Of a DNA stretch of 64,000 bases, positions 1-64,000 are shown in pieces (position 1 is the stretch's first letter; each line of letters opens with the position of its first letter). The notes beneath the pieces are model-generated. The model saw nothing but the letters and a program-made list of their open reading frames with translations, was not told where the DNA came from and did not search any database. Source of the DNA: Methanolobus bombayensis (GTDB taxonomy: Archaea; Halobacteriota; Methanosarcinia; Methanosarcinales; Methanosarcinaceae); contig NZ_JAGGKD010000007.1 of NCBI RefSeq assembly GCF_017873415.1, forward strand, positions 62,001 to 126,000, in the 5' to 3' direction. The position numbers and the translations under genes were made by a program.

Positions 1-590
1 AGAAGTACATTGTGTTTTGAGATAGAAACAATTTTACTTAAGAATTGTGAATCCACGCCGCTTGATGTGCCCACTCTGTCAAGATCAAGGATTATGATGT
101 CATCCAGATCGTAGTCGTTGAGGAGCTCTACTATCTTAAGCGGATCGTCGGGCATTTCGGGGTCGTTGGTGAGTATCTTGCCGTGTTTCTTGTCGATACT
201 GACGCTTACCCTTCCGGGGTAGAGGGAGACAACCTCTTTTATTGTTTCAAGTGATGCGGTCTCGGTTCCGAGGATAACGGTCTGCACGATCTCCATTACG
301 TCTTCGGTTTCTGAGGGTAATGTTATGCCCGGGTCGAGCATTACTTTTGCTGATTCTGCAACGGCCTGTATGATGTCGAAGTTCTTTTCCCTCTTGCCGA
401 TTCTCTCAAGCAGGTTGAGGTCTGCGATGTAGACCTCTGCTGGCTTTGCGGTTTCCACGATTTTTACTGCATCTGATGTATTGCATATGTTACTTGAGAA
501 GTGAATGGGCTTGTATTCCCTACGATCACCGCCCTGTGCATGGACTATTGTCCGGTTGAATATATCGAGAACGAAGATGATACGAAACAT
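1..590 (-). CDS. HisA-like TIM-barrel protein (COG1411 type), 3' end cut by window edge
   Basis: The minus strand is open from an ATG at 590 to the window edge, giving 196 residues of a protein that resembles HisA/HisF (proFAR isomerase-related) barrels. Visible barrel-strand features are an N-terminal IIFVLDIFN, then AEVYIADLNL, VMLDPGI, VILGTE, VSVSIDKK and IIILDLDRVG near the cut end. COG1411 proteins occur widely in methanogens and their reaction is not established to my knowledge. The gene is divergent from mfnB, with 45 bp between the start codons, so a link to methanofuran or another cofactor pathway is possible but is only inference from position. Family assignment is fairly sure; function is unknown. 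Confidence 0.75.
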   Translation of the reverse strand, partial: MFRIIFVLDIFNRTIVHAQGGDRREYKPIHFSSNICNTSDAVKIVETAKPAEVYIADLNLLERIGKREKNFDIIQAVAESAKVMLDPGITLPSETEDVMEIVQTVILGTETASLETIKEVVSLYPGRVSVSIDKKHGKILTNDPEMPDDPLKIVELLNDYDLDDIIILDLDRVGTSSGVDSQFLSKIVSISKHNVL

Positions 591-635
591 ATATAATTGA
601 TACATCTGTCATGCTATAAAAAAGAGGTTAATACT

Positions 636-1334
636 ATGAAATTACTTATCAGTCCTATCAACCCTGAAGAGGCAATTGCAGCATACGAAGGTGGTGCTGA
701 CATTGTTGATGTGAAGAATCCTAAAGAAGGTTCACTTGGTGCAAACTTCCCGTGGATTATTAGCTCTGTGAAAGAGTCCATTAATGCCGGAAAACCAATA
801 AGCGCGACAATAGGTGATTTCAATTTCAAGCCGGGAACTGCATCCCTTGCGGCACTTGGTGCGGCAGTTGCAGGTGCAGATTATATCAAGGTCGGTCTTT
901 TTGATGTCCAGACCGAGGAACAGGCACTTGAAATGCTCACTAATATCACAAAGTCAGTAAAGAGCTACGATGCTGAGAAGAAGGTTGTTGCATCAGGTTA
1001 TTCTGACTATGAGCGTATCAATTCAATCAACCCACAGCTTCTTCCGGCTATCGGCGCAAAGGCAGGCGTTGATGTTGTGATGGTCGACACAGGTATCAAG
1101 GACGGCCGCTCAACCTTTGAGTTCATGGACGAGGAAGAGCTTACAAAGTTCACAACTGCTATCCGCAAGGAAGGACTTCTTTCCGCACTTGCCGGAACCC
1201 TCAAGTTCGAGGACCTCCCTGCACTCAGGCGCATCGACCCTGACATCATCGGTGTTCGCGGCATGGTCTGCGGCGGCGACAGGTCATCCGTCATTAAGGC
1301 AGAACTTGTCGAGAAGCTAAGGAATGAGATGTAA
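636..1334 (+). CDS. mfnB: (5-formylfuran-3-yl)methyl phosphate synthase MfnB
   Basis: This 232-residue protein matches MfnB (formerly UPF0264), which condenses two glyceraldehyde-3-phosphate molecules into the furan precursor of methanofuran, the C1 carrier of methanogenesis. The N-terminus MKLLISPINPEEAIAAYEGG and the barrel segments ADIVDVKNPKEGSLGANFPW, ADYIKVGLFD, VVMVDTGIKDGR and IIGVRGMVCGG are characteristic; the lysines in VDVKNP and YIKVGL are of the type that forms Schiff bases in this family. I chose the ATG at 636 because GAGGT lies eight bases upstream; an in-frame TTG at 597 would add a tail not typical of the family. Confidence 0.93.
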   Translation: MKLLISPINPEEAIAAYEGGADIVDVKNPKEGSLGANFPWIISSVKESINAGKPISATIGDFNFKPGTASLAALGAAVAGADYIKVGLFDVQTEEQALEMLTNITKSVKSYDAEKKVVASGYSDYERINSINPQLLPAIGAKAGVDVVMVDTGIKDGRSTFEFMDEEELTKFTTAIRKEGLLSALAGTLKFEDLPALRRIDPDIIGVRGMVCGGDRSSVIKAELVEKLRNEM

Positions 1335-1560
1335 CTTCGGTTACTTCTTATTTTTATACTATATTGTTTTAGTATTTTTTTGGTGCTTTTAATAATCTAT
1401 CCTGCCAATAAAATTAATAAAAGTCACTATTAGTTACCAAGAATCAATAAAACGAATAATCTAGAGATACGTTTTTATTTTCATTGCTAGGTATTATTAT
1501 TCTCGTTTTGAAGTTCTCATCGGTTTGATTTTGACTTGACGCACAAAAAAGTAAACATAA

Positions 1561-2226
1561 TCAAGAACATATCCGAGTAATTATTGTTTTTGCCCATTCT
1601 TCATTTTGTAGATGGCATTCAATGGCATAATTTCTAAACATTTCTTCTTTATTTCCATCATAATACTTGGTTGCAACAGATCTAACTTCTTCTTGTATGT
1701 TTCCTTTTTCTCTTTTCTTTAATTTTTTCTCAGAATAGCAATAATCCAATGTTAACCTTTCTAAACTATCTGGAATAGTATATATCTCAACATTAACATT
1801 GTACTGATTCTTTGGATGACTAATTGTAAAAACATTATTTTCCACGGCAATTCCAACTGTTCTCAAGTAGCTACTGCTAGATTTAAGTTCATCCAATGTT
1901 TTTTGAATGTTATCCATATGCTTTTCAAGGGGTCTATGGTCATCATCCACAACCACTATAATTGTAATATTTTCCGGATGCTTGCCAACCAGTTCTTTAA
2001 CAGCTCTTTTTAAATAGGTTCCAAAAACTCCTTCTCTTCCATCATCTCCAAGTATTATTAATGGATTATCTTCTTGTTCCATTATGTATCTTGAACACTT
2101 CCCGACTAATTCTTGAAACTTGGACAAATCTCTATGAACTTTACGTGGCTTCAATCCTTGTTTTTGTGATAGTTCATCAAAAAACCAGATATCATGTAGT
2201 CCTTCACATAAGATTGATTGTATCAT
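1561..2226 (-). CDS. TOPRIM-like putative nuclease, partner of adjacent OLD-like ATPase
   Basis: A 221-residue protein that I do not recognise by name. It carries what look like TOPRIM metal-binding motifs: an N-terminal strand with a glutamate (LCEG, E8), a GDDG at 60-63 and VVVDDDH with D94-D96. TOPRIM domains bind Mg2+ and cut or join DNA in OLD nucleases, primases and topoisomerases. It lies 23 bp downstream of the AAA ATPase on the same strand, so the two are probably one operon. Split ATPase plus TOPRIM pairs are known from anti-phage systems (PARIS AriA/AriB), whereas GajA and classical OLD carry both domains in one chain. Base composition is markedly AT-rich relative to the flanking core genes, which suggests transfer. 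TOPRIM assignment is by eye and moderately sure. Confidence 0.6.
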   Translation of the reverse strand: MIQSILCEGLHDIWFFDELSQKQGLKPRKVHRDLSKFQELVGKCSRYIMEQEDNPLIILGDDGREGVFGTYLKRAVKELVGKHPENITIIVVVDDDHRPLEKHMDNIQKTLDELKSSSSYLRTVGIAVENNVFTISHPKNQYNVNVEIYTIPDSLERLTLDYCYSEKKLKKREKGNIQEEVRSVATKYYDGNKEEMFRNYAIECHLQNEEWAKTIITRICS

Positions 2227-2249
2227 GGCCTGCCCTTCTCTGAAAAAAA

Positions 2250-3491
2250 TCAGAACCCTCTCAAATCTGTGTTAATTTCTTCAATCTCTTCTTTTGCATA
2301 TGTTCCATTTATAATTTCTCTTTCAATGAATCCATTGCTAAAACGGCTAAGTTTTACGATATTGATTTCATCCAATATATTGGACTTTTCAGCTGAATCT
2401 AATATATATTTTATCAGTTCCATACTGTGCGTCGAAAGAAATATTTGATGGTTTTTGGAATTGTCAACTATTTCCTTTGCAAAAACTCCCAAATAACCTG
2501 GATGCATTGAAATTTCAGGTTCTTCAAATAGTACTACTCCTTTCTCAATCAATGTAGTTATGAATGAATTAATTAGAAGGGAATTAAAACCATCTCCCAT
2601 TGATGAAAGTGGCAATGGTTCATCTATATCTTTCAAAAATACATATAAGCGTCCATCCTTTTCTCTAATATCTTCAAAATAATGAATTCTCTTTTTAAGA
2701 TACTCTATTACATCAATTACTTTTTTTGATTCGAATGCTTTGTTATATAATGCACCATCAGGACGACTAGATTTATTAATTAAAAAAGGTATTATAGAGT
2801 CCCTTTCTCCTTTGTCATCTATTACGTAAAATGATCTTTCCATTAATTTGAATGAACTATTTTCCGAGTATATTTCTGGATAAACAAACATTTTTTCAGA
2901 GTCTAGCAAACGTTGTTTAAGAAACTGGATTTCATTTTCCATATCTGAAGATATTTCTGTTAGGAGATTTAATAGCTTATTAAAATCATTTTCCGGTAAC
3001 TCTCTATTATCTCTCTCTTTAATTTCTATAAATTCAGATAATGTCTCTGTAAGTTTCCTATATGGGCTTCTTCTTGCTTCACTTGGTGCCCGGTATCTAA
3101 TTGGGGAAGCTCTTGAGTATGAAACAGAATCGTCATAATCCATGAATATATATTTTTCATTTTCTCCATTAGGAAGTCCACTTTCTGAATAATCTAGGTA
3201 TATTTTTCTATTTTCTTGCGTACTCAGAATTAATGAAATTTCAGGTCGAATTTTTTCTTCGTTGTTGTGGACTAAGTATCTGTAATCCTCATTACCAATT
3301 ATTTCAGTAAATTGATTATCAATAGAGTCTTTGTAGTTGTTTAATGAAGATAAGCCCATCCAAATAGATTCTAGTATTGATGATTTCCCTGTATTATTAG
3401 GACCAACTATAATATTTATTGAATTACATGATAGTGACATTTCACTAAATCCTTTGTAATTCTTGATATTAACTTCATCTATAAATTTCAT
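2250..3491 (-). CDS. OLD-family-like AAA (SMC/ABC-type) ATPase without TOPRIM domain
   Basis: This 413-residue protein starts like OLD/RecF-type ATPases (MKFIDEVNIKNYKGF), with a Walker A GPNNTGKSS at 30-38, an ABC-like signature region SSMGDGFNSLL, a Walker B VVLFEEPEISMHPG and an H-loop FLSTHSMELI. It ends soon after the ATPase core, so the TOPRIM domain normally fused in OLD or GajA is missing and is replaced by the separate downstream gene. The ATG at 3491 is preferred over an upstream start (3614) because AAAGGAA precedes it and the family begins at this point. The AT-rich composition and position between core genes suggest an acquired island. Defence is inferred, not shown. Confidence 0.75.
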   Translation of the reverse strand: MKFIDEVNIKNYKGFSEMSLSCNSINIIVGPNNTGKSSILESIWMGLSSLNNYKDSIDNQFTEIIGNEDYRYLVHNNEEKIRPEISLILSTQENRKIYLDYSESGLPNGENEKYIFMDYDDSVSYSRASPIRYRAPSEARRSPYRKLTETLSEFIEIKERDNRELPENDFNKLLNLLTEISSDMENEIQFLKQRLLDSEKMFVYPEIYSENSSFKLMERSFYVIDDKGERDSIIPFLINKSSRPDGALYNKAFESKKVIDVIEYLKKRIHYFEDIREKDGRLYVFLKDIDEPLPLSSMGDGFNSLLINSFITTLIEKGVVLFEEPEISMHPGYLGVFAKEIVDNSKNHQIFLSTHSMELIKYILDSAEKSNILDEINIVKLSRFSNGFIEREIINGTYAKEEIEEINTDLRGF

Positions 3492-3898
3492 GTATATTTT
3501 TTCCTTTATTTTGGATGCTACAAGCTTATTTGTACATTTTTGAACTTCAACCGTATTTACAATATGCACAATCGGTTTAAAAGTTAACCATTGTTTGCTA
3601 TCGCAACCATTCATATATATCTATCTTTTTCTATATTTATATTGTATGTGATATTTATTTAGTACTAATTATAATTAGTGCGTTAATTTTCGTAAAAAAG
3701 CTTTACTCTTTTTATTTTTATTAATATATTTTGAAACACTTGATTGATTAAATATCAATATACGTACCGCAAACACCTAAATATCTCATCTGTTACTCCT
3801 CCCAAAACCCCAGAAACGTTAAATCATACTTCTGCTGAATATATTATTGATGATGACCGTCGATACCGTATTCAAAAACAGTCCTGTGGTGATATGGC
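3492..3898. other. Intergenic region between defence-like pair and cdc48
   Basis: There is no convincing gene in these 407 bp. The left part is very AT-rich with several TATA-like stretches (for example around 3625-3660) suited to a minus-strand promoter for the ATPase-TOPRIM pair. The right part contains a TATA-like CCTAAATATC at about 3775-3785 that could serve cdc48. Confidence 0.5.
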
Positions 3899-6130
3899 TT
3901 GACAGATGAAATAACTGTAAAAGTAGGTCAGGCTTATCCAAGAGATGCAGGCAGGGGAATTGCCAGGCTCGATAAGACTCTCATGCAAAAGATCGGTGCC
4001 ATAAGTGGCGATATAATCGAGATCAAGAGCAAGGAGAAATGCTATGCAATAGTCTGGCCGGGTTATCTTGAAGATGCAGGCAAGGACCTTGTACGCATAG
4101 ACGGTAACCTGCGTAATAATGCCAAAGTTGGTATCGATGATTCAGTGACACTCAAAAAAGTGCAGGTCGTTGAAGCAGAATCATTAACACTTGCTCCAAC
4201 AAGGGAAACTCATCTTGTAGGTGGAGCACGTTTCATACTCAGGATACTGGAAGGCCGTCCGGTTGCAAAGGGACAGAGCATCCGTGTCGAGACAGTGAAC
4301 AATCCTATCTCTTTTGTAGTACTCGCCACCAAGCCATCAGGTCCGGTGGTAGTGACCCGCAACACCCGGATAAATCTGCGTGAGAAGGCCGCCATAGCAG
4401 AAACAGCTGCAGGTCAGGTCACGTATGAGGATATCGGAGGTCTGCGGCGTGAACTCGGACTTGTGCGTGAGATGATAGAACTACCTCTGAAGCACCCGGA
4501 ACTATTCAACAAACTGGGCATCGACCCTCCAAAAGGGGTCTTGCTCTTCGGACCCCCGGGAACCGGAAAAACCCTGATAGCAAGGGCTGTTGCCAGTGAG
4601 ACCGATGCCAATTTCATATCCGTCAGCGGACCTGAGATAGTTTCCAAATACTACGGTGAAAGCGAACAGAAGCTCCGTGAGATATTCGAGGAAGCCCAGC
4701 GTAATGCACCCACCATCATTTTCGTTGACGAGATAGATTCCATTGCTCCCAAACGTGATGAGGTAGTCGGGGAAATGGAACGCAGGGTAGTTGCTCAATT
4801 ACTTTCACTCATGGATGGTCTGGCTTCCAGAGGCAAGGTCATAGTCATAGCCGCCACCAACCGTCCCAATTCCATTGATGAAGCTCTTCGCCGTGGAGGA
4901 AGATTCGACCGTGAGATAGAGGTCGGTATTCCTGATTATGACGGAAGGCTGCAAATCCTCTACGTTCACACAAGAGGAATGCCACTTGAAAATGACCTCG
5001 AGCTAAAGGAAATAGCAGCAGTAACGCACGGTTTTGTAGGTGCTGACCTCTCATCTCTTTGTAAAGAGGCTGCAATGCACGCCCTCAGGAGATTACTCCC
5101 TGAACTTAAGATCGATGACGTTGAAGACGAAATCCCGCCGGAGTTCATGGAAAAGCTGGAAGTCACCAGAAAGGACTTTGATGAAGCCCTGAAGAATATC
5201 GAGCCTTCGGCCATGCGTGAGGTTTTCGTGGAAGTACCGCAGGTAAGCTGGGATGATATAGGTGGTCTCGAAGGAGCAAAACAGGAACTTGCAGAAGCAG
5301 TTGAATGGCCTCTGAAATATCCTTCCCTTTTTGAAACCGTGAACACCAAACCGCCAAGAGGAATCATGCTCTTTGGTCCACCGGGAACCGGAAAGACCAT
5401 GCTTGCCAAAGCTGTTGCAACAGAAAGTGAGGCAAACTTCATCAGCATTAAGGGACCGGAACTTCTCAGCCGCTACGTTGGAGAATCCGAAAGAGCCGTG
5501 CGTGAGACTTTCCGCAAGGCAAGGCAGGCAGCACCAACCATAGTATTCTTCGATGAAATAGATTCCATGGCATCAGAACGTGGTTCAAGCGTAGATGCCC
5601 ACGCAACAGAGCGTGTTGTAAGCCAGATTCTCACCGAGATAGATGGCGTTGAGGAACTCAAGGATGTGGTGATAGTCGCAGCTACTAACCGTCCTGATAT
5701 TGTAGACCCGGCACTCTTGCGCCCGGGAAGATTCGACCGCCTGATCTACGTCCGTCCTCCTGACAAACAGGGCCGTGAAAAGATATTCAATATCCATCTT
5801 GCCGACAAGCCACTGGCAAAAGATGTGAACGTTGATGAACTTGCAGAGATGACCGAAGGCTATGTTGGTGCTGATCTTGAATCCATCTGTCGTGAAGCTT
5901 CAATGCTGGCCCTGCGAGAAGTGATAACTCCGGGTCTCAGTCAGGAAGAAGCTCTTAAAAAAGCAGAAGGAATCAAGATTACTTATGATCACTTCCTCAA
6001 AGCCAAAAGCCGTGTGAAACCAACAACATCACGCAGTGCCATGAATTTCTACGAGCAGGCTGCTGAATCATTTGCAATGTACGCGGCTAACGAGGAAGAA
6101 CAGGATATTGATGAAAGGGCGTATCAATAA
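3899..6130 (+). CDS. Cdc48/VAT-type AAA+ ATPase
   Basis: A 743-residue hexameric unfoldase of the Cdc48/p97/VAT family, which extracts and unfolds proteins, often for the archaeal proteasome. An N-terminal double-psi-barrel and clam domain (about 1-180) is followed by D1 with Walker A GPPGTGKT at 218-225 and Walker [10 protein letters not shown], then D2 with a second GPPGTGKT at 493-500 and IVFFDEIDS. Arginine-finger regions ([22 protein letters not shown]) are intact. The C-terminal tail is short and acidic, ending DERAYQ; the usual C-terminal HbYX proteasome motif is not evident. The start is a TTG at 3899 with GGTGAT just upstream. It stands alone, converging with the chemoreceptor gene. 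Confidence 0.95.
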
Positions 6131-6183
6131 GTAATCAATAAGAAAAAAGCTATATTCATTTATAATATCAAAAAACGAAAAAG

Positions 6184-6213
6184 AGGGACAATCAGAGTCC
6201 CTTCTTTTTTCCT
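6184..6213 (+). terminator. Hairpin terminator after cdc48, overlapping the chemoreceptor stop
   Basis: AGGGAC and GTCCCT form a 6-bp stem with a 7-nt loop, followed by TCTTTTTT. The hairpin contains the stop codon of the convergent chemoreceptor gene, so it may serve both strands weakly; the T tract favours the plus strand. Confidence 0.5.
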
Positions 6214-8336
6214 TCTAATTTTGGTGCATCTTCATGCATCACATTTTCTTCGCTGGCAAGTACGAACTTGCTGACCATTTCCTGCATAGTAACTGCCATA
6301 CCTGCAAGTTCCTGTGAGCTCTGGGCCAGCTCGTGCATGGAAGCATTCTGCTGTTCCACAGATGCGGATGTCTGCTCGGTTCCTGCTGCTGTCTCCTGGG
6401 ATATGGATGTAACATCCTCAATAGAAGCAGTTATCTCCTCAATGCTGGCAGATTGTTCCTGTGCAGCAGCGGCAATGTTCTGGACCATTTCAGAAACCTT
6501 GATGGAACCTTCAACAATCTCCCTCATGGCATTGACAGTTTCATCAAGTGCAACCACACCATCATGGACAGTGGTGTTTCCTTTTTCAACTGAATCAACA
6601 ACAACATTAGTTTCAACCTGGATCTCATTGATAAGTTCGGATATCTGGTTTGCTGCACTTCCTGATTCTTCCGCAAGCTTACGGACCTCATCAGCCACAA
6701 CAGCAAATCCTTTGCCGTGCTCTCCTGCTCTTGCAGCTTCAATTGCGGCATTAAGAGCAAGAAGGTTTGTCTGGTCTGCAATATTGGTAATAAGGTTAAC
6801 AATCTCGCCTATCATCTTGGATTTTGATTCAAGCCCCTTGATAGCATCAACAGATTCCATAGAACTCTTCTGGATCTCTTCCATCTGTCTCATCAGTTCT
6901 TCAGACCTGTTTCCAACATCCTTTGTCTTATCACTGGATTCAGTTGCGATCTCAGCAGATACCTGCGCATTTGTGGCAATATCCTGTACATTCTGGGACA
7001 TATCGTTCATTGCGCGTGAAATGTCATCAGTTTTAGCTGACTGTTCGTTTGCTCCTGTGGCAATATCTGTTATTGTCTTTGAAACGTCTTCTGATGTAGC
7101 AGTGACCTCTTCAATTGCAGCAGACATCTGTTCGGAAGTGCTTGCAATGATATTTGAGTTCTTGCTGATGTCAGTGATAATATTGTTCATAGTATGCATG
7201 ATCTCATTGAGTCCCCTTGGTATCGCCTCGAAGTCGATACCTACATTAGTCTCTGCTTTTCTGTCAATCTTTCCTTCAAGCGCGTCGTCTGATATCTTTT
7301 TAAAGTCATCGACGATATTCTCTATAGGTTTTGTGATCGAGCGTGCGATCAGGTAGGCTATTACTGCCATTGCAAAAATTGCAATAATAGAGATCACGAT
7401 AAGTTGGTTTCTAAGTTCCATGGCACCTGCAAGCATTTCTTCTTCAGGCACTGTAAGGACGAATGCAAAATCAGCAGTCTCAACAGGATTGTATACCATT
7501 ACAACATCTTTTCCGGTTGTAGGGTCTGTTACCGCAATATGCCCGCTAATTCCTTTTTCGATGTCCTCTGCCATTTTATCTATTTCAGGGTTATTAAGGT
7601 CTGCAAGGGTCTTGCTACCGATCCAATTTTTCTCTGTCGGATGTGACATAAATAAACCTGTATTACTGACCATGAATGCATAGCCGGTATCAAAGATGCT
7701 GACTTTTGAAACCTCATCATCAATGTAGTCTAGGGAAACGTCAACACCCGCAATCCCCACGAAATTCCCATCTTTGATTATTGGAGAAACGTAGCTTATC
7801 ATCATAACTCCGTCATACATGAAAGGCTCAAGTATGACATCCTGCTTCAGGGTTTTAGGAAGCTGATAATATTCATCTGTTTCGTAACCTGCAAGCGGAT
7901 CAAGAGCAACAGAACCACCGATTCTGCTCCAGTAAGGAATAAATCTTCCAGTAGGGTCATGTCCCTGATCATTTACATAGTCAGAATCTTTTCCGTCAAA
8001 AGCATCAGCTTCATATGCAACATACGTACCCAGAAGCCCCTGATTTTCTTCCAGCAGCTTCTTCAGAATGGAATTAACTTCATTTCTGTTGCCTGTATCA
8101 TAGTTCTCCATGGTTGTAGCCATGGTTTGAGCCAGCATCTGGTTGGATCGCATATCACTATCGTAATAGTATGCATAGCTTCTGGCAACGCTTTCAGCCT
8201 CAGAGAAGGCCATTGTTGTTTCCTGTTCCGTGACCTTATCAACAATCACATAGGTGCTAATGGTCATCAATATAATGACACTGGTAACAATGTATAAAAG
8301 AAGTTTATTTCTTATATTCATTTTTTTAAAATCCAT
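6192..8336 (-). CDS. Methyl-accepting chemotaxis protein with dCache sensor
   Basis: A 714-residue transmembrane chemoreceptor. A first membrane helix (about 10-30) is followed by a large extracellular double-Cache-like domain (motifs [41 protein letters not shown]), a second helix near residues 310-335, a HAMP region, and a long coiled-coil signalling domain. The conserved hairpin tip reads [20 protein letters not shown] and continues into the [18 protein letters not shown] block. Several glutamine/glutamate pairs could be methylation sites. The second of three clustered ATGs (8336) fits the AAGGA motif best. No che or archaellum genes are in the window, so its kinase partner is elsewhere. 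The ligand is unknown; dCache domains usually bind small metabolites. Confidence 0.93.
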
Positions 8337-8894
8337 ATTCATTCCTTTTTTAGCTTTTTGAACAGTGCAACACCGTCACACAAAGTATAAATAATGATTT
8401 TTAAATATATAAGTCATACTATATATTTTGCATATATTATGTACGTCTGTCGATGCTTTTTTATATGACATCTTTTTATTGCAAGCCACAACATATATAT
8501 GTAAGTTTTATTTTTTGAACAATTAGTTTTAGTTGCATAGTTTCTATAATTGAAAATAAACTTTTTTAGTTTTAATGCACAATATCTATATGTTTTTAAG
8601 AATTAACTGCACACTAAGAAAATAGTGGAAAAGCTTGCCAACTATTTTTGAATGGTATTTTCAGAATTGATTTAATTTCTATTCAGTAAACTCTAGTGTC
8701 TAATATAATATATTATTTATATTATTCACTTAAAAACAACATGTATTTAATAATTTCGTCAAAATCAGTGTAAAATATTTTATATAAATTTTGTTCATAA
8801 ATGTGTAAATGACTACCAAAAATCCTTTAACCATACTGCACACAATATTATGTACAGATGTCTCATGACATCTGGTACAAATGAAGGTAATTCC
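8337..8894. other. AT-rich intergenic region
   Basis: No gene is supported here. The stretch is extremely AT-rich with many TATATA-like runs. The part near 8400-8425 could hold the minus-strand promoter of the chemoreceptor, and the right end carries the promoter and Shine-Dalgarno (AAGGT) for the RNase P homologue. Confidence 0.5.
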
Positions 8895-9596
8895 ATGCTA
8901 AGACAGCGTTTTGTTCTTGATACAACTGCATTGACCGATCTCCAGGTAAGAGAAAAACTGGAAATGGATGGTATGTGTGATGGTATAAGGGAAGTTCTCG
9001 ACCTTATAGCCAGTTCAAGGTTAAATCTTGGTATAAGTTGCTACGTGCCTTTTCCCTCTGTCTATAAGGAGTTACATGAGTTTGCCCAGAATAATGGCTG
9101 TGATAGTGAAGTCATAGCAAAGATAGATACATGGCTTGTAAAAAAGGCTCCGGACCGTTATAATGTGCAGATCCCATCCAAAGTTTTCCATGAGTATGTT
9201 TCACACATGCGGGAACGCATCAATAAAGGAATGGTTATTGCCGAAGAGACGATATGGGATGCTTCTACCGAATGTCTTCTTACTGAATCAAAGGCAAATA
9301 ACAGGAAGGATATCAGTTCTGATATTGAAAGAAGGGTTATTGGCGGGCACATCGGGAAGTTCAGGAACAAATACCGCTCAGCTCTTCGTTACGGTATTCT
9401 TGACAGTGCTCCTGACATAGATGTGCTGATACTTGCAAAGGAACTGGATGCTGCAGTAGTGGCAAGTGATTTCGGAATTCAGAAATGGGCTGAGGAACTT
9501 GGAGTAAGATTCGTACCTGCTCACACTTTCCCCATGATATTGCAGGAATACCTGAAACATTCTGATAATGTAAAAAAGCCAGATTCTGAAAAATAA
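8895..9596 (+). CDS. HARP-type RNA-free ribonuclease P homologue (PIN domain; former 'RNA ligase partner')
   Basis: This 233-residue protein matches the family once called RNA ligase partner (UPF0278), now known as HARP, homologues of the minimal Aquifex protein-only RNase P that cleaves tRNA 5' leaders. PIN-type acidic positions are visible in [10 protein letters not shown] near the N-terminus and in [19 protein letters not shown] near the C-terminus; an inserted helical region lies between. I set the start at 8895 because [15 protein letters not shown] is the family N-terminus and AAGGT lies upstream. Archaea with HARP usually also have RNA-based RNase P, so its role in the cell is uncertain. 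The gene stands alone and converges with the prenyltransferase gene. Confidence 0.9.
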
Positions 9597-9609
9597 TGCT
9601 AAACCTTTT

Positions 9610-10470
9610 TTATGCTCCGGCAATGAATGAAATAAGAGCAAATGCCATTGCCAGCTTAAACATTTTTGAGGAACGTGCAGGTTCGTTCTTCCCGAGTATC
9701 TCATAAACAGCAACTGCAAAGAGAATGTCCGCAACAGTTACCAGTATCAGATAGCGGATTGTCATCAGTTCCTGTATGTATGGCAGTGGACTTGCCAGAA
9801 CTGCAACAAGTCCTATTAGTGATGCTAAGTATGCTGCCTTTTTAGGGCCGATAACTATAGGAAGTGTTTTTGCTCCGTCTTCCCTGTCGCCTTCAATATC
9901 TTCTATATCCTTGACTATCTCACGGGCAATTGTTGCCATGGTTGACAGTAAAAAAAGTACAAATACTCCGTTAATCCCTCCATGCTCAAAAAAAACAGCT
10001 CCTCCAAAAAGGAAAGTTGAGCCTGTAAGATAACCTACGGCAATATTTCCAAAGAGTGCTGTTCTTTTAAGTGTACTAGCGTAATATATGAGCAGCAGTG
10101 AGTTTACCAGAGCAATGGCTCCGCATATTATGTTGATGGATGCTGCAATTATGGTTCCTGCAGCAAAAAGTGCAAGTGAGAAATATAGTGCTGTTTTCAG
10201 ACTTATCTTCCCGGAAGGGATTGGTCTTTCAGGTTTGTTTATCCTGTCTATCTCAATATCAAAATAGTCGTTAATGGCGTTTCCTGCACCCGTAACAAAG
10301 AATACTACAAGGAACACCTTTAATGAATCAAAAACCGGAAACGTAATGATATCAGAATCTGATGGAATATTGGCTGAAACTATATTATATGCAATAAAAA
10401 CTCCTACAAGGGCGGCAATAGCTGCCATAAGGCAGTTGCCTGAACGCATAAGTTTCAGATATGTCTGCAT
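9610..10470 (-). CDS. Digeranylgeranylglyceryl phosphate synthase (UbiA family)
   Basis: A 286-residue integral membrane prenyltransferase that attaches the second geranylgeranyl chain to geranylgeranylglyceryl phosphate, a key step in archaeal ether-lipid synthesis. The two aspartate-rich Mg-diphosphate motifs are present: [20 protein letters not shown] and [17 protein letters not shown]. About eight hydrophobic segments follow the UbiA pattern and the length is normal. It starts 7 bp after the nadA stop on the same strand, so nadX-nadA and this gene probably form one transcript. The ATG at 10470 begins the expected MQTYLKLMR sequence. Confidence 0.92.
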
Positions 10471-10477
10471 TTAGAGC

Positions 10478-11395
10478 TTACCTGTTACGTTTGATTTCAA
10501 GCATTCTGTCAAGTGCGATCCTTGCTTTTGCACTAACGTCTTCAGGAACTGTGATCACATGCTGCATGTTCTCAAGTGAAAGCAATAGGGAATTAAGGTC
10601 TATGGCTTTCATTTCAGGACATACAGTAAATTCGGAGACATCGTAGAACTTCTTTTCAGGGTTATCTTTCTGTAGTCTGTGGATAATCCCTCTCTCTGTT
10701 GCAATGATGAATTCATCACCGTCGGTCTTGGCATATTCTACCATTCCTGTTGTGCTGAACACCTTATCTGCAAGATCAATGACATCTCTTCTGCATTCCG
10801 GATGTGCGAGTAGTTCTGCATCTGGATGTTCTTCCTTTGCTCTTAGCGCATCAGTGGTAAGTATCTGGTTGTGGGTCGGACAGTACCCGTTCCATGGGAT
10901 TATTCTTTTGTCGGTGAATCTTGATACATAGTCAGCCAGGTTCTTGTCCGGAACGAATAGTATTTCTTCTTCTTCAAGCGAGTTCACCACTTCCACAGCA
11001 TTTGCAGATGTACAGCAGATATCGCTTTCAGCTTTCACATCTGCTGTAGAATTGACATAACATACAACTGCAGCATATGGGTACTTTTTCTTTTCCTCGC
11101 GAAGCGCTTTGGTAGTCACCATTGAAGCCATAGGACACCCGGCATGGATCTCCGGTAAAAGCACTGTTTTTTCCGGGCTGAGGATGGTAGCACTTTCTGC
11201 CATGAAATGCACTCCGCAAAATACAATTACATCTGCTTCCTGCTCAGTAGCCTGTATGCTCAGGCCGAGCGAGTCGCCTGTAAAGTCTGCAATGTCCTGT
11301 ATTTCACCTCGTTCATAATTGTGGGCAAGGATAACTGCATTACGTTCTTCCTTTAATTTCAGTATCCTTTCAATGGTTTTTTGCTTGTCCTGCAT
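10478..11395 (-). CDS. nadA: Quinolinate synthase NadA
   Basis: This 305-residue protein condenses iminoaspartate with dihydroxyacetone phosphate to give quinolinate in de novo NAD synthesis. It shows the family pattern: [21 protein letters not shown] near the N-terminus and three cysteines that ligate the [4Fe-4S] cluster, in [18 protein letters not shown] and [10 protein letters not shown] placed the start at 11395 ([12 protein letters not shown]), which has AAAGGT nine bases upstream; the longer reading from 11431 lacks a ribosome site. It follows nadX, whose product supplies iminoaspartate, 71 bp downstream on the same strand. Confidence 0.95.
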
Positions 11396-11466
11396 GAGAT
11401 CATTACCTTTGAATTGCTTATTCACAGACAACTTGAATGCATATTTATCTGTGGATGTTCTTTATT

Positions 11467-12282
11467 TTATGTACCTGTCTGAATGGGGTTTGACAGTTTT
11501 TTCAGGGTGGCTATGGCTGAAAGGGATGCCAGGTAGCTGGTTTTTGGATTAGCTGGAGATGGAAGATTTTCTACTTTTGTTGTAAATTTGCCAAAAGAAC
11601 CTTCCACTGCTATTTCATGCACATTGCGTGTGAGTGCCGGATTTGCCACAATTTTAACTGTGGTCTTATCAAAACCAATTCCTGCAAGGCTGATGGTGGC
11701 AGCAACATTTACATTTGCAGGGAATTCTTTTACCGCCTCACTGGCAGGTCCTTCAAAGATGACCGTCTTACCGGCGATTGTGTCAAGATCGATATTGTTC
11801 CTGATAATATAGGGTGCACCTGCAAGTCCTCTGGGAGGTTTCTGTGTTGTGAGTGTGACTGAATATATTTCCTCTGCAGAGGCTGATTTAAGACCATCTA
11901 TTCCTACAATTGCTCCTGATGGAAGATACACTTTGCAGTTATTTTCCCTTGCAAGTTCTTCTATGGTCCTATACAGATTCTCATCTGAGAATGCACCAAT
12001 ACTCATTATCATAACGTCACAATGTGCGTGAAGTGCTGTGGGAATTATCTCATAGACTGCTTTTTGTGAGGCACACTCAACCAGCAGATCTATATTTTTT
12101 ATCATTTCAGCAGCTTCCATCACCTGAGGTTTTGACCTTTTTAATTCAGATAAAAGGTTTTCAACATCATCAAGATTCCTGTCGTAAATAGCTACAAGCT
12201 CTGCTTCAATAGTTCCATTATCAATTGCTTTGCATATGGTAGTGCCTATTGTTCCGCAGCCGATGAGTCCTATTCTGAGCAT
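11467..12282 (-). CDS. nadX: L-aspartate dehydrogenase NadX
   Basis: A 271-residue NAD(P)-dependent dehydrogenase that oxidises L-aspartate to iminoaspartate, replacing the oxygen-dependent NadB route, as expected in an anaerobe. The Rossmann motif is GLIGCGTIGTTIC at the N-terminus; family segments include VECASQKAV, VMSIGAFSD, LPSGAIVGIDGL, TTQKPPRGLAG, and NVNVAATISLAG, with the C-terminal VENLPSPANPKTSYLA block. It is the first gene of the nadX-nadA-prenyltransferase run and is divergent from nadC across 138 bp. Confidence 0.94.
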   Translation of the reverse strand: MLRIGLIGCGTIGTTICKAIDNGTIEAELVAIYDRNLDDVENLLSELKRSKPQVMEAAEMIKNIDLLVECASQKAVYEIIPTALHAHCDVMIMSIGAFSDENLYRTIEELARENNCKVYLPSGAIVGIDGLKSASAEEIYSVTLTTQKPPRGLAGAPYIIRNNIDLDTIAGKTVIFEGPASEAVKEFPANVNVAATISLAGIGFDKTTVKIVANPALTRNVHEIAVEGSFGKFTTKVENLPSPANPKTSYLASLSAIATLKKLSNPIQTGT

Positions 12283-12380
12283 TTTAGATCCCTGAAAATC
12301 AAAGTATTAAGTACTGGAGTTAGAGTTTGTTGATTACTGCTTATATTGATTGGTTAAGTAGATTTTGCTTATTATGCTGG

Positions 12381-12395
12381 AAGAATATAAATCCC
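12381..12395 (+). promoter_or_regulatory. TATA promoter of nadC, probably leaderless mRNA
   Basis: AAGAATATAAATCCC is a good archaeal TATA element centred about 33 bp before the nadC ATG. Archaeal transcription starts roughly 25 bp downstream, which leaves only some 5-10 nt of leader, and no Shine-Dalgarno is visible before the ATG. Confidence 0.5.
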
Positions 12396-12420
12396 TTTAC
12401 CATACATATTCACAGATAAT

Positions 12421-13263
12421 ATGATGTACACACACGAGATTGAAAGTTTTCTGGAAGAAGACCTTGGTTATAATGATATATCATGCACACTTGTTCCTGA
12501 TCATGACATTGAAGCCATTATTTTCACAAAAGAGGACTGTACCCTTGCAGGACTGGACATTGCAATGTCATTCTTTGATTATTTAGGTATACAATATTCT
12601 ACGGACTATTCAAATGGCGAAAGAATATCAGCTAATGATGTTATCTTTTCCCTGAGCGGAAGTTCTCTCTCAATTCTAAGGACCGAAAGGCTGGTTCTTA
12701 ATTTTCTCGGACATCTCTGTGGAATAGCAACTAATGCAAGCAGATGTGTGAGTATAGTGCAAAAACATTCGAATTCAAGAATAGCGTGCACCAGAAAAAC
12801 CACTCCCGGTCTTCGCAAATATGAGAAAATGGCTGTCATTGCCGGGGGAGGCGATCCTCACAGGTTTAATCTCACTGATACTATCATGATAAAGGACAAT
12901 CATGTGAAGCTCATGGGTGTGGAAGGTGCCATAAGATCAGCAAAGGATAAGGCAGGTTTTACTCAAAAAATCGAGGTTGAAGTGGAATCATCAGATGATG
13001 CTCTAAAAGCTGCGCAGAAAGGAGCAGATATCATAATGCTTGACAATATGGGTCCGCAGGAAGTAAAAGATACTGTTGATCTCCTCAAAACCTCATCAAT
13101 TCCTGAACACATCATTATTGAGGTTTCAGGAGGAATCAATATGGATAATCTGGAAAAGTATGCTAAGACCGGAGTAGATGTAATTTCCATGGGTTCTCTT
13201 ATTCACAAATCACAATGGATAGATGTCAGCCTTGAATTAATTGATGAACATAAGTGCAAATGA
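12421..13263 (+). CDS. nadC: Nicotinate-nucleotide pyrophosphorylase NadC
   Basis: A 280-residue quinolinate phosphoribosyltransferase, which converts quinolinate and PRPP to nicotinate mononucleotide. The diagnostic blocks are EDLGYNDISC, RTERLVLNFLGHLCGIAT, ACTRKTTPGLRKYEKMAV, GGGDPHRFNLTDTIMIKDNH, VEVESSDD, IIMLDNMGP and EVSGGINMDNL. The arginine and lysine residues in TRKTTPGLR and IKDNH are the substrate-binding ones in this family. It completes the NAD pathway with divergent nadX-nadA. Two adjacent ATGs (12421, 12424) are possible starts; no ribosome site is seen, consistent with a leaderless transcript. Confidence 0.94.
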   Translation: MMYTHEIESFLEEDLGYNDISCTLVPDHDIEAIIFTKEDCTLAGLDIAMSFFDYLGIQYSTDYSNGERISANDVIFSLSGSSLSILRTERLVLNFLGHLCGIATNASRCVSIVQKHSNSRIACTRKTTPGLRKYEKMAVIAGGGDPHRFNLTDTIMIKDNHVKLMGVEGAIRSAKDKAGFTQKIEVEVESSDDALKAAQKGADIIMLDNMGPQEVKDTVDLLKTSSIPEHIIIEVSGGINMDNLEKYAKTGVDVISMGSLIHKSQWIDVSLELIDEHKCK

Positions 13264-13310
13264 ACTTGTTGCATTTGTTTTTGCATAAATTTTAAAAATA
13301 ATCATAATCA

Positions 13311-13325
13311 TAAGGTTTATATTAA
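13311..13325 (+). promoter_or_regulatory. TATA promoter of the exported protein gene
   Basis: TAAGGTTTATATTAA has the purine-rich BRE-like AAGG directly before TTTATATT. It lies about 60 bp upstream of the ATG at 13381. Confidence 0.5.
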
Positions 13326-13380
13326 TAACTGCGTATTTTAGCTGAAAAACAAAATCAAATTCTGATTATTTGAGGAAAAC

Positions 13381-14643
13381 ATGATCCGAGTTACTCGTCT
13401 ACTGGTTATTTCTTTGTGCATGGTTTTCTTCTGTCTGGCACTGACAGGAAATGCTGCGGCAGTAGAGATTTACAATGGTTCCATTACAATGGGCGATGGT
13501 TACCAGTTGAATAATTTTGTTATTGATGTAACAGATGCTTTCCCGAGTGCAGAATCTGCGTCATTCTATGTATACGAGAATGGTGATGAGGTGGATAGCT
13601 TCCTTATAAATGAAGGAGATTCCTATGAATTTGATTTTGAAGACGATGCAGAAGTGGAAGTCTCTCTCATATCTGTAAGTAGTGGTACGCTTCCTGTTGT
13701 CAGGTTATCCATAGTTGTTAATAACTATCGTGTAAGTGACCTTTTTGAGAGCACTATTATTGATGGCGGTCATGAATATGCTACTTATTCCGGGACACCT
13801 GAACTTGAAATTATTAAATCAGTGGACAAATCTGAAATTAATGTAGGCGAAGTTGTGCGTGTGACCGTCACTGTTGAAAATACCGGTGATGATGACGCTG
13901 TGGATGTTGTTTTTTCTGATCCTCAGCAAGCGAAGTTCATTTTAGTCGACAATATTCTGGGTGATCCTGGCAAGATTGATGTGGAAGATGGTGACTCTGT
14001 AAAAAAGATATATGTCTATGACCTGAAAGCTACTGAAGCTGGTACATTTTCACTGAATCCGGTGACAGCCAGCTTTACGAATGAAGCAGGTCTGGATTTT
14101 GATGACACTTCATCAAATTCTCCGACAGTGATAGTAAATGCAGGCGAGGATCTGGTAAATGCTGATCTCGAATTCACAACTACTCTTGATAAATATACTG
14201 TCAGCCGCAATGATGAGATACAGGGGACTGTCACGATAAAGAACAATGGTGATGCTCCTGCAACAGCTGTCACAGTGGATTTTATAATTCCGGATGGACT
14301 TGAATTCCAGGGTGGTTCAGGTATAGAAGTGATATCCAGTGTACCTACTATTTATCTTGAGTCCTTTGGTGTACAGCAGGAGAAAGAATTTACCTTTTCA
14401 TTAAAAGCCGCTGAAGTTGGAACATATACCCTTTCAATGGAAAACAGCTATCTTTTTGATAATGGAGTAGACACACAACTTGAAGAAGTCTCGTCAGAGT
14501 CTGTAACAAATAAGATATACGTTGTAAAGGGAGAATATGATTACCTTTTTGAGCAGCCTATTTATGTTTATGCAATACCTCTGATAATTATTGGAGCTAT
14601 TGTGGGTTGGATATATCACAGGCACAAACAATATAAGTTCTGA
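13381..14643 (+). CDS. Exported, membrane-anchored protein with CARDB/DUF11-like beta domains
   Basis: A 420-residue surface protein. A signal peptide (about 1-28, LVISLCMVFFCLALTGNAAA) is followed by an N-terminal beta-rich domain and two repeats of the DUF11/CARDB type (starting near LEIIKSVDKSEINVGEVVRV and LEFTTTLDKYTVSRNDEIQG), each ending in NTGDDDA or NNGDAPA turns. A single C-terminal helix (IYVYAIPLIIIGAIVGWIYH) with a basic HRHKQYK tail anchors it in the membrane. Such COG1361-like proteins are found outside the archaeal cell, close to the S-layer. It resembles the exported partners of the ABC modules at 24-37 kb but has no ABC gene beside it. Function is unknown. Confidence 0.8.
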   Translation: MIRVTRLLVISLCMVFFCLALTGNAAAVEIYNGSITMGDGYQLNNFVIDVTDAFPSAESASFYVYENGDEVDSFLINEGDSYEFDFEDDAEVEVSLISVSSGTLPVVRLSIVVNNYRVSDLFESTIIDGGHEYATYSGTPELEIIKSVDKSEINVGEVVRVTVTVENTGDDDAVDVVFSDPQQAKFILVDNILGDPGKIDVEDGDSVKKIYVYDLKATEAGTFSLNPVTASFTNEAGLDFDDTSSNSPTVIVNAGEDLVNADLEFTTTLDKYTVSRNDEIQGTVTIKNNGDAPATAVTVDFIIPDGLEFQGGSGIEVISSVPTIYLESFGVQQEKEFTFSLKAAEVGTYTLSMENSYLFDNGVDTQLEEVSSESVTNKIYVVKGEYDYLFEQPIYVYAIPLIIIGAIVGWIYHRHKQYKF

Positions 14644-14723
14644 TGTGAGAGTTACACTTAATGTACTATAACTAATCACAAGATTTATTTGATTATAATT
14701 ATATTATCGTTCGGAGGAATAAT

Positions 14724-15830
14724 TTGCTCAACATACTCATCGTTGGTAACGGTCAATGCGGAAATCGCATACTGGATGCTATAAACAGGGAAGCTTTCGG
14801 TAAAAAAAGCCGTCTTGCCAAATTCTATTCTCAACAAAAATACAAAAGCAATGTACAGACCATTGCTATCAACACAGCAGTGAATGATCTTAAAGAGATG
14901 AAATTCACAAAAGCAAAGGACAGGATACACATCCCTCATCTGCATGGAGTCGGAGCAAACAGAAATGTTGGAAAACATGTTTTTGAGGAGAACAGGACCC
15001 ATATCATGCGCCAGATCGAGGAACGAGGTAATTTTGATGTGTGTTTTGTTTTAACATCCGCATCCGGTGGAACAGGTTCTTCTTTTACTCCAATGCTTGT
15101 AAAAGAGTTAAAGGAACGGTTTGATTATCCTGTATACGCTGTAGTTGTCCTTCCATTCAGGGAAGAAGGAACTCTCTATCTTCAAAATGCTGCTTTCTGC
15201 TTGAGAGATGTCCGTGAAAGTGGCGTTGATGGTATTATCCTTGCTGATAACCAGTTCCTGAAACAGATGGGTGGTAACGTAGAATCTGCATATAATGGCA
15301 TTAATGACATGATTGCCAAACGTCTTTTGTTCCTTCTTGACGCACTTGACAGCGAGATGATGATGGTAACTGATCTCGGTGACTTTAAGACAGTTATGAA
15401 CGGTGGTGCGGGACTTGCAACAATTGGTTTCTATGAAGCAGAAACTGACATGCCTGTAAGAAGCGCAATTCAGAAAGCACTTTCTCCTTCAGGTCTTCTG
15501 TTCTCAAGTGATGTTTATAAAGAGGCAAGCAGGGCAATGGTTATCATCAGGGGTGACAAGGAACACCTCAGCATAGATGAGATATCAACGGAAGTTGAGA
15601 AACTATCAAGTGCAGTAGGTCATGTTTTTAAAGGTATTATAGTAAGGAACGGAGAGCTTCCTCAGGTGCTTGCAGTGCTTACGCTTGAATCTGCATCTGA
15701 ACTTGAAGACCTATATTCCATTGCAGTGGATGCCATAAAATATGAGCGTGACAAGAAAGAGCGTGTGGCTACAGTCAAGGACGTAGATCGTGCATTTTCA
15801 CAGATAGACGGAATGGACCCATCTTACTGA
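14724..15830 (+). CDS. Tubulin/FtsZ superfamily protein, CetZ-like
   Basis: A 368-residue GTPase of the tubulin/FtsZ superfamily. The nucleotide-binding pattern includes the N-terminal ILIVGNGQCGNRI and the glycine-rich T4 signature TSASGGTGSSF; the sequence VVLPFREEG and the central helix region around NGINDMIAKRLLFLLDAL follow the superfamily layout. It differs from cell-division FtsZ, in which T4 is normally GGGTGTG, and resembles CetZ, which governs cell shape in haloarchaea. The catalytic T7-type motif is not obvious by eye. The start is TTG at 14724 with GGAGGAAT upstream. The role in this methanogen is unknown. Confidence 0.8.
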   Translation: MLNILIVGNGQCGNRILDAINREAFGKKSRLAKFYSQQKYKSNVQTIAINTAVNDLKEMKFTKAKDRIHIPHLHGVGANRNVGKHVFEENRTHIMRQIEERGNFDVCFVLTSASGGTGSSFTPMLVKELKERFDYPVYAVVVLPFREEGTLYLQNAAFCLRDVRESGVDGIILADNQFLKQMGGNVESAYNGINDMIAKRLLFLLDALDSEMMMVTDLGDFKTVMNGGAGLATIGFYEAETDMPVRSAIQKALSPSGLLFSSDVYKEASRAMVIIRGDKEHLSIDEISTEVEKLSSAVGHVFKGIIVRNGELPQVLAVLTLESASELEDLYSIAVDAIKYERDKKERVATVKDVDRAFSQIDGMDPSY

Positions 15831-15939
15831 GTCTTTTCTTCTTTTTTACTTTTTTATTATATCTGCATTGAATTTCTTTTTTCCTAATCACATACATTGA
15901 AATAGTCTAAATCCAAATAAAGTTATCAGAGGTTTTTAT

Positions 15940-16635
15940 TTGGCTGACGATAATGGTTCCTTCATTATACAGACAAGGGGACTCTCCAAGATATATATGG
16001 ATGGAGTTGAAGTACGTGCTCTTGACAATGTAGACCTTGATATCAAAAAAGGTGAGTTTCTTTCAATTATTGGTCCGTCTGGCTCCGGAAAGAGTACTCT
16101 TCTCCACATGATAGGGATTCTTGATACTCCCAGTTCTGGAAGTATAACCATAGATGGAAAGGTTGTTACTGAAATGTCGGAAAAAGATCGTTCAAGGGTC
16201 CGTAATGAAGTATTGGGATTCATATTTCAGTATCACCATCTAATGCCTGATTTCAATGCTCTTGAAAATGTCATGATGCCTCTTCTGATTGGTGGCATGA
16301 AACGCAGTGAGGCTAAAAAGATTGCAGCAGGTCTTCTTGAGGAAGTAGGTTTGGGGGATCGTATGGATCATCTTCCGAATCAGCTTTCGGGAGGTCAGGC
16401 CCAGAGAGTTGCAATTGCAAGAGCTCTTGCCAACAGTCCCGGAATCGTTATAGGTGATGAACCAACCGGGAATCTTGATACCAAATCCAGTGACAGGATA
16501 TACGAATTGCTCAGAAAGCTTAACCGTGACAGGGGACAAACCTTTATTCTTGTTACTCATGATGAGGAAATGGCCAGAAAAACAGATCGTATTATCAGAA
16601 TAGTAGACGGGCGTATATCATCAGATTCTGTATAA
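15940..16635 (+). CDS. LolD-like ABC transporter ATPase
   Basis: A 231-residue ATPase with Walker A GPSGSGKST, Q-loop FQYHHLMPDFNALENVMMPL, signature LSGGQAQRVAIARAL, Walker B GIVIGDEPTGNLD and H-loop VTHDEE. The Q-loop segment is strikingly like bacterial LolD, the ATPase of the lipoprotein-releasing LolCDE complex. Its membrane partner is not adjacent; the LolC/E-like permeases at 21.2 and 23.0 kb are candidates. It starts with TTG at 15940 after an AGAGGT motif and is followed 28 bp later by the PPC-domain gene, probably in one transcript. Substrate unknown; archaea have no outer membrane, so lipoprotein release in the bacterial sense does not apply. Confidence 0.9.
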   Translation: MADDNGSFIIQTRGLSKIYMDGVEVRALDNVDLDIKKGEFLSIIGPSGSGKSTLLHMIGILDTPSSGSITIDGKVVTEMSEKDRSRVRNEVLGFIFQYHHLMPDFNALENVMMPLLIGGMKRSEAKKIAAGLLEEVGLGDRMDHLPNQLSGGQAQRVAIARALANSPGIVIGDEPTGNLDTKSSDRIYELLRKLNRDRGQTFILVTHDEEMARKTDRIIRIVDGRISSDSV

Positions 16636-16663
16636 TTGTCTGTCTGGTAAAAAAGGTGGTCTT

Positions 16664-17116
16664 ATGGAATATTCACAGGGCAATATCGGAAGAGTTTTTA
16701 CTGTTCGTCTGGATCAGGGTGATGACATTCTTAAGGAACTTGAAGGTCTTGCAGTTTCCGAGGATATTAGATCGGCAATGTTCATGATGCTAGGTGCTGT
16801 GAAAGAAGCCAATCTTGTGGTTGGGCCTAAAGAAAATATTGTTCCACCTGATCCACAGTGGTCTCGGCTCAGAGATGTGCATGAGCTTATAGGGATTGGT
16901 AACATATTCCGGGAATATGGGACCGGTAAACCAAAGATACATCTTCATTCAGCAGCAGGGCGTGGTGAATCTACAAAAACAGGATGTCTGCGTGAAAGCA
17001 GTGAAGTTTTCATGGTTGTAGAGATATTTATAATGGAAATATCCGGAATATCTGCAAGCAGGATTTTCGATCCGGATAGAGGCTTTGCTCCTGTTAGTTT
17101 TCCGGATGAAAGCTGA
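16664..17116 (+). CDS. PPC-domain (DUF296) protein
   Basis: A 150-residue single-domain protein of the PPC/DUF296 family, named after the plant AT-hook PPC proteins. Typical segments are FTVRLDQGDDILKELEGLA near the start, MLGAVKEANLVVG, GNIFREYGTGKPKIHLH, and SSEVFMVVEIFIMEISG. Prokaryotic members form trimers and their function is not established. The ATG at 16664 is preceded by AAGGTGG. It directly follows the LolD-like ATPase gene. Confidence 0.8.
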   Translation: MEYSQGNIGRVFTVRLDQGDDILKELEGLAVSEDIRSAMFMMLGAVKEANLVVGPKENIVPPDPQWSRLRDVHELIGIGNIFREYGTGKPKIHLHSAAGRGESTKTGCLRESSEVFMVVEIFIMEISGISASRIFDPDRGFAPVSFPDES

Positions 17117-17145
17117 ATAATCAAATTTGTTGCAGTTTCAGATCT

Positions 17146-17532
17146 TTATTGTCCGTTACTGCTGAGTTCCTTGAGTTGCTCAAGGGCTTCAACCATTTCC
17201 ATGTTCTTTTTGAGAGCCTTTGATTCAAAGGTCTTGACTATTTCATCAAAAGGTACAATGAGTTTGTAATATTTGACAGGTCTTCCTTTGTCAGTATTCT
17301 TTTTCTCGCTTCTTTCTTCTATCCATCCTCTTTCCCTTAAAGGACGCATAGCTATACTGACTTCCGGTTGTCTGAGACCCGATGCCTGTTCAATGTTCTG
17401 TGATGTAAGTTCATTTCCACATACAAGACATGCAATAGAAATGGCTTCGGTTCTGGGTACTTCCAGTCCCTGCAAGAGCTCAATTATTTCATAGCCTTTT
17501 CCGCTTAAAAGATCAGTATCTCCGCTTTTCAT
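17146..17532 (-). CDS. Winged-helix transcriptional regulator (TrmB/MarR-like)
   Basis: A 128-residue putative DNA-binding protein. The helix-turn-helix segment is around residues 25-80 (ISIACLVCGNELTSQNIEQA then GLRQPEVSIAMRPLRERGWI), followed by a basic wing (EKKNTDKGRPVKYYKL) and a C-terminal helix, perhaps for dimerisation. It lies between the PPC gene (convergent) and enolase (divergent), so it may regulate itself or enolase, but this is only positional inference. Confidence 0.75.
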   Translation of the reverse strand: MKSGDTDLLSGKGYEIIELLQGLEVPRTEAISIACLVCGNELTSQNIEQASGLRQPEVSIAMRPLRERGWIEERSEKKNTDKGRPVKYYKLIVPFDEIVKTFESKALKKNMEMVEALEQLKELSSNGQ

Positions 17533-17702
17533 TTGGTTACTATAATACTTTTAAGTTTATATAATTTATGTAAATATAATTTTATTAAACCAGATAGGTT
17601 TACAATCCTGCGATTCAAGCGGTGACTAGAAATGAAGTGAACGGTAACAATATATACAGTAATTGCAAAGTAGGTGTAGAATCAAGTCAAAGGTGGAATA
17701 GG

Positions 17703-18977
17703 ATGCCGTATATTGATGATGACAAAAGCTATAAGATAAAAAAGATTCACGCACGTGAGATTCTTGACTCCAGAGGAAACCCTACAGTTGAAGTAGATGT
17801 TTATACTTCAAACGGATTTGGAAGGGCAAGTGTTCCTTCAGGTGCTTCTACAGGAAGTAATGAAGCACTTGAGTTACGCGACAAGGAAGAACGCTACCTT
17901 GGAAAGGGTGTACTTGATGCAGTTGACAATGTCAACACTGCTATTGAGGCAGAGCTTCTGGGCATGGATGTCAGGAAGCAGCGCGAGATCGATGGTCTTA
18001 TGCTGGCGCTTGACGGTACTGAGAACAAGATGGAACTTGGTGCAAATGCAATCCTTGGTGTTTCTATGGCAGTTGCAAGGGCAGCAGCAGATTCACTCAA
18101 CATGCCACTTTATCGTTATCTTGGCGGCATAAACGCATATACTCTCCCTGTTCCTACAATGAACGTCCTTAACGGTGGAAAACACGCAGGAAACGCACTT
18201 TCCATTCAGGAGTTCATGATACAGCCAAAAGGTGCGGGGACCTATTCCGAAGCACTGCGTATGGGTACTGAAACATATCATGCACTTGGTAAGATACTCG
18301 AAGGAAAATATGGCGGCTCAGCAACAAACGTCGGTTATGAGGGTGGATATGCGCCATCTATTGAAATGACCCACGATGCCCTTGATGCTCTTGTGAGTGC
18401 AATTGAGGAAGCAGGATACACAGAGACCGAGATAAGCATCGGGCTTGATGCAGCAGCTTCAGAATTCTTTGACGGTGAGAACTATTCAATCGATGGTAAG
18501 CTCTTAAAACCTGCTGAACTTGTTGATTATTACCTTGAACTTATTGAGTCATATCCGATTATTCTTATTGAAGACCCATTCCATGAGGAATCATTCGATG
18601 ATTTCGTGAGCCTTACAAACGATGCATGGGACACATTCATTGTTGGTGACGACCTTTTTGTAACAAACGTAGACCGTCTTGTAAAGGGTGTTGAAATGGG
18701 TGCTGCAAATTCACTTCTCCTGAAGGTCAACCAGATAGGTTCACTTTCAGAGGCATTCGATGCAGCTAACATGGCAAACCGCAGTGGTTACAGTGTTGTT
18801 GTAAGTCATCGTTCCGCTGAGACCGAGGACACAACGATCGCTGATATTTCAGTTGCAATCGGTGCAGACCTTATCAAGACAGGAGCACCAGCAAGAAGTG
18901 AGCGTACTGCAAAATACAACCAGCTCCTCAGAATTGAAGAGGACCTTGGTGAAGCAGCACGTTATATGCAGATTTGA
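17703..18977 (+). CDS. eno: Enolase
   Basis: A 424-residue enolase interconverting 2-phosphoglycerate and phosphoenolpyruvate; in methanogens it works in gluconeogenesis and glycogen breakdown. The family signatures are clear: HAREILDSRGNPTVEVDV, the flexible loop VPSGASTGSNEALELRD, the metal ligands in IGLDAAASEF, LIEDPFHEE and VGDDLFVTN, and the catalytic lysine region LLKVNQIGSLSEA followed by VVSHRSAETEDTTIAD. I chose the ATG at 17703, seven bases after AAAGGTGG; an upstream GTG at 17622 adds an atypical leader. Confidence 0.96.
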   Translation: MPYIDDDKSYKIKKIHAREILDSRGNPTVEVDVYTSNGFGRASVPSGASTGSNEALELRDKEERYLGKGVLDAVDNVNTAIEAELLGMDVRKQREIDGLMLALDGTENKMELGANAILGVSMAVARAAADSLNMPLYRYLGGINAYTLPVPTMNVLNGGKHAGNALSIQEFMIQPKGAGTYSEALRMGTETYHALGKILEGKYGGSATNVGYEGGYAPSIEMTHDALDALVSAIEEAGYTETEISIGLDAAASEFFDGENYSIDGKLLKPAELVDYYLELIESYPIILIEDPFHEESFDDFVSLTNDAWDTFIVGDDLFVTNVDRLVKGVEMGAANSLLLKVNQIGSLSEAFDAANMANRSGYSVVVSHRSAETEDTTIADISVAIGADLIKTGAPARSERTAKYNQLLRIEEDLGEAARYMQI

Positions 18978-19012
18978 ACTGAATAACAGTTCAAACCTGA
19001 TTTTCTCTTTTC
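18973..19012 (+). terminator. Enolase terminator
   Basis: TTTGAACTG and CAGTTCAAA form a perfect 9-bp stem with a 5-nt loop, overlapping the stop codon, and are followed by a T-rich tract (GATTTTCTCTTTTCC). Confidence 0.65.
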
Positions 19013-19064
19013 CTATTTTTGAATCGTTTATTTTCTTAAGTTAAAAAAGGTAAAAGGCTTTTAG

Positions 19065-20315
19065 TTATTCAAGCAGCGGAACGGTGAGGCTACCCTGTGG
19101 TAAAATAACAGCATATGGTTCCTTTCCCTGTTCTTTCACCTTTTCAACAGCCCTGTTGAATGTTTCCTGGATATCCATATGTGGCTGCAGTTTTGCCATT
19201 TTAATGGTATCATCATGCAGGTCAGAGATTGCCCACATTTCAGCAAAGACTCCAATCTGTGCCATCTTGGCTGCTTTGTGATATCCGAGCTTGTATCCTT
19301 CATCTATCTTACACATGACCTCATCACATGTGTTTGCAGAACAGAGCAGGTTCAGGAATGTATCATCTCCCACACCGTCCCTGCATTTTGATACAAGTAT
19401 GATGACTCCGCCATCTTCCAGTGCAAGCTTGCCGTTTTCAAGTGCTTTCTGTGACTGGTAGAGGTCGATGTCCATAGGATAAGGTGCTGCGGTGAGTACA
19501 ATATTGCCCTTACGGCTGCAATTTGAACAGAATACCTCTTTTGCTCTCTCAACTGCAATATCGAATGATTTGAAAAGGTCACCAGCAACAGTTGCATAGA
19601 GTCCGTGGTCTGCTGTGAGGACAGTCTGAATTGAGAACACGTTCAAATCTTTCAGTACTTTCATTGCATCGTCCATGTCTTCTGCAACAGGATTACCTTT
19701 GATCGCAAGTGGCTGTGCAGCTTCGGAGAGTGCATGTTTGTGATTCATCTCGATGGTCTTATAGGAAGCGACACCCGGCAGGAATGCCTTTCTTCCACCA
19801 GTATAGCCTGCAAAATAGTGAGGTTCAACGCTTCCGATTACGATGATATTCTTGCTTTCATTCACCATCCTGTTGAGATACATCTCGGTTCCGTTACTGG
19901 ATACACCAAGATATTCCATGTCCTCGTCCTTGCGTGCATCATGGACGAATATGTTCTCTTTGAATTCATCATACATCTCACCAAAGATGTATCTGTATTC
20001 ATCCTCTGTTGGTCCTCTGTGAGCACCTGTAGCAACCATGAATCTTACGTCACCATGCTCCTTGAGCATATCACGCATTTTCAGGAGGATCTTTGCAGTA
20101 GGCGTTGGTCTTGTGGCATCATTTACAAGAATTAATATCTTCTCGCTGTTTTTCATGAATTCCTCAAGGGATTCCATTCCTACAGGATTATTCAGCGCTT
20201 CATCTATTACTTCAGATTCAGCACCAACTTCAACAAAATTAGGTGAAACGACCTCATGGGGTATTTCCACTTCAAGGTCTACGAATTCTTTTCCATAAGG
20301 TATCGGTATTTTAAT
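19065..20315 (-). CDS. LarA-family protein (nickel-dependent lactate racemase homologue)
   Basis: A 416-residue LarA-family protein. LarA carries a covalently bound nickel-pincer cofactor and racemises 2-hydroxy acids. Family segments visible are VNDATRPTPTAKIL, VATGAHRGPTEDEY, SVEPHYFAGYTGGRKAFLPG (with the conserved HYFAGYTGGRK block) and the histidines of MNHKHAL. The natural N-terminus IKIPIPYGKEF matches the family but begins at an ATT codon at 20315, preceded five bases upstream by a strong GGAGGAG. No ATG, GTG or TTG lies between this codon and an upstream in-frame stop; the first ordinary start is a GTG at 20270, which would delete the conserved PYGK segment. The true substrate is uncertain. 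Confidence 0.85.
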   Translation of the reverse strand: MKIPIPYGKEFVDLEVEIPHEVVSPNFVEVGAESEVIDEALNNPVGMESLEEFMKNSEKILILVNDATRPTPTAKILLKMRDMLKEHGDVRFMVATGAHRGPTEDEYRYIFGEMYDEFKENIFVHDARKDEDMEYLGVSSNGTEMYLNRMVNESKNIIVIGSVEPHYFAGYTGGRKAFLPGVASYKTIEMNHKHALSEAAQPLAIKGNPVAEDMDDAMKVLKDLNVFSIQTVLTADHGLYATVAGDLFKSFDIAVERAKEVFCSNCSRKGNIVLTAAPYPMDIDLYQSQKALENGKLALEDGGVIILVSKCRDGVGDDTFLNLLCSANTCDEVMCKIDEGYKLGYHKAAKMAQIGVFAEMWAISDLHDDTIKMAKLQPHMDIQETFNRAVEKVKEQGKEPYAVILPQGSLTVPLLE

Positions 20316-20453
20316 AAAAACTCCTCCGAATAAGGTCTATAACCGGATAGTTCATAATAGGAAAGCTTTATTTATAGCATTCTCTCCAGATAGAAAGGAT
20401 ATCATAACTTCAAAGGAATTACAATTACACCCAGCATAATAACAGGTGACAAA

Positions 20454-21080
20454 TTGCTAGAAACCACGCAACTATTCTACTTCATCGCAGCTTCGGTAGC
20501 TCTTACACTCCTGCCTGGTCCTGATATTCTCTTCGTGCTCACCCAGAGCATATCTCAGGGAAAAACTGCAGGCATGGCAATAGCTACAGGTCTTTGCACC
20601 GGTCTGCTGTTCCACACAACTGCGGCAGCACTTGGAATATCTGCAATATTGTACAGTTCTGCTGTGGCGTTCTCTCTCCTTAAATATGCAGGAGCAATTT
20701 ATCTTCTTTATCTTGCCTACAAGGCAATCCGTGAAGAAGGTAGTCTGACATCACTTGAATCTGTAAGAGAAAAGAACCTGTCACTACTTTATAGAAGAGG
20801 TATTTTCATGAATATCCTTAATCCCAAGGTATCCCTGTTCTTCCTTGCATTCCTGCCACAGTTCATAAATGCAGATTCTGGCAGCATTCCTCTGCAAATG
20901 ATATTCCTGGGTGCAGTGTTCTTTGCACAGGCAATAGTGGTCTTTTTCATAGTATCATTCTTTGCCGGAATGATAGGAACCAAGATTATGGAAAAGCCGG
21001 GTTTGGGTAAAAAGATCAACTGGGCGAAGGCTGGTATTTATTCTGTGATTGGGATTGAGCTTGCATTAGCACATCAGTGA
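20454..21080 (+). CDS. LysE/RhtB-family amino-acid exporter
   Basis: A 208-residue membrane protein of the LysE/RhtB family, which exports amino acids such as lysine, threonine or homoserine lactone. The diagnostic N-terminal block LTLLPGPDILFVLTQSISQG, and MNILNPKVSLFFLAFLPQF in the middle, are conserved; about six hydrophobic helices are present. The start is TTG at 20454 after AGGTGAC. It is divergent from larA across 138 bp. Substrate cannot be deduced. Confidence 0.9.
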   Translation: MLETTQLFYFIAASVALTLLPGPDILFVLTQSISQGKTAGMAIATGLCTGLLFHTTAAALGISAILYSSAVAFSLLKYAGAIYLLYLAYKAIREEGSLTSLESVREKNLSLLYRRGIFMNILNPKVSLFFLAFLPQFINADSGSIPLQMIFLGAVFFAQAIVVFFIVSFFAGMIGTKIMEKPGLGKKINWAKAGIYSVIGIELALAHQ

Positions 21081-21189
21081 GTATAGTTCTAACAGAACAA
21101 TTTCTATTTTCTCTCTGTTTTTATCTCTCACCGCTTCATAAATAGTTATATAATAACAGTCAAATCATTTCTATATTGGAAGCTGGTCA

Positions 21190-22362
21190 ATGTTTGAACT
21201 AAGAATTGCTCTGAGGCACATAAGTGCACGAAAGCGACTCACATTCTTTGCGGTATTTGCGGTAGCTTTGGCCATAGCGGTTATTGTAGTTCTCATGTCA
21301 ATGATGAGCGGGTTTACTGAGGAATTGATTGATTCCACAGTTGAGAACTCACCTCACATTGTGATCACTTCTTTAGATGACCAGGAAGATTATGTCCATT
21401 TTTACAATTATCATTCGCAGCAGATTGCTGCAATGGATGGTGTGGAAGCAGTTTCTCCTGTTTTTGTAGGGCAGGCAGCTATTAGTCACAAGGATAATGC
21501 TGAAGGTATCAATCTTAATGGAATTGATCCGGTTTCAGAAGATGAGGTGATGCACATCTCAGATGACATTGTATCAGGTGACCTTTTTTCTCTCAGCAGA
21601 AGCAACAACGGAATTATAATCGGTGACAAGCTTGCTGAGGATCTGGAAGTTGTCATGGACGATAAGGTTGATATTGTGATGCCCGGCTTTGGAACCAGGT
21701 CATTCAAGATTATGGGTATATTTGATACCGGAACATCCAGTGATGAAAGTATTGCATACGTCCGGTTTGATTCTGCTCTTGATTTCTTCCAGGAGAATGG
21801 AGTTGCAAGCAAGATTAACGTAAGGGTTACCGATCCATTCCAGGCAGATGTCATCGCAGCTTCAATAGGAGGTCAGGACACAGGACTTGATGCAGTAAGC
21901 TGGATAGAAGCCAACAGCGAGATACTTGGTCTAATCAACACTCAGGTTGTTATTGTCTGGCTCTACTATGGACTTATTTACATGATAGCAGGTTTTGGAA
22001 TTGCAAACACACTTTTTACAGTTGTCATGGACAAGAAAAAAGAGATAGGAATGCTCATGGCAATGGGTGCGTCAAAGAGGAACATCACCGTAATATTCCT
22101 GCTGGAATCTCTGATGCTCGGCACAATGGGTGTACTTCTTGGATGTGTGCTTGGTTATTTTGCCTCAATTGGACTGGCATCATATCAGATAGATCTGCCG
22201 CAGGAAATGTATTTTGGGCTAACGACACTTCCACTGAAGACCGATCCTATGAATTATTTTTACGCAATTGTTTTTTCTTTCTTCATCAACATAGTTGCAG
22301 GTGTCTATCCTGCAAGAAAGGCTGCTGCGCTTGATCCTGTAGAAGCAATTGAAAGTGAATGA
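21190..22362 (+). CDS. LolC/E- or FtsX-type ABC permease
   Basis: A 390-residue permease with the MacB/LolE topology: an N-terminal amphipathic segment and TM1 (about 20-40), a large extracellular domain (about 45-260) and three C-terminal helices, with the FtsX core VMDKKKEIGMLMAMGASKRN coupling segment and the terminal YPARKAAALDPVEAIE. The N-terminus (RIALRHISARKRLTFFAV) is of LolC/E type and is shared with the permease at 23.0 kb. No ATPase gene is adjacent; the LolD-like protein at 15.9 kb is a plausible partner. A Shine-Dalgarno-like GGAAG precedes the ATG. Confidence 0.88.
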   Translation: MFELRIALRHISARKRLTFFAVFAVALAIAVIVVLMSMMSGFTEELIDSTVENSPHIVITSLDDQEDYVHFYNYHSQQIAAMDGVEAVSPVFVGQAAISHKDNAEGINLNGIDPVSEDEVMHISDDIVSGDLFSLSRSNNGIIIGDKLAEDLEVVMDDKVDIVMPGFGTRSFKIMGIFDTGTSSDESIAYVRFDSALDFFQENGVASKINVRVTDPFQADVIAASIGGQDTGLDAVSWIEANSEILGLINTQVVIVWLYYGLIYMIAGFGIANTLFTVVMDKKKEIGMLMAMGASKRNITVIFLLESLMLGTMGVLLGCVLGYFASIGLASYQIDLPQEMYFGLTTLPLKTDPMNYFYAIVFSFFINIVAGVYPARKAAALDPVEAIESE

Positions 22363-22442
22363 GTGTTGTTCAGAATAAATTATTATCTACTCTGGATATG
22401 TATTCTTTCTAATTTAAACACGGGAGTTTGTTCGCATATATA

Positions 22443-22457
22443 CGAAAGGTTTATATT
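22443..22457 (+). promoter_or_regulatory. Strong BRE/TATA promoter before a candidate small RNA
   Basis: CGAAAGGTTTATATT is close to the ideal archaeal BRE plus TATA found before stable-RNA genes. The predicted start, about 25 bp downstream of the TATA centre, falls at about 22478, exactly where a 10-bp inverted-repeat arm begins. Confidence 0.65.
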
Positions 22458-22477
22458 CTAATAAGTCGTTTGTAAGT

Positions 22478-22578
22478 TTGCGAACGGGTCTATTACTTAG
22501 TACCTCTCCAACCACTCCAATGTCACCATACCTGTGCATTCAACCCCCTTTGCCCGTTCGCATCCCCTATGTTTTTTT
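22478..22578 (+). ncRNA. Candidate small RNA closed by a 10-bp terminal stem
   Basis: A TGCGAACGGG arm at 22479-22488 and its perfect complement CCCGTTCGCA at 22553-22562 would pair across a 64-nt loop, and the right arm is followed by a run of seven T (22572-22578) that could terminate transcription. The loop contains only five G in 64 nt and carries several C-rich patches (CCTCTCC, CCACTCC, TCACCAT) able to pair with Shine-Dalgarno sequences. With the strong promoter just upstream this looks like a stable RNA of about 100 nt. The alternative is a structured leader of the pyrophosphatase-like gene at 22602. I recognise no known RNA family. Confidence 0.45.
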
Positions 22579-22601
22579 ATGATACGAATTAATTAGCTAT
22601 C

Positions 22602-23024
22602 ATGAAAGTTGTTATCGAGACACCAAAATACAGTTTTTTCAAATACAATAAACAAGGTTCTTGTTTTGTCAAAGAGTTCCTGTCTCCGATACCAACGATA
22701 TTCAATTATGGTTTTATCAAAGGGAGCCTTGCAGATGACGGAATGGAAAAAGATGTAGTTGTCATAGGTCCCCGTGTGCCACAGGGCACTGTTCTGGATA
22801 TTGATGAGTTCCACGGTGTTGTAAAGTTCGTTGATGACTCTCTGGAAGACAATAAACAAATACTCTGTATGGGTGGTTTCTACTCAAAGCCCATCTTCTA
22901 TTTTTATTTCCATCTTTATGCAACATTCAAGATCTTATACTACCTGATTCTAAAAAGAAAAATTTCAAATTGCAGGTTTAATGGTATAGAGTGGCACAGG
23001 CAAAATAATACCAGTTCTTTCTAA
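22602..23024 (+). CDS. Divergent inorganic-pyrophosphatase-like protein
   Basis: A 140-residue protein, short for family I pyrophosphatase (about 170), yet the core is recognisable: ETPKYSFFKY, then NYGFIKGSLADDGMEKDVVV, VPQGTVLDI and KFVDDSLEDNKQI. In the E. coli enzyme the metal-binding set includes three aspartates in DGDPLD; here the segment is DGMEKD, so the middle aspartate is methionine, with a glutamate next to it. The later aspartate pair (DDSLED) is kept. The C-terminus is hydrophobic and aromatic (FYFYFHLYATFKILYYLI) where the enzyme has a terminal helix. It may be a divergent enzyme or a non-catalytic relative. No ribosome site is seen; it converges with the permease at 23.0 kb. 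Confidence 0.65.
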   Translation: MKVVIETPKYSFFKYNKQGSCFVKEFLSPIPTIFNYGFIKGSLADDGMEKDVVVIGPRVPQGTVLDIDEFHGVVKFVDDSLEDNKQILCMGGFYSKPIFYFYFHLYATFKILYYLILKRKISNCRFNGIEWHRQNNTSSF

Positions 23025-23046
23025 AAACAAAATCCTGAAATTCAAT

Positions 23047-24204
23047 TCAATGAGTAGATATGGCTTCCACCGGGTCAAGATTTGCTGCTCTCTGTGCAGG
23101 GTAAAGTCCTGCCAGCAGGTTCAATAAAAAGACAATTGTTATTATTGTCAACACATCCCCTATTCTGACAACTACGGGAATTGTATCAATTCCATAAGCA
23201 CCTTCAGGAAGCGGATAACTGCCAATTGAAAGTGCCAGTGCAACACCGGCCGCAGTTCCAAAAACAGCTCCGGCAAAGCCCAGTATTCCGCTCTCGATCA
23301 GAAAGATAGTTCTGATACTTGACTTGCTGGCGCCCATAGCCAGCAATATGCCGATCTCTTTCACTTTTCCCATGACGACCATATTTAGTGTACTTACTAC
23401 TCCAAAGGATGCAATAAGAAGAATGAATCCCAGTGTAACATTGTTGGAAACGGTCTCAATGGCAATAGTTCTCAGAATCTCAGGGTTGTTGTCAGTCCAG
23501 CCTGCAGCATTGTAACCATAGTCTTCGATAAGCTGTGCTATCTCTCTGTCCCGGTTAAAATCTGCCAGTCTCAGGGATATTCCATTGATTACGTCTTCTG
23601 TATCATAGAAATCCTGTGCAGTCTTCAGTGAGGTATATGCCAGGCTGCTATCCAGTTCGGTTCCTGTGTCATAGATAGCGATAACTTTGAGTGAAACCGG
23701 ATTTGCATTGGGAAACGAAACTTCTACATTGTCTCCGATATCAAGCTCCATGTCCTCTGCAAATTTGTCTCCTATAATGATGCTTTTATCAGAATAGGTC
23801 AATTCATCATAGTTACCTTTGATGATATCATCTTTTGTATGCGACACAGCATCTTCCCGGGATGCTATTATTCCTTTGATTGCAGCGTTTTTAGTATTGT
23901 CCTTGAATTTAAAAGAAGCCTCGCCTGTAAGATAAGGGGAGGATGCAACAACTCCATCTACGTTATTGATCTTGTCAACGATGTTCTTGTAGAGATGAAC
24001 GTAATCTTCATCGTCCTGTGGGGAGACCACAACATGTGGCAGGTTTTCTATGGTCTTACTGTAAAGTTCCTGGGTGAATCCTGCCATGAATGACTGTGAT
24101 ACCATCAGGATCATGACTGCAATCCCTATAGCAGCAACCGATAGAATTGTCTGTCTTTTTCTTGCTTTTATATGCCGAAGTGCGATCAACAATTCATAAC
24201 GCAT
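23047..24204 (-). CDS. LolC/E- or FtsX-type ABC permease
   Basis: A 385-residue paralogue of the permease at 21.2 kb, with the same N-terminal type (LLIALRHIKARKRQTILSV), a first helix, a large extracellular domain containing the paired segments FAEDMELDIGDNVEVSFPNA and DSSLAYTSLKTAQDFYD, three C-terminal helices with VMGKVKEIGILLAMGASKSS and a closing YPAQRAANLDPVEAIS. It starts 12 bp after the stop of the exported protein gene at 24.2 kb on the same strand, so it is probably the last gene of module A. ATPase partner could be the module A protein at 26.6 kb or the LolD-like one at 15.9 kb. Confidence 0.88.
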   Translation of the reverse strand: MRYELLIALRHIKARKRQTILSVAAIGIAVMILMVSQSFMAGFTQELYSKTIENLPHVVVSPQDDEDYVHLYKNIVDKINNVDGVVASSPYLTGEASFKFKDNTKNAAIKGIIASREDAVSHTKDDIIKGNYDELTYSDKSIIIGDKFAEDMELDIGDNVEVSFPNANPVSLKVIAIYDTGTELDSSLAYTSLKTAQDFYDTEDVINGISLRLADFNRDREIAQLIEDYGYNAAGWTDNNPEILRTIAIETVSNNVTLGFILLIASFGVVSTLNMVVMGKVKEIGILLAMGASKSSIRTIFLIESGILGFAGAVFGTAAGVALALSIGSYPLPEGAYGIDTIPVVVRIGDVLTIITIVFLLNLLAGLYPAQRAANLDPVEAISTH

Positions 24205-24216
24205 TATTCACACCTT

Positions 24217-25329
24217 TCAGTGTTGTTTCTGCCTTGTAACTATTGCTGCAATCACAGTGAACACTATAGCAAAAACATATGTAAAACCGGGGGATTGTTC
24301 TGTTTCCTGATTATTGCCTGTACTTGTCTGGTTTACAGGTTGCTCATAATCTGACTCGATTATCTTTTCCTCTACATCCAGAATGTCACCATCATTGCCA
24401 ATGACTTCAATGAGAAGCTCATACTCTCCGGTTTTAAGACGCTCATCCCATATTGTTTCCACTGTTTCATCATCTCCATTCAGGATCACTGGTGACTTTT
24501 CAACAACTGATATGAGTTCATTGCTGTCAGTTCCATCAACCTGTGATAAGGTAAATCTTACTGAACCTTTGAATGGAACCTGTGAGATACCGTCGATGGT
24601 GGCACTCGCTCCAATATCATCTTCGTAAGTATCACTGATAAAAACATCATCCTTAGCAGTGAAATCTTCTGTCAGTGCTATATAACTTACAGAAGGAGAG
24701 TACAACTTGACCTTAACTCTGGCGCTGTAATCTTTGTTATTCTCAAGCAAAATATTCCAGTCTTCGGTCACTTCCAGAGGCACTGTAGTTACAGAGACCT
24801 TCTTCTCGGAGCCGGAATATATCAAATCTGAATCATCCATAAGCATGTATTCAATATCTACAAGAACTGCCTCTACCGGAGTGATCATCACACTGAATCC
24901 CTGCGAGTTTGGTACAAGATCATCAACTGTGATCCTTGGAATTGTCTGCCTTCCGTTAACAAAATTATATGTTTTCTCTGATATTGTGCATCCATCTTTT
25001 GATATGGTGCTGGTCACCGTATATTTTCCATCGCTCTTGTCATCAGTATTCCATCTGAATGCTTTTGTAACATCAGAATCCGATGTTATACTGTCTATGG
25101 TAAAACTCCTGCTGTCAAGAACAGTACCCAAATGCTCCAGAACCACATAAAGCTCCAGATCATTGGCGCTTTCAGAACTGTGAAGTGTAATGTCGCAGGT
25201 TTCCAGATCAGAGTAAATATTTGTTACAGTTATGACATATTCATCTGATGGGCAATCAAGTGCAAAAGAAGATATTGCCATGGAAATTACCATTAAGGTG
25301 GCAATCAGGTACAAAAAGATAGATCTCAT
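24217..25329 (-). CDS. Exported protein with a PGF-CTERM-like sorting signal
   Basis: A 370-residue secreted protein. It has a signal peptide (MRSIFLYLIATLMVISMAIS, cleavage near residue 24), a long beta-rich extracellular part with at least three immunoglobulin-like segments, and a C-terminus of the PGF-CTERM form: a polar linker, SPGF, a hydrophobic stretch (TYVFAIVFTVIAAIV) and a basic end (TRQKQH). In archaea such tails are processed by archaeosortase A and replaced by a lipid anchor. It lies between two permease genes in module A, 65 bp after the MacB-like gene, so it may be a surface partner of these transporters. No specific function is recognised. Confidence 0.75.
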   Translation of the reverse strand: MRSIFLYLIATLMVISMAISSFALDCPSDEYVITVTNIYSDLETCDITLHSSESANDLELYVVLEHLGTVLDSRSFTIDSITSDSDVTKAFRWNTDDKSDGKYTVTSTISKDGCTISEKTYNFVNGRQTIPRITVDDLVPNSQGFSVMITPVEAVLVDIEYMLMDDSDLIYSGSEKKVSVTTVPLEVTEDWNILLENNKDYSARVKVKLYSPSVSYIALTEDFTAKDDVFISDTYEDDIGASATIDGISQVPFKGSVRFTLSQVDGTDSNELISVVEKSPVILNGDDETVETIWDERLKTGEYELLIEVIGNDGDILDVEEKIIESDYEQPVNQTSTGNNQETEQSPGFTYVFAIVFTVIAAIVTRQKQH

Positions 25330-25394
25330 ATCACGGCTCCTGTGTTAAAATAAGTTCTTTTTGATACTATTTATATCATCTGTCATTTATGGAT

Positions 25395-26582
25395 TTATTC
25401 ATATCTCAGTGCATCCAGCGGTTTCATTCTTGAAGCCTTCCATGCAGGATACATGCCTCCAACAAGGCTTGTGGCAATTCCGAAGAAAAAGCCTTCTGTA
25501 ACGTAGAACATGCTTGAAAGTGTGAACAGGTATGATGTGTTCTTCACCAGCAGTTCCATTACAAGATAGCTGCCACTAATTGTGATTACCGCACCTGCGG
25601 TACTGGCGACAACTCCAAGGAACAGTGCTTCAAGCAGGAACATCTTAAGAATGTCCTTCCTCGAAGCTCCCACAGCTTTCATGATACCTATCTCTTTTGT
25701 ACGTTCCATTGTGGACATCAGCATCACATTCAGTATGCTCACGCCTGCAACAAGCAGTGATATGGAGCCAATTCCCATGAGGAAAAGTGATATTGAACTG
25801 AAAACATCGTCAAGGCTATCAGTGATCATATTCGTGGCGAATACCGTGACAAGTTCATCCTTTTTGTTGATGCGTTCCTCTATCTCATCAGATACAGCAT
25901 CTATCTCATCAATATCCCTTACTATGATTATTGCCTGATCATAACCTTCATCTTCGTCCGGGTAAAGCTTTTCATACATTTCAGAGGATGTGAAAACACC
26001 AGTATCAGTGCTGATATCAAAACCCATTCCTCTTTCTTTCAGGATTCCCACTACTCTTAGTTTTGTATCATCTATCTCTATCTTCTGTCCCAGGGTGAGT
26101 TCCATGTTGTCGGCAACGCTGTATCCTACAACACAATCTGTTGATCCGGGTTTGAAAAAGCGACCATCCTCAAGTTCCACAAGTTTCTCCAGATCCTCTT
26201 TTTCAATATCATAGACTGAAACGTACATCTGGTATTCAGTTCCGCCATCTCTGTATTCTATTGCTTCACCACTAGCAGAAACTGGTATTATACTCTCTAC
26301 ATTGCTCACTTTTCTAATCTGGTCTATCTGTCTGTCTGTGATGTAATCCTCACCTGGTGCAGGTGAGACTATGAGTTTGTCCCCTATATCTGCAAAAGAT
26401 TCAGTTACAGAAAGCTTCAGACTGTTACCAAGTATTCCCATTGAGGATATTGCAATAACTCCAATGATTATTCCAATAGCTGCAAGTACAGTACGTACGG
26501 ACTGGCGCTTCAGATTTCTTTTTGCCAGTTCAGCGTACATATTGTTACTTAGCATTGCAGAGAGTCTTTTTGTAACCTTCAT
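25395..26582 (-). CDS. MacB-type ABC permease (module A)
   Basis: A 395-residue permease with MacB topology. The N-terminal cytosolic helix and TM1 read LAKRNLKRQSVRTVLAAIGI and IGVIAISSMGI; an extracellular domain covers about 55-270; the C-terminal FtsX core includes MSTMERTKEIGIMKAVGASR, KDILKMFLLEALFLG and the terminal YPAWKASRMKPLDALRYE. Its ATG overlaps the ATPase stop by 4 nt (ATGA), so the two are translationally coupled. MacB permeases do not move substrate through the membrane but transmit ATPase motion to an outside domain. Substrate unknown. Confidence 0.92.
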   Translation of the reverse strand: MKVTKRLSAMLSNNMYAELAKRNLKRQSVRTVLAAIGIIIGVIAISSMGILGNSLKLSVTESFADIGDKLIVSPAPGEDYITDRQIDQIRKVSNVESIIPVSASGEAIEYRDGGTEYQMYVSVYDIEKEDLEKLVELEDGRFFKPGSTDCVVGYSVADNMELTLGQKIEIDDTKLRVVGILKERGMGFDISTDTGVFTSSEMYEKLYPDEDEGYDQAIIIVRDIDEIDAVSDEIEERINKKDELVTVFATNMITDSLDDVFSSISLFLMGIGSISLLVAGVSILNVMLMSTMERTKEIGIMKAVGASRKDILKMFLLEALFLGVVASTAGAVITISGSYLVMELLVKNTSYLFTLSSMFYVTEGFFFGIATSLVGGMYPAWKASRMKPLDALRYE

Positions 26583-27364
26583 CCTATTATCTCTCCGTCC
26601 TGTATTCTGATGGTAGTATGTGCGTACTCTTCCACTTTCGGGTCATGTGTGACAACAATGACAGTTGTACCGGCAGCATTCAGCTCCCTGAGCAATTCCA
26701 TGATATTGTGCCCGGTTTTCGTATCGAGGTTACCGGTAGGTTCATCGGCCAGCAATATTGGAGGATTGTTTGCCAGTGCTCTTGCAATTGCAACCCTCTG
26801 CTGCTGTCCGCCTGACATCTCATTTGGTTTATGGTCAGCATATTCAAGTGGAAGGTCTGCCTTTTTGAGCATTGCAAGAGCTTTTTTTCTTCTCTTTGCA
26901 GAAGACTCACCGTTGAATATCATGGGAATCTCCACATTTTCAAGTGCTGTAAGTGTAGGAATGAGGTTGAATTGCTGGAAAATAAATCCTATGTTATTTC
27001 TGCGGATTGCAGTGAGGCCATCGTCATCAAGTTTTGAAAGGTCTACATTGTTGACCTTCACCTTACCTGATGTGGGCAGATCAAGGCATCCTATCATGTT
27101 CAAAAGTGTACTCTTCCCGGAACCGGAAGATCCCATAATGGTTACAAAATCGCCTTTTTTTATTGCGAAACTGACACCATTCAGTGCATATATCTTGTTT
27201 TCGCCAAGAGTGTATATGCGTTTCACATTCTGTAATTGTACTATGGGATGTGTCTTAGATAATCTTTTTTTTACAGCTTTTCCGTATTTTGCAGATGTTG
27301 CTGTTTTTTTCTTCTTTATGGAACCAGGTGAAGATTTTGATTGCTGCATGTGAGCACCGCTCAT
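26579..27364 (-). CDS. MacB/LolD-type ABC ATPase (module A)
   Basis: A 261-residue ATPase with Walker A GSSGSGKST, Q-loop FIFQQFNLIPTLTALENVEI, signature MSGGQQQRVAIARAL, Walker B ILLADEPTGNLD and H-loop VTHDPKVEEYA. The first 40 residues form a lysine-rich extension (SIKKKKTATSAKYGKAVKKR) not present in the other ATPases of this window. The start overlaps the stop of the S-layer-like gene by 4 nt and its stop overlaps the permease start by 4 nt, which ties the three products to equal output. Confidence 0.94.
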   Translation of the reverse strand: MSGAHMQQSKSSPGSIKKKKTATSAKYGKAVKKRLSKTHPIVQLQNVKRIYTLGENKIYALNGVSFAIKKGDFVTIMGSSGSGKSTLLNMIGCLDLPTSGKVKVNNVDLSKLDDDGLTAIRRNNIGFIFQQFNLIPTLTALENVEIPMIFNGESSAKRRKKALAMLKKADLPLEYADHKPNEMSGGQQQRVAIARALANNPPILLADEPTGNLDTKTGHNIMELLRELNAAGTTVIVVTHDPKVEEYAHTTIRIQDGEIIG

Positions 27365-28659
27365 CCTATAAATTCATCCTCTTCTTCGTCTTCATCCACA
27401 TATTCCAGATATTCAGCTTCATACTCATCTTCATCTTCCGTTTCTTCCTTTTCATCTTCCTTTCGTTTTTTCCAGGAATAACCTATTATCGCCGCAATTG
27501 CAATTACGACCAGGAAGGCACCTATCCAGAGACCAATTGATCCGCCTTCATCATCGCTGCTGGTATATGATACTCCAGAGGATGAATCCAGAGATATCTC
27601 CTGGGAAATCGCAGTGTATGCGTTGTCCGGGTCTCTGAACTCAATGAGAATTGGTATTGAGGTCATGTTTTCTGATGTAACACGTGCGCTTAGTTCAAAA
27701 CTGCTGAAATCATCTGCTTCCAGTGTACCGATGAAATAATTTGCATAAGGTTGTAAGGGTTCAATACCTTCAATGTTTTCAATAGATACTATCACGTTCT
27801 TTGCATCTGTTATGCCAAAATTGTTCAGGTCACCTGAAAATGTGTATTTGTTCCCTGAGCTTTCGATCTCAATTCCGGTGAAAACAAGAGGGGATTGTTT
27901 TATGATCCTTACTTCTTTGGATGCAGTGTCGGAATTGTGCAGGTTATCCCCGTTAAAGTATGATGCAGTGAATGAGACATCAGTGTAGCCTTCCTCACTG
28001 GACATCGTATTGAAAGTAAAGGTTGCTGTGGATTTATTTCCCTCCGGGATACTTCCGACGAAATAGTCAGATGGGCTGAATGTCATACCTTCGGCATGTG
28101 GTGTTACTATAACACTGGTGACGTCGTTTGGTCTTCTGTTCACCACTTCCACGCTGATAGTGGATACTTCATTCATCAGGGTTGACGGGAAATTGGACAT
28201 TATCACCTTTACATTCCTGTCATCCACTTTTACGGGAATACGGTAGTTAAGGTCATACATGTTGCTGCCACCAACAATTACCAGATCAACAAAGTGTACT
28301 CCAGTTGTGGCATTTTCCATGACTTTTACGTTGAATGTGAGTTTCAGTGTGTCTCCGGGACCGAGAAGTCCGACATCAGTATAGCTCTTGTCCAGTATCT
28401 CCAGATTACCGTTTCCATTAAGGCTGGCACTGGCAATGTATGAATTCATATCCAGTGTTTCATCGTCCTCTTCAACATATATCTCCCCGGTTGCCATGTT
28501 GGACAGGCTGACAGTTATTGTCCCCATATCTCCGGGCATGAATACTTCCGGTTCGATATTGTAATCAAGAGTAAGTGTGGGCCTGATCTCAGTCGTTGCG
28601 GCTACTGGAAAAGAGAAAAAGGCCAGAAGTATCATGGCCAGAGCAATTAATTTGATCAT
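27361..28659 (-). CDS. S-layer-like exported protein with C-terminal anchor (COG1361 type, module A)
   Basis: A 432-residue surface protein: a signal peptide (MIKLIALAMILLAFFSFPVA), tandem beta-sandwich domains of the COG1361/CARDB type (for example EVFMPGDMGTITVSLSNMAT), a single C-terminal helix (LWIGAFLVVIAIAAIIGYSW) and a cytosolic tail that is first basic (KKRKEDEK) then strongly acidic (about 30 residues rich in D and E). The GTITVSLSN and MYDLNYRIPVKVD segments recur in the proteins of modules B and C. It is translationally coupled to the ATPase. In these archaeal operons it occupies the position that the adaptor MacA has in bacteria; that role is inference. Confidence 0.82.
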   Translation of the reverse strand: MIKLIALAMILLAFFSFPVAATTEIRPTLTLDYNIEPEVFMPGDMGTITVSLSNMATGEIYVEEDDETLDMNSYIASASLNGNGNLEILDKSYTDVGLLGPGDTLKLTFNVKVMENATTGVHFVDLVIVGGSNMYDLNYRIPVKVDDRNVKVIMSNFPSTLMNEVSTISVEVVNRRPNDVTSVIVTPHAEGMTFSPSDYFVGSIPEGNKSTATFTFNTMSSEEGYTDVSFTASYFNGDNLHNSDTASKEVRIIKQSPLVFTGIEIESSGNKYTFSGDLNNFGITDAKNVIVSIENIEGIEPLQPYANYFIGTLEADDFSSFELSARVTSENMTSIPILIEFRDPDNAYTAISQEISLDSSSGVSYTSSDDEGGSIGLWIGAFLVVIAIAAIIGYSWKKRKEDEKEETEDEDEYEAEYLEYVDEDEEEDEFIG

Positions 28660-28668
28660 GGTTTTGCC

Positions 28669-29298
28669 TTATCTGAGTATGAACACTGTTACTATAGTAT
28701 AAAGTAAGGACAATCCGATTGGAACACCAACGGTTATTATTGCATTTTTTAGGGTCAGGTTGCGTGCATGTTTTACTCCGAATAGCCATATATTCGCACT
28801 CCAGAGTGTGAAGATAATTCCAAGTGCACTCGCAATCTTCATTGTAGGATCTGATAAGATAATATCCTGTATTGCCTGAGGATCAATTGATGTAAAATCG
28901 ATATTTGAAAATACTTTACTTGTATAATATGCGGATATCATTGAACTTATAATACTTGGTATAAAACCATAGGATACAAATTCCATCAGTCTTTTGAAAT
29001 CACCTTCACCGCTGAATAATATTGAAATTACGTAGAAAACAACTGTATATAGTAACCACGAAAATACAACTCCTATAATCGAAACGATTATCAGGACAAT
29101 GATTATGATTATTTTCCCGGCACCTTCAAGAAAGTCCAGGCTCATTACGGATTGAAGCGTGCTCATCATTGTGTTATAGGTAGCAATAGCCCCGACTATT
29201 GCCATCAATATCATAATAATAAGTGGATTTTTCCACTCGATTTCTTCATTTATCCTTTTTTTGAAAAACCCGTTCGGGTCAGTTAATACCTGCAACAT
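28669..29298 (-). CDS. Yip1-domain integral membrane protein
   Basis: A 209-residue protein with five hydrophobic helices that fits the Yip1 family: the start MLQVLTDPNGFFKKRINEEI followed by WKNPLIIMILMAIVGAI, then helices near IIIIIVLIIVSIIGVVFSWL, FVSYGFIPSIISSMISAYY and a final pair ending in LLYTIVTVFIL. I set the start at 29298 because the longer reading from 29346 has an atypical leader. It is the first gene of module A, 9 bp before the S-layer-like gene. Yip1-domain proteins are often found beside archaeal ABC/S-layer genes; their role is unknown. Confidence 0.8.
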   Translation of the reverse strand: MLQVLTDPNGFFKKRINEEIEWKNPLIIMILMAIVGAIATYNTMMSTLQSVMSLDFLEGAGKIIIIIVLIIVSIIGVVFSWLLYTVVFYVISILFSGEGDFKRLMEFVSYGFIPSIISSMISAYYTSKVFSNIDFTSIDPQAIQDIILSDPTMKIASALGIIFTLWSANIWLFGVKHARNLTLKNAIITVGVPIGLSLLYTIVTVFILR

Positions 29299-29480
29299 TA
29301 TTTTCACATCCAGTCTATATCTACACATCCAATTGTAAATAATCAACTCTGACGATATTTCGTCAATAGTTCATAGGATTATGATTATTTATAGTTTTTT
29401 ATTTTTATCAAAACTTATTTTTCAGTATTAATCTCTATATTTCTTAATTGAATTGCAGTTCTCTATATTTTCCTGCAAAA

Positions 29481-29494
29481 AACCTTTTTATAGC
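29481..29494 (+). promoter_or_regulatory. Promoter of module B
   Basis: AACCTTTTTATAGC has a TATA core about 95 bp before the ATPase start, within the 284-bp divergent region that separates modules A and B. Confidence 0.4.
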
Positions 29495-29582
29495 TTAAAC
29501 CCAGAGTTAATTTGCAATTACCGGATATTCTTTTCCGGCAGAAAATCAATTTCCTTCTGAAATGTGCTTGTGGGAATCAAAT

Positions 29583-30296
29583 ATGGATGATAAAAATAGC
29601 ACTGATATGAAAATTGGGGTCTCGGTTCCTGTTATAGAGCTTGTGAACCTTTGCAAAAGTTATCATGTTGGGGATATGGATGTCCCCATCCTTAAAAGTA
29701 TAGACCTTAAAGTCATGCCAGGAGAATTCGTTGCTATCATGGGGCCATCAGGCTCCGGTAAAAGCACACTTATGAATATGATCGGCTGTCTTGACAGGCC
29801 TAATTGCGGGCAAATTGTTTTGATGGGAAGGGATGTCGATACACTTTCTGATCCTGAACTTGCAAAGTTAAGAGGGCTTGAGATAGGATTTGTTTTTCAG
29901 AACTTCAATCTTGTTCCACGACTTACCACACTTCAGAATATTGAGCTTCCGACTTATGCCAATAAAAAACCAGGAGTAGATTCTCGTAAAAAAGCAGAGG
30001 AACTTGTGGAAATGGTTGGTCTGAAGGAACGCATGAACTACAAGCCTTCAGAGATGTCAGGAGGTCAGCAGCAGAGGGTTGCCATTGCAAGAGCTCTGAT
30101 AAATGATCCTTCACTTATACTTGCTGACGAACCCACGGGCAATCTGGATTCGGTAACAGGGGATGAAATAATGAAGATATTTTCAGATCTCCATAAAAAG
30201 GGAAGGACAATAGTTATGATCACACACGATCCTGATCTAACGGAATATGCAGACAGGATTGTTTATCTAAAAGACGGAGTTATTGACAATAATTAA
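29583..30296 (+). CDS. MacB/LolD-type ABC ATPase (module B)
   Basis: A 237-residue ATPase with Walker A GPSGSGKST, Q-loop FVFQNFNLVPRLTTLQNIEL, signature MSGGQQQRVAIARAL, Walker B ILADEPTGNLD and H-loop ITHDPDLTEYA. It is closely related to the module C ATPase at 34.2 kb, including the shared stretches STLMNMIGCLDRP and FSDLHKKGRTIVMITHDP. The ATG at 29583 has GTGGGA upstream; an ATG at 29562 is also in frame. First gene of a four-gene run with the exported protein and two permeases. Confidence 0.94.
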   Translation: MDDKNSTDMKIGVSVPVIELVNLCKSYHVGDMDVPILKSIDLKVMPGEFVAIMGPSGSGKSTLMNMIGCLDRPNCGQIVLMGRDVDTLSDPELAKLRGLEIGFVFQNFNLVPRLTTLQNIELPTYANKKPGVDSRKKAEELVEMVGLKERMNYKPSEMSGGQQQRVAIARALINDPSLILADEPTGNLDSVTGDEIMKIFSDLHKKGRTIVMITHDPDLTEYADRIVYLKDGVIDNN

Positions 30297-30313
30297 AGAA
30301 TGAGGAGATCACT

Positions 30314-31579
30314 ATGTTAGTGTCGGGGAATCATAAAAAAAGACTAAAAGCTGCTTCATCGTTCGTATTGCGACTATCGTTGTTAATGGCATTGTTTTTA
30401 TCTTTGTCATTCATTGCATCTGCTGCAGAAGGTGCTGATCTTGAAGTAAGTATACTCAGGTATGAACCTGTTCCTGCGGAAATTGGGGAGTATGTTAGTG
30501 TCTGGGTCAAAGTCGAGAATCTGGGTTACGCAAAAGCCGATGACCTTTCCATACAAATGGTCCCTGATTATCCATTCTCTGTAGACAGTAGTGAGAATGC
30601 TCTTGTTAATATTGGCATACTAACTCCGGATAATGCTGCTGTTCATGAATACAGGCTTTACACGGATTCAGCTGCAAAACAGGGCACTGGAACATTTGAA
30701 GTATGGTATCAGGAAGAATCTGATAATACCTGGTTCAAGAAAGAATTCGAGTTGAGAGTTGGTTCCGAATCCTTTGATAGTAAAGGTACAATACAGCTTG
30801 TAGGTGAACCCGTAAAAGAGCCGGAAGTATTCATTCCGGGAGATGAAGGTACAATTTCATTCACACTCCAGAACAGTGCTACAGATTATACTGTTACAAT
30901 TGATGATGAGCAGTATGATACAAATGCCCGGATACAGTCTGCTTCCCTGGAAGGAACTGAGGGCATCAAGATAACAACAGGAACTTATTATGGAAATGGT
31001 GTGATTGGTCCGGGAGAATCTGTTGACCTTACTTACAATTTAGAGGTTGCAGATGACATTCCGGATGGTACATATTACCTGGATTTCTCTATAGTCGGAA
31101 GTTCACATTCCTATAACAGTAACTGGAGAATTCCTGTGAAAGTGGATTCGTCTTCTGTAAGGGTCATACCTTCAAAGCCATTGTCTCTTGAGAATGGTGA
31201 AGGAACACTGGAATTCGATGTTGCCAATATTCACCCCAACGAGCTATCCTCTGTTAGTGTAATACTTGAAGCAGAAGATATTGAATTCTCTCCTTCTGAA
31301 TATTTTATTGGTTCTATGGATTCCGATGAGCTCTTCACAATTGAGATTGATGCAAAAGCAGTTTCTGATGACATCACTTTTCCTGTAGATCTTATAATCA
31401 CTGCAGATTACAGGAACGGTCTGAATGAACATGTGGAAGAGATAGGAAAGCGTCAGCTTCAGCATCATGTTGTGGAAAATAGTAATGGTTCAGGCATCTA
31501 TGTGGCAGTTATTCTGATTCTGGTTGTCGGAGCCGGAGCTTATTATTTCTACAGGAAAAAGAAGCAGGAATCTGAGTAA
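30314..31579 (+). CDS. S-layer-like exported protein with C-terminal anchor (COG1361 type, module B)
   Basis: A 421-residue surface protein with a signal peptide (about 1-38, ending IASAAEG), three beta-sandwich segments and a C-terminal helix (IYVAVILILVVGAGAYYFYR) with a short basic tail. It is about the same length as its module C counterpart and shares long blocks with it, such as YEPVPAEIGEYVSVWVKVEN and EGTLEFDVANIHPNELSSVS. The ATG follows GAGGAGATC. It sits between the ATPase and the first permease, 17 bp after the ATPase, as in module C. Proposed as the extracellular partner of the permeases; no activity is known. Confidence 0.85.
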   Translation: MLVSGNHKKRLKAASSFVLRLSLLMALFLSLSFIASAAEGADLEVSILRYEPVPAEIGEYVSVWVKVENLGYAKADDLSIQMVPDYPFSVDSSENALVNIGILTPDNAAVHEYRLYTDSAAKQGTGTFEVWYQEESDNTWFKKEFELRVGSESFDSKGTIQLVGEPVKEPEVFIPGDEGTISFTLQNSATDYTVTIDDEQYDTNARIQSASLEGTEGIKITTGTYYGNGVIGPGESVDLTYNLEVADDIPDGTYYLDFSIVGSSHSYNSNWRIPVKVDSSSVRVIPSKPLSLENGEGTLEFDVANIHPNELSSVSVILEAEDIEFSPSEYFIGSMDSDELFTIEIDAKAVSDDITFPVDLIITADYRNGLNEHVEEIGKRQLQHHVVENSNGSGIYVAVILILVVGAGAYYFYRKKKQESE

Positions 31580-31605
31580 GATAAGCAGTCAGGGATGAAC
31601 ATTTC

Positions 31606-32820
31606 ATGTTAAGTCCGGCTCAGGCTATACGGATCTCACTGGGAAGTATTGGCAGTGCAAAGCTCAGGTCTGCCCTTACAACTCTTGGAATCATCATTGG
31701 TGTAGCTGCAGTTATCGCCAATGTATCTCTGGGTGCAAGTTTCAACCAGTATTTCAATGATGAGATCGGAGCTGTTGGGTCGAATTTCATAGTTGTTTAC
31801 AGTCAGAATATAGACGTTTTCTTTGACAATGAACTGGAAGTTATAAAGAATACTCCGGGTGTTGATGGTGTTTCCCCGATCAATCAGCAGATGGCGCAGG
31901 TCACCTACATGTCGACTTCCCGGCAGATCGACATTCAGGGTGTGACGCAGGATTATGATGAAGTTGCAAACTTCGAGCTGGACTCAGGGACTTTTCTTAC
32001 TGATAAGGACCGGTACGTTGCTGTAATTGGTGCAGAGGTCGCCTATGAAAAATTTGATAAGAAAATATCGATTAAAAATCCAATAGACATAACATTCAGA
32101 CGTGAAGATGGCGGTGTTGTTACCGAGACTTTCATCGTAAAGGGAGTGATTACCGATCCTGAAACTACTTTTGCCCAGACAGGGGTCGAACCTGAAATTC
32201 GTGTCTTTATTTCCATCGACACAATGAATGAGATTCTCGGAAGGGATGACTATGGGGGCTTTTTCATAAAGGCCCAGAGTCTTGAAGTTGTCCGCGAGAC
32301 CTCAGATGAGATAGATAAAAGACTTGCACGCAGTCTGGGAGTTCCAAGCAGGGATCTTGAGAACGATGATGCGAAACCCTACATCCTGTTTGACCAGATA
32401 GAGATACTGGAGGATACAAATCAGCTCTCTACAGCTTTGTCCTCTTTGCTGACATCTGTTGCTCTGATATCTCTTATAGTCGGTTCTATTGGTATAATGA
32501 ACATAATGCTAGTAACAGTTGCTGAAAGGACTCCTGAAATAGGTCTTCTCAAATCACTTGGTTATAATGAGCGTGACATCCTGTTACTTTTCATAATCGA
32601 ATCAATGATCGTTGGTCTGATCGGTGGGATAATAGGGACAGTTGCAGGTATAGGGGCTGCCTCAATAGCGAATGATCTCCTTGATGTACCTGATGTTTTT
32701 CCTGTAAGTTTGATCTTCCTGGGATTTTTTGTATCATTAATGGTGGGACTTGTGGCAGGTGTTTATCCTGCAAGAAAAGCTGCACGCATGAATCCTGTTG
32801 AAGCTTTAAGGAAGGAGTAA
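31606..32820 (+). CDS. MacB-type ABC permease 1 (module B)
   Basis: A 404-residue permease. N-terminal segment RISLGSIGSAKLRSALTTLG leads into TM1; the extracellular domain is about 45-275; three C-terminal helices surround VAERTPEIGLLKSLGYNERD and the end reads YPARKAARMNPVEALRKE. The periplasmic-type core is shared with the next gene and with the module C permease, all exactly 404 residues. It ends one base before the next ATG, whose AAGGAG ribosome site lies in its last codons. Confidence 0.93.
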   Translation: MLSPAQAIRISLGSIGSAKLRSALTTLGIIIGVAAVIANVSLGASFNQYFNDEIGAVGSNFIVVYSQNIDVFFDNELEVIKNTPGVDGVSPINQQMAQVTYMSTSRQIDIQGVTQDYDEVANFELDSGTFLTDKDRYVAVIGAEVAYEKFDKKISIKNPIDITFRREDGGVVTETFIVKGVITDPETTFAQTGVEPEIRVFISIDTMNEILGRDDYGGFFIKAQSLEVVRETSDEIDKRLARSLGVPSRDLENDDAKPYILFDQIEILEDTNQLSTALSSLLTSVALISLIVGSIGIMNIMLVTVAERTPEIGLLKSLGYNERDILLLFIIESMIVGLIGGIIGTVAGIGAASIANDLLDVPDVFPVSLIFLGFFVSLMVGLVAGVYPARKAARMNPVEALRKE

Positions 32821-32821
32821 A

Positions 32822-34036
32822 ATGATAGATCTGAGATATGCTTTTATTCTGGCATTTGGGAGCATACGCAGTGCAAAACTACGCTCCACCTTAACAGCTC
32901 TGGGTATCATCATAGGTGTTGCTGCTGTTGTTGCAAACGTATCTATTGGTGCCAGTTTCAACCAGTATTTCACCGACGAACTCGGTTCTCTTGGATCAAA
33001 TTTCATAATAATCTACAGCCAGGATGTCAATATTTTCTATGATACTGAGCTTGAACTTATCAGAAATACTCCGGGAATAGAAGGTGCTTCAGCATTTAAT
33101 CAGCAGACTGCACCTGTTACTTATCTTTCAGCTACCCGACAGATAGATGTTCAGGGTGTGTCGGAAGATGCCCAGTATATTTCTAATCTGGGTGTTGCGG
33201 AAGGAAGTTTTCTAACAGACAAGGACAAGTACGTAGCTGTTCTCGGTAAAGAGATTGCAACGGAAAAGTTTGACAAGAATATCTCCGTGAAGAATTATAT
33301 TGACATTACTATCAAACGTGATGATGGTACAAGTGTGACCCGAAAATTCCGTGTAAAAGGAATTCTTGCAAGTGAGGATAATACTTTTGTTACTGGTGGA
33401 CCTGATCGTGATGTTACAATATATGTGCCAATTGCAACACTAAATGAGATGCTCAACGTTACTGACTATGGCGGCTTTTCAGCAAAGACTGGTTCTGCAG
33501 AATCAGTACAGGAAGTTTCGGATGAAGTTGATAAGAGACTTGCAAGGGCACTTGGGGTTCCGACAAGAGACCTTGATAATGATGATGCAAAACCTTACCG
33601 GATATTTAATCAGGCAGAAATAATTGAACAACTTGATACCGTTACAAATGCATTTACCATACTTATCACAATGATAGCTCTTGTAGCTCTTATTGTAGGT
33701 TCCATAGGAATTATGAATATCATGCTTGTCACGGTGACTGAAAGAACAAGTGAGATAGGTCTTTTGAAATCAATGGGCTATACCAAACCGGATATTATTG
33801 TTCTTTTCATTATGGAATCCATTATTGTCGGTGTTATCGGTGGCATACTGGGAACTGTCCTTGGTCTGGTTGGTTCCTACATTGTAGAAACATATCTGGG
33901 TGTAACTCCGGTATTTCCATTCTATCTTATCTTCCTGGGTTTCTTCATATCGGTATTTGTAGGGCTTATAGCGGGAGTGTATCCAGCTAACAAAGCTGCG
34001 AATCTCAATCCGGTGGAAGCTCTCCGCCATGAATGA
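32822..34036 (+). CDS. MacB-type ABC permease 2 (module B)
   Basis: A 404-residue tandem paralogue of the preceding permease, with the same layout (FGSIRSAKLRSTLTALGI, extracellular domain with FNQYFTDELGSLGSNFIIIY, C-terminal VTERTSEIGLLKSMGYTKPD, closing YPANKAANLNPVEALRHE). Two non-identical permeases beside one ATPase suggest a heterodimeric transporter, as LolC with LolE, whereas MacB itself is a homodimer. The alternative is two homodimers sharing an ATPase. Confidence 0.93.
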   Translation: MIDLRYAFILAFGSIRSAKLRSTLTALGIIIGVAAVVANVSIGASFNQYFTDELGSLGSNFIIIYSQDVNIFYDTELELIRNTPGIEGASAFNQQTAPVTYLSATRQIDVQGVSEDAQYISNLGVAEGSFLTDKDKYVAVLGKEIATEKFDKNISVKNYIDITIKRDDGTSVTRKFRVKGILASEDNTFVTGGPDRDVTIYVPIATLNEMLNVTDYGGFSAKTGSAESVQEVSDEVDKRLARALGVPTRDLDNDDAKPYRIFNQAEIIEQLDTVTNAFTILITMIALVALIVGSIGIMNIMLVTVTERTSEIGLLKSMGYTKPDIIVLFIMESIIVGVIGGILGTVLGLVGSYIVETYLGVTPVFPFYLIFLGFFISVFVGLIAGVYPANKAANLNPVEALRHE

Positions 34037-34124
34037 ACCGCATCTAATTTTTTGATGTATTTTTCTTTATTTATTCTGTTTAGTTGTAACTAAATGTTCT
34101 ATATAATCAAACCTGACTATTTAT

Positions 34125-34139
34125 GGAAAGGTTTAAGTA
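34125..34139 (+). promoter_or_regulatory. Promoter of module C
   Basis: GGAAAGGTTTAAGTA is a BRE/TATA-like element about 70 bp before the ATPase ATG in the 167-bp gap between modules B and C, so module C has its own transcription start. Confidence 0.5.
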
Positions 34140-34203
34140 TTTTCTTCACATTGTCTGATTTGTCGATAAATAGTCGAGTTGGAACTTACAAAGGTGAATA
34201 AAT

Positions 34204-34908
34204 ATGGCTGGTTGTAATGTGCAAAGCCCTGAACTTAACAATGTGATAGATATTCAGGGTCTGAAGAAGAGTTATTTCCTGGGGAATCTGGAAGTTCCCA
34301 TACTTCACGGTATAGACTTGTGTATCAAAAAAGGAGAATTTGTGGCCATCATGGGTCCGTCCGGTTCCGGGAAAAGCACACTTATGAATATGATCGGCTG
34401 TCTTGACAGGCCCACAGGCGGCAAGGTAATGCTTATGGGCAGGGACACAAATGCTATCACAGACAATGAGCTTGCAGAGCTCAGAGGATTTGAGATAGGC
34501 TTTGTTTTCCAGAATTTCAGCCTCATACCACGACTCAGTGCTTATGAGAACGTACTGCTTCCAACTTATTCCAACACAAAGGATGGAATGGACACGTCAG
34601 GTCGGGCACGAGACCTTCTTAAATTAGTAGGTCTCGATGACCGTACAGGGCACAAGCCTGCGGAATTATCAGGTGGACAAAGACAGAGAGTTGCAATAGC
34701 CAGGTCTCTGATAAACGATCCTTCATTGATTCTTGCAGACGAGCCAACAGGAAATCTTGATTCCAAAACAAGTGTTGAGATCATGGACATTTTCTCTGAT
34801 CTCCATAAGAAAGGGCGCACTATAGTGATGATCACGCACGATCCTGAAATGGAGCAGTATGTTGACAGAGTTGTCCATATAAGGGACGGTAATATCGGCA
34901 ACAATTGA
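34204..34908 (+). CDS. MacB/LolD-type ABC ATPase (module C)
   Basis: A 234-residue ATPase with Walker A GPSGSGKST, Q-loop FVFQNFSLIPRLSAYENVLL, signature LSGGQRQRVAIARSL, Walker B LILADEPTGNLD and H-loop ITHDPEMEQYVD. It is very similar to the module B ATPase. AAAGGTG precedes the ATG. The following exported-protein gene starts 12 bp after the stop. Confidence 0.94.
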   Translation: MAGCNVQSPELNNVIDIQGLKKSYFLGNLEVPILHGIDLCIKKGEFVAIMGPSGSGKSTLMNMIGCLDRPTGGKVMLMGRDTNAITDNELAELRGFEIGFVFQNFSLIPRLSAYENVLLPTYSNTKDGMDTSGRARDLLKLVGLDDRTGHKPAELSGGQRQRVAIARSLINDPSLILADEPTGNLDSKTSVEIMDIFSDLHKKGRTIVMITHDPEMEQYVDRVVHIRDGNIGNN

Positions 34909-34920
34909 GGGTGGTTTTAC

Positions 34921-36177
34921 ATGAATGTCATAGATTTCTCAAATATTGAAAAGCTGATGAAAAGATCATTTTATCTTTTACTTTGTATAGCTTTATTAAG
35001 TACTTCTTCCATTATGCCGGTCTCCGCAGATTCGGCACCTAATATGAAGATCGATATAATCGACTATGAGCCATTCCCGGCTCAGATAGGTGAATATGTG
35101 GACGTCAGAGTAAAGATCGAGAATACAGGTTTTGGACGTGCAGATGCAGTTTCCATTAAGATGGACCCCGAATTCCCATTCTCGCTGGATTCCCAGAACA
35201 ATGCTGTGGAATTCATAGGAATATTATCTCCCGATGATGCGGCGGTACACGAATACCGCTTATATGTGGACGAGAGCGCAAAGGTAGGCACAGGCACGGT
35301 TGATGTCTATTACCAGGTCTATGAGGGTGGATCATGGTATAAGTCCTCCTTTGACTTAAACGTCGGTTCCAGCACATTTGACAGCAAAGGAACCATAGAA
35401 CTAACCGATATCTCCTGTGACCCTGTGGTATTTATGCCGGGAGATATCGGAACAGTCACTTTCACTCTAACTAATACGGCAACAGAAAATTCTGTAACCA
35501 TAGATGGTACGGACTATGATACAAATGCACGTGTTCAGTCTGCAATGCTTCAGGGAGACAATGACATTGAGGTTACAAGTGACAGTTATACTGGTTCAGG
35601 TGTGATCGGCTCCGGAGACTCAATCACATTAAGCTACAACGTTGAAATAGCAGACGATGTTACAGATGGTACTCATTATCTGGAACTCTCAATGGTAGGA
35701 AATTCCCACTCATATAACAACAACTGGAGAATTCCTGTAAAAGTTGATTCATCTTCTGTAAAGGTCATTCCTTCAAAGCCAATGGAACTTACAAACGGTG
35801 AAGGAACTCTTGAGTTCGATGTTGCCAACATGCACCCAAACTCACTTAGTTCTGTAAGTGTAAAGCTGAGTGCTGATGGAGTTGATTTCTCTCCGGAGGA
35901 ATATTTTGTAGGATCAATGGATTCAGATGAGCTTTTCACCATCGAGGTGGACGCAAGAACAGCCCTCAAAGAAGAAGTTGTTCCTGTAACTATCACAGTA
36001 GAATACAGAAATGGAATAAATGAGCACAGTACCGATGTAGCTGTCCGTGAAATAGAACTTAATACTGAAGAGGAAGGTAACAGTACACATGCAGCAGTTG
36101 CAGTTATTGTGGCTCTGTTAATGCTTGGTGTTCCTGCGGTAGTGTTCATGAAGCGCAGAAAGCAGAATACTAACTAA
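34921..36177 (+). CDS. S-layer-like exported protein with C-terminal anchor (COG1361 type, module C)
   Basis: A 418-residue protein with a signal peptide (hydrophobic core SFYLLLCIALLSTSSIM, cleavage near residue 37), beta-sandwich domains and a C-terminal helix (AAVAVIVALLMLGVPAVVFM) ended by KRRKQN. It parallels the module B protein along its whole length, including the block around SYNNNWRIPVKVDSSSVKVI. The start at 34921 follows GAGGGTGG; an in-frame ATG at 34957 lies just before the hydrophobic core and cannot be excluded. Confidence 0.85.
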   Translation: MNVIDFSNIEKLMKRSFYLLLCIALLSTSSIMPVSADSAPNMKIDIIDYEPFPAQIGEYVDVRVKIENTGFGRADAVSIKMDPEFPFSLDSQNNAVEFIGILSPDDAAVHEYRLYVDESAKVGTGTVDVYYQVYEGGSWYKSSFDLNVGSSTFDSKGTIELTDISCDPVVFMPGDIGTVTFTLTNTATENSVTIDGTDYDTNARVQSAMLQGDNDIEVTSDSYTGSGVIGSGDSITLSYNVEIADDVTDGTHYLELSMVGNSHSYNNNWRIPVKVDSSSVKVIPSKPMELTNGEGTLEFDVANMHPNSLSSVSVKLSADGVDFSPEEYFVGSMDSDELFTIEVDARTALKEEVVPVTITVEYRNGINEHSTDVAVREIELNTEEEGNSTHAAVAVIVALLMLGVPAVVFMKRRKQNTN

Positions 36178-36202
36178 AGTTTCCAGGTGAACAGGTGAGA
36201 TC

Positions 36203-37417
36203 ATGCTGAGTCTGAAACACTCATTCAGAATGGCTGTAGGAAGCATCAGCAGCTCAAAACTGAGGTCTGCTCTGACAACACTTGGAATTGTCATAGGTGT
36301 GGCTGCAGTTATTGCGAACGTGTCACTGGGAGCAAGTTTTAACCAGTATTTCACAGAAGAGATTGGCTCTGTAGGTAACAATTTCATAATTATACAAGGC
36401 AAGACCTCAAATCTCTTTCATGATTCTGAAATGGAGGTTATTAAAAATACTCCTGGTATTGTTGGAGTTTCCCCACTGAGTCAGGAGGTTGCTGAGGTTA
36501 CATATCTCTCAACTGCAAGACAGATTACAGTGCAGGGTGTTTCCGAGGATTATGAGCAGGTTGGCAATATCCAGATGGAAAGTGGCACTTTCATTAATGA
36601 CAAGGACAAGTACGTGGCTGTAATTGGCCATGATGTCGCATATGATAAGTTCGACCGCAAGATATCTGATAAGAACACCATTGAGCTTAGTTTTACAAGA
36701 CCAGATGGTACGGTTGTAACTCAGAAGTTCAAAGTAAAAGGTATAGTTGACAGCCCTGAGACAACATTCGTGCAGAGTGGTATTGAGCCTGATGACAGAA
36801 TCTTCATTCCAATAGAGGCAATGAATGAGATCATGGATCAGGACTACTATTGGGGCTACTTTGCAGCAGCTACAAGTCTTGAATCAATTGATGACATTAC
36901 CGATGAGCTTGACAAAAGACTTGCAAGAGACCTTGGAGTTTCTTCCAGGGACCTCGATAATGAAGACGCTAAACCGTATGCTCTTACGAATCAGGGAGAG
37001 ATACTGGAGCAGGTTAACCAGTTATCTGATGCATTAGGTTCACTGCTGACCTCAGTTGCACTGATATCACTTATAGTTGGTTCCATAGGTATCATGAATA
37101 TCATGCTTGTCACAGTAACTGAAAGGACAGGTGAGATCGGTATAATGAAATCCCTCGGTTTCAAGAATCATGAGGTTCTGTTACTGTTCATGGTGGAGTC
37201 AATTGTTGTGGGACTATTTGGTGGTGTGCTGGGTATTATGCTTGGTGTGGTAGGTGCATATGCTGCGGATACCGCAATGGGATTGCCTTATGTATTCCCT
37301 GTTGATATGATCTTCACGGGAATGTTTGTGTCAGTAATAGTTGGATTACTTGCAGGAATTTATCCTGCAAATAAGGCGGCAAGAATGAATCCTGTGGATG
37401 CCCTGCGTCATGAATAA
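36203..37417 (+). CDS. MacB-type ABC permease (module C)
   Basis: A 404-residue permease with the same plan as the module B pair: VGSISSSKLRSALTTLGIVI at the N-terminus, extracellular domain to about 275, VTERTGEIGIMKSLGFKNHE in the coupling region and YPANKAARMNPVDALRHE at the end. The N-terminal portion looks nearer to permease 1 of module B. Only one permease is present in this module, so it must act as a homodimer or mix with those of module B. AGGTGA precedes the ATG. Confidence 0.93.
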   Translation: MLSLKHSFRMAVGSISSSKLRSALTTLGIVIGVAAVIANVSLGASFNQYFTEEIGSVGNNFIIIQGKTSNLFHDSEMEVIKNTPGIVGVSPLSQEVAEVTYLSTARQITVQGVSEDYEQVGNIQMESGTFINDKDKYVAVIGHDVAYDKFDRKISDKNTIELSFTRPDGTVVTQKFKVKGIVDSPETTFVQSGIEPDDRIFIPIEAMNEIMDQDYYWGYFAAATSLESIDDITDELDKRLARDLGVSSRDLDNEDAKPYALTNQGEILEQVNQLSDALGSLLTSVALISLIVGSIGIMNIMLVTVTERTGEIGIMKSLGFKNHEVLLLFMVESIVVGLFGGVLGIMLGVVGAYAADTAMGLPYVFPVDMIFTGMFVSVIVGLLAGIYPANKAARMNPVDALRHE

Positions 37418-37464
37418 TAATTAATGAAAACGGGAATTAAAGGAAAATAAAAGGGGATATTGAG

Positions 37465-37701
37465 ATGTTCGATATTTTTGGAATTGCATTTCCATTCTTT
37501 ATGTTTATTATTTTCTTCGGATTTGGGATAATCGGGACTTTGTTCTGGTTGTGGATGCTCATTGACTGCGCCACAAAAGAACCATCAGAAGGAAATGATA
37601 AACTGATCTGGATCATAATTATAGTTTTCACACACTTGCTTGGTGCTCTGGTCTATTTCTTTGTAAGGAGACCAAAACGCATTCATGAGTATGGAATCTA
37701 A
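37465..37701 (+). CDS. Small PLDc_N-type membrane protein
   Basis: A 78-residue protein with two hydrophobic helices, matching the PLDc_N family (cardiolipin-synthase N-terminal-like): IGTLFWLWMLIDCATKEPSE, then DKLIWIIIIVFTHLLGALVY and the terminal FFVRRPKR. Such stand-alone domains are common small membrane proteins of unknown role. GGGG precedes the ATG. It follows the module C permease by 47 bp and is probably cotranscribed. Confidence 0.8.
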   Translation: MFDIFGIAFPFFMFIIFFGFGIIGTLFWLWMLIDCATKEPSEGNDKLIWIIIIVFTHLLGALVYFFVRRPKRIHEYGI

Positions 37702-37811
37702 TTCCATGGACAGGTAATTCTAAAAGATGACAGTATTCAGGAATCATTAAATATTAACGAATTTGAGTGAACGAACAATTACTTTAACGGAAATATATGA
37801 GGAAAACGAAA

Positions 37812-38441
37812 ATGACAGAAGTAGATACGGCTATTCGTGAATTCTTGATGGTTGCATTTAAGAAGCAGACCTATCTGAATATCCTGTATCTCCTTTTCTC
37901 CTTCCCACTGGGTACCGCTTATTTCATATTCCTGATAACAGGTTTATCTTTTGGTTTCGGCCTTTTGCTTATGTGGGTGGGAATTCCCGTTCTTTTGCTG
38001 ATCTTCCTGGCATGGTGGGAGATCGCAGCATTTGAAAGGCAGATGGCTATCTGGTTATTGGGAGTTGAGATATCATCTATGTCGAACCAGTCATCCTGTG
38101 CTTCAGATAGTAGCATACTTCAAAGATTTGTGCAGAGGGTGAAGAGTCCGGTGACATGGAAGTCTCTTATATTCCTTCTGATAAAGTTCCCTTTGGGAAT
38201 CTTCTCACTGGTTCTCATGACGGTACTACTATGCCTGACACTTGTAATGTTGTTCACTCCTGTACTCTATGTATTGGGTGCAAGTGAAGTAAGTTCAGTT
38301 CTAGAAGCATTTGTTGTTTCGATAGCAGGTATATTTGTGGGATTTTTGTCATTGCATATACTGAATGTACTGGCAGGTCTATCTGGAGATTTTGCAAAAA
38401 GGATGTTAAGCAATCCTGAAAATAGATGGAATAGAGATTAA
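37812..38441 (+). CDS. Putative-sensor-domain membrane protein
   Basis: A 209-residue membrane protein that fits the 'putative sensor' family (PF13796-like): a short N-terminus, two helices (LYLLFSFPLGTAYFIFLITG and GFGLLLMWVGIPVLLLIFLA), the characteristic WWEIAAFERQMAIWLLGVEI loop, then a second helix pair (SLIFLLIKFPLGIFSLVLMT and onward). In bacteria the domain is often fused to histidine kinases; here it stands alone. I chose the ATG at 37812, which has TGAGGA at a good distance; an ATG at 37797 is in frame. Last gene of module C. Confidence 0.75.
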   Translation: MTEVDTAIREFLMVAFKKQTYLNILYLLFSFPLGTAYFIFLITGLSFGFGLLLMWVGIPVLLLIFLAWWEIAAFERQMAIWLLGVEISSMSNQSSCASDSSILQRFVQRVKSPVTWKSLIFLLIKFPLGIFSLVLMTVLLCLTLVMLFTPVLYVLGASEVSSVLEAFVVSIAGIFVGFLSLHILNVLAGLSGDFAKRMLSNPENRWNRD

Positions 38442-38472
38442 AGTGAAATAAAACAAATCTTGTTAGAAAAAG

Positions 38473-38751
38473 TTAGTCCATTTTATTCAGATGATTATAG
38501 AAGTCCAGTATAAGCTTTGTTTTTTCATTCTCAAGATTGAGTCTGAATGTTCTTATTTGTTTACCAAGGGGTTTTTCAATAACAATATCACTTTTGATTA
38601 GTGGAGTTATAACCCTTGCAACACTGGAATGTGACAGACCAGTTTCGTCTGCAATGCCGGAAAGATAGGTTGATTCATTCTTATGTGCGATCAGGTTCTT
38701 GAGAACTGTCATCTGAGCCGTTTTTCCAAATATCTCTTCCAGCGCATCCAT
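38473..38751 (-). CDS. Winged-helix transcriptional regulator
   Basis: A 92-residue DNA-binding protein with a single winged helix: KTAQMTVLKNLIAHKNESTY, the recognition helix region SGIADETGLSHSSVARVITP and a wing (VIEKPLGKQIRTFRL). It is convergent with the module C genes and divergent from the receiver-domain gene at 38.9 kb, so it could regulate either; this is positional inference only. Confidence 0.8.
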   Translation of the reverse strand: MDALEEIFGKTAQMTVLKNLIAHKNESTYLSGIADETGLSHSSVARVITPLIKSDIVIEKPLGKQIRTFRLNLENEKTKLILDFYNHLNKMD

Positions 38752-38840
38752 TGATATCCTAATTAAATAATCTGTTATGGCTTATAAGATTTTCTTTTAT
38801 TGGATAGGTTGTTTACAAAAACAGAAACCCTTTCATATTT

Positions 38841-38858
38841 AGAAAGGTTTTAATAATA
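38841..38858 (+). promoter_or_regulatory. Promoter of the response-regulator gene
   Basis: AGAAAGGTTTTAATAATA is a BRE/TATA-like element about 55 bp before the ATG at 38902. Confidence 0.45.
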
Positions 38859-38901
38859 TCATCCAGCTATAATTTATGAGCTCATTTCAGGTAGAATTAT
38901 C

Positions 38902-39414
38902 ATGCAGGCAGAAAACATTGGCGGAAAGATTCTTTCACTCATGGAAGCGAATCCCGGAATAACTGTAAAGGAGATTGCAGATCAATTATTAATACCTGAG
39001 GATCAGGTTGAAAGTACGCTGGCAAGCATGTCGGATACAAGGCAAAAAGTCCTTATTGTTGACGATGAGATGGATGCCCTGATGTCCCTGAAAGTTGCTC
39101 TGGAAGCTGAAGGTTACAATGTTGCTGAAGCAAAAGATGGTCACGAAGCTATAGATAAAGTAAACTCTGAAATACCTGATGTAATTCTTCTTGATCTGAT
39201 GATACCCGGAATAGATGGGTTCGAGGTTTGCAGGCAGTTAAAATCCGATAGTATGTACAGTCATATTCCTATCATTATGCTTACGGCTCGTGGTGAGATC
39301 GACGACAAGGTGGAAGGTATTGAACTTGGTGCTGATGATTACGTTACCAAGCCGTTTAACCTGAAAGAATTGAAGGCACGTGTAAAGATGGTCCTGCGAA
39401 GGCAGGAAGTCTGA
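38902..39414 (+). CDS. Response regulator with N-terminal winged-helix-like segment
   Basis: A 170-residue protein. Residues 1-47 look like a small winged helix (GKILSLMEANPGITVKEIAD followed by LIPEDQVESTLASM). A complete receiver domain follows: acidic pocket VLIVDDE, phosphoacceptor in VILLDLMIPGIDG, conserved threonine in MLTARGE, and lysine in VTKPFNLKEL. Most response regulators have the receiver first; the order here is reversed. AGGTAG precedes the ATG. It lies 17 bp before the histidine kinase gene, its probable partner. Confidence 0.85.
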   Translation: MQAENIGGKILSLMEANPGITVKEIADQLLIPEDQVESTLASMSDTRQKVLIVDDEMDALMSLKVALEAEGYNVAEAKDGHEAIDKVNSEIPDVILLDLMIPGIDGFEVCRQLKSDSMYSHIPIIMLTARGEIDDKVEGIELGADDYVTKPFNLKELKARVKMVLRRQEV

Positions 39415-39431
39415 ATATTTTTTAGTGATCC

Positions 39432-41198
39432 ATGTGGAACCGTAAAAGCAAATGGAACCTCATACTTTTTGCTGCAGTAGTTTTGCTTCTTATAAGTTCC
39501 ATTTTTTTTCTCTGGATGAAGACCAACATAGAGGTCAGATCTGTTGTTGAGGAACAATATCAAAATCAACAGTTGTTACTTACAAGGCACATTGCGGGCA
39601 ATATTGAACAAACCCTTAATGAAAGAGTATCTCTTCTTGAAGTTATCGCCAAAAAAGATACAGGTGTTCCTGACGATAATTTTGAATCAGATCTTAAGAG
39701 TGTCTACGAGATCGCCGGTTTGTTCTATGTGGTGGAATATGTTGCGGAAAACGGGACAATAGTTTCAGGTTATCCGGAAGATAATGTTCCTATAGGGTTC
39801 AATCTTTATGATAATAAGCAATCTCGTGCGTTTGAGTATGTAAAAAACAATGGTGAAGTTTACATTACAGATCCTCTGAGACTCATGGAGGGTAACTATG
39901 GTTCCTTCATATGGGTTCCTGTTTATGAGGGCAATGATTTCAGGGGGGCTTTTATTGCTATTATTAAAGAGTCTGACCTGAAAGACAGGTATGTTATTGT
40001 ATCCAACTCATCAAGCTATGCATATCTTATAGATGAGCGTGGCAGGATTCTTTATGAAGGAAACCAGAAATATATGAGAGGTGCTCTTTATGTTGATCTC
40101 TTTGGCTCGAACGCTTCCGGTTTACAGGAAGTCATTGCTGACCAGATTAATGGTACGGAAGGTAATGGAAAATACTTCCTGCTTGCTGAAAATGGAACTA
40201 CCTATGAGGAGAGACTTGTTTCCTATTCTCCGATCGAATGGTATAATCAGAAATGGTCACTTGCACTAACTAGTCCTTCTTCCGAAGTCGACCGCTTGAT
40301 CGTTTCAGTTTACCTGAAGCTTTTCATTGTTGCAGTAGTTTCAGCTTTGTTCATTGTTTTTGTGAGTTCTTTTGTGGTAATTATTCTATTTAACTGGAGT
40401 AAGAGTCTTGAACAAGAAGTTGATGAGAAAACGCAGGAACTTAAAATGTCCAACGAATCCCTGAGGGCTGCAAACAAAAAACTCAAGGAACTGGACCGTC
40501 TGAAAACAGAATTCCTTTCGGTTGTTTCCCATGAACTAAAAACTCCTTTGACTGCCATGAGAACTTCCAGTGAGTTCCTGCGGGAGAGTGATGAATGTGA
40601 CATTTCTATTAGAAGAAAAATGCTTGATATTATTATCAGGAACATAGATCGACAGTCAAGAATGGTTGATGATCTTCTGGATATCTCAAGAATTGAATCC
40701 AGGCGAATGAAATTCCATAAAGAATCAGTGGATATCGGAAAAGCTGTTAGTTGTTCACTTGAAATGCTATCTTCGAATCTCAATAATAAAAATATGGATA
40801 TACAGGTGGAGCTTCCTGAAAATTTGCCTCGCGTGTGTACTGATAAGGATAAACTTGTTCAGGTCTTTGTTAATCTTCTGAACAATGCTGTGAAGTTCAG
40901 TAAAGAAAACGGCAGCATAAGGATATCTGCACAGGAAGAAGATGATTTTGTCAGTATAAGTGTGAGTGATGATGGAATCGGTATGATTCAGGAAGAATTG
41001 GAGAAAATATTTGATAAATTCTACCAGATAGACAGCACATCCACTCGTAAGGTAGGAGGAAGCGGACTTGGTCTTTCCATAGTAAAAGGCATCATAGAAG
41101 GCCAGGGTGGAAGTATATCTGCCAATAGTGAACAAGGAAGGGGAAGCACTTTTGTTTTTACTTTGAATAAAGTTATTTACAATGAGGTGAGTGAATGA
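39432..41198 (+). CDS. Membrane sensor histidine kinase
   Basis: A 588-residue kinase with a first helix (LILFAAVVLLLISSIFFLWM), an extracellular Cache-like sensor (about 40-295; segments FYVVEYVAENGTIVSGYPED and DPLRLMEGNYGSFIWVPVYE), a second helix (LFIVAVVSALFIVFVSSFVV), a coiled coil, a HisKA domain with the phosphorylated histidine in SVVSHELKTPLTAM, and a HATPase domain with N box NLLNNAVKF, G1 VSDDGIGM, F box FDKFYQID and G2 GGSGLGLSIVKG. It ends in an ATGA overlap with the YbjQ gene. Signal unknown. Confidence 0.92.
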   Translation: MWNRKSKWNLILFAAVVLLLISSIFFLWMKTNIEVRSVVEEQYQNQQLLLTRHIAGNIEQTLNERVSLLEVIAKKDTGVPDDNFESDLKSVYEIAGLFYVVEYVAENGTIVSGYPEDNVPIGFNLYDNKQSRAFEYVKNNGEVYITDPLRLMEGNYGSFIWVPVYEGNDFRGAFIAIIKESDLKDRYVIVSNSSSYAYLIDERGRILYEGNQKYMRGALYVDLFGSNASGLQEVIADQINGTEGNGKYFLLAENGTTYEERLVSYSPIEWYNQKWSLALTSPSSEVDRLIVSVYLKLFIVAVVSALFIVFVSSFVVIILFNWSKSLEQEVDEKTQELKMSNESLRAANKKLKELDRLKTEFLSVVSHELKTPLTAMRTSSEFLRESDECDISIRRKMLDIIIRNIDRQSRMVDDLLDISRIESRRMKFHKESVDIGKAVSCSLEMLSSNLNNKNMDIQVELPENLPRVCTDKDKLVQVFVNLLNNAVKFSKENGSIRISAQEEDDFVSISVSDDGIGMIQEELEKIFDKFYQIDSTSTRKVGGSGLGLSIVKGIIEGQGGSISANSEQGRGSTFVFTLNKVIYNEVSE

Positions 41199-41515
41199 TA
41201 GTAACTACAACAAATGGAATTGATGGAAAAGAACTTGAGATTATATCGGTGGTCTTTGGAAATACTGTAAGGGCCAAGCATATCGGGAGTGATATCGCAG
41301 CAGGGCTGAAGAATATTGTAGGTGGGGAGCTTAGAGGTTATTCTGATATGCTTACTCAGGCTAGAAAAGAAGCTTATGATCGCATGGTAGAAAATGCAGA
41401 ACATTTAAATGCTGATGCTATTGTGAATGTAAGGTTCACAACATCACAGACTATGGCTGGTGCAGCGGAACTTTTAGCATATGGGACTGCTGTAAGGATA
41501 AAAAATACTCAATGA
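41195..41515 (+). CDS. YbjQ/UPF0145-family protein
   Basis: A 106-residue protein of the YbjQ (UPF0145, 'heavy-metal-binding') family, known as pentamers with no settled function. Family blocks are VVFGNTVRAKHIGSDIAAGL, GGELRGYSDMLTQARKEAYD and ADAIVNVRFTTSQTMAGAAE. The ATG overlaps the kinase stop (ATGA), with GAGGTGAG upstream, so its translation is coupled to the kinase; that coupling is the only hint to its job. Confidence 0.88.
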   Translation: MIVTTTNGIDGKELEIISVVFGNTVRAKHIGSDIAAGLKNIVGGELRGYSDMLTQARKEAYDRMVENAEHLNADAIVNVRFTTSQTMAGAAELLAYGTAVRIKNTQ

Positions 41516-41528
41516 AGTATTTCTTATC

Positions 41529-43157
41529 TCAGTTCTCTTCATCGGATATTGGAATTATAAAACTGAATTTACTTCCTTTATCAATCTCTGTTTCAACTTG
41601 TACCTTTCCACCATGCATTTGAACAAATTCTTTTACAATGCTAAGGCCTAGCCCGGCTCCTTCAAATTTGCGATTAAGGGAAGAATCTATCTGTGAGAAA
41701 GGATGGAATAATTGATCTATATTTTCTTTTTCAATTCCAATTCCATCGTCTTCCACGGAAACATTCAGCAACTTTCCTTCTTTCATAATATTTACATTTA
41801 TATTTCCACATTCGGGTGTGAACTTGATTGCATTGTTTATAAGATTATATAACACTGTCTTGATTTTATTCTTGTCAGCTTTTATTGTTTTGACCTCATC
41901 ATCCAGATTGAACTGCAGATTGATCTGTTTTTTCTTTGCCATTGGCATTGTGGAATGTTTTATATCTTTTATTATTACAGGAACGGAAAACTCTTTTAAT
42001 TTTAATTCTATATTGCCTTCTTCAACAGCTGACATTTCTATCATTGAATTGAGCAGAAGTAGTAATCTGTTCCCACTCCTTTTGATTACTTCAAGGTACT
42101 GTTTTTGTTCTCTGGTTGTTGCACCTACATAGTCTTCGTGCAAAAGATCCGAATATCCTATTATGAGATTTAATGGAGTTCTTAGTTCATGGCTGATGTT
42201 TGAAAGGAACTGACTTTTTGTACGATTTGCGTTTTCAGATATAAGTTTAGCAAAAACAAGTGCTTGCTCTGCTTTTTTTCTTTCTGTAATATCATTGCCT
42301 GATGCCAGCACACCTGTTATATTACCATCTTCATCTTTGATGCATCTGTTATGCCATGCAAATATGCGTTCTCCATTTTTTGTTTGTATGGTTGCTTCAA
42401 AATAAGGCTTGAATGGCTTTTTCCCCAGAATGAAATTATTATAGTCTTTTTTCCATGCTTCTTTCAGTTCATCTGAGTATGCAAGATCAAACCAGTTGCT
42501 TGATATGAGTTGACATTCTTTGCATCCGAATACTTCGCATCCTTTTTTATTGATGAGTTTGATATTACCTGCCGTGTCAATTACAAGTATAATAACCCCT
42601 ACAATGTCAAGATAGTTCTGTGCTCTGTCCCTTTCTTCTTTAAGCCTTACTTCAACCTTTTTGAGTCTTGCAATATCAACCATCAATCCGTTGATTCCCT
42701 TGAACTCTCCATCTTTTATTATTGGTCTGGATGTGGTGTGGACATAACTGATATTTCCATCTTTTTTTACTATTCTGAACATGTAGGGCTTATGTTCGCC
42801 TGCAACTGTTCTGTCTATGTCTTCCAGCAGTCCGCAGATATCATCAGGATGAACGTGTTTTGTAAAATGTGTTCCAAGGACTTCTTCAATGGTATAACCT
42901 GTTATGTTTTCAATGGCGGGGTTGATGTAAGTGAAAACCCCTTCTTCATCCACAGAAAAAAGGACGTCATTGAGATTGTTGAGTCTTTCAGTGTAGAAGT
43001 CTTCCGTACTCTTAAGTTTAGATTCTGCAGTTTCCAGTTTGGAAGTAAGGTTGGTAACCGTTTCATTGAGTTTTTCTATTATAATCTGTTTATCTTGCTC
43101 GCCGGGTTTTTCTTCTTTTATTTTATCTTTCGCTATCATCCTCTTGGAAACCGCCAT
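41529..43157 (-). CDS. Soluble PAS-PAS histidine kinase
   Basis: A 542-residue kinase without membrane helices. A coiled coil (about 15-60) leads to PAS domain 1 (LFSVDEEGVFTYINPAIENI, with a PAC segment ending IKDGEFKGINGLMVDI) and PAS domain 2 (ILVIDTAGNIKLINKKGCEV, containing CKECQLIS), followed by HisKA with SNISHELRTPLNLI and HATPase with NLINNAIKF, VEDDGIG, FHPFSQID and GAGLGLSIVKEF. Two cysteines in the second PAS (FGCKECQ) might bind a metal or respond to redox, which is speculative. No receiver gene is adjacent on this strand. The ATG at 43157 lacks a ribosome site; the ATG at 43139 is an alternative. Confidence 0.9.
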   Translation of the reverse strand: MAVSKRMIAKDKIKEEKPGEQDKQIIIEKLNETVTNLTSKLETAESKLKSTEDFYTERLNNLNDVLFSVDEEGVFTYINPAIENITGYTIEEVLGTHFTKHVHPDDICGLLEDIDRTVAGEHKPYMFRIVKKDGNISYVHTTSRPIIKDGEFKGINGLMVDIARLKKVEVRLKEERDRAQNYLDIVGVIILVIDTAGNIKLINKKGCEVFGCKECQLISSNWFDLAYSDELKEAWKKDYNNFILGKKPFKPYFEATIQTKNGERIFAWHNRCIKDEDGNITGVLASGNDITERKKAEQALVFAKLISENANRTKSQFLSNISHELRTPLNLIIGYSDLLHEDYVGATTREQKQYLEVIKRSGNRLLLLLNSMIEMSAVEEGNIELKLKEFSVPVIIKDIKHSTMPMAKKKQINLQFNLDDEVKTIKADKNKIKTVLYNLINNAIKFTPECGNINVNIMKEGKLLNVSVEDDGIGIEKENIDQLFHPFSQIDSSLNRKFEGAGLGLSIVKEFVQMHGGKVQVETEIDKGSKFSFIIPISDEEN

Positions 43158-43484
43158 GAGTTGTATATACGATATTTGCAGGATACCATTACTAGTGTAT
43201 AGTCTGAATCAGAACATTGGCAATAAGTATCTCTGAAAGTACTGTTATAGCTTCCAGTATCAATCCCTGCACAGAGAATGTTTATATTTAATATTGATTT
43301 GTTACCCTGCAATCCCAGCTAAAAGTTACATGCCTTTTAAGTTCTGAATTATTTCCCAGATATTGAGTATTCCTCTATGGATTACATCCTAATATTCTAT
43401 TTCAGTTGCCTGTATATAAATATTTATGTAGCAATGCTGCATTTTATGAGGAAGATAGTAGGGAAACAAAAAATATTGATATTT
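43158..43484. other. Intergenic region upstream of the PAS kinase
   Basis: I see no gene in these 327 bp. A CGTATATAC stretch at about 43166-43176 on the minus strand could be the TATA element of the kinase gene, and AT-rich runs near 43278-43300 are further candidates. Confidence 0.4.
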
Positions 43485-43991
43485 TTAGATTCCCAAAAGT
43501 TGCTTTTTCTTGAAGTTGAATTCATCGTCTGTTATAATTCCCTGTTTTTTAAGGGATGAAAATTTTTTGATCTGCTCAATCACATCATGGCTGCATGTAG
43601 CTTTGCATTCCATGTCATGACTTATTTCAACGATATATGATTTTGTTTTTTTAACAAAGTCCTCTGCATTTTCATTTAATGGAATCAATGTAACCTTAAG
43701 ACTGGTGACGCTGGTCTGGATCTGTATGTTTGATCCAAGTATTCCCTTTTCATAATTAATGCTGCTGATCTCTTCAAGAGGGTATTTTTTGGACCTGTAG
43801 CGTCCATTTTCTCTTTTATACTGGAATATGACTCTTTCAGGAGTGAGTACAAGCACGCCACTAAGTTTTTCAGTTTTCTCCCAAAACAATGTTCCGTTGA
43901 TCACACCTGATACGGCATCTATTATGTTTTCATCTTTCCCAAGAATTTTTTCAATATTTTTCATCCTTCCCTTTGTACATTTGCTTATCAT
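43485..43991 (-). CDS. PH-like domain protein with C-terminal SHOCT
   Basis: A 168-residue protein. The middle part (about 25-125) has the pattern of a bacterial PH domain of the YokE type: GVLVLTPERVIFQYKRENG, YPLEEISSINYEKGI and SLKVTLIPLN. The C-terminal 32 residues form a SHOCT motif (VIEQIKKFSSLKKQGIITDD then EFNFKKKQLL). Such proteins are small cytosolic or membrane-associated modules of unknown role. I chose the ATG at 43991, five bases after GGGAG; the reading from GTG at 44003 would overlap the ribosome site. Confidence 0.75.
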   Translation of the reverse strand: MISKCTKGRMKNIEKILGKDENIIDAVSGVINGTLFWEKTEKLSGVLVLTPERVIFQYKRENGRYRSKKYPLEEISSINYEKGILGSNIQIQTSVTSLKVTLIPLNENAEDFVKKTKSYIVEISHDMECKATCSHDVIEQIKKFSSLKKQGIITDDEFNFKKKQLLGI

Positions 43992-44221
43992 ATTATCTCC
44001 CACACAAGAGTAAATGATTAATTTGTGATTCTAATTAATTGAGTTAATTATTGAGAATTTATGCTATTTTGTCTCAGGAAATAAGTATGTAATAATAAAT
44101 ATAAAAAAGTACTTTAATATTTTTTTAGCTTTGTTACCTGTCTTGATTGTAATTGAGAACACTTTTTGATGTCAGTTGTGAAAGCAGTTTTTAAGAAAAG
44201 GTATGACAATGAAAATGTTGA

Positions 44222-44338
44222 CGCCGAGGTTGGGATTCGAACCCAAGCACTCCCTTCGGAGAAACCGGTCTCGAGCCGGTCGCGTTTGGACTCCGGGGCT
44301 GTTCAGCCGGGCGGATTAGTCCGCTCTGCCACCTCGGC
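44222..44338 (-). tRNA. tRNA-Ser(CGA) with an apparent 31-nt intron in the D arm
   Basis: Read on the minus strand, a perfect 7-bp acceptor stem (GCCGAGG with CCTCGGC) encloses a 117-nt gene. The anticodon arm is ACCGG-CTCGAGA-CCGGT, anticodon CGA; a long variable arm (TTCTCCGAAGGGAGTG) and T arm TTGGG-TTCGAAT-CCCAA follow, as in a class II serine tRNA. The D arm, however, contains about 31 extra nucleotides. Removing 44284-44314 restores a D stem GCA/TGC and an 86-nt tRNA. The insert can fold (GGAC/GTCC, TCCG/CGGA, GGCT/AGCC) with 3-nt bulges TAA and AAA near the boundaries, like a bulge-helix-bulge; that reading puts the intron at 44286-44316 and leaves an A-C mismatch. CCA is not encoded. 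Confidence 0.8.
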
Positions 44339-44385
44339 ACAGTGGATTTGAAGGTCTTAATCTCTTAAAAATGTATCGAGGATAT

Positions 44386-45606
44386 CTAAAAATCAAAAAG
44401 AGAGCTCTGGTTCTTTTTTGGAGATGCTCGATTCTGGGTCTCAACCTCTTCCGGGATCTCAATATGTCCATACTGTCCTCCTCCACCAGGATGAACTATA
44501 AGTTTTTCCTCTCTGAAAGCAATTATTGCGTTCGATATACGCCTGTCAAGGAAATCCATGTCCTCAACTTTTGCATTTAAAAGAACATTAAGTTCATTTC
44601 CATAGCGTTCCATCAGGTCATTCCATGCAGTCTGAACACCTTTTGTGTTGATGCTGGCATGGCCCAATGCTGTCATGACTATTTCGGAAAGAGGCATTAT
44701 ATGTATGTAAGGAGGTCTGTGTTCCGGGTGTTCTGGTGTATCAAAATTTGCCAATTCATTAACTCTGTCCTTTACACCTTTTTTAATGAGGCCACCACAA
44801 TTTCTGCATTTCCATTTTAGTTCGTGGCATTGTTCCAGATCGTAATGTGTATAGCACTTAATACAGGCAGATTCGTTGTATTTGCCTTCCTGTGGATAGA
44901 ATCCTGCATTATATGTTACTCCGTATCCCTCTTTTCTAAGAATAGCTTTCTTAAGTCCTTCAAAGGAGATTTCAGGGACATTGACCTGGTTGAATTCTCG
45001 TGCTAGCTTGTTGGACCAGGGCGAATGTGCATCTGAGTTTGAGAGGAAGGTAAGTCTGTGTAACTCTTCTATCCTATCAGCATAGTTACTATCAGCACTT
45101 AGTCCGAGTTCAAGAAATGAAATATAGTCTGCCATGTCTCCATAACAGCTTTTTAATGAATCATGATATGCGTAAATTGCTGTCCAGGGTGTGAATGCAT
45201 GACATGGTCCTATAAGTGCTTCAACATCCTTTGCGATTTCAGCTATCTCACAACCATCCAGTCTTACAGTTGGACGACCATCTGCTGCAAGATTGCAATA
45301 TTTACTGATTCTCTCTGCAAGTTCTTCTGCCTTGGATAGCGAGGGTAACAATAAAAGATGGTGAACGCGGTTATTATCTTCTATTTCAGTCGTGATTATA
45401 AAATTAGTTTTCCCAATGGCTATTATCTCGTCATCAACAGACGCTTTCTTTATTTCCTTTAGCCATTGCGGATGGGTACAATCACCTGTTGCAACCAGAC
45501 CTACACCTTTTTTCGCTGCTTCTTCTGCCATTACTGGCAGTTCCATTTTATTCGAACAAGCCATCGAATATTTGGAATGCAGGTGAAGATCGGCATTGAT
45601 AAGCAT
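44386..45606 (-). CDS. Endonuclease Q (PHP-family DNA repair nuclease)
   Basis: A 406-residue PHP-domain nuclease. EndoQ cuts 5' to deaminated bases (uracil, hypoxanthine) and abasic sites. Metal-binding motifs are ADLHLHSKYS at the start, ATGDCTHP, the histidine in GPCHAFTPW and SNSDAHSP; a zinc-finger-like region has CIKCYTHYDLEQC and CRNCGG. The last residues, QSSLFDF, form a PCNA-interacting (PIP) box, consistent with reported PCNA dependence of EndoQ. It follows the PAC2 gene by 5 bp at the end of the priS operon and is probably cotranscribed. Confidence 0.92.
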   Translation of the reverse strand: MLINADLHLHSKYSMACSNKMELPVMAEEAAKKGVGLVATGDCTHPQWLKEIKKASVDDEIIAIGKTNFIITTEIEDNNRVHHLLLLPSLSKAEELAERISKYCNLAADGRPTVRLDGCEIAEIAKDVEALIGPCHAFTPWTAIYAYHDSLKSCYGDMADYISFLELGLSADSNYADRIEELHRLTFLSNSDAHSPWSNKLAREFNQVNVPEISFEGLKKAILRKEGYGVTYNAGFYPQEGKYNESACIKCYTHYDLEQCHELKWKCRNCGGLIKKGVKDRVNELANFDTPEHPEHRPPYIHIMPLSEIVMTALGHASINTKGVQTAWNDLMERYGNELNVLLNAKVEDMDFLDRRISNAIIAFREEKLIVHPGGGGQYGHIEIPEEVETQNRASPKKNQSSLFDF

Positions 45607-45611
45607 TTTAA

Positions 45612-46388
45612 TTAGCCAATATATCTCAGGTCATCATCTTTCACGGTGCTAAGGTCAGACATGCCTTTTTGTTGCTGTTCAACTTCCTTGAGCCTTGCAA
45701 CAATCTTTTCCATTTCCTTGGCACGTTCCTCAAGAGGACCGACATCGATATTGAGTTCAAATATCTTACATATGACTTTTAGGAGCGACTGTGCACTCTT
45801 TGGATCAACAAGATAACCAGAAGTAAGTCCCATCAGACAGGCTGCATCCAGATCTTTGAATTTGCTCAGTCCAAGCAAAAGACCCGATGCTCCGACAATT
45901 CCTCCTCCGGGCTCATTCTCTTTGAAATTAACTCCATATTCCTTGAGCTCCTCAACAAGCTCCTTGTTGTTGACAGCTCCCAGCACTTCATCAGAATAAG
46001 TAAGTTGTCCTGTTGGGAATCCTCCAAGAGTGTATATCCTCTTGACACCGAATTCCAGTGCCAGTTCAAGGTAAAGTGTACAGAGCTTGTAATGGCCTTC
46101 AGTTGATGAGCTCTGATGGTCTCCTATTAATGCAAGTATATCATGTTTTTCAGTGTGGCAGACAAATATCTCATTGTTAACAAGCTGGATCTCACTGTTC
46201 TCATCAACAAGAACCTGAGGTGGAAAATGATGGGAATAGATTTCCAGAAGCTTTTCTGCTTCAAGCTCTTCAACCAGATGCTCAGCAACAAGTTTTCCTA
46301 CATGTCCAACTCCCGGCAAACCTACTATAAGCACCGGATCGTTAAGCTGCACATCCTCTTTTACGCGTATTACTTCTATTTCCTTCAA
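45612..46388 (-). CDS. PAC2-family proteasome assembly chaperone-like protein
   Basis: A 258-residue PAC2/COG2047-type protein, related to eukaryotic proteasome assembly chaperone 2. Typical blocks are PVLIVGLPGVGHVGKLVAEH, LEIYSHHFPPQVLVDE, YTLGGFPTGQ and the glycine-rich GGGIVGASGLLLGLS. The C-terminal coiled coil (EERAKEMEKIVARLKEVEQQ) is usual. It starts at a TTG (46388) that overlaps the nop10 stop (TTGA). In archaea this gene is regularly linked to nop10 and aif2A. Confidence 0.88.
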   Translation of the reverse strand: MKEIEVIRVKEDVQLNDPVLIVGLPGVGHVGKLVAEHLVEELEAEKLLEIYSHHFPPQVLVDENSEIQLVNNEIFVCHTEKHDILALIGDHQSSSTEGHYKLCTLYLELALEFGVKRIYTLGGFPTGQLTYSDEVLGAVNNKELVEELKEYGVNFKENEPGGGIVGASGLLLGLSKFKDLDAACLMGLTSGYLVDPKSAQSLLKVICKIFELNIDVGPLEERAKEMEKIVARLKEVEQQQKGMSDLSTVKDDDLRYIG

Positions 46389-46549
46389 AGGTATCCCTCT
46401 TTCCTTGCTATTCTACGATATTTGCCATAAGGATCCAGTGGCGAAAATCTTGCAGGTTGTGGCCTGACTGTGTTAGATCCACATTTCAGGCAGACTTTTT
46501 CCAGAGTATATCTGCCACAATTCTTGCACTTGAAGATTTTCTGTCCCAA
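46385..46549 (-). CDS. nop10: Ribosome biogenesis protein Nop10
   Basis: A 54-residue protein, part of H/ACA ribonucleoproteins that guide pseudouridylation, together with Cbf5, Gar1 and L7Ae. The sequence is typical: MGQKIFKCKNCGRYTLEKVC, a zinc ribbon formed by CKNC and CLKC, then the PARFSPLDPYGKYRR helix segment. It starts with TTG at 46549, with GTGAG as the ribosome site, 12 bp after the aif2A stop. Its stop codon TGA overlaps the TTG start of the PAC2 gene, which suggests coupled translation. Confidence 0.93.
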   Translation of the reverse strand: MGQKIFKCKNCGRYTLEKVCLKCGSNTVRPQPARFSPLDPYGKYRRIARKEGYL

Positions 46550-46561
46550 AAGGTCTCACGC

Positions 46562-47353
46562 CTAAACAGTGTCGTTATGCCTGTGGAATTCACCTTTTCC
46601 ACCAAGATTCTCAATTGCATCAATGGCTGCTTCTGCAGACTTCTTAAGCACAGCTTCCGCCTTTTTGTAGTCAGGAGCTATAACCTTTATGCGGTATCTT
46701 GGAGCACCGGTATAACTGATGTCAACTTTAACTCCTTCTTCATCAACCTTATTTCCTGCTTCTAGAGCCATTTTTATGATCTCTATTCCATCTGAAAGAT
46801 AGCAATTGAGGTCTATGTATCCGGCAATATCTACAAATGGGAGTTTGATGTTATTCTGAGCAACGCTTACAATGCTTTTGACAATCTTTTTCTTCATCTT
46901 TATATCATTGAAAGCATCCTCTGCATTCATGGCTGCTTCTTCGAATGCAGAATAAAGACTACCAAAATTATCCAGCAACTTGATCTTGATCTTATCCATC
47001 TCTTCTTTGCTGGTTCCGGTCTCCTCTGATACGAACTGAAGCCACTTGTATGCTTTCTGTTCGTTCTTCCAGTCCTGTATCTTTGCACGTTTCTGGTGCT
47101 CATTGACATCTTTTAGGGATAGGTCGATGTGACGGCGTGAGGAGTCTACATTCAGAACTTTGCAGACTACCTTCTGACCTTCACGCACATGGTCTCTTAC
47201 GTATTTGACCCATCCGGCCTTGATCTCCGATATGTGGATAAAACCTTCTTTACCACCGAATTCTTCAAGGGTTGTGTATGCACCGAAATCAGTTACATTC
47301 TTCACGGTACAGACTACAAAATCCCCGCTTTCAGGCCAGTTGTTCTCATCCAT
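46562..47353 (-). CDS. Translation initiation factor aIF2 alpha subunit
   Basis: A 263-residue subunit of the heterotrimeric aIF2 that brings initiator Met-tRNA to the ribosome. The N-terminal S1 domain is clear (GDFVVCTVKNVTDFGAYTTL, GFIHISEI, VVCKVLNVD, HIDLSLKDV), then the helical domain and the C-terminal alpha-beta domain (YTGAPRYRIKVIAPDYKKAE). The N-terminus MDENNWPESG is usual. It lies 16 bp after rps27e and 12 bp before nop10 in the conserved order. Confidence 0.95.
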   Translation of the reverse strand: MDENNWPESGDFVVCTVKNVTDFGAYTTLEEFGGKEGFIHISEIKAGWVKYVRDHVREGQKVVCKVLNVDSSRRHIDLSLKDVNEHQKRAKIQDWKNEQKAYKWLQFVSEETGTSKEEMDKIKIKLLDNFGSLYSAFEEAAMNAEDAFNDIKMKKKIVKSIVSVAQNNIKLPFVDIAGYIDLNCYLSDGIEIIKMALEAGNKVDEEGVKVDISYTGAPRYRIKVIAPDYKKAEAVLKKSAEAAIDAIENLGGKGEFHRHNDTV

Positions 47354-47369
47354 TATAAATCACTTTGAT

Positions 47370-47833
<464 letters not shown>

Positions 47834-47860
47834 TATCTTCACCTTGATAAGTTATTAACT

Positions 47861-48559
47861 TTATAGAATCATTTGTGCCACGTTACGTTTTATCAGTCCC
47901 TTTGCATTCAGGGCAGGCAAAACGATAACATCTTCGGCATGTAATGTGTAATTGCGATTATCCATAGCCTTGAAAGTAGGCAGGTCCTCCAGTATTCGCA
48001 CAACAACGAATTCTTTATTTATATTACTTTTGCCTATTTCATCTTTGCTGCTGTCTTCAGATGGCATGTCTGTGTCCATATTTTCAGGACTTTCATCGTG
48101 GTCAGCACCTGTGATCTCTTCTTTAGCTTCAACTTTCTTTTCTTCAGATGCTTCCTTTTTATCCTTGCTTCCTGCTGCCTGTGGATCAAGTATGGGCACA
48201 AGAAGTTCACTACGTGCTGAATTTATGGCGGAAAGAACTGCGTCGTAGACCTTTTTTTCTTCAGGCAGGAGCTTACTCATATCCTGTGAAGGTGGCATGC
48301 TGGAAAATGCGTTATTTGTAGCATAACTTATTATTTTACGTATACGACGTATAAATATGACTTCTATATCAGTAATGGCACTTTGTAATTCATTGTCAAG
48401 CATTTTTGACTCGACTGACCGTGGGTTGTCTATCTTGAAAATCTCTTCTTCCAGCTCTTTGAGATATTTCTCGACATCTTTGTAAAACTCAGGGTGCAGT
48501 GATTTGAGTGTAGAACTACCTTCGTCTCTCAGAACGTTCTTTAGCTCATTACCGTCCAT
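47861..48559 (-). CDS. GINS complex subunit Gins51-type
   Basis: A 232-residue replication protein. The N-terminal helical A domain (LHPEFYKDVEKYLKELEEEI and the segment around FIRRIRKIISYATNNAF) is followed by an acidic, low-complexity linker (about 130-175, many E, K, D and S) and a small beta B domain at the C-terminus (VVRILEDLPTFKAMDNRNYT, VLPALNAKGLIKRNVA), the order of archaeal Gins51. GINS activates the MCM helicase with GAN/Cdc45. The ATG at 48559 overlaps the priS end by 11 nt and has GAGGTG upstream. Confidence 0.85.
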   Translation of the reverse strand: MDGNELKNVLRDEGSSTLKSLHPEFYKDVEKYLKELEEEIFKIDNPRSVESKMLDNELQSAITDIEVIFIRRIRKIISYATNNAFSSMPPSQDMSKLLPEEKKVYDAVLSAINSARSELLVPILDPQAAGSKDKKEASEEKKVEAKEEITGADHDESPENMDTDMPSEDSSKDEIGKSNINKEFVVVRILEDLPTFKAMDNRNYTLHAEDVIVLPALNAKGLIKRNVAQMIL

Positions 48560-49721
48560 ATTCTGCAACACCTCTGCACATAAGGTATATTGCGGCATAC
48601 TCAGGAACTTCCTGTACACCTTCCTCAACCATGAGGTCCTTACCTTTCATCTGCACTGCAAAAGGTTTAATCACTTTTATTTTTACCGACTTATCGCTAA
48701 ATACTACTGCATCATTCAGCGGTTCGAATGTTTCAAGCTCATCAATTGAAAGAGCTGTAACCTTCATACCGGATTTGCCGTGAAGGGAGCCTGGAAGCCT
48801 TATGAGGCGCTTGATGTCTGCGGTGACAGGTTCATCAACGCATGCAGCCATCTGTTCAACGCCCTGGTTGACAATATTCATGAGAATATCTTTCTTAATG
48901 CCGCCAAGTGCGTCCATTTTTCCCATTTTCAAAGCAGTAATCTTTGACTCGTCCTGGAATACATTTATTATTTTTTGAGCCTTGACCTTGCCAATACCGT
49001 CAAATCCGCTTAATATCTTCACAGCATCTTCATTCTTTGCAATTGATGTGAGATATGTAATTAGATGACGATTGATACGTCCACCCCATCCTCCATCCTT
49101 TTCCGAGGGGAAAACTGCCATCTTGGCAGATTCTGCACCTGCATCACCGGATACATCCTTCTTGGAAAATATCCTTTCTAGATTCAGTCCTTTGGAGCTG
49201 ACATAATCCACTATCTCTCTTCTCTCAGCACTTCCAAGTGAAAGAACAGATTCCTCACTAATATGGAAATGATAACCTCTGCCCCCGGAGAATACTGCAT
49301 GAACCTGTTCTTCCCTGAATCCGAAATCCTCCATAAGGAATTCAAGAAGCTTCAAGGTTTCCTTTTTTCCTTTTTCAAGCATATCCGCATAGGAATTGAT
49401 ACCTCCGGGCAGGTGGTCTGAATCAATATCAAAAATAAGGTCAGCTTTAAGCCAGTTCTTCTCCTTCATTTTAGGAGCGCCTGGATACTCGTAGTATGCA
49501 ACAGAATAATATGCATGTGCAGGTCCGATTCCTCTCAGGTAATCATGAAGTTCTCCCTCTGAACCAAAAGCACGATGTCTTTTCATGAAAGTATCCTGAC
49601 CACTGGTAAACTCAATGAATCCCCATTCTCTTGAGGTGAATTCCGGTGGTAACTTAATATCTGCAGTAGCATAGTAGTTCTGGAAAGCAGATACCACAAA
49701 CTGTTTAGTTCTCTCATTCAT
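48549..49721 (-). CDS. priS: DNA primase catalytic subunit PriS
   Basis: A 390-residue archaeal-type primase small subunit, which makes primers with PriL. Catalytic motifs are DLIFDIDSDHLPG (metal-binding aspartates) and FSGGRGYHFHI; further blocks are SREWGFIEF near the start, GGRINRHLITYL and RLPGSLHGKSGMK. It heads the minus-strand operon priS-gins51-rpl44e-rps27e-aif2A-nop10-PAC2, a conserved archaeal order, and is divergent from rqcH across 98 bp. Confidence 0.94.
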   Translation of the reverse strand: MNERTKQFVVSAFQNYYATADIKLPPEFTSREWGFIEFTSGQDTFMKRHRAFGSEGELHDYLRGIGPAHAYYSVAYYEYPGAPKMKEKNWLKADLIFDIDSDHLPGGINSYADMLEKGKKETLKLLEFLMEDFGFREEQVHAVFSGGRGYHFHISEESVLSLGSAERREIVDYVSSKGLNLERIFSKKDVSGDAGAESAKMAVFPSEKDGGWGGRINRHLITYLTSIAKNEDAVKILSGFDGIGKVKAQKIINVFQDESKITALKMGKMDALGGIKKDILMNIVNQGVEQMAACVDEPVTADIKRLIRLPGSLHGKSGMKVTALSIDELETFEPLNDAVVFSDKSVKIKVIKPFAVQMKGKDLMVEEGVQEVPEYAAIYLMCRGVAEYGR

Positions 49722-49819
49722 CTGATGCCTGTAGCTCCTTTTCGGAAATCCTGTTCTGATATTTAATCTGTCTTATGCGTCATAAACCTTATAGTCACCG
49801 TCTACATTATAGTCCCCGC

Positions 49820-51811
49820 ATGAAGAAGGAAATGACGAGTGCTGATGTAGCTGCCCTTGCCCTTGAGCTAAGCTCAGGCGATACATCTATTATAGATGCT
49901 AAGATAGCTAAAATTTACCAGCCGGCAGATGATGAGATAAGGATAAATCTGTACATTTATGACAAAGGCAGAGACAACCTTGTTATTGAAGCCGGAAAGC
50001 GTGCTCATATGAGCAGACACATTCGTCCAAGTCCTAAAATTCCGCAATCATTCCCCATGATGCTCAGGAAACATATCATGGCAGGACGCATCACTTTTGT
50101 CAAACAATATGATTTTGACAGGATACTTGAGATTGGTGTTGTGCGTGGCGGAGTAGAAACTGTTCTTGTTGTGGAATTATTCTCTCCGGGTAATATCGTC
50201 CTTCTTGATTCTGAGAGAAAGATAATCCTTCCGATGAAACCGGTGACATTCAAAGGAAGAAGAATACGGAGTGGAGAAGTTTACCAGTATCCCGGTGCTC
50301 AGATAAGTCCGGTTGATGCCACAGTCAGCGACCTGGAAGCTATATTTTCTGGCTCTGATGCTGATGTTGTAAGGACCATCGCTACGAGATTCAATCTTGG
50401 TGGAGTTCTTGCTGAGGAGGTATGTGCCAGATCCGGTGTGGATAAGTCACAGCCAGCAAAGGAAACAGATTCTGATGACACACTGGCTATTATTGATGCT
50501 TTGAAAGAGGTATTTGCCCCATTGTTATCAGGCAACCTGAAACCCTGTGTTGTGAAAAAAGAGATCAATGATGAGATGAAGGCATTCGATGCTCTCCCCT
50601 TTGAGCTTTCTATTTACAAAGATTATGAAAAAGAATCATTGCCATCATTTAATGCAGTACTTGACGAGTTCTTTGGAAAAGCTGTGACCGAGTCTGTCCA
50701 GCAGCAGGTAACTGCGGTCAAGAAAGAGAAGGTGGATGTATTTGCACGCCGTCTCCAGAAACAGGAAGAAGCAATTAAAAAGTTTACCAAGGATGCGGAT
50801 AAGCAGACTCGTATAGCAGAAGTGATCTATGCGAATTATGTTGAGATCGAAGAGATAGTCAATGTTCTGAAGCAGGCACGTGACAGTGGCTATTCATGGA
50901 GTGAGATAAAGTCAATTGTTAAAAAGGCAAAAGATACTGTTCCCGCTGCAAAATGGATCGAGAATATCAATTCCGCAGAAGGGACTATTGTTCTGAACCT
51001 TGATGGCACCAGGGCTAATATAGATATAAAACTCACGATTCCCCAGAATGCACAGATATATTACGATAAGGCGAAAAAACTCGCTAAAAAGAAAGATGGT
51101 GCCCTGAAAGCTATAGAAGACACTAAACTTGCCATGCAGAAAAAAGAGAAAAAAATATCCAGCAGACGTAAGGTCAATACTAAAAAGTACTGGTATGAGC
51201 GTTTCAGGTGGTTCACATCTTCAGATGGTTTCCTGGTTGTTGCAGGCAGAGATGCCGACAGCAATGAAGAGATCGTCAAAAAATACATGGAAAAACGGGA
51301 TATAGTGTTCCATACACAGGATCCGGGAGCACCTATTACACTTATTAAAACACTGGGTAAAGATATCCCTGAACAGACCCTGCATGAAACTGCACAATTT
51401 GTTGTCTCTTATTCAAGTGTGTGGAAATCCGGCCAGTTCAGCGGTGATTGTTACTGGATCAAACCTGAGCAGGTATCCAAAACACCGGAAACCGGAGAGT
51501 ATCTTAAGAAAGGTTCTTTTGTGATCCGCGGAGAAAGGAATTATTTCAGGGATGTGCAGGTTAATGCTGCTATTGGTCTTGAACTTGAAGGAAATACAAG
51601 AGTTATTGGCGGTCCTGGTTCTGCTGTCCGCAAACATGGTCAGCATGTGGTTGAAGTTGTTCCGGGTAAATACAACCAGAATGATATTGCCAAAAAGATA
51701 TACAAACTGTATGTTGAAAAACTGAAAGAACCAAATTTCGTAAAGCAAATAGCTTCTCCTGATAAAATAGCAATGATGCTTCCACCGGGAGAATCTGACA
51801 TAAAGGTGTAA
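49820..51811 (+). CDS. rqcH: RqcH/NFACT-family ribosome quality control protein
   Basis: A 663-residue NFACT protein, the archaeal counterpart of Rqc2/NEMF and bacterial RqcH, which binds obstructed large ribosomal subunits and can add C-terminal tails to stalled peptides. NFACT-N covers about 1-220 and includes the DR motif in QYDFDRILEIG and the segment PMKPVTFKGRRIRSGEVYQY; a HhH and long coiled-coil region follow, then NFACT-R at the end with KKYWYERFRWFTSSDGFLVV, GAPITLIK and WKSGQFSGDCYWIKPEQVSK. The start at 49820 (MKKEMTSADVAAL) is the family N-terminus; no clear ribosome site is seen. Its stop lies two bases before the pelota start. Confidence 0.93.
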   Translation: MKKEMTSADVAALALELSSGDTSIIDAKIAKIYQPADDEIRINLYIYDKGRDNLVIEAGKRAHMSRHIRPSPKIPQSFPMMLRKHIMAGRITFVKQYDFDRILEIGVVRGGVETVLVVELFSPGNIVLLDSERKIILPMKPVTFKGRRIRSGEVYQYPGAQISPVDATVSDLEAIFSGSDADVVRTIATRFNLGGVLAEEVCARSGVDKSQPAKETDSDDTLAIIDALKEVFAPLLSGNLKPCVVKKEINDEMKAFDALPFELSIYKDYEKESLPSFNAVLDEFFGKAVTESVQQQVTAVKKEKVDVFARRLQKQEEAIKKFTKDADKQTRIAEVIYANYVEIEEIVNVLKQARDSGYSWSEIKSIVKKAKDTVPAAKWIENINSAEGTIVLNLDGTRANIDIKLTIPQNAQIYYDKAKKLAKKKDGALKAIEDTKLAMQKKEKKISSRRKVNTKKYWYERFRWFTSSDGFLVVAGRDADSNEEIVKKYMEKRDIVFHTQDPGAPITLIKTLGKDIPEQTLHETAQFVVSYSSVWKSGQFSGDCYWIKPEQVSKTPETGEYLKKGSFVIRGERNYFRDVQVNAAIGLELEGNTRVIGGPGSAVRKHGQHVVEVVPGKYNQNDIAKKIYKLYVEKLKEPNFVKQIASPDKIAMMLPPGESDIKV

Positions 51812-51813
51812 AA

Positions 51814-52857
51814 ATGCGGGTCGTAAAGAGAAATCTGAAAGGCAGAGACGGTGAGATAAAGATTGTTCCTGAGACACTGGATGATCTCTGGCACCTTAAG
51901 TATATTATAGAGAAAGGGGACCTCATATTTGCTCTTACTAAAAGAAAAGCAGATTCTTCTTCTGATAAACTGAGGCCTGAGAAGGTTGAGAAAAAAACAG
52001 TAAGGCTCGGTATACGCGTGGAGGAGCTTGAGTTCCATAAGTTTTCAAACAGACTCAGGATCCACGGCCAGATTGAACAGGGAATGGATTCAGGTCATTA
52101 TCATACATTTAATGTTGAAGAGGGAGTTGACCTTTCAATAATCAAAACATGGAAAAAAGATCAGATCGAGCGTATCAATGAGGCTGAAGCTTCTTCCAAA
52201 CGTCCGAAGGTTGTAATTCTTGCTATTGAAGAGGGAGATGCAGATATTGGCCTTGTACGGCATTATGGTATTGAGCAGTATTCCCACATTAGCCAGTCTT
52301 CGGGAAAGAAGGGTGAAACTAGTCTCAGGGAAGTCTTTTTCCAGGAAATTATTGATCAGTTACTACATGCTGCTTCAGAGTCTGAAGCTATTGTTGTTGC
52401 CGGACCTGGCTTTGCAAAGGATGACTTCATGAAGTATCTGAAGTCAAAAGAACCTGAATTTTCATCCCGTGTTGTTACAGAGGACACTGCATCCATTGGA
52501 ATGTCGGGTTTCCAGGAAGTTCTCAGACGTGGTGCTGTGGACAGGATTATGGAAGAGTCCCGCATTGCGCGCGAATCAAGCTTAATGGATGAACTTCTAA
52601 AAGAGATTGCTCTGGATGGCAAGGTTGCGTATGGTCTGGAAGAAGTAAAACTTGCTCTGGACTATGGTGCTATTGATATTCTTCTGGTTGCTGATGAAAT
52701 GTTAAGGGTAGAGCGTGAAAAAGGAAATATTGATTCATTTTTGCAATCAGTAGAGCACACCCAGGGGAAAATCGTCGTTTTCAGCACAATGTTTGAACCA
52801 GGTCAGAAATTACTTGCACTTGGCGGTATTGCTGCATTGTTGCGTTTCAAGATCTAG
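51814..52857 (+). CDS. Pelota (Dom34) ribosome rescue factor
   Basis: A 347-residue aPelota, which enters the A site of stalled ribosomes and, with ABCE1, splits them. It has the N-terminal Sm-like domain (MRVVKRNLKGRDGEIKIVPE, DDLWHLKYIIEKGD), the central domain (VVILAIEEGDADIGLVRHYG) and the C-terminal domain (RGAVDRIMEES, DGKVAYGLEEVKLALDYGAI). Like all Pelota proteins it lacks the GGQ of release factors. It begins two bases after the rqcH stop, so ribosome splitting and nascent-chain tagging are coupled genetically here. Confidence 0.95.
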   Translation: MRVVKRNLKGRDGEIKIVPETLDDLWHLKYIIEKGDLIFALTKRKADSSSDKLRPEKVEKKTVRLGIRVEELEFHKFSNRLRIHGQIEQGMDSGHYHTFNVEEGVDLSIIKTWKKDQIERINEAEASSKRPKVVILAIEEGDADIGLVRHYGIEQYSHISQSSGKKGETSLREVFFQEIIDQLLHAASESEAIVVAGPGFAKDDFMKYLKSKEPEFSSRVVTEDTASIGMSGFQEVLRRGAVDRIMEESRIARESSLMDELLKEIALDGKVAYGLEEVKLALDYGAIDILLVADEMLRVEREKGNIDSFLQSVEHTQGKIVVFSTMFEPGQKLLALGGIAALLRFKI

Positions 52858-53345
52858 CTAATTTTGCTTTGTGCTCTTGTTTTTGCAGTAAAAACCACTC
52901 ATATTGGTTATAGGTGTATTTAATATTTTCGGAAAGGATGTGTAAGTATTGTGCATAACACACAAAGAGTAAACATGCAGCTATTATATATTATGTGATT
53001 TATATTTAAATGGAGTTTTTTAGGTTCTTTTAAGTTTTTTTAACCAAAAAAAACCTAAATATTTTTTTATATTATTTTTCAGCCTTTTATTTTGCTTTAT
53101 TTAGCAAAATATCATCTAATATTTAATATTCTATTTAGTCATAATCAAAAATGATATATACTTCTACTTTAAAGTCTTTATCTGGAGGTGAAATAGGTAA
53201 CACTTGATGGAGGTAGCAAGCAGTTACGTATTACAAGAATAGATGGAAATAAATTTCTGATGTTTTATTTTAGAATCAGTATAGACAATTATAAAAATTT
53301 GAATATTTGACAATTATCTAATTTATCTTAGGGAAGTGATAAACT
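52858..53345. other. AT-rich intergenic region and leader of the transporter gene
   Basis: No full gene is seen in these 488 bp. A TATA-like GATATATAC lies at about 53151-53159. A strong GGAGGTGA at 53184-53191 is followed only by very short frames, such as an 11-codon ATG frame at 53207-53242. The transcript would therefore carry a leader of about 160 nt before the transporter ATG. Confidence 0.4.
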
Positions 53346-53918
53346 ATGGAAGGAGAAATAGTAATTAAAGACATGTCTGCAGCAAGTCCGGCAGCAGTAG
53401 GATTTTTCGGACTTGGTTTTGCAGCTACATTCGCAGGACTTTTAAACGCTGGTATATTCTCAGACGCACTTATGGTTATTGCCATGGCAATAACACTTGG
53501 TGGAATTGCAGAAATAATTGCAGGTCTGCAACTCTGCAAGAAAGGCGACACATTCGGTGCAACCGCATTTACCATATTCGGTCTCTGGTGGATAGCATTC
53601 TCATACATCAATCTTGCTCCAGCAGGACTTTTCAATGCACCAATGGAAGCAGCAAGTGCAACATCAATGGCATTCTTCACCCTCTTCTGGGGTCTTATTG
53701 CAACTGCACTTACAATTGCTACACTGAAGATTGGCGTGAAGGCCATAACACTTGTCTTCATAGTGCTTGACCTCACATTCTTCAGTCTCGCACTTGTGTT
53801 CTTCGGAATGTTCCCACTGATGGTCTCAGGAATCATAACTCTGATCACAGGTCTTATAGCACTTTACATTGGTATTGCACTGGTCTATGATTCTGTTGGA
53901 ATCAAGGTGCCACTCTAA
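53346..53918 (+). CDS. Acetate-uptake-transporter-family protein (GPR1/FUN34/YaaH)
   Basis: A 190-residue protein with six hydrophobic helices, of the AceTr family that takes up acetate or succinate as hexameric channels. The N-terminal signature, normally NPAPLGL, reads SPAAVGFFGLGFAATFAGLL, so the asparagine is replaced. Later blocks are GGIAEIIAGLQLCKKGDTFG, FGLWWIAFSYINLAPAG and ALYIGIALVYDSVG. AAGTGAT precedes the ATG. A strong terminator follows, so it is a single-gene transcript. Acetate as substrate is likely for the family but not shown. Confidence 0.88.
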   Translation: MEGEIVIKDMSAASPAAVGFFGLGFAATFAGLLNAGIFSDALMVIAMAITLGGIAEIIAGLQLCKKGDTFGATAFTIFGLWWIAFSYINLAPAGLFNAPMEAASATSMAFFTLFWGLIATALTIATLKIGVKAITLVFIVLDLTFFSLALVFFGMFPLMVSGIITLITGLIALYIGIALVYDSVGIKVPL

Positions 53919-53954
53919 ATATAAAGTGAAAGCAGCAAAAAGTAACATTCAGAT

Positions 53955-53992
53955 GGTCGGCAAATTTTGCCGATCAATAATTTTCTTTTTTC
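53955..53992 (+). terminator. Terminator of the acetate transporter gene
   Basis: GGTCGGCAAA and TTTGCCGATC pair over 10 bp (one G-T) with a single-base gap, followed by AATAATTTTCTTTTTT. Confidence 0.7.
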
Positions 53993-54089
53993 GTATTTAA
54001 TATCCTGATTCTCGGCTTTTATGGATATTATTGTTACTAATAAAATTAATTTTTGTGGACAGGCTGAATTATAAAAATCCTTAGGAATA

Positions 54090-54962
54090 TTAATGTATAC
54101 GTTCAGCTCTTTCAGTAGACTCTATATACATGAGCTCTTTTCCGTCCATATAGATGTGAATGACCCCACCTGACTGTGAAACTGTTATTGCTATGGAAAC
54201 CGTGTCCCTTGTAATTGCAGCAGCGGATACATGGCGTCCGCCAAGTCCTTTCTCAACTTCGATATCTCTGGCATCCACATCCAGATATCTTCCGGCGGCT
54301 TCAACCATACCTTCTTCAGACACAACAAATACGCCGTCAAGCTGGGCAAACTCTTTCACGGATTCCCAGTTCTTTTTGTCTTTAAGATCACGATCAGAGT
54401 CTTCATGTCCTGCATAAGGATTCAGGATCATCTGGTGTGAGCGCATCATAACTTCTTCCACATCACCAACAATGAACGCAGTACCAATTTGTTTTCCCTC
54501 TCGTCCTGCATTGGCAATATCAAAAGATATTTTGAGTATGGCACGTAGTATGTCAGCAGATACTCTCTCTTCGCATTTCTTCATCTTTTTTACAATTTCA
54601 TTGTCTTCAAGATTATGAACAATGATTGCATATGAATTTTTGCTCTCGACTATTCCAACAACAGTTCCTCCGTCAATCTCTTTCATTATAAACTCAAGTG
54701 CAGAAACACTTTCCACACGTTCGATCTTTCTGGAAGCCTGTTGTCCTATCTTGTCAAGTATCTCTTTTGTTTTTTCTTCTTTTGTTTTATTACTTGACAC
54801 AAGATGGTCGATTATATTCTTCTGTTTACTGCTGGCAAAATATACAGGTATTGCAGTATCCGGCTTTTCAAAATTAGCTTCTCCTGATATGATTATAGCA
54901 GTGGATCCCAGCTCTTCAGCAAGTTTTACAGCCGCATTTACAACTACCTGTGTACTGTCCAA
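54090..54962 (-). CDS. dacZ: Diadenylate cyclase DacZ (c-di-AMP synthase)
   Basis: A 290-residue archaeal diadenylate cyclase. The N-terminal part (about 1-120) resembles the pyruvate-kinase C-terminal domain (VVVNAAVKLAEELGSTAIII); the C-terminal DisA_N-type cyclase domain has ADILRAILKISFDIA, GTAFIVGD, the substrate motif LDGVFVVSEEG in place of DGA, and GLGGRHVSAAAITRDT in place of the usual RHR motif. The variants are like those I recall from archaeal DacZ. c-di-AMP controls osmolyte and potassium balance in related archaea. The gene is alone, divergent from thpR across 140 bp. Confidence 0.88.
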   Translation of the reverse strand: MDSTQVVVNAAVKLAEELGSTAIIISGEANFEKPDTAIPVYFASSKQKNIIDHLVSSNKTKEEKTKEILDKIGQQASRKIERVESVSALEFIMKEIDGGTVVGIVESKNSYAIIVHNLEDNEIVKKMKKCEERVSADILRAILKISFDIANAGREGKQIGTAFIVGDVEEVMMRSHQMILNPYAGHEDSDRDLKDKKNWESVKEFAQLDGVFVVSEEGMVEAAGRYLDVDARDIEVEKGLGGRHVSAAAITRDTVSIAITVSQSGGVIHIYMDGKELMYIESTERAERIH

Positions 54963-55102
54963 ATTATCCCCTCTGTTTTTATATCAAAAACAAAACTACT
55001 GAAACATGATGTATTATATAACATCTTTTTATAAATAAAACTTGTTCAGCAGCGATATTAATTTATGCCCTTAGTATAAAATGATGATTGGTGATTTGTG
55101 TG

Positions 55103-55645
55103 GTGAGAGCTTTTGTTGCGGTAGACCTCCCTGTGGAGTTGCATGAAAAGATTACCGAAATTCAGTTGAAGTTCAATGATTTCAAATTCAAGTTTGTCAG
55201 TCCTGATCTTGTACACATTACCATGAAATTCCTTGGTGAAGTGCCGGAAAGCAGTATTCCTGATATTTCAAAGGCCCTTGATAATGTAAAATGCGAACCT
55301 TTCCAGTCACATGTTAAGGGACTTGGTGTATTTCCAAAACCAAAGTTTGCCAAGGTTATATGGCTTGGATGTGATGGAAATTTTGAATTACTTTATGAGC
55401 AGATTGATAATGCACTTTCGTCTTTTGAATTTGAGAAAACACTTCACAAGTTCAGTGCTCATGCCACTCTGGCAAGGGTAAAATATCTCCCTAAAAAGAA
55501 GAAGACAGACTTTCTGGATTTGCTCGATGAATTGAAGGATATGGAAATAGGTTACATGGATGTGAACTCCATTAAATTAAAAAAGAGTACATTGACCCCA
55601 AAAGGTCCTATCTATGAAACTCTTCATGAGGTCATCCTGAAGTAA
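55103..55645 (+). CDS. thpR: RNA 2',3'-cyclic phosphodiesterase ThpR
   Basis: A 180-residue 2H-phosphoesterase, formerly called 2'-5' RNA ligase. The two HxT motifs are HITMKFLG and HATLARVK, and the N-terminus MRAFVAVDLP is the family type. Several start codons crowd together (TTG 55088, GTG 55091, 55100 and 55103); the GTG at 55103 gives the family N-terminus and has GGTGAT upstream. The TnpB element follows after the stop. Confidence 0.92.
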   Translation: MRAFVAVDLPVELHEKITEIQLKFNDFKFKFVSPDLVHITMKFLGEVPESSIPDISKALDNVKCEPFQSHVKGLGVFPKPKFAKVIWLGCDGNFELLYEQIDNALSSFEFEKTLHKFSAHATLARVKYLPKKKKTDFLDLLDELKDMEIGYMDVNSIKLKKSTLTPKGPIYETLHEVILK

Positions 55646-55801
55646 AGTGCTCTAATTTCTTTTTAACTCAAAAGCGAGAAGTCCCCTTCCTCGGCACGTA
55701 GCGACAGGTAGGGGATGAAAGCGTCATAAACCAATCAAAAAACAGTATCAAATACTAACAATTAAATAATCTTAAATCATAATATAAATCAGGTATTTTT
55801 T

Positions 55802-57142
55802 ATGCAATTGACATTACCAATCAAAATACAGTCTACTCCTGAACAAGAATCTGTTCTATGGGAACTATCGGAGAAATGTAGGCTTATTTATAATTTTGGT
55901 TTGAAAGAACGTCAGGATGCATATCGAAATAAGACTAAAATTGGTTATATTCAACAGCAAAATAAATTACCTGAAATTAAGCAAAGGTTTCCTGATTATA
56001 GTATAGTATATTCCAAAGTACTACAAGGATGTTTGAAATGTCTTGACAACGATTATAAGTCTTTTTTCAACTTGAGAAAGAACAAAGATATTAACGCAAG
56101 ACCTCCTGGATTCAAAGGTAAAAAGTATTTTACTACAATGATTTACAATCAATCTGGATTTAGTATAACTGATTCCAATGATAATGTTCTTGTAAGTAAA
56201 TCAATGGATACTCGAATTCATAGAGTGCAACAAGAAGTTGAGTATTCAGAACAAGACAAAATCTACATTGATCTCTCACACAAACATCCTTCTGGAATAT
56301 CTCTAAAATTTGAACTTCCAGCTATTCTGCTTGAAAAACAAATATTTAGTAAAGCTACTGATATTGATCAGGTAAATATCTATCAGAAAGACAAGGATTT
56401 TTACATCTCAATTACTTATGAAGTACCTGCAGTAAAACATTATGATAATGATAGTTATCTTGCGATTGATATTGGTAGTTCAAAACAAACAATGGTTAAT
56501 TCTGATGGCAAATTCAAGGAATTGAAGAATAGAAGACCAGACAAGTATTGGAAACCTAAGATCCAATCAATTCAATCTCGAAGAGATCATTGCAAGAACA
56601 AAAGCAGAAAATGGAAACAACTGAATAAGAATTTAGTCAGAATGACAAGGAAATCATCTAATCAGTTGAAAGATAACCAGCATAAAATTACTCGAAATAT
56701 AGTTGATAATACGAATGCCAATACCATCGTTATTGGTAAACTTGATGTTAAGCAAATGGCTTCAAAGAAGCCTAAAGCAAATAAAAAAGATAGGAGTACC
56801 AATCGTGGTACTCATAATTCAGGACATATAGGACGATTTGCTCAATTCTTAACCTACAAAGCTGAAAGCTTGGGCAAGAGAGTAATAAGAATTGATGAAT
56901 CTTATACCTCGAAAAAATGTTGTATTTGTGGAGCTATCAAGAATATGCCACTTGGTTACAGAACATATGAATGTGATTATTGTGGTAATATTCTTGACAG
57001 AGATATGAATAGTAGCGTGAACATTCTCTTAAGGTATTTCAAACATAATGCTTTGTGGACAAGCTATCAATCAATGATTGATAATCTACGACAAACAGGT
57101 TTGTTGATCGGAATCATTCCCAACAGAATGATTACGAAATGA
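55802..57142 (+). CDS. tnpB: TnpB RNA-guided nuclease with atypical RuvC-II site
   Basis: A 446-residue TnpB. An N-terminal WED/REC-like part (about 1-215) is followed by a RuvC domain: RuvC-I LAIDIGSSKQT with D223, RuvC-II region IVIGKLDVKQM, a zinc ribbon CCICGAIKN...CDYCG and RuvC-III LDRDMNSSVNI with D401. In most TnpB proteins the RuvC-II region reads like IVIEDL; here the glutamate position is G312, followed by K313. A glutamate at E366 in RIDESYTSKK may substitute, an arrangement that I recall in a class of TnpB with relocated catalytic residues. TnpB cuts DNA under guidance of an RNA from the element's right end. No frameshift is present. Confidence 0.9.
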   Translation: MQLTLPIKIQSTPEQESVLWELSEKCRLIYNFGLKERQDAYRNKTKIGYIQQQNKLPEIKQRFPDYSIVYSKVLQGCLKCLDNDYKSFFNLRKNKDINARPPGFKGKKYFTTMIYNQSGFSITDSNDNVLVSKSMDTRIHRVQQEVEYSEQDKIYIDLSHKHPSGISLKFELPAILLEKQIFSKATDIDQVNIYQKDKDFYISITYEVPAVKHYDNDSYLAIDIGSSKQTMVNSDGKFKELKNRRPDKYWKPKIQSIQSRRDHCKNKSRKWKQLNKNLVRMTRKSSNQLKDNQHKITRNIVDNTNANTIVIGKLDVKQMASKKPKANKKDRSTNRGTHNSGHIGRFAQFLTYKAESLGKRVIRIDESYTSKKCCICGAIKNMPLGYRTYECDYCGNILDRDMNSSVNILLRYFKHNALWTSYQSMIDNLRQTGLLIGIIPNRMITK

Positions 57143-57200
57143 GACTTACACTCGTAGGAAGCTCCTTCCTTGACAGCCGAAGGCTGGCAGGGAGGAGGAG
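57000..57200 (+). ncRNA. Predicted omega (reRNA) scaffold at tnpB 3' end
   Basis: In known TnpB elements the guide RNA scaffold overlaps the 3' part of the gene and the right end, with the guide just beyond. The stable hairpin at 57162-57198 fits that role; the guide would start at about 57201, inside the end of apbE. The 5' boundary given here is only approximate. Confidence 0.45.
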
Positions 57201-57201
57201 T

Positions 57202-58221
57202 TCACTTATTTTCGTAGGATTTGAATCCTGATGATCTTATTATCTGCCTGTCATTAGTTATTATCAGACATTCCACACCTTCTATTTCTTCGACCATTGC
57301 AATCCCTTCATCTCCTCCAAGGATAAAAACAGCAGTTGCAAGAGCATCTGCGTCCATGGCAGTTTCTGCAATTACAGTACTACTGATCATGTTCTGTGAC
57401 GAGTATCCGGTTCTGGGGTCTGCTATATGTGAGACCTTTGCTTCATCACTGAAATATCTTTCATAATTACCACTAGTTGCTACTGCAACATCCTGGATAC
57501 TCATGACGGTTACTGCGTCACCGCTTTTATCAGGATTCTGCAATCCGACTCTCCACTCACTTCCATCTGGTTTTGTGCCGATGTATCTTCCGTCTCCACC
57601 AGCATTTACAAATCCTGAAGTTATTCCGTCATTAATTAATGACTCGATGGCAACATCAACTGCGTATCCTTTTGCTACTCCTCCGAGGGTTATTTTCATT
57701 CCATCATTCATGGAGATATTATCTCCTTCTACCATTATTGCTGAGTAATTAACTAATTTCAGAGTTTCGTTGATCTCGTCAGCTGTAGGGTCCTGGTACG
57801 TACCTCCGGGTGCATATTTGCTAGCCCAAAGGTCCAGTATTGGCTGGATGGATATGTCAAAAGCTCCATTGCTTTTTTGTGAGTAATATCTCGAGCGGGT
57901 GACAACTTCAACAAGTTCAGGGCTTGCGTCGATGATTTTTCCCTCATTGTTGAGAATACTTATTTTACTATTATTATCGTAATTATTCATCAATCTGTCA
58001 ACATAGTTCATTTTTTCAAATGAATGTTCAATTACTTCTGAAGCGTATGTTTCATTTGTATTTACCACCGTGACAGTCACAGTTGTGTCCATCAGGCTTC
58101 TGGTTTGGGAGTAGATTTCCTGCCTTTGCATGGTGCTGGAATCTATGTTGTCCGCATAATCTATCATTAATAATACTGTGAAAATCGCTATCAGTACAAT
58201 GGCAACAGTTTTATACCTCAT
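57202..58221 (-). CDS. apbE: FAD:protein FMN transferase ApbE
   Basis: A 339-residue enzyme anchored outside the membrane by an N-terminal helix (VAIVLIAIFTVLLMIDYA). ApbE cleaves FAD and attaches FMN to threonines in flavinylation motifs. Characteristic segments are MDTTVTVTVV, SKISILNNEG, LWASKYAPGG, ITLGGVAKGYAVDVAI, VNAGGDGRYIG, SVSHIADPRTGY-like VSHIADPRTGYSSQN, and MDADALATAVFILG with the metal-binding aspartate and threonine. It is divergent from the mmcA-rnf operon, whose RnfG carries the matching motif, so RnfG is the likely substrate. The TnpB element touches its 3' end without damage. Confidence 0.94.
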   Translation of the reverse strand: MRYKTVAIVLIAIFTVLLMIDYADNIDSSTMQRQEIYSQTRSLMDTTVTVTVVNTNETYASEVIEHSFEKMNYVDRLMNNYDNNSKISILNNEGKIIDASPELVEVVTRSRYYSQKSNGAFDISIQPILDLWASKYAPGGTYQDPTADEINETLKLVNYSAIMVEGDNISMNDGMKITLGGVAKGYAVDVAIESLINDGITSGFVNAGGDGRYIGTKPDGSEWRVGLQNPDKSGDAVTVMSIQDVAVATSGNYERYFSDEAKVSHIADPRTGYSSQNMISSTVIAETAMDADALATAVFILGGDEGIAMVEEIEGVECLIITNDRQIIRSSGFKSYENK

Positions 58222-58270
58222 GTTGTATGAAAAGATATAACTAAATATTAAACCTATGTACCGCGGAAAA

Positions 58271-58290
58271 GAAGGAAAGTCATTTCCTTC
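58271..58290. promoter_or_regulatory. Perfect 8-bp inverted repeat in the apbE/mmcA-rnf control region
   Basis: GAAGGAAA and TTTCCTTC are separated by 4 nt (GTCA) in the 105-bp region between divergent apbE and orf134-mmcA-rnf. The dyad lies just before a TATA-like TTATAATTATT at 58293-58303 on the plus strand. It could be an operator for one or both units. Confidence 0.5.
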
Positions 58291-58326
58291 AGTTATAATT
58301 ATTATTCATCCAAAGGAAGTAATAGA

Positions 58327-58731
58327 ATGAGCAATCCCAGCACAGGATCAGGTACTGGAACAAGTTCAAGCAAGGATAAGTACCTTGTTGTCGCTCTTCA
58401 TCAATTAATGGAAGAATACGGCTGGAGAGGTATAGAGAAGCACTTTGGTTTTGTGAAGCACCATATCATTTATGTAAAACCGGGATCTCCTCTTGATAAA
58501 ATTGAGCTTAAAGCCAATGTACTTGGCAATCACATGGATGTAGACTTTTTAGGAGTAACTCCTCAAAAAGGTCTTCTTGATAAGGTTTTTGACTTTAATG
58601 TCAGAGTAGTGCGAAAGTCATTCGAGATCAGCAAATACGTTTCTAATGACATGAAAATAACAAATGAACAGGATTTGAGAAACAACATAGTGGTTGTTAT
58701 CAAACAGCTTGAAGAAGTCGCAGAGGACTGA
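58327..58731 (+). CDS. Conserved-looking unknown protein heading the mmcA-rnf operon
   Basis: A 134-residue protein that I do not recognise. It has a serine/glycine-rich N-terminus (about 1-16) and a soluble, basic body: KDKYLVVALHQLMEEYGWRG, then HFGFVKHHIIYVKPGSPLD, a segment with strand-like pattern, and a C-terminal helix (EQDLRNNIVVVIKQLEEVAE). No signal peptide, membrane helix or cysteine is present, so it should be cytosolic and binds no heme. The ATG has AAAGGAAG upstream. It ends 13 bp before mmcA and is surely cotranscribed. A regulatory or assembly role is only guesswork. Confidence 0.75.
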   Translation: MSNPSTGSGTGTSSSKDKYLVVALHQLMEEYGWRGIEKHFGFVKHHIIYVKPGSPLDKIELKANVLGNHMDVDFLGVTPQKGLLDKVFDFNVRVVRKSFEISKYVSNDMKITNEQDLRNNIVVVIKQLEEVAED

Positions 58732-58744
58732 TACGAGGCAAATT

Positions 58745-60301
58745 ATGGCAAAATTGAATGTTATTCTTATAGGTATCCTCGTTGTGATGTTCGCTGCAGC
58801 CAGTGTGTATGCATATATCGGAGCCACTGGGAATGAAGCTATGTCTGTTCATTATATGACCGAGCAGAAATGGTCAGACAGTTCATGCAGTGCTTGTCAC
58901 GCAGGAGTTTACGAGGAAGTGTCAGAATCATACCATGTTCAGCAGGACCTTAAAAAATGGACCTCTATCATGGACTTTGGTGTTGATGTTGACAGCATTG
59001 ATGCTGACACAATGTCTGTAACATACGGACAGGTTCATCCTGGTGGTGGCTACATGTCAGATTATGGCGTGGATATTGATTGTATGATCTGTCACAACCA
59101 GGTAGGATATGACTTTGAGGCACGTGCTGAAAGCATAGCTTCAGGTGATTTCGAGAATGCAAACGAGGCAGCAATTGAGGAATCCAGAGAAGAAGTACAG
59201 AGTGAAGCACTTTATGTTGCAAGCTACATGCTTGATGTCTTGGCCCCCCTTCCTCTTGTAACTGAAATTCACGACGAGGTAAACGGTGCTCCAGGTAAGG
59301 CACTTTGTGGTGATAATTGCCACTCAGGTGAAATAGCAACAACTGCTGTTACATGGACCCTTGAAGATTCAGCATCCTATGATGTTCACGATTCAGTTGA
59401 CTGTCAGGAATGCCATGAAACAGAAGAACATCAGATAGGCAGTCGTGAATACCTGTTTTCTTCGGAATCTGCTCACATGGAATCTGAAGTGGGCGTAAAA
59501 GAATGTGATTCATCCGGGTGTCATGAAGGCATATCACATGGTGGTATGGTTGACGCTCACCTTGAATTCATAAGCTGTGAATCATGCCATATTCCAGCTC
59601 TCCCAGGCACTGATGTCACAGGAACTCCTGTCATCAAGGAATTCACCTGGGCAAACGGTATCCGCGAAGATGTTGTGTATGAATCTGAGTTCACTCCTAC
59701 ACTTTCATGGGCAAATGGTGTGTATTATGATCAGCTTCCAACAGCACAGGAAAGGGAAAATGATTCAGTGCTCAAGCCATTCAATATAATCACAGGTACA
59801 TGGTGGGATGCAGGTATCGATGAAGAAGTACTTGCTGATCCGAACAACAGCTCTGCAATCGGTGATCCAATTCATCCATCTTATGTACTGGATGCAGATG
59901 CAGACAATGATGGTACTGTAACTGAAGATGAGGTCCGCTCATACGATGATGACATGGACGGGAATCCGGATTATCCGAATGCAATTCTCAGAACCGTTAA
60001 GATGTATTATCAGGTAAGCCACAACATTGCCGGCTCTGACGTAGGTCTTGCAGATCCTCTTGAATGTGCTGACTGTCATGGAGTATCTGCTTCGGACACA
60101 CTCCAGAACGTTCACTTCGGAGAAAGGGTCCAGAACTGCTCTGATTGCCATACGGTTATACCTACAATTAACTGGAAATTGGTCGGTTATTCAACAGATC
60201 CGGCAGAAACAGACCCACCAACTGACTTTGCTTCCAAGACAATAAAAGTGACAGACGAAAATGCAAAGCCCACTGAGGTTGAACGGGAGCCTGCATTCTG
60301 A
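58745..60301 (+). CDS. mmcA: Multiheme cytochrome c MmcA
   Basis: A 518-residue exported cytochrome with an N-terminal helix (VILIGILVVMFAAASVYAYI) that may remain as an anchor. Eight heme motifs are seen: CSACH 48-52, CMICH 113-117, CGDNCH 188-193 (CX3CH), CQECH 220-224, CDSSGCH 254-260 (CX4CH), CESCH 278-282, CADCH 441-445 and CSDCH 465-469. In M. acetivorans MmcA takes electrons from Rnf and passes them to methanophenazine or extracellular acceptors; seven hemes are reported there as I recall. A calcium-type EF-hand loop lies at 385-396 (DADNDGTVTEDE). The ATG at 58745 starts the signal helix. rnfC follows after 12 bp. Confidence 0.92.
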   Translation: MAKLNVILIGILVVMFAAASVYAYIGATGNEAMSVHYMTEQKWSDSSCSACHAGVYEEVSESYHVQQDLKKWTSIMDFGVDVDSIDADTMSVTYGQVHPGGGYMSDYGVDIDCMICHNQVGYDFEARAESIASGDFENANEAAIEESREEVQSEALYVASYMLDVLAPLPLVTEIHDEVNGAPGKALCGDNCHSGEIATTAVTWTLEDSASYDVHDSVDCQECHETEEHQIGSREYLFSSESAHMESEVGVKECDSSGCHEGISHGGMVDAHLEFISCESCHIPALPGTDVTGTPVIKEFTWANGIREDVVYESEFTPTLSWANGVYYDQLPTAQERENDSVLKPFNIITGTWWDAGIDEEVLADPNNSSAIGDPIHPSYVLDADADNDGTVTEDEVRSYDDDMDGNPDYPNAILRTVKMYYQVSHNIAGSDVGLADPLECADCHGVSASDTLQNVHFGERVQNCSDCHTVIPTINWKLVGYSTDPAETDPPTDFASKTIKVTDENAKPTEVEREPAF

Positions 60302-60313
60302 GGAGTTGATCAT

Positions 60314-61663
60314 GTGGAAATCAAAAAATTAGATACATTACCGGAAAAGATTATTATTCCACTCAGGCAGCACCGAGGTGCTGTCTGTGAACCTCTTGTG
60401 AAGAAAGGTGACAGAGTTCTTGTCGGACAGAAAATTGGTGAGAGTGACGAATATTACTCATCTTCGGTTCATTCTAGTGTCTGTGGTGAGGTCCTTGCCA
60501 TAGAGGAGGCAGCTCATCCGGATGGTAACAAGGTTATGAGCGTTGTCATCCAGCCAGAAGAAAGCAATGAATCAGTTGAATTCCCAAAATGCGGAGATAT
60601 AACTTCTGATCAGCTTGCTGATTTTATAAAGGAATCCGGAATAGTAGAACATTACGGAATGCCAACACACACTGTTCTGAGACCCAAGGGTAAGAAGATA
60701 GATACTGTACTTATCAATGCAACTTCATCTGAATGGATTGGTGGGACATTCAAGACTCCTGCGGATTATGCGTCCCAGATGATTGATGCATTGAAAATGC
60801 TCATAAAGGCAGCTGGTGCTAAAAACGGTGCAATAGTCTTAAGAACTGATGACCAAGCATCAATTGATGCTTTTGAAAGCATAGAAATCGACGGTAAAAA
60901 CCTGCAGGTGGCACCACTTGTAGGCAGCCGTAAAATGGGTTATTACCTTAATGAGCAGGATTCAAACATTGTTGTTCTTTCCCAGGAACGCATTTTTGGT
61001 AAAAAGATCCTCAATTTCTTTACTTATAATGTAACAGGAAGAAAGGTCAAGATAGGCTGTGATCCCACAAGTGTGGGTGTTGCAGTCTGTGGTATCAAAT
61101 CTGCAAAAGCACTTTATGATGCAGTCAATGAAGGCAGACCATTCTACGACACAGTAGTATCGATAGAAGGGGTCTCTGACAAAATGGAATACATTCTTGT
61201 GAAGATTGGTACTCCGTTTAAAGATGTTATCGATTCATATGGTTACACAGGTGAGATAGGTAAGATAATTGCCAATGGTGTAAGGACAGGTGTGGCCCAG
61301 TATACCGATCAGGTTCCTGTGACAAAAGGAACAACCAGGATATCTATACAAAAACCTGAAGAGGTAATCAGGGACGAATCAATAGAATGCATCCATTGTG
61401 CACGTTGTGTGGATGTCTGCCCGGTAGCACTTATCCCAAGTCGTCTTGCTGTTATGGCAGATCAGGGCCGCTTTGATGAATGCAGACAGATAAATATTGA
61501 TAATTGTATTGAATGTGGCGACTGTGCAGCAGTCTGTCCTTCAAAGATACACATTCTGCAGCTTATAAGGTATGCAAAGGATGCCATTGAGATGGCGTAC
61601 GAGAACTTACCTGAAAAGGAATCATCCAATCTGAAACTTGGCTGTGGATGCGGAGGTGAGTAA
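60314..61663 (+). CDS. rnfC: Rnf complex subunit C
   Basis: A 449-residue membrane-associated iron-sulfur subunit. The N-terminal barrel-sandwich region (RQHRGAVCEPLVKKGDRVLV) precedes the central SLBB/NADH-dehydrogenase-51-kDa-like domain, and the C-terminal region carries two [4Fe-4S] motifs, CIHCARCVDVCPVALIPSRL and CIECGDCAAVCPSKIH. The final CGCGGE is also cysteine-rich. In methanogens RnfC links ferredoxin to the complex rather than NAD. The start is GTG at 60314 with GAGGAG upstream. Confidence 0.95.
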   Translation: MEIKKLDTLPEKIIIPLRQHRGAVCEPLVKKGDRVLVGQKIGESDEYYSSSVHSSVCGEVLAIEEAAHPDGNKVMSVVIQPEESNESVEFPKCGDITSDQLADFIKESGIVEHYGMPTHTVLRPKGKKIDTVLINATSSEWIGGTFKTPADYASQMIDALKMLIKAAGAKNGAIVLRTDDQASIDAFESIEIDGKNLQVAPLVGSRKMGYYLNEQDSNIVVLSQERIFGKKILNFFTYNVTGRKVKIGCDPTSVGVAVCGIKSAKALYDAVNEGRPFYDTVVSIEGVSDKMEYILVKIGTPFKDVIDSYGYTGEIGKIIANGVRTGVAQYTDQVPVTKGTTRISIQKPEEVIRDESIECIHCARCVDVCPVALIPSRLAVMADQGRFDECRQINIDNCIECGDCAAVCPSKIHILQLIRYAKDAIEMAYENLPEKESSNLKLGCGCGGE

Positions 61664-61664
61664 A

Positions 61665-62681
61665 ATGACCTATACTATTTCAGCTCCTCCACATAAGAAA
61701 ACAAAATTAGATTTCAAGACATTAAATATCAGTAAAATAATTGCTTTGATTCCACTTTGTCTTGCAGCAATATACTTCTTTGGTATTCCTGCACTTGGTA
61801 TCATCATTGCATCAGTGCTTGCTGCCGTGGCAACAGAATTTGGAATACAGACAATATACAAACAGAAAGTAACTATTGCAGACGGTCATGCAGCAACTTT
61901 GGGATTGATGCTTGCATTGCTGATACCTCCTGAAGCTCCTTTATGGATAGCTGTTGTCGGTGGTTTCTTTGCCATCGCCATTGGAAAACACGTTTTTGGT
62001 GGCATTGGTTCTTATATCTTCAATCCTGTGCTTGTTTCATGGGTTTTTATCAGGAACGCATGGCCATCATACATGACACCTGTGTCTATTCCTCATATCG
62101 GTCAGTTCTCAGATCTTCTGTTTGAGAATGGCGCAGGTCTAATGGTTGGGGTATCTCCTATATTGCTTATCGGTGGCGTGTATCTCATATACAAGAGGTA
62201 TGTTGACTGGAAAGTTCCTCTTGCATTCTTGGTTACACTTGTGGCAATACCTCAGACATTAATGTTCCTTTCCGGTGTAGCTACTCTAATTCATGAAGGT
62301 GTGCTGAATCCGTTGATGTATATGTCACAGCTTTTTATTTTCCTTGAAATTAGTCCGGAATTACCTTATGCAATGATAGGTGCCGTTTTCTTTGGTATTC
62401 TTTTCATTGCAACTGATGAACCTACGTCACCTGTAACCAAGAATGGCCGTATAATCTACGGTATTGTGTGTGGTGTGCTTGTTTTCGTCTATGGTTACTT
62501 TGGCAACTATGTTGATGGTGTACTGTACGGTATCTTCCTTGCAAACTGTGTCGGCTCTTACATTGAGCTCAATACAATGCCTTCATCATTCGGAACGATG
62601 TCTCTTCCTGAAAAGATCTACAGGAATATCATGGATAAAATTCCCTCATCCCTGAAATTCGAGGTGATAAACAATGAGTGA
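61665..62681 (+). CDS. rnfD: Rnf complex subunit D
   Basis: A 338-residue membrane subunit of the RnfD/NqrB family with about nine helices. Typical blocks are ADGHAATLGLMLALLIPPEA, GKHVFGGIGSYIFNPVLVSW and ATDEPTSPVTKNGRIIYGIV. Bacterial RnfD/NqrB usually carry covalent FMN on a threonine in an SGAT-like motif; I find none here, only NGAGLMVGVSP in the comparable region. The ATG at 61665 is preceded by GGAGGTGAG at the end of rnfC. It overlaps rnfG by 8 nt. Confidence 0.94.
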   Translation: MTYTISAPPHKKTKLDFKTLNISKIIALIPLCLAAIYFFGIPALGIIIASVLAAVATEFGIQTIYKQKVTIADGHAATLGLMLALLIPPEAPLWIAVVGGFFAIAIGKHVFGGIGSYIFNPVLVSWVFIRNAWPSYMTPVSIPHIGQFSDLLFENGAGLMVGVSPILLIGGVYLIYKRYVDWKVPLAFLVTLVAIPQTLMFLSGVATLIHEGVLNPLMYMSQLFIFLEISPELPYAMIGAVFFGILFIATDEPTSPVTKNGRIIYGIVCGVLVFVYGYFGNYVDGVLYGIFLANCVGSYIELNTMPSSFGTMSLPEKIYRNIMDKIPSSLKFEVINNE

Positions 62682-63246
62682 ATCTAACAAGGATACGGTT
62701 GTAGTTATAGGTAAACTTGTGCTCATTTCGGTTATGGCAGCTCTTTTGTTAGGTCTTACTTATGTTCCTACAAGTGAACAGCTCAAGGTTAACGAAGCTA
62801 ATGCCAAAAAAGAGATATTAGGTGACCTTATTCCTGAGGCAAGTGGTAATTTTGAAGAAGTTCATGGAGATGAAGTTAATGAGGATGGCGATCCGGTTGT
62901 ACTCTATTATCGTGCGCTGGACTCCTCGGGTAACATTATAGGTTATGCATTCTTCCAGGAACAGTCAGGTTCTCAGGGACCTATTGTTGTAGCAGGAGGC
63001 GTTGATTCAACTTTTTCAACATTTCGTGGGATGGATGTACTGAGTCATGAAGAAACTCCTGGATTGGGTGCAAAAATAGTGGAAGAAAATTTCCAGAGTC
63101 AGTTCGTAGGCATTCCTGTATCCGAACTGAGTCTTTCCAGTTCAGGTGGCTCGATAGATGCTATTACAGGCGCAACAATATCTTCAACGGCTGTGGTAAA
63201 TGCCCTGAATACCAAAATAAATGAAATTGAAGAGGCAGAAGAGTGA
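62674..63246 (+). CDS. rnfG: Rnf complex subunit G (FMN-carrying)
   Basis: A 190-residue subunit with one N-terminal helix (VVVIGKLVLISVMAALLLGL) and an extracellular FMN-binding domain. The flavinylation motif is DAITGATISSTAVVNAL, in which a threonine takes FMN from ApbE. GLGAKIVEENFQSQF is the other family block. It starts inside the end of rnfD after AGGTGATAA. With MmcA on the same side of the membrane it can hand electrons outward. Confidence 0.95.
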   Translation: MSESNKDTVVVIGKLVLISVMAALLLGLTYVPTSEQLKVNEANAKKEILGDLIPEASGNFEEVHGDEVNEDGDPVVLYYRALDSSGNIIGYAFFQEQSGSQGPIVVAGGVDSTFSTFRGMDVLSHEETPGLGAKIVEENFQSQFVGIPVSELSLSSSGGSIDAITGATISSTAVVNALNTKINEIEEAEE

Positions 63247-63250
63247 TATT

Positions 63251-63865
63251 ATGGACCCGTTAAGTGAATATATTCGTGGTATTACAAGAGACAACCCGAT
63301 TTTCGGACTTGTTCTGGGCCTCTGTCCTACACTGGCAGTAACCACATCAGTCGAAAATGCCATCGGTATGTCCGCAGGTACGGCATTCGTACTTGTTTGT
63401 TCAAACGTTTTCGTTTCAGCCTTAAGGAAACAGATCCCATCGGCTGTAAGACTTCCAATATTCATTATCATTATAGCTACATTTGTGTCAATAGTAAAAA
63501 TGATAATGCAGGCTTATTTCCCGCCCATGTATGCGGCTTTAGGTGTTTTCATACCACTGATCGTGGTAAACTGTATCATCATTGGCCGTGCAGAGGCATA
63601 TGCTAACAAGAACAATGTATTTTATTCTTTCATAGACGGTCTTGGTATATCCACAGGCTTCCTGCTGGTATTGATGCTCATTGGAGGAATCAGGGAAATC
63701 CTTGGTACAGGACAGATCGTAACATTTGATTACACTCTGATCTCCCTGCCGATCAATCCTTCAGTTACTACAATGATATTACCACCAGGAGCTTTCCTCA
63801 CAATAGGAATACTGATGGCCATCGTCAATTATCAGAGAGCAAAGAAGAGAGCAAAGGGTGGTTAA
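63251..63865 (+). CDS. rnfE: Rnf complex subunit E
   Basis: A 204-residue membrane subunit of the RnfE/NqrD family with six helices. It shows DNPIFGLVLGLCPTLAVTTS near the N-terminus and LRKQIPSAVRLPIFIIIIAT followed by the segment VNCIIIGRAEAYANKNNVFY. The conserved cysteine of GLCPTLAV is one of the pair shared with RnfA that binds an iron cluster. The ATG at 63251 follows the rnfG stop by 4 bp; a longer upstream reading is not supported. Confidence 0.94.
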   Translation: MDPLSEYIRGITRDNPIFGLVLGLCPTLAVTTSVENAIGMSAGTAFVLVCSNVFVSALRKQIPSAVRLPIFIIIIATFVSIVKMIMQAYFPPMYAALGVFIPLIVVNCIIIGRAEAYANKNNVFYSFIDGLGISTGFLLVLMLIGGIREILGTGQIVTFDYTLISLPINPSVTTMILPPGAFLTIGILMAIVNYQRAKKRAKGG

Positions 63866-63866
63866 A

Positions 63867-64000
63867 ATGGTAGAAAAAGCATTATTCGCTATCCTGATGG
63901 ATGGTATTTTCATTAAGAACTTCCTGCTTATCCAGTTCCTTGGACTCTGTTCCTTTGTGGGAGTTACCAAGGACGTTAAAAGTGCCGCAGGAATGTCAGG
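63867..64000 (+). CDS. rnfA: Rnf complex subunit A, cut by window edge
   Basis: The first 44 residues of RnfA, starting one base after the rnfE stop and open to the window end. The sequence VEKALFAILMDGIFIKNFLL and QFLGLCSFVGVTKDVKSAAG is typical, including the conserved cysteine of FLGLCSF that pairs with the one in RnfE. rnfB presumably follows outside the window. Confidence 0.93.
   Translation, partial: MVEKALFAILMDGIFIKNFLLIQFLGLCSFVGVTKDVKSAAGMS

Follow-up and report, generated by a model that had tools for sequence, protein, structure and literature searches.

The window analysed here, a stretch of 64,000 nucleotides from Methanolobus bombayensis, carries on its minus strand at positions 44222-44338 a tRNA-Ser(CGA) gene of 117 nucleotides including an intron, and of 86 nucleotides after intron removal, with no encoded CCA. 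The assignment comes from the sequence, from a covariance model and from ARAGORN run on the spliced form. As an earlier note on this DNA had stated, all parts of a class II serine tRNA can be read on the minus strand: from 44338 to 44222, the acceptor strand GCCGAGG is followed by GCAGAGCGGACTA, 31 nucleotides and ACGCG, then by CTCGAGA, which contains the anticodon CGA (44273-44271), by a long variable arm (CTCCGAAGGGAG) and by the T arm (TTGGGTTCGAATCCCAA), CCTCGGC and G73. The 5' exon (44317-44338, 22 nucleotides, positions 1-21) ends in GGACUA and is delimited by the register of the bulge-helix-bulge motif and by the identity of the spliced product with intronless relatives. The 3' exon (44222-44285, 64 nucleotides) begins with ACGCG. 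The 31-nucleotide intron between them (44286-44316, minus strand) lies in the D arm, between tRNA positions 21 and 22 in our own numbering, exactly at a junction that intronless relatives have without an insert; it is therefore not at position 37/38, the canonical site of archaeal tRNA introns. Two introns of the canonical kind are present in the same genome, both in the C-loop, in tRNA-Met(CAU) (37 nucleotides) and tRNA-Tyr(GUA) (36 nucleotides); they are also short and presumably removed by the same enzyme, but differ from the D-arm intron in position.

The unspliced gene scores 39.5 bits, above the cut-off, in a genome search with the tRNA covariance model. With default settings, neither ARAGORN nor Rfam makes a call at 44222-44338 when the window is scanned, and ARAGORN with C-loop introns allowed miscalls the gene as tRNA-Phe(GAA); given the spliced 86-mer, ARAGORN returns Ser(CGA). 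This has consequences for annotation, since a tool that does not search for introns in the D arm would overlook the gene in this window or report a tRNA-Phe(GAA) whose intron lies in the anticodon loop, and public records of related genomes may show the same omission or Phe label. The serine anticodons found in the genome are GCU, UGA, GGA and this CGA. The earlier note had pointed out that a second intact tRNA-Ser(CGA) would make this gene a pseudogene; covariance model, pattern and ARAGORN searches of the genome found no other Ser-CGA, and the gene is therefore not a decayed duplicate of an intact one. The idea that a provirus or an integration event had left its scar on the tRNA was also rejected, as no repeat of the tRNA 3' end was found elsewhere in the window. 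Across the tRNA from the side of the PHP-domain gene lies a small ORF (43485-44003), which adjoins the tRNA in only 2 of 25 members of the genus; the region 3' of the tRNA is therefore variable.

The minimum-free-energy and centroid folds of a local 51-nucleotide stretch agree on a central helix formed by the exon strand GGAC (44319-44322) and the intron strand GUCC (44288-44291), with bulges UAA (44316-44318) and AAA (44285-44287), and on a stem-loop starting with UCCG and ending with CGGA that closes the intron (44292-44315), all on the minus strand. We set the boundaries by the rule that the cut falls two nucleotides into each bulge, with predicted cuts UA^A and AA^A. Removal of 44286-44316 creates the junction GGACUA^ACGCG, and the predicted spliced D arm (GGACUAACGCG) is that of intronless relatives from several families, which have GGACTAACGCG or GGACTAATGCG at the exact junction; the 86-nucleotide tRNA expected in the earlier note is thus recovered. 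Because the junction is an A-A/A-A repeat, three adjacent placements of the intron, differing by one nucleotide to either side, give an identical mature RNA. For its insert of about 31 nucleotides the earlier note had offered two positions. The one derived from the fold, 44286-44316, is that given by the bulge rule; the other, 44284-44314, was rejected because it yields UAAUGCG in place of UAACGCG and breaks the splice motif.

The four-base-pair helix with two three-nucleotide bulges agrees with the earlier proposal of a bulged helix compatible with the archaeal splicing endonuclease, with the qualification that it is of the HBh' type and does not have the canonical outer helix. In the homologue set, the outer helix of a strict hBHBh' motif is absent directly after the 3' bulge: the GAGC/YGCG flanks are unpaired beside the central helix, and the motif can therefore be closed only by the two-base-pair D stem, on the far side of an internal loop, or by a two-base-pair helix with a four-nucleotide 3' bulge. 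A motif that keeps the central helix, the 5' bulge and the inner helix but has no stable outer helix is of the relaxed HBh' or bulge-helix-loop type, to which this one belongs. The folding energy of the 51-nucleotide stretch is not significantly different from that of shuffled sequences (z -0.69); it was dropped as a proof of structure, and the case for the intron consequently rests on comparison. For the whole 117-nucleotide precursor, energy alone favours another structure (-51.3 versus -48.8 kcal/mol with the motif enforced).

The comparison with the same gene in related species, suggested in the earlier note, revealed an intron at the same junction in 98 distinct sequences from five families, as well as intronless homologues that match the spliced product. 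The exons are nearly invariant across the 98 sequences, and the intron varies in length from 17 to 47 nucleotides. The exon strand GGAC, near the end of the 5' exon, is base-paired to GUCC, GUCU or GUUC at the 3' end of the intron in 98/98, so that the four-base-pair central helix of archaeal protein-spliced introns is present throughout; its covariation is one-sided, because only the intron strand varies. In the chosen register both bulges are three nucleotides long in all sequences (UAA, AAU, CAA, AAA, UAU or AAG on the 5' side; AAA, AUA, CAA or UAA on the 3' side), and a cut two nucleotides in yields a proper Ser(CGA). The intron helix h' that follows the 5' bulge is kept at pairs 1, 2 and 3, which are paired in 98/98, 97/98 and 98/98 sequences, with two-sided compensatory changes from U-A to C-G, from C-G to U-A and from C-G to G-C. 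Taken together, pairs 1-3 form in 293 of 294 cases in register and in about 212 of 294 after a one-base slide of the 3' partner. Pair 4 is paired in 67 sequences against a shuffle mean of 31, a comparison that is not a probability because the sequences are related by descent; the types of compensatory change found in separate families are stronger evidence than this comparison. Recurrence of the insert and its pairing in 98 distinct homologues means that they are not due to chance, and bears out the tRNA-Ser(CGA) with a non-canonical D-arm intron described in the earlier note.

The family and genus names given to relatives are putative, being taken from sequence matches to named records. All tested members of Methanolobus, a genus recognised by its matches to records such as M. 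profundi, M. vulcani and M. psychrotolerans, carry the insert. An order-wide pattern search, counted by hand, found about 80 intron-bearing genomes in three families, two of which match ANME-2c/HR1-type and GoM-Arc1/Argoarchaeum-type records; in two other families, about 43 genomes have no intron at this junction. Of 50 genomes in a Methanothrix-matching family of another order (Methanotrichaceae, L128), 44 have the intron; outside the class, a 17-nucleotide form occurs in two genomes of one family. Within Methanosarcinaceae it occurs in nearly every member except the Methanosarcina-like genera and two further genera without a located gene (g16 and g18), which gave no tRNA-like match to either the intron-bearing form or the replaced form described below. 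Introns outside the anticodon loop had been thought in the earlier note to be unusual in Methanosarcinales. This did not hold for the present one, which is the usual state in Methanotrichaceae, in several ANME lineages and in those Methanosarcinaceae that do not belong to the Methanosarcina-like genera. Judged from genome sequences, the predicted D-arm intron is the rule in the class and no rarity, because it is present in nearly all Methanosarcinaceae outside the genera just named, in Methanotrichaceae and in ANME-2c-type and GoM-Arc1-type archaea. This distribution suggests an old intron, already present in the ancestor of the class common to Methanosarcinaceae and Methanotrichaceae or earlier, which was lost or replaced in some lineages; it would thus be a non-canonical intron inherited for a very long time and not recently inserted. 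In two ANME-2c-type genomes, a second, broken intron-bearing Ser-CGA lies near the intact one (L167, in the area of G043:C87:520-560; L132, G028:C106); the anticodon stem of each broken copy contains foreign sequence beginning with GTCGAAAATCGC, similar in the two and forming a hairpin in G043.

The intron-bearing form is absent from a Methanosarcina-type genus and two sister genera. In these genera Ser-CGA occupies the orthologous position, again downstream of the PHP-domain gene, but has a different, intronless body (beginning with GCCCAGGTAGTCTAGCGGTAAGGCGACGGTCTCGAAAACC), whose D arm resembles that of Ser-GGA and whose anticodon arm resembles that of Ser-UGA. This replaced form was seen in G148, G153, G156 and G172 (Methanosarcina-type) and in G103 and G104 (loci L197-L205); the label 'Methanosarcina' is putative and draws on the placement of the genus in the family. 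These resemblances suggest that the Ser-CGA body was replaced in place from other serine tRNAs in the Methanosarcina-type genera.

The splicing endonuclease of the M. bombayensis genome is encoded by one ORF of 362 amino acids with two PF01974 domains, which matches the Archaeoglobus fulgidus alpha'2 enzyme (2GJW, E 6.7e-33) and keeps the aligned Tyr, His and Lys. One ORF with two PF01974 domains was likewise found in 18/18 further genomes, whether or not they have the intron. In the M. bombayensis enzyme, the stretch between FYG and LSL exceeds that of A. fulgidus by one residue and does not have the ten residues inserted in 3P1Y, an engineered variant that bears the loop. The genome therefore has a single alpha'2-type ORF, and not an (alpha beta)2 or epsilon2 enzyme with a crenarchaeal- or ARMAN-specific loop. 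The loop region after FYG/LFG is the site of the specificity-loop lysine in other lineages. In the five EndA proteins that were read (L082, L185, L187, L189, L192) a Lys directly follows the FYG/LFG motif (5/5), and this residue may play a part similar to that of the specificity-loop lysine. Published views of the range of alpha'2 enzymes differ: they are described as restricted to canonical motifs (PMC4033280, PMC4090602) or as acting mainly on these (PMC4033280, PMC6379350), A. fulgidus alpha'2 can cut a bulge-helix-loop intron at 37/38 in a full-length precursor (PMC6379350), and homodimeric endonucleases are credited with cutting the bulge-helix-loop motif (PMC8707768). If it is spliced, the conserved Ser-CGA intron sides with the broader view (PMC8707768, PMC6379350).

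Could the gene be a pseudogene broken by an insertion? The default scans that miss it, and the fact that its unspliced form would have no D arm, are in keeping with this idea, but a broken gene is hardly expected to be the sole Ser-CGA found in the genome, with nearly invariant exons and insert helices kept in 98 distinct sequences, and we regard this as very improbable. It is just as improbable that the mature tRNA keeps the insert and so has an enlarged, structured D arm. The insert does form a stem-loop in the local fold and is present across a class; against its retention, its length ranges over 17-47 nucleotides with only the splice-motif pairs conserved, exact intronless homologues exist, and the D stem-loop would be destroyed. 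Removal by an activity other than EndA, such as self-cleavage or an unknown nuclease, would account for an intron that has no outer helix in a lineage whose alpha'2 EndA is mainly canonical according to reviews (PMC4033280, PMC6379350). Two three-nucleotide bulges and a four-base-pair helix are nonetheless the signature of EndA, bulge-helix-loop activity is on record for an alpha'2 enzyme at 37/38 (PMC6379350) and credited to homodimeric forms (PMC8707768), and 31 nucleotides are too few for a group I or II intron; this explanation has very little chance of being correct.

The locus is, with high probability, a functional tRNA-Ser(CGA) gene whose non-canonical, protein-spliced D-arm intron is cut out by the alpha'2 EndA before the exons are ligated. 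That the gene encodes a genuine tRNA, interrupted by an archaeal intron of the non-canonical kind, follows from its being the only Ser-CGA found, from the conserved junction, from helices with compensatory changes and from the broad occurrence of the intron. That the precursor is cut and ligated and the mature tRNA used is predicted from the anatomy, the fold, conservation and covariation, the identity of the product with intronless relatives and the type of endonuclease. In the precursor, the 5'-exon GGAC would pair with the intron GUCC, leaving a three-nucleotide bulge at each splice site, and the intron would close as a UCCG:CGGA stem-loop. The dimeric alpha'2 enzyme would then cut two nucleotides into each bulge, and ligation of the exons would produce an 86-nucleotide tRNA reading UCG. 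We lean slightly towards the further proposal that a loop-less alpha'2 endonuclease has removed this relaxed D-arm bulge-helix-loop intron through the whole history of the methanogen class. If true, this contradicts the need for loop-bearing (alpha beta)2 or epsilon2 enzymes on such motifs, and the alpha'2 lineage may have a different recognition aid.

Non-canonical archaeal introns are already known, with D-arm sites including 20/21 and 22/23 (PMC4090602), and the main interest of the Ser-CGA case is the enzyme question. Euryarchaeal lineages with alpha'2 or alpha4 enzymes are described as having only canonical introns, non-canonical ones being tied to broad-specificity endonucleases (PMC4090602, PMC4033280); the unusual point is an intron of this kind in a lineage whose alpha'2 enzyme is described as canonical-only. 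A single D-arm intron kept over an alpha'2 class is a natural exception to these reviews, testable with one enzyme and one RNA. Among the papers covered by our text searches, none names the Ser-CGA D-arm intron. Multiple introns are recorded for Methanopyrus and Methanothermobacter (PMC4033280), the training of tRNAscan-SE 2 took in some euryarchaeal non-canonical introns (PMC8450103), and a passage of PMC3218864 mentions three thermophilic euryarchaeal methanogens with introns at non-canonical positions, one of which could be Methanothrix thermoacetophila (Methanosaeta thermophila). In contrast with the introns of thermophilic methanogens, the Ser-CGA intron covers mostly mesophilic genera. 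As in the relaxed HBh' or bulge-helix-loop motifs of other systems, the central helix, 5' bulge and inner helix are kept here and the outer helix is missing or of two base pairs, but efficient removal of such motifs is reportedly confined to (alpha beta)2 and epsilon2 enzymes (PMC6379350), whereas the enzyme here is an alpha'2 without a loop insert. The non-canonical introns of Thermoproteales and other former Crenarchaeota, of Thaumarchaeota and of Nanoarchaeum likewise have a motif of the bulge-helix-bulge type away from 37/38. Those lineages mostly have heterotetrameric endonucleases, with a specificity loop in Crenarchaeota, and their introns are often numerous and spread over many sites; in the present case, unlike in the crenarchaeal type of system, there is one non-canonical site in one tRNA, stably inherited alongside an alpha'2 enzyme.
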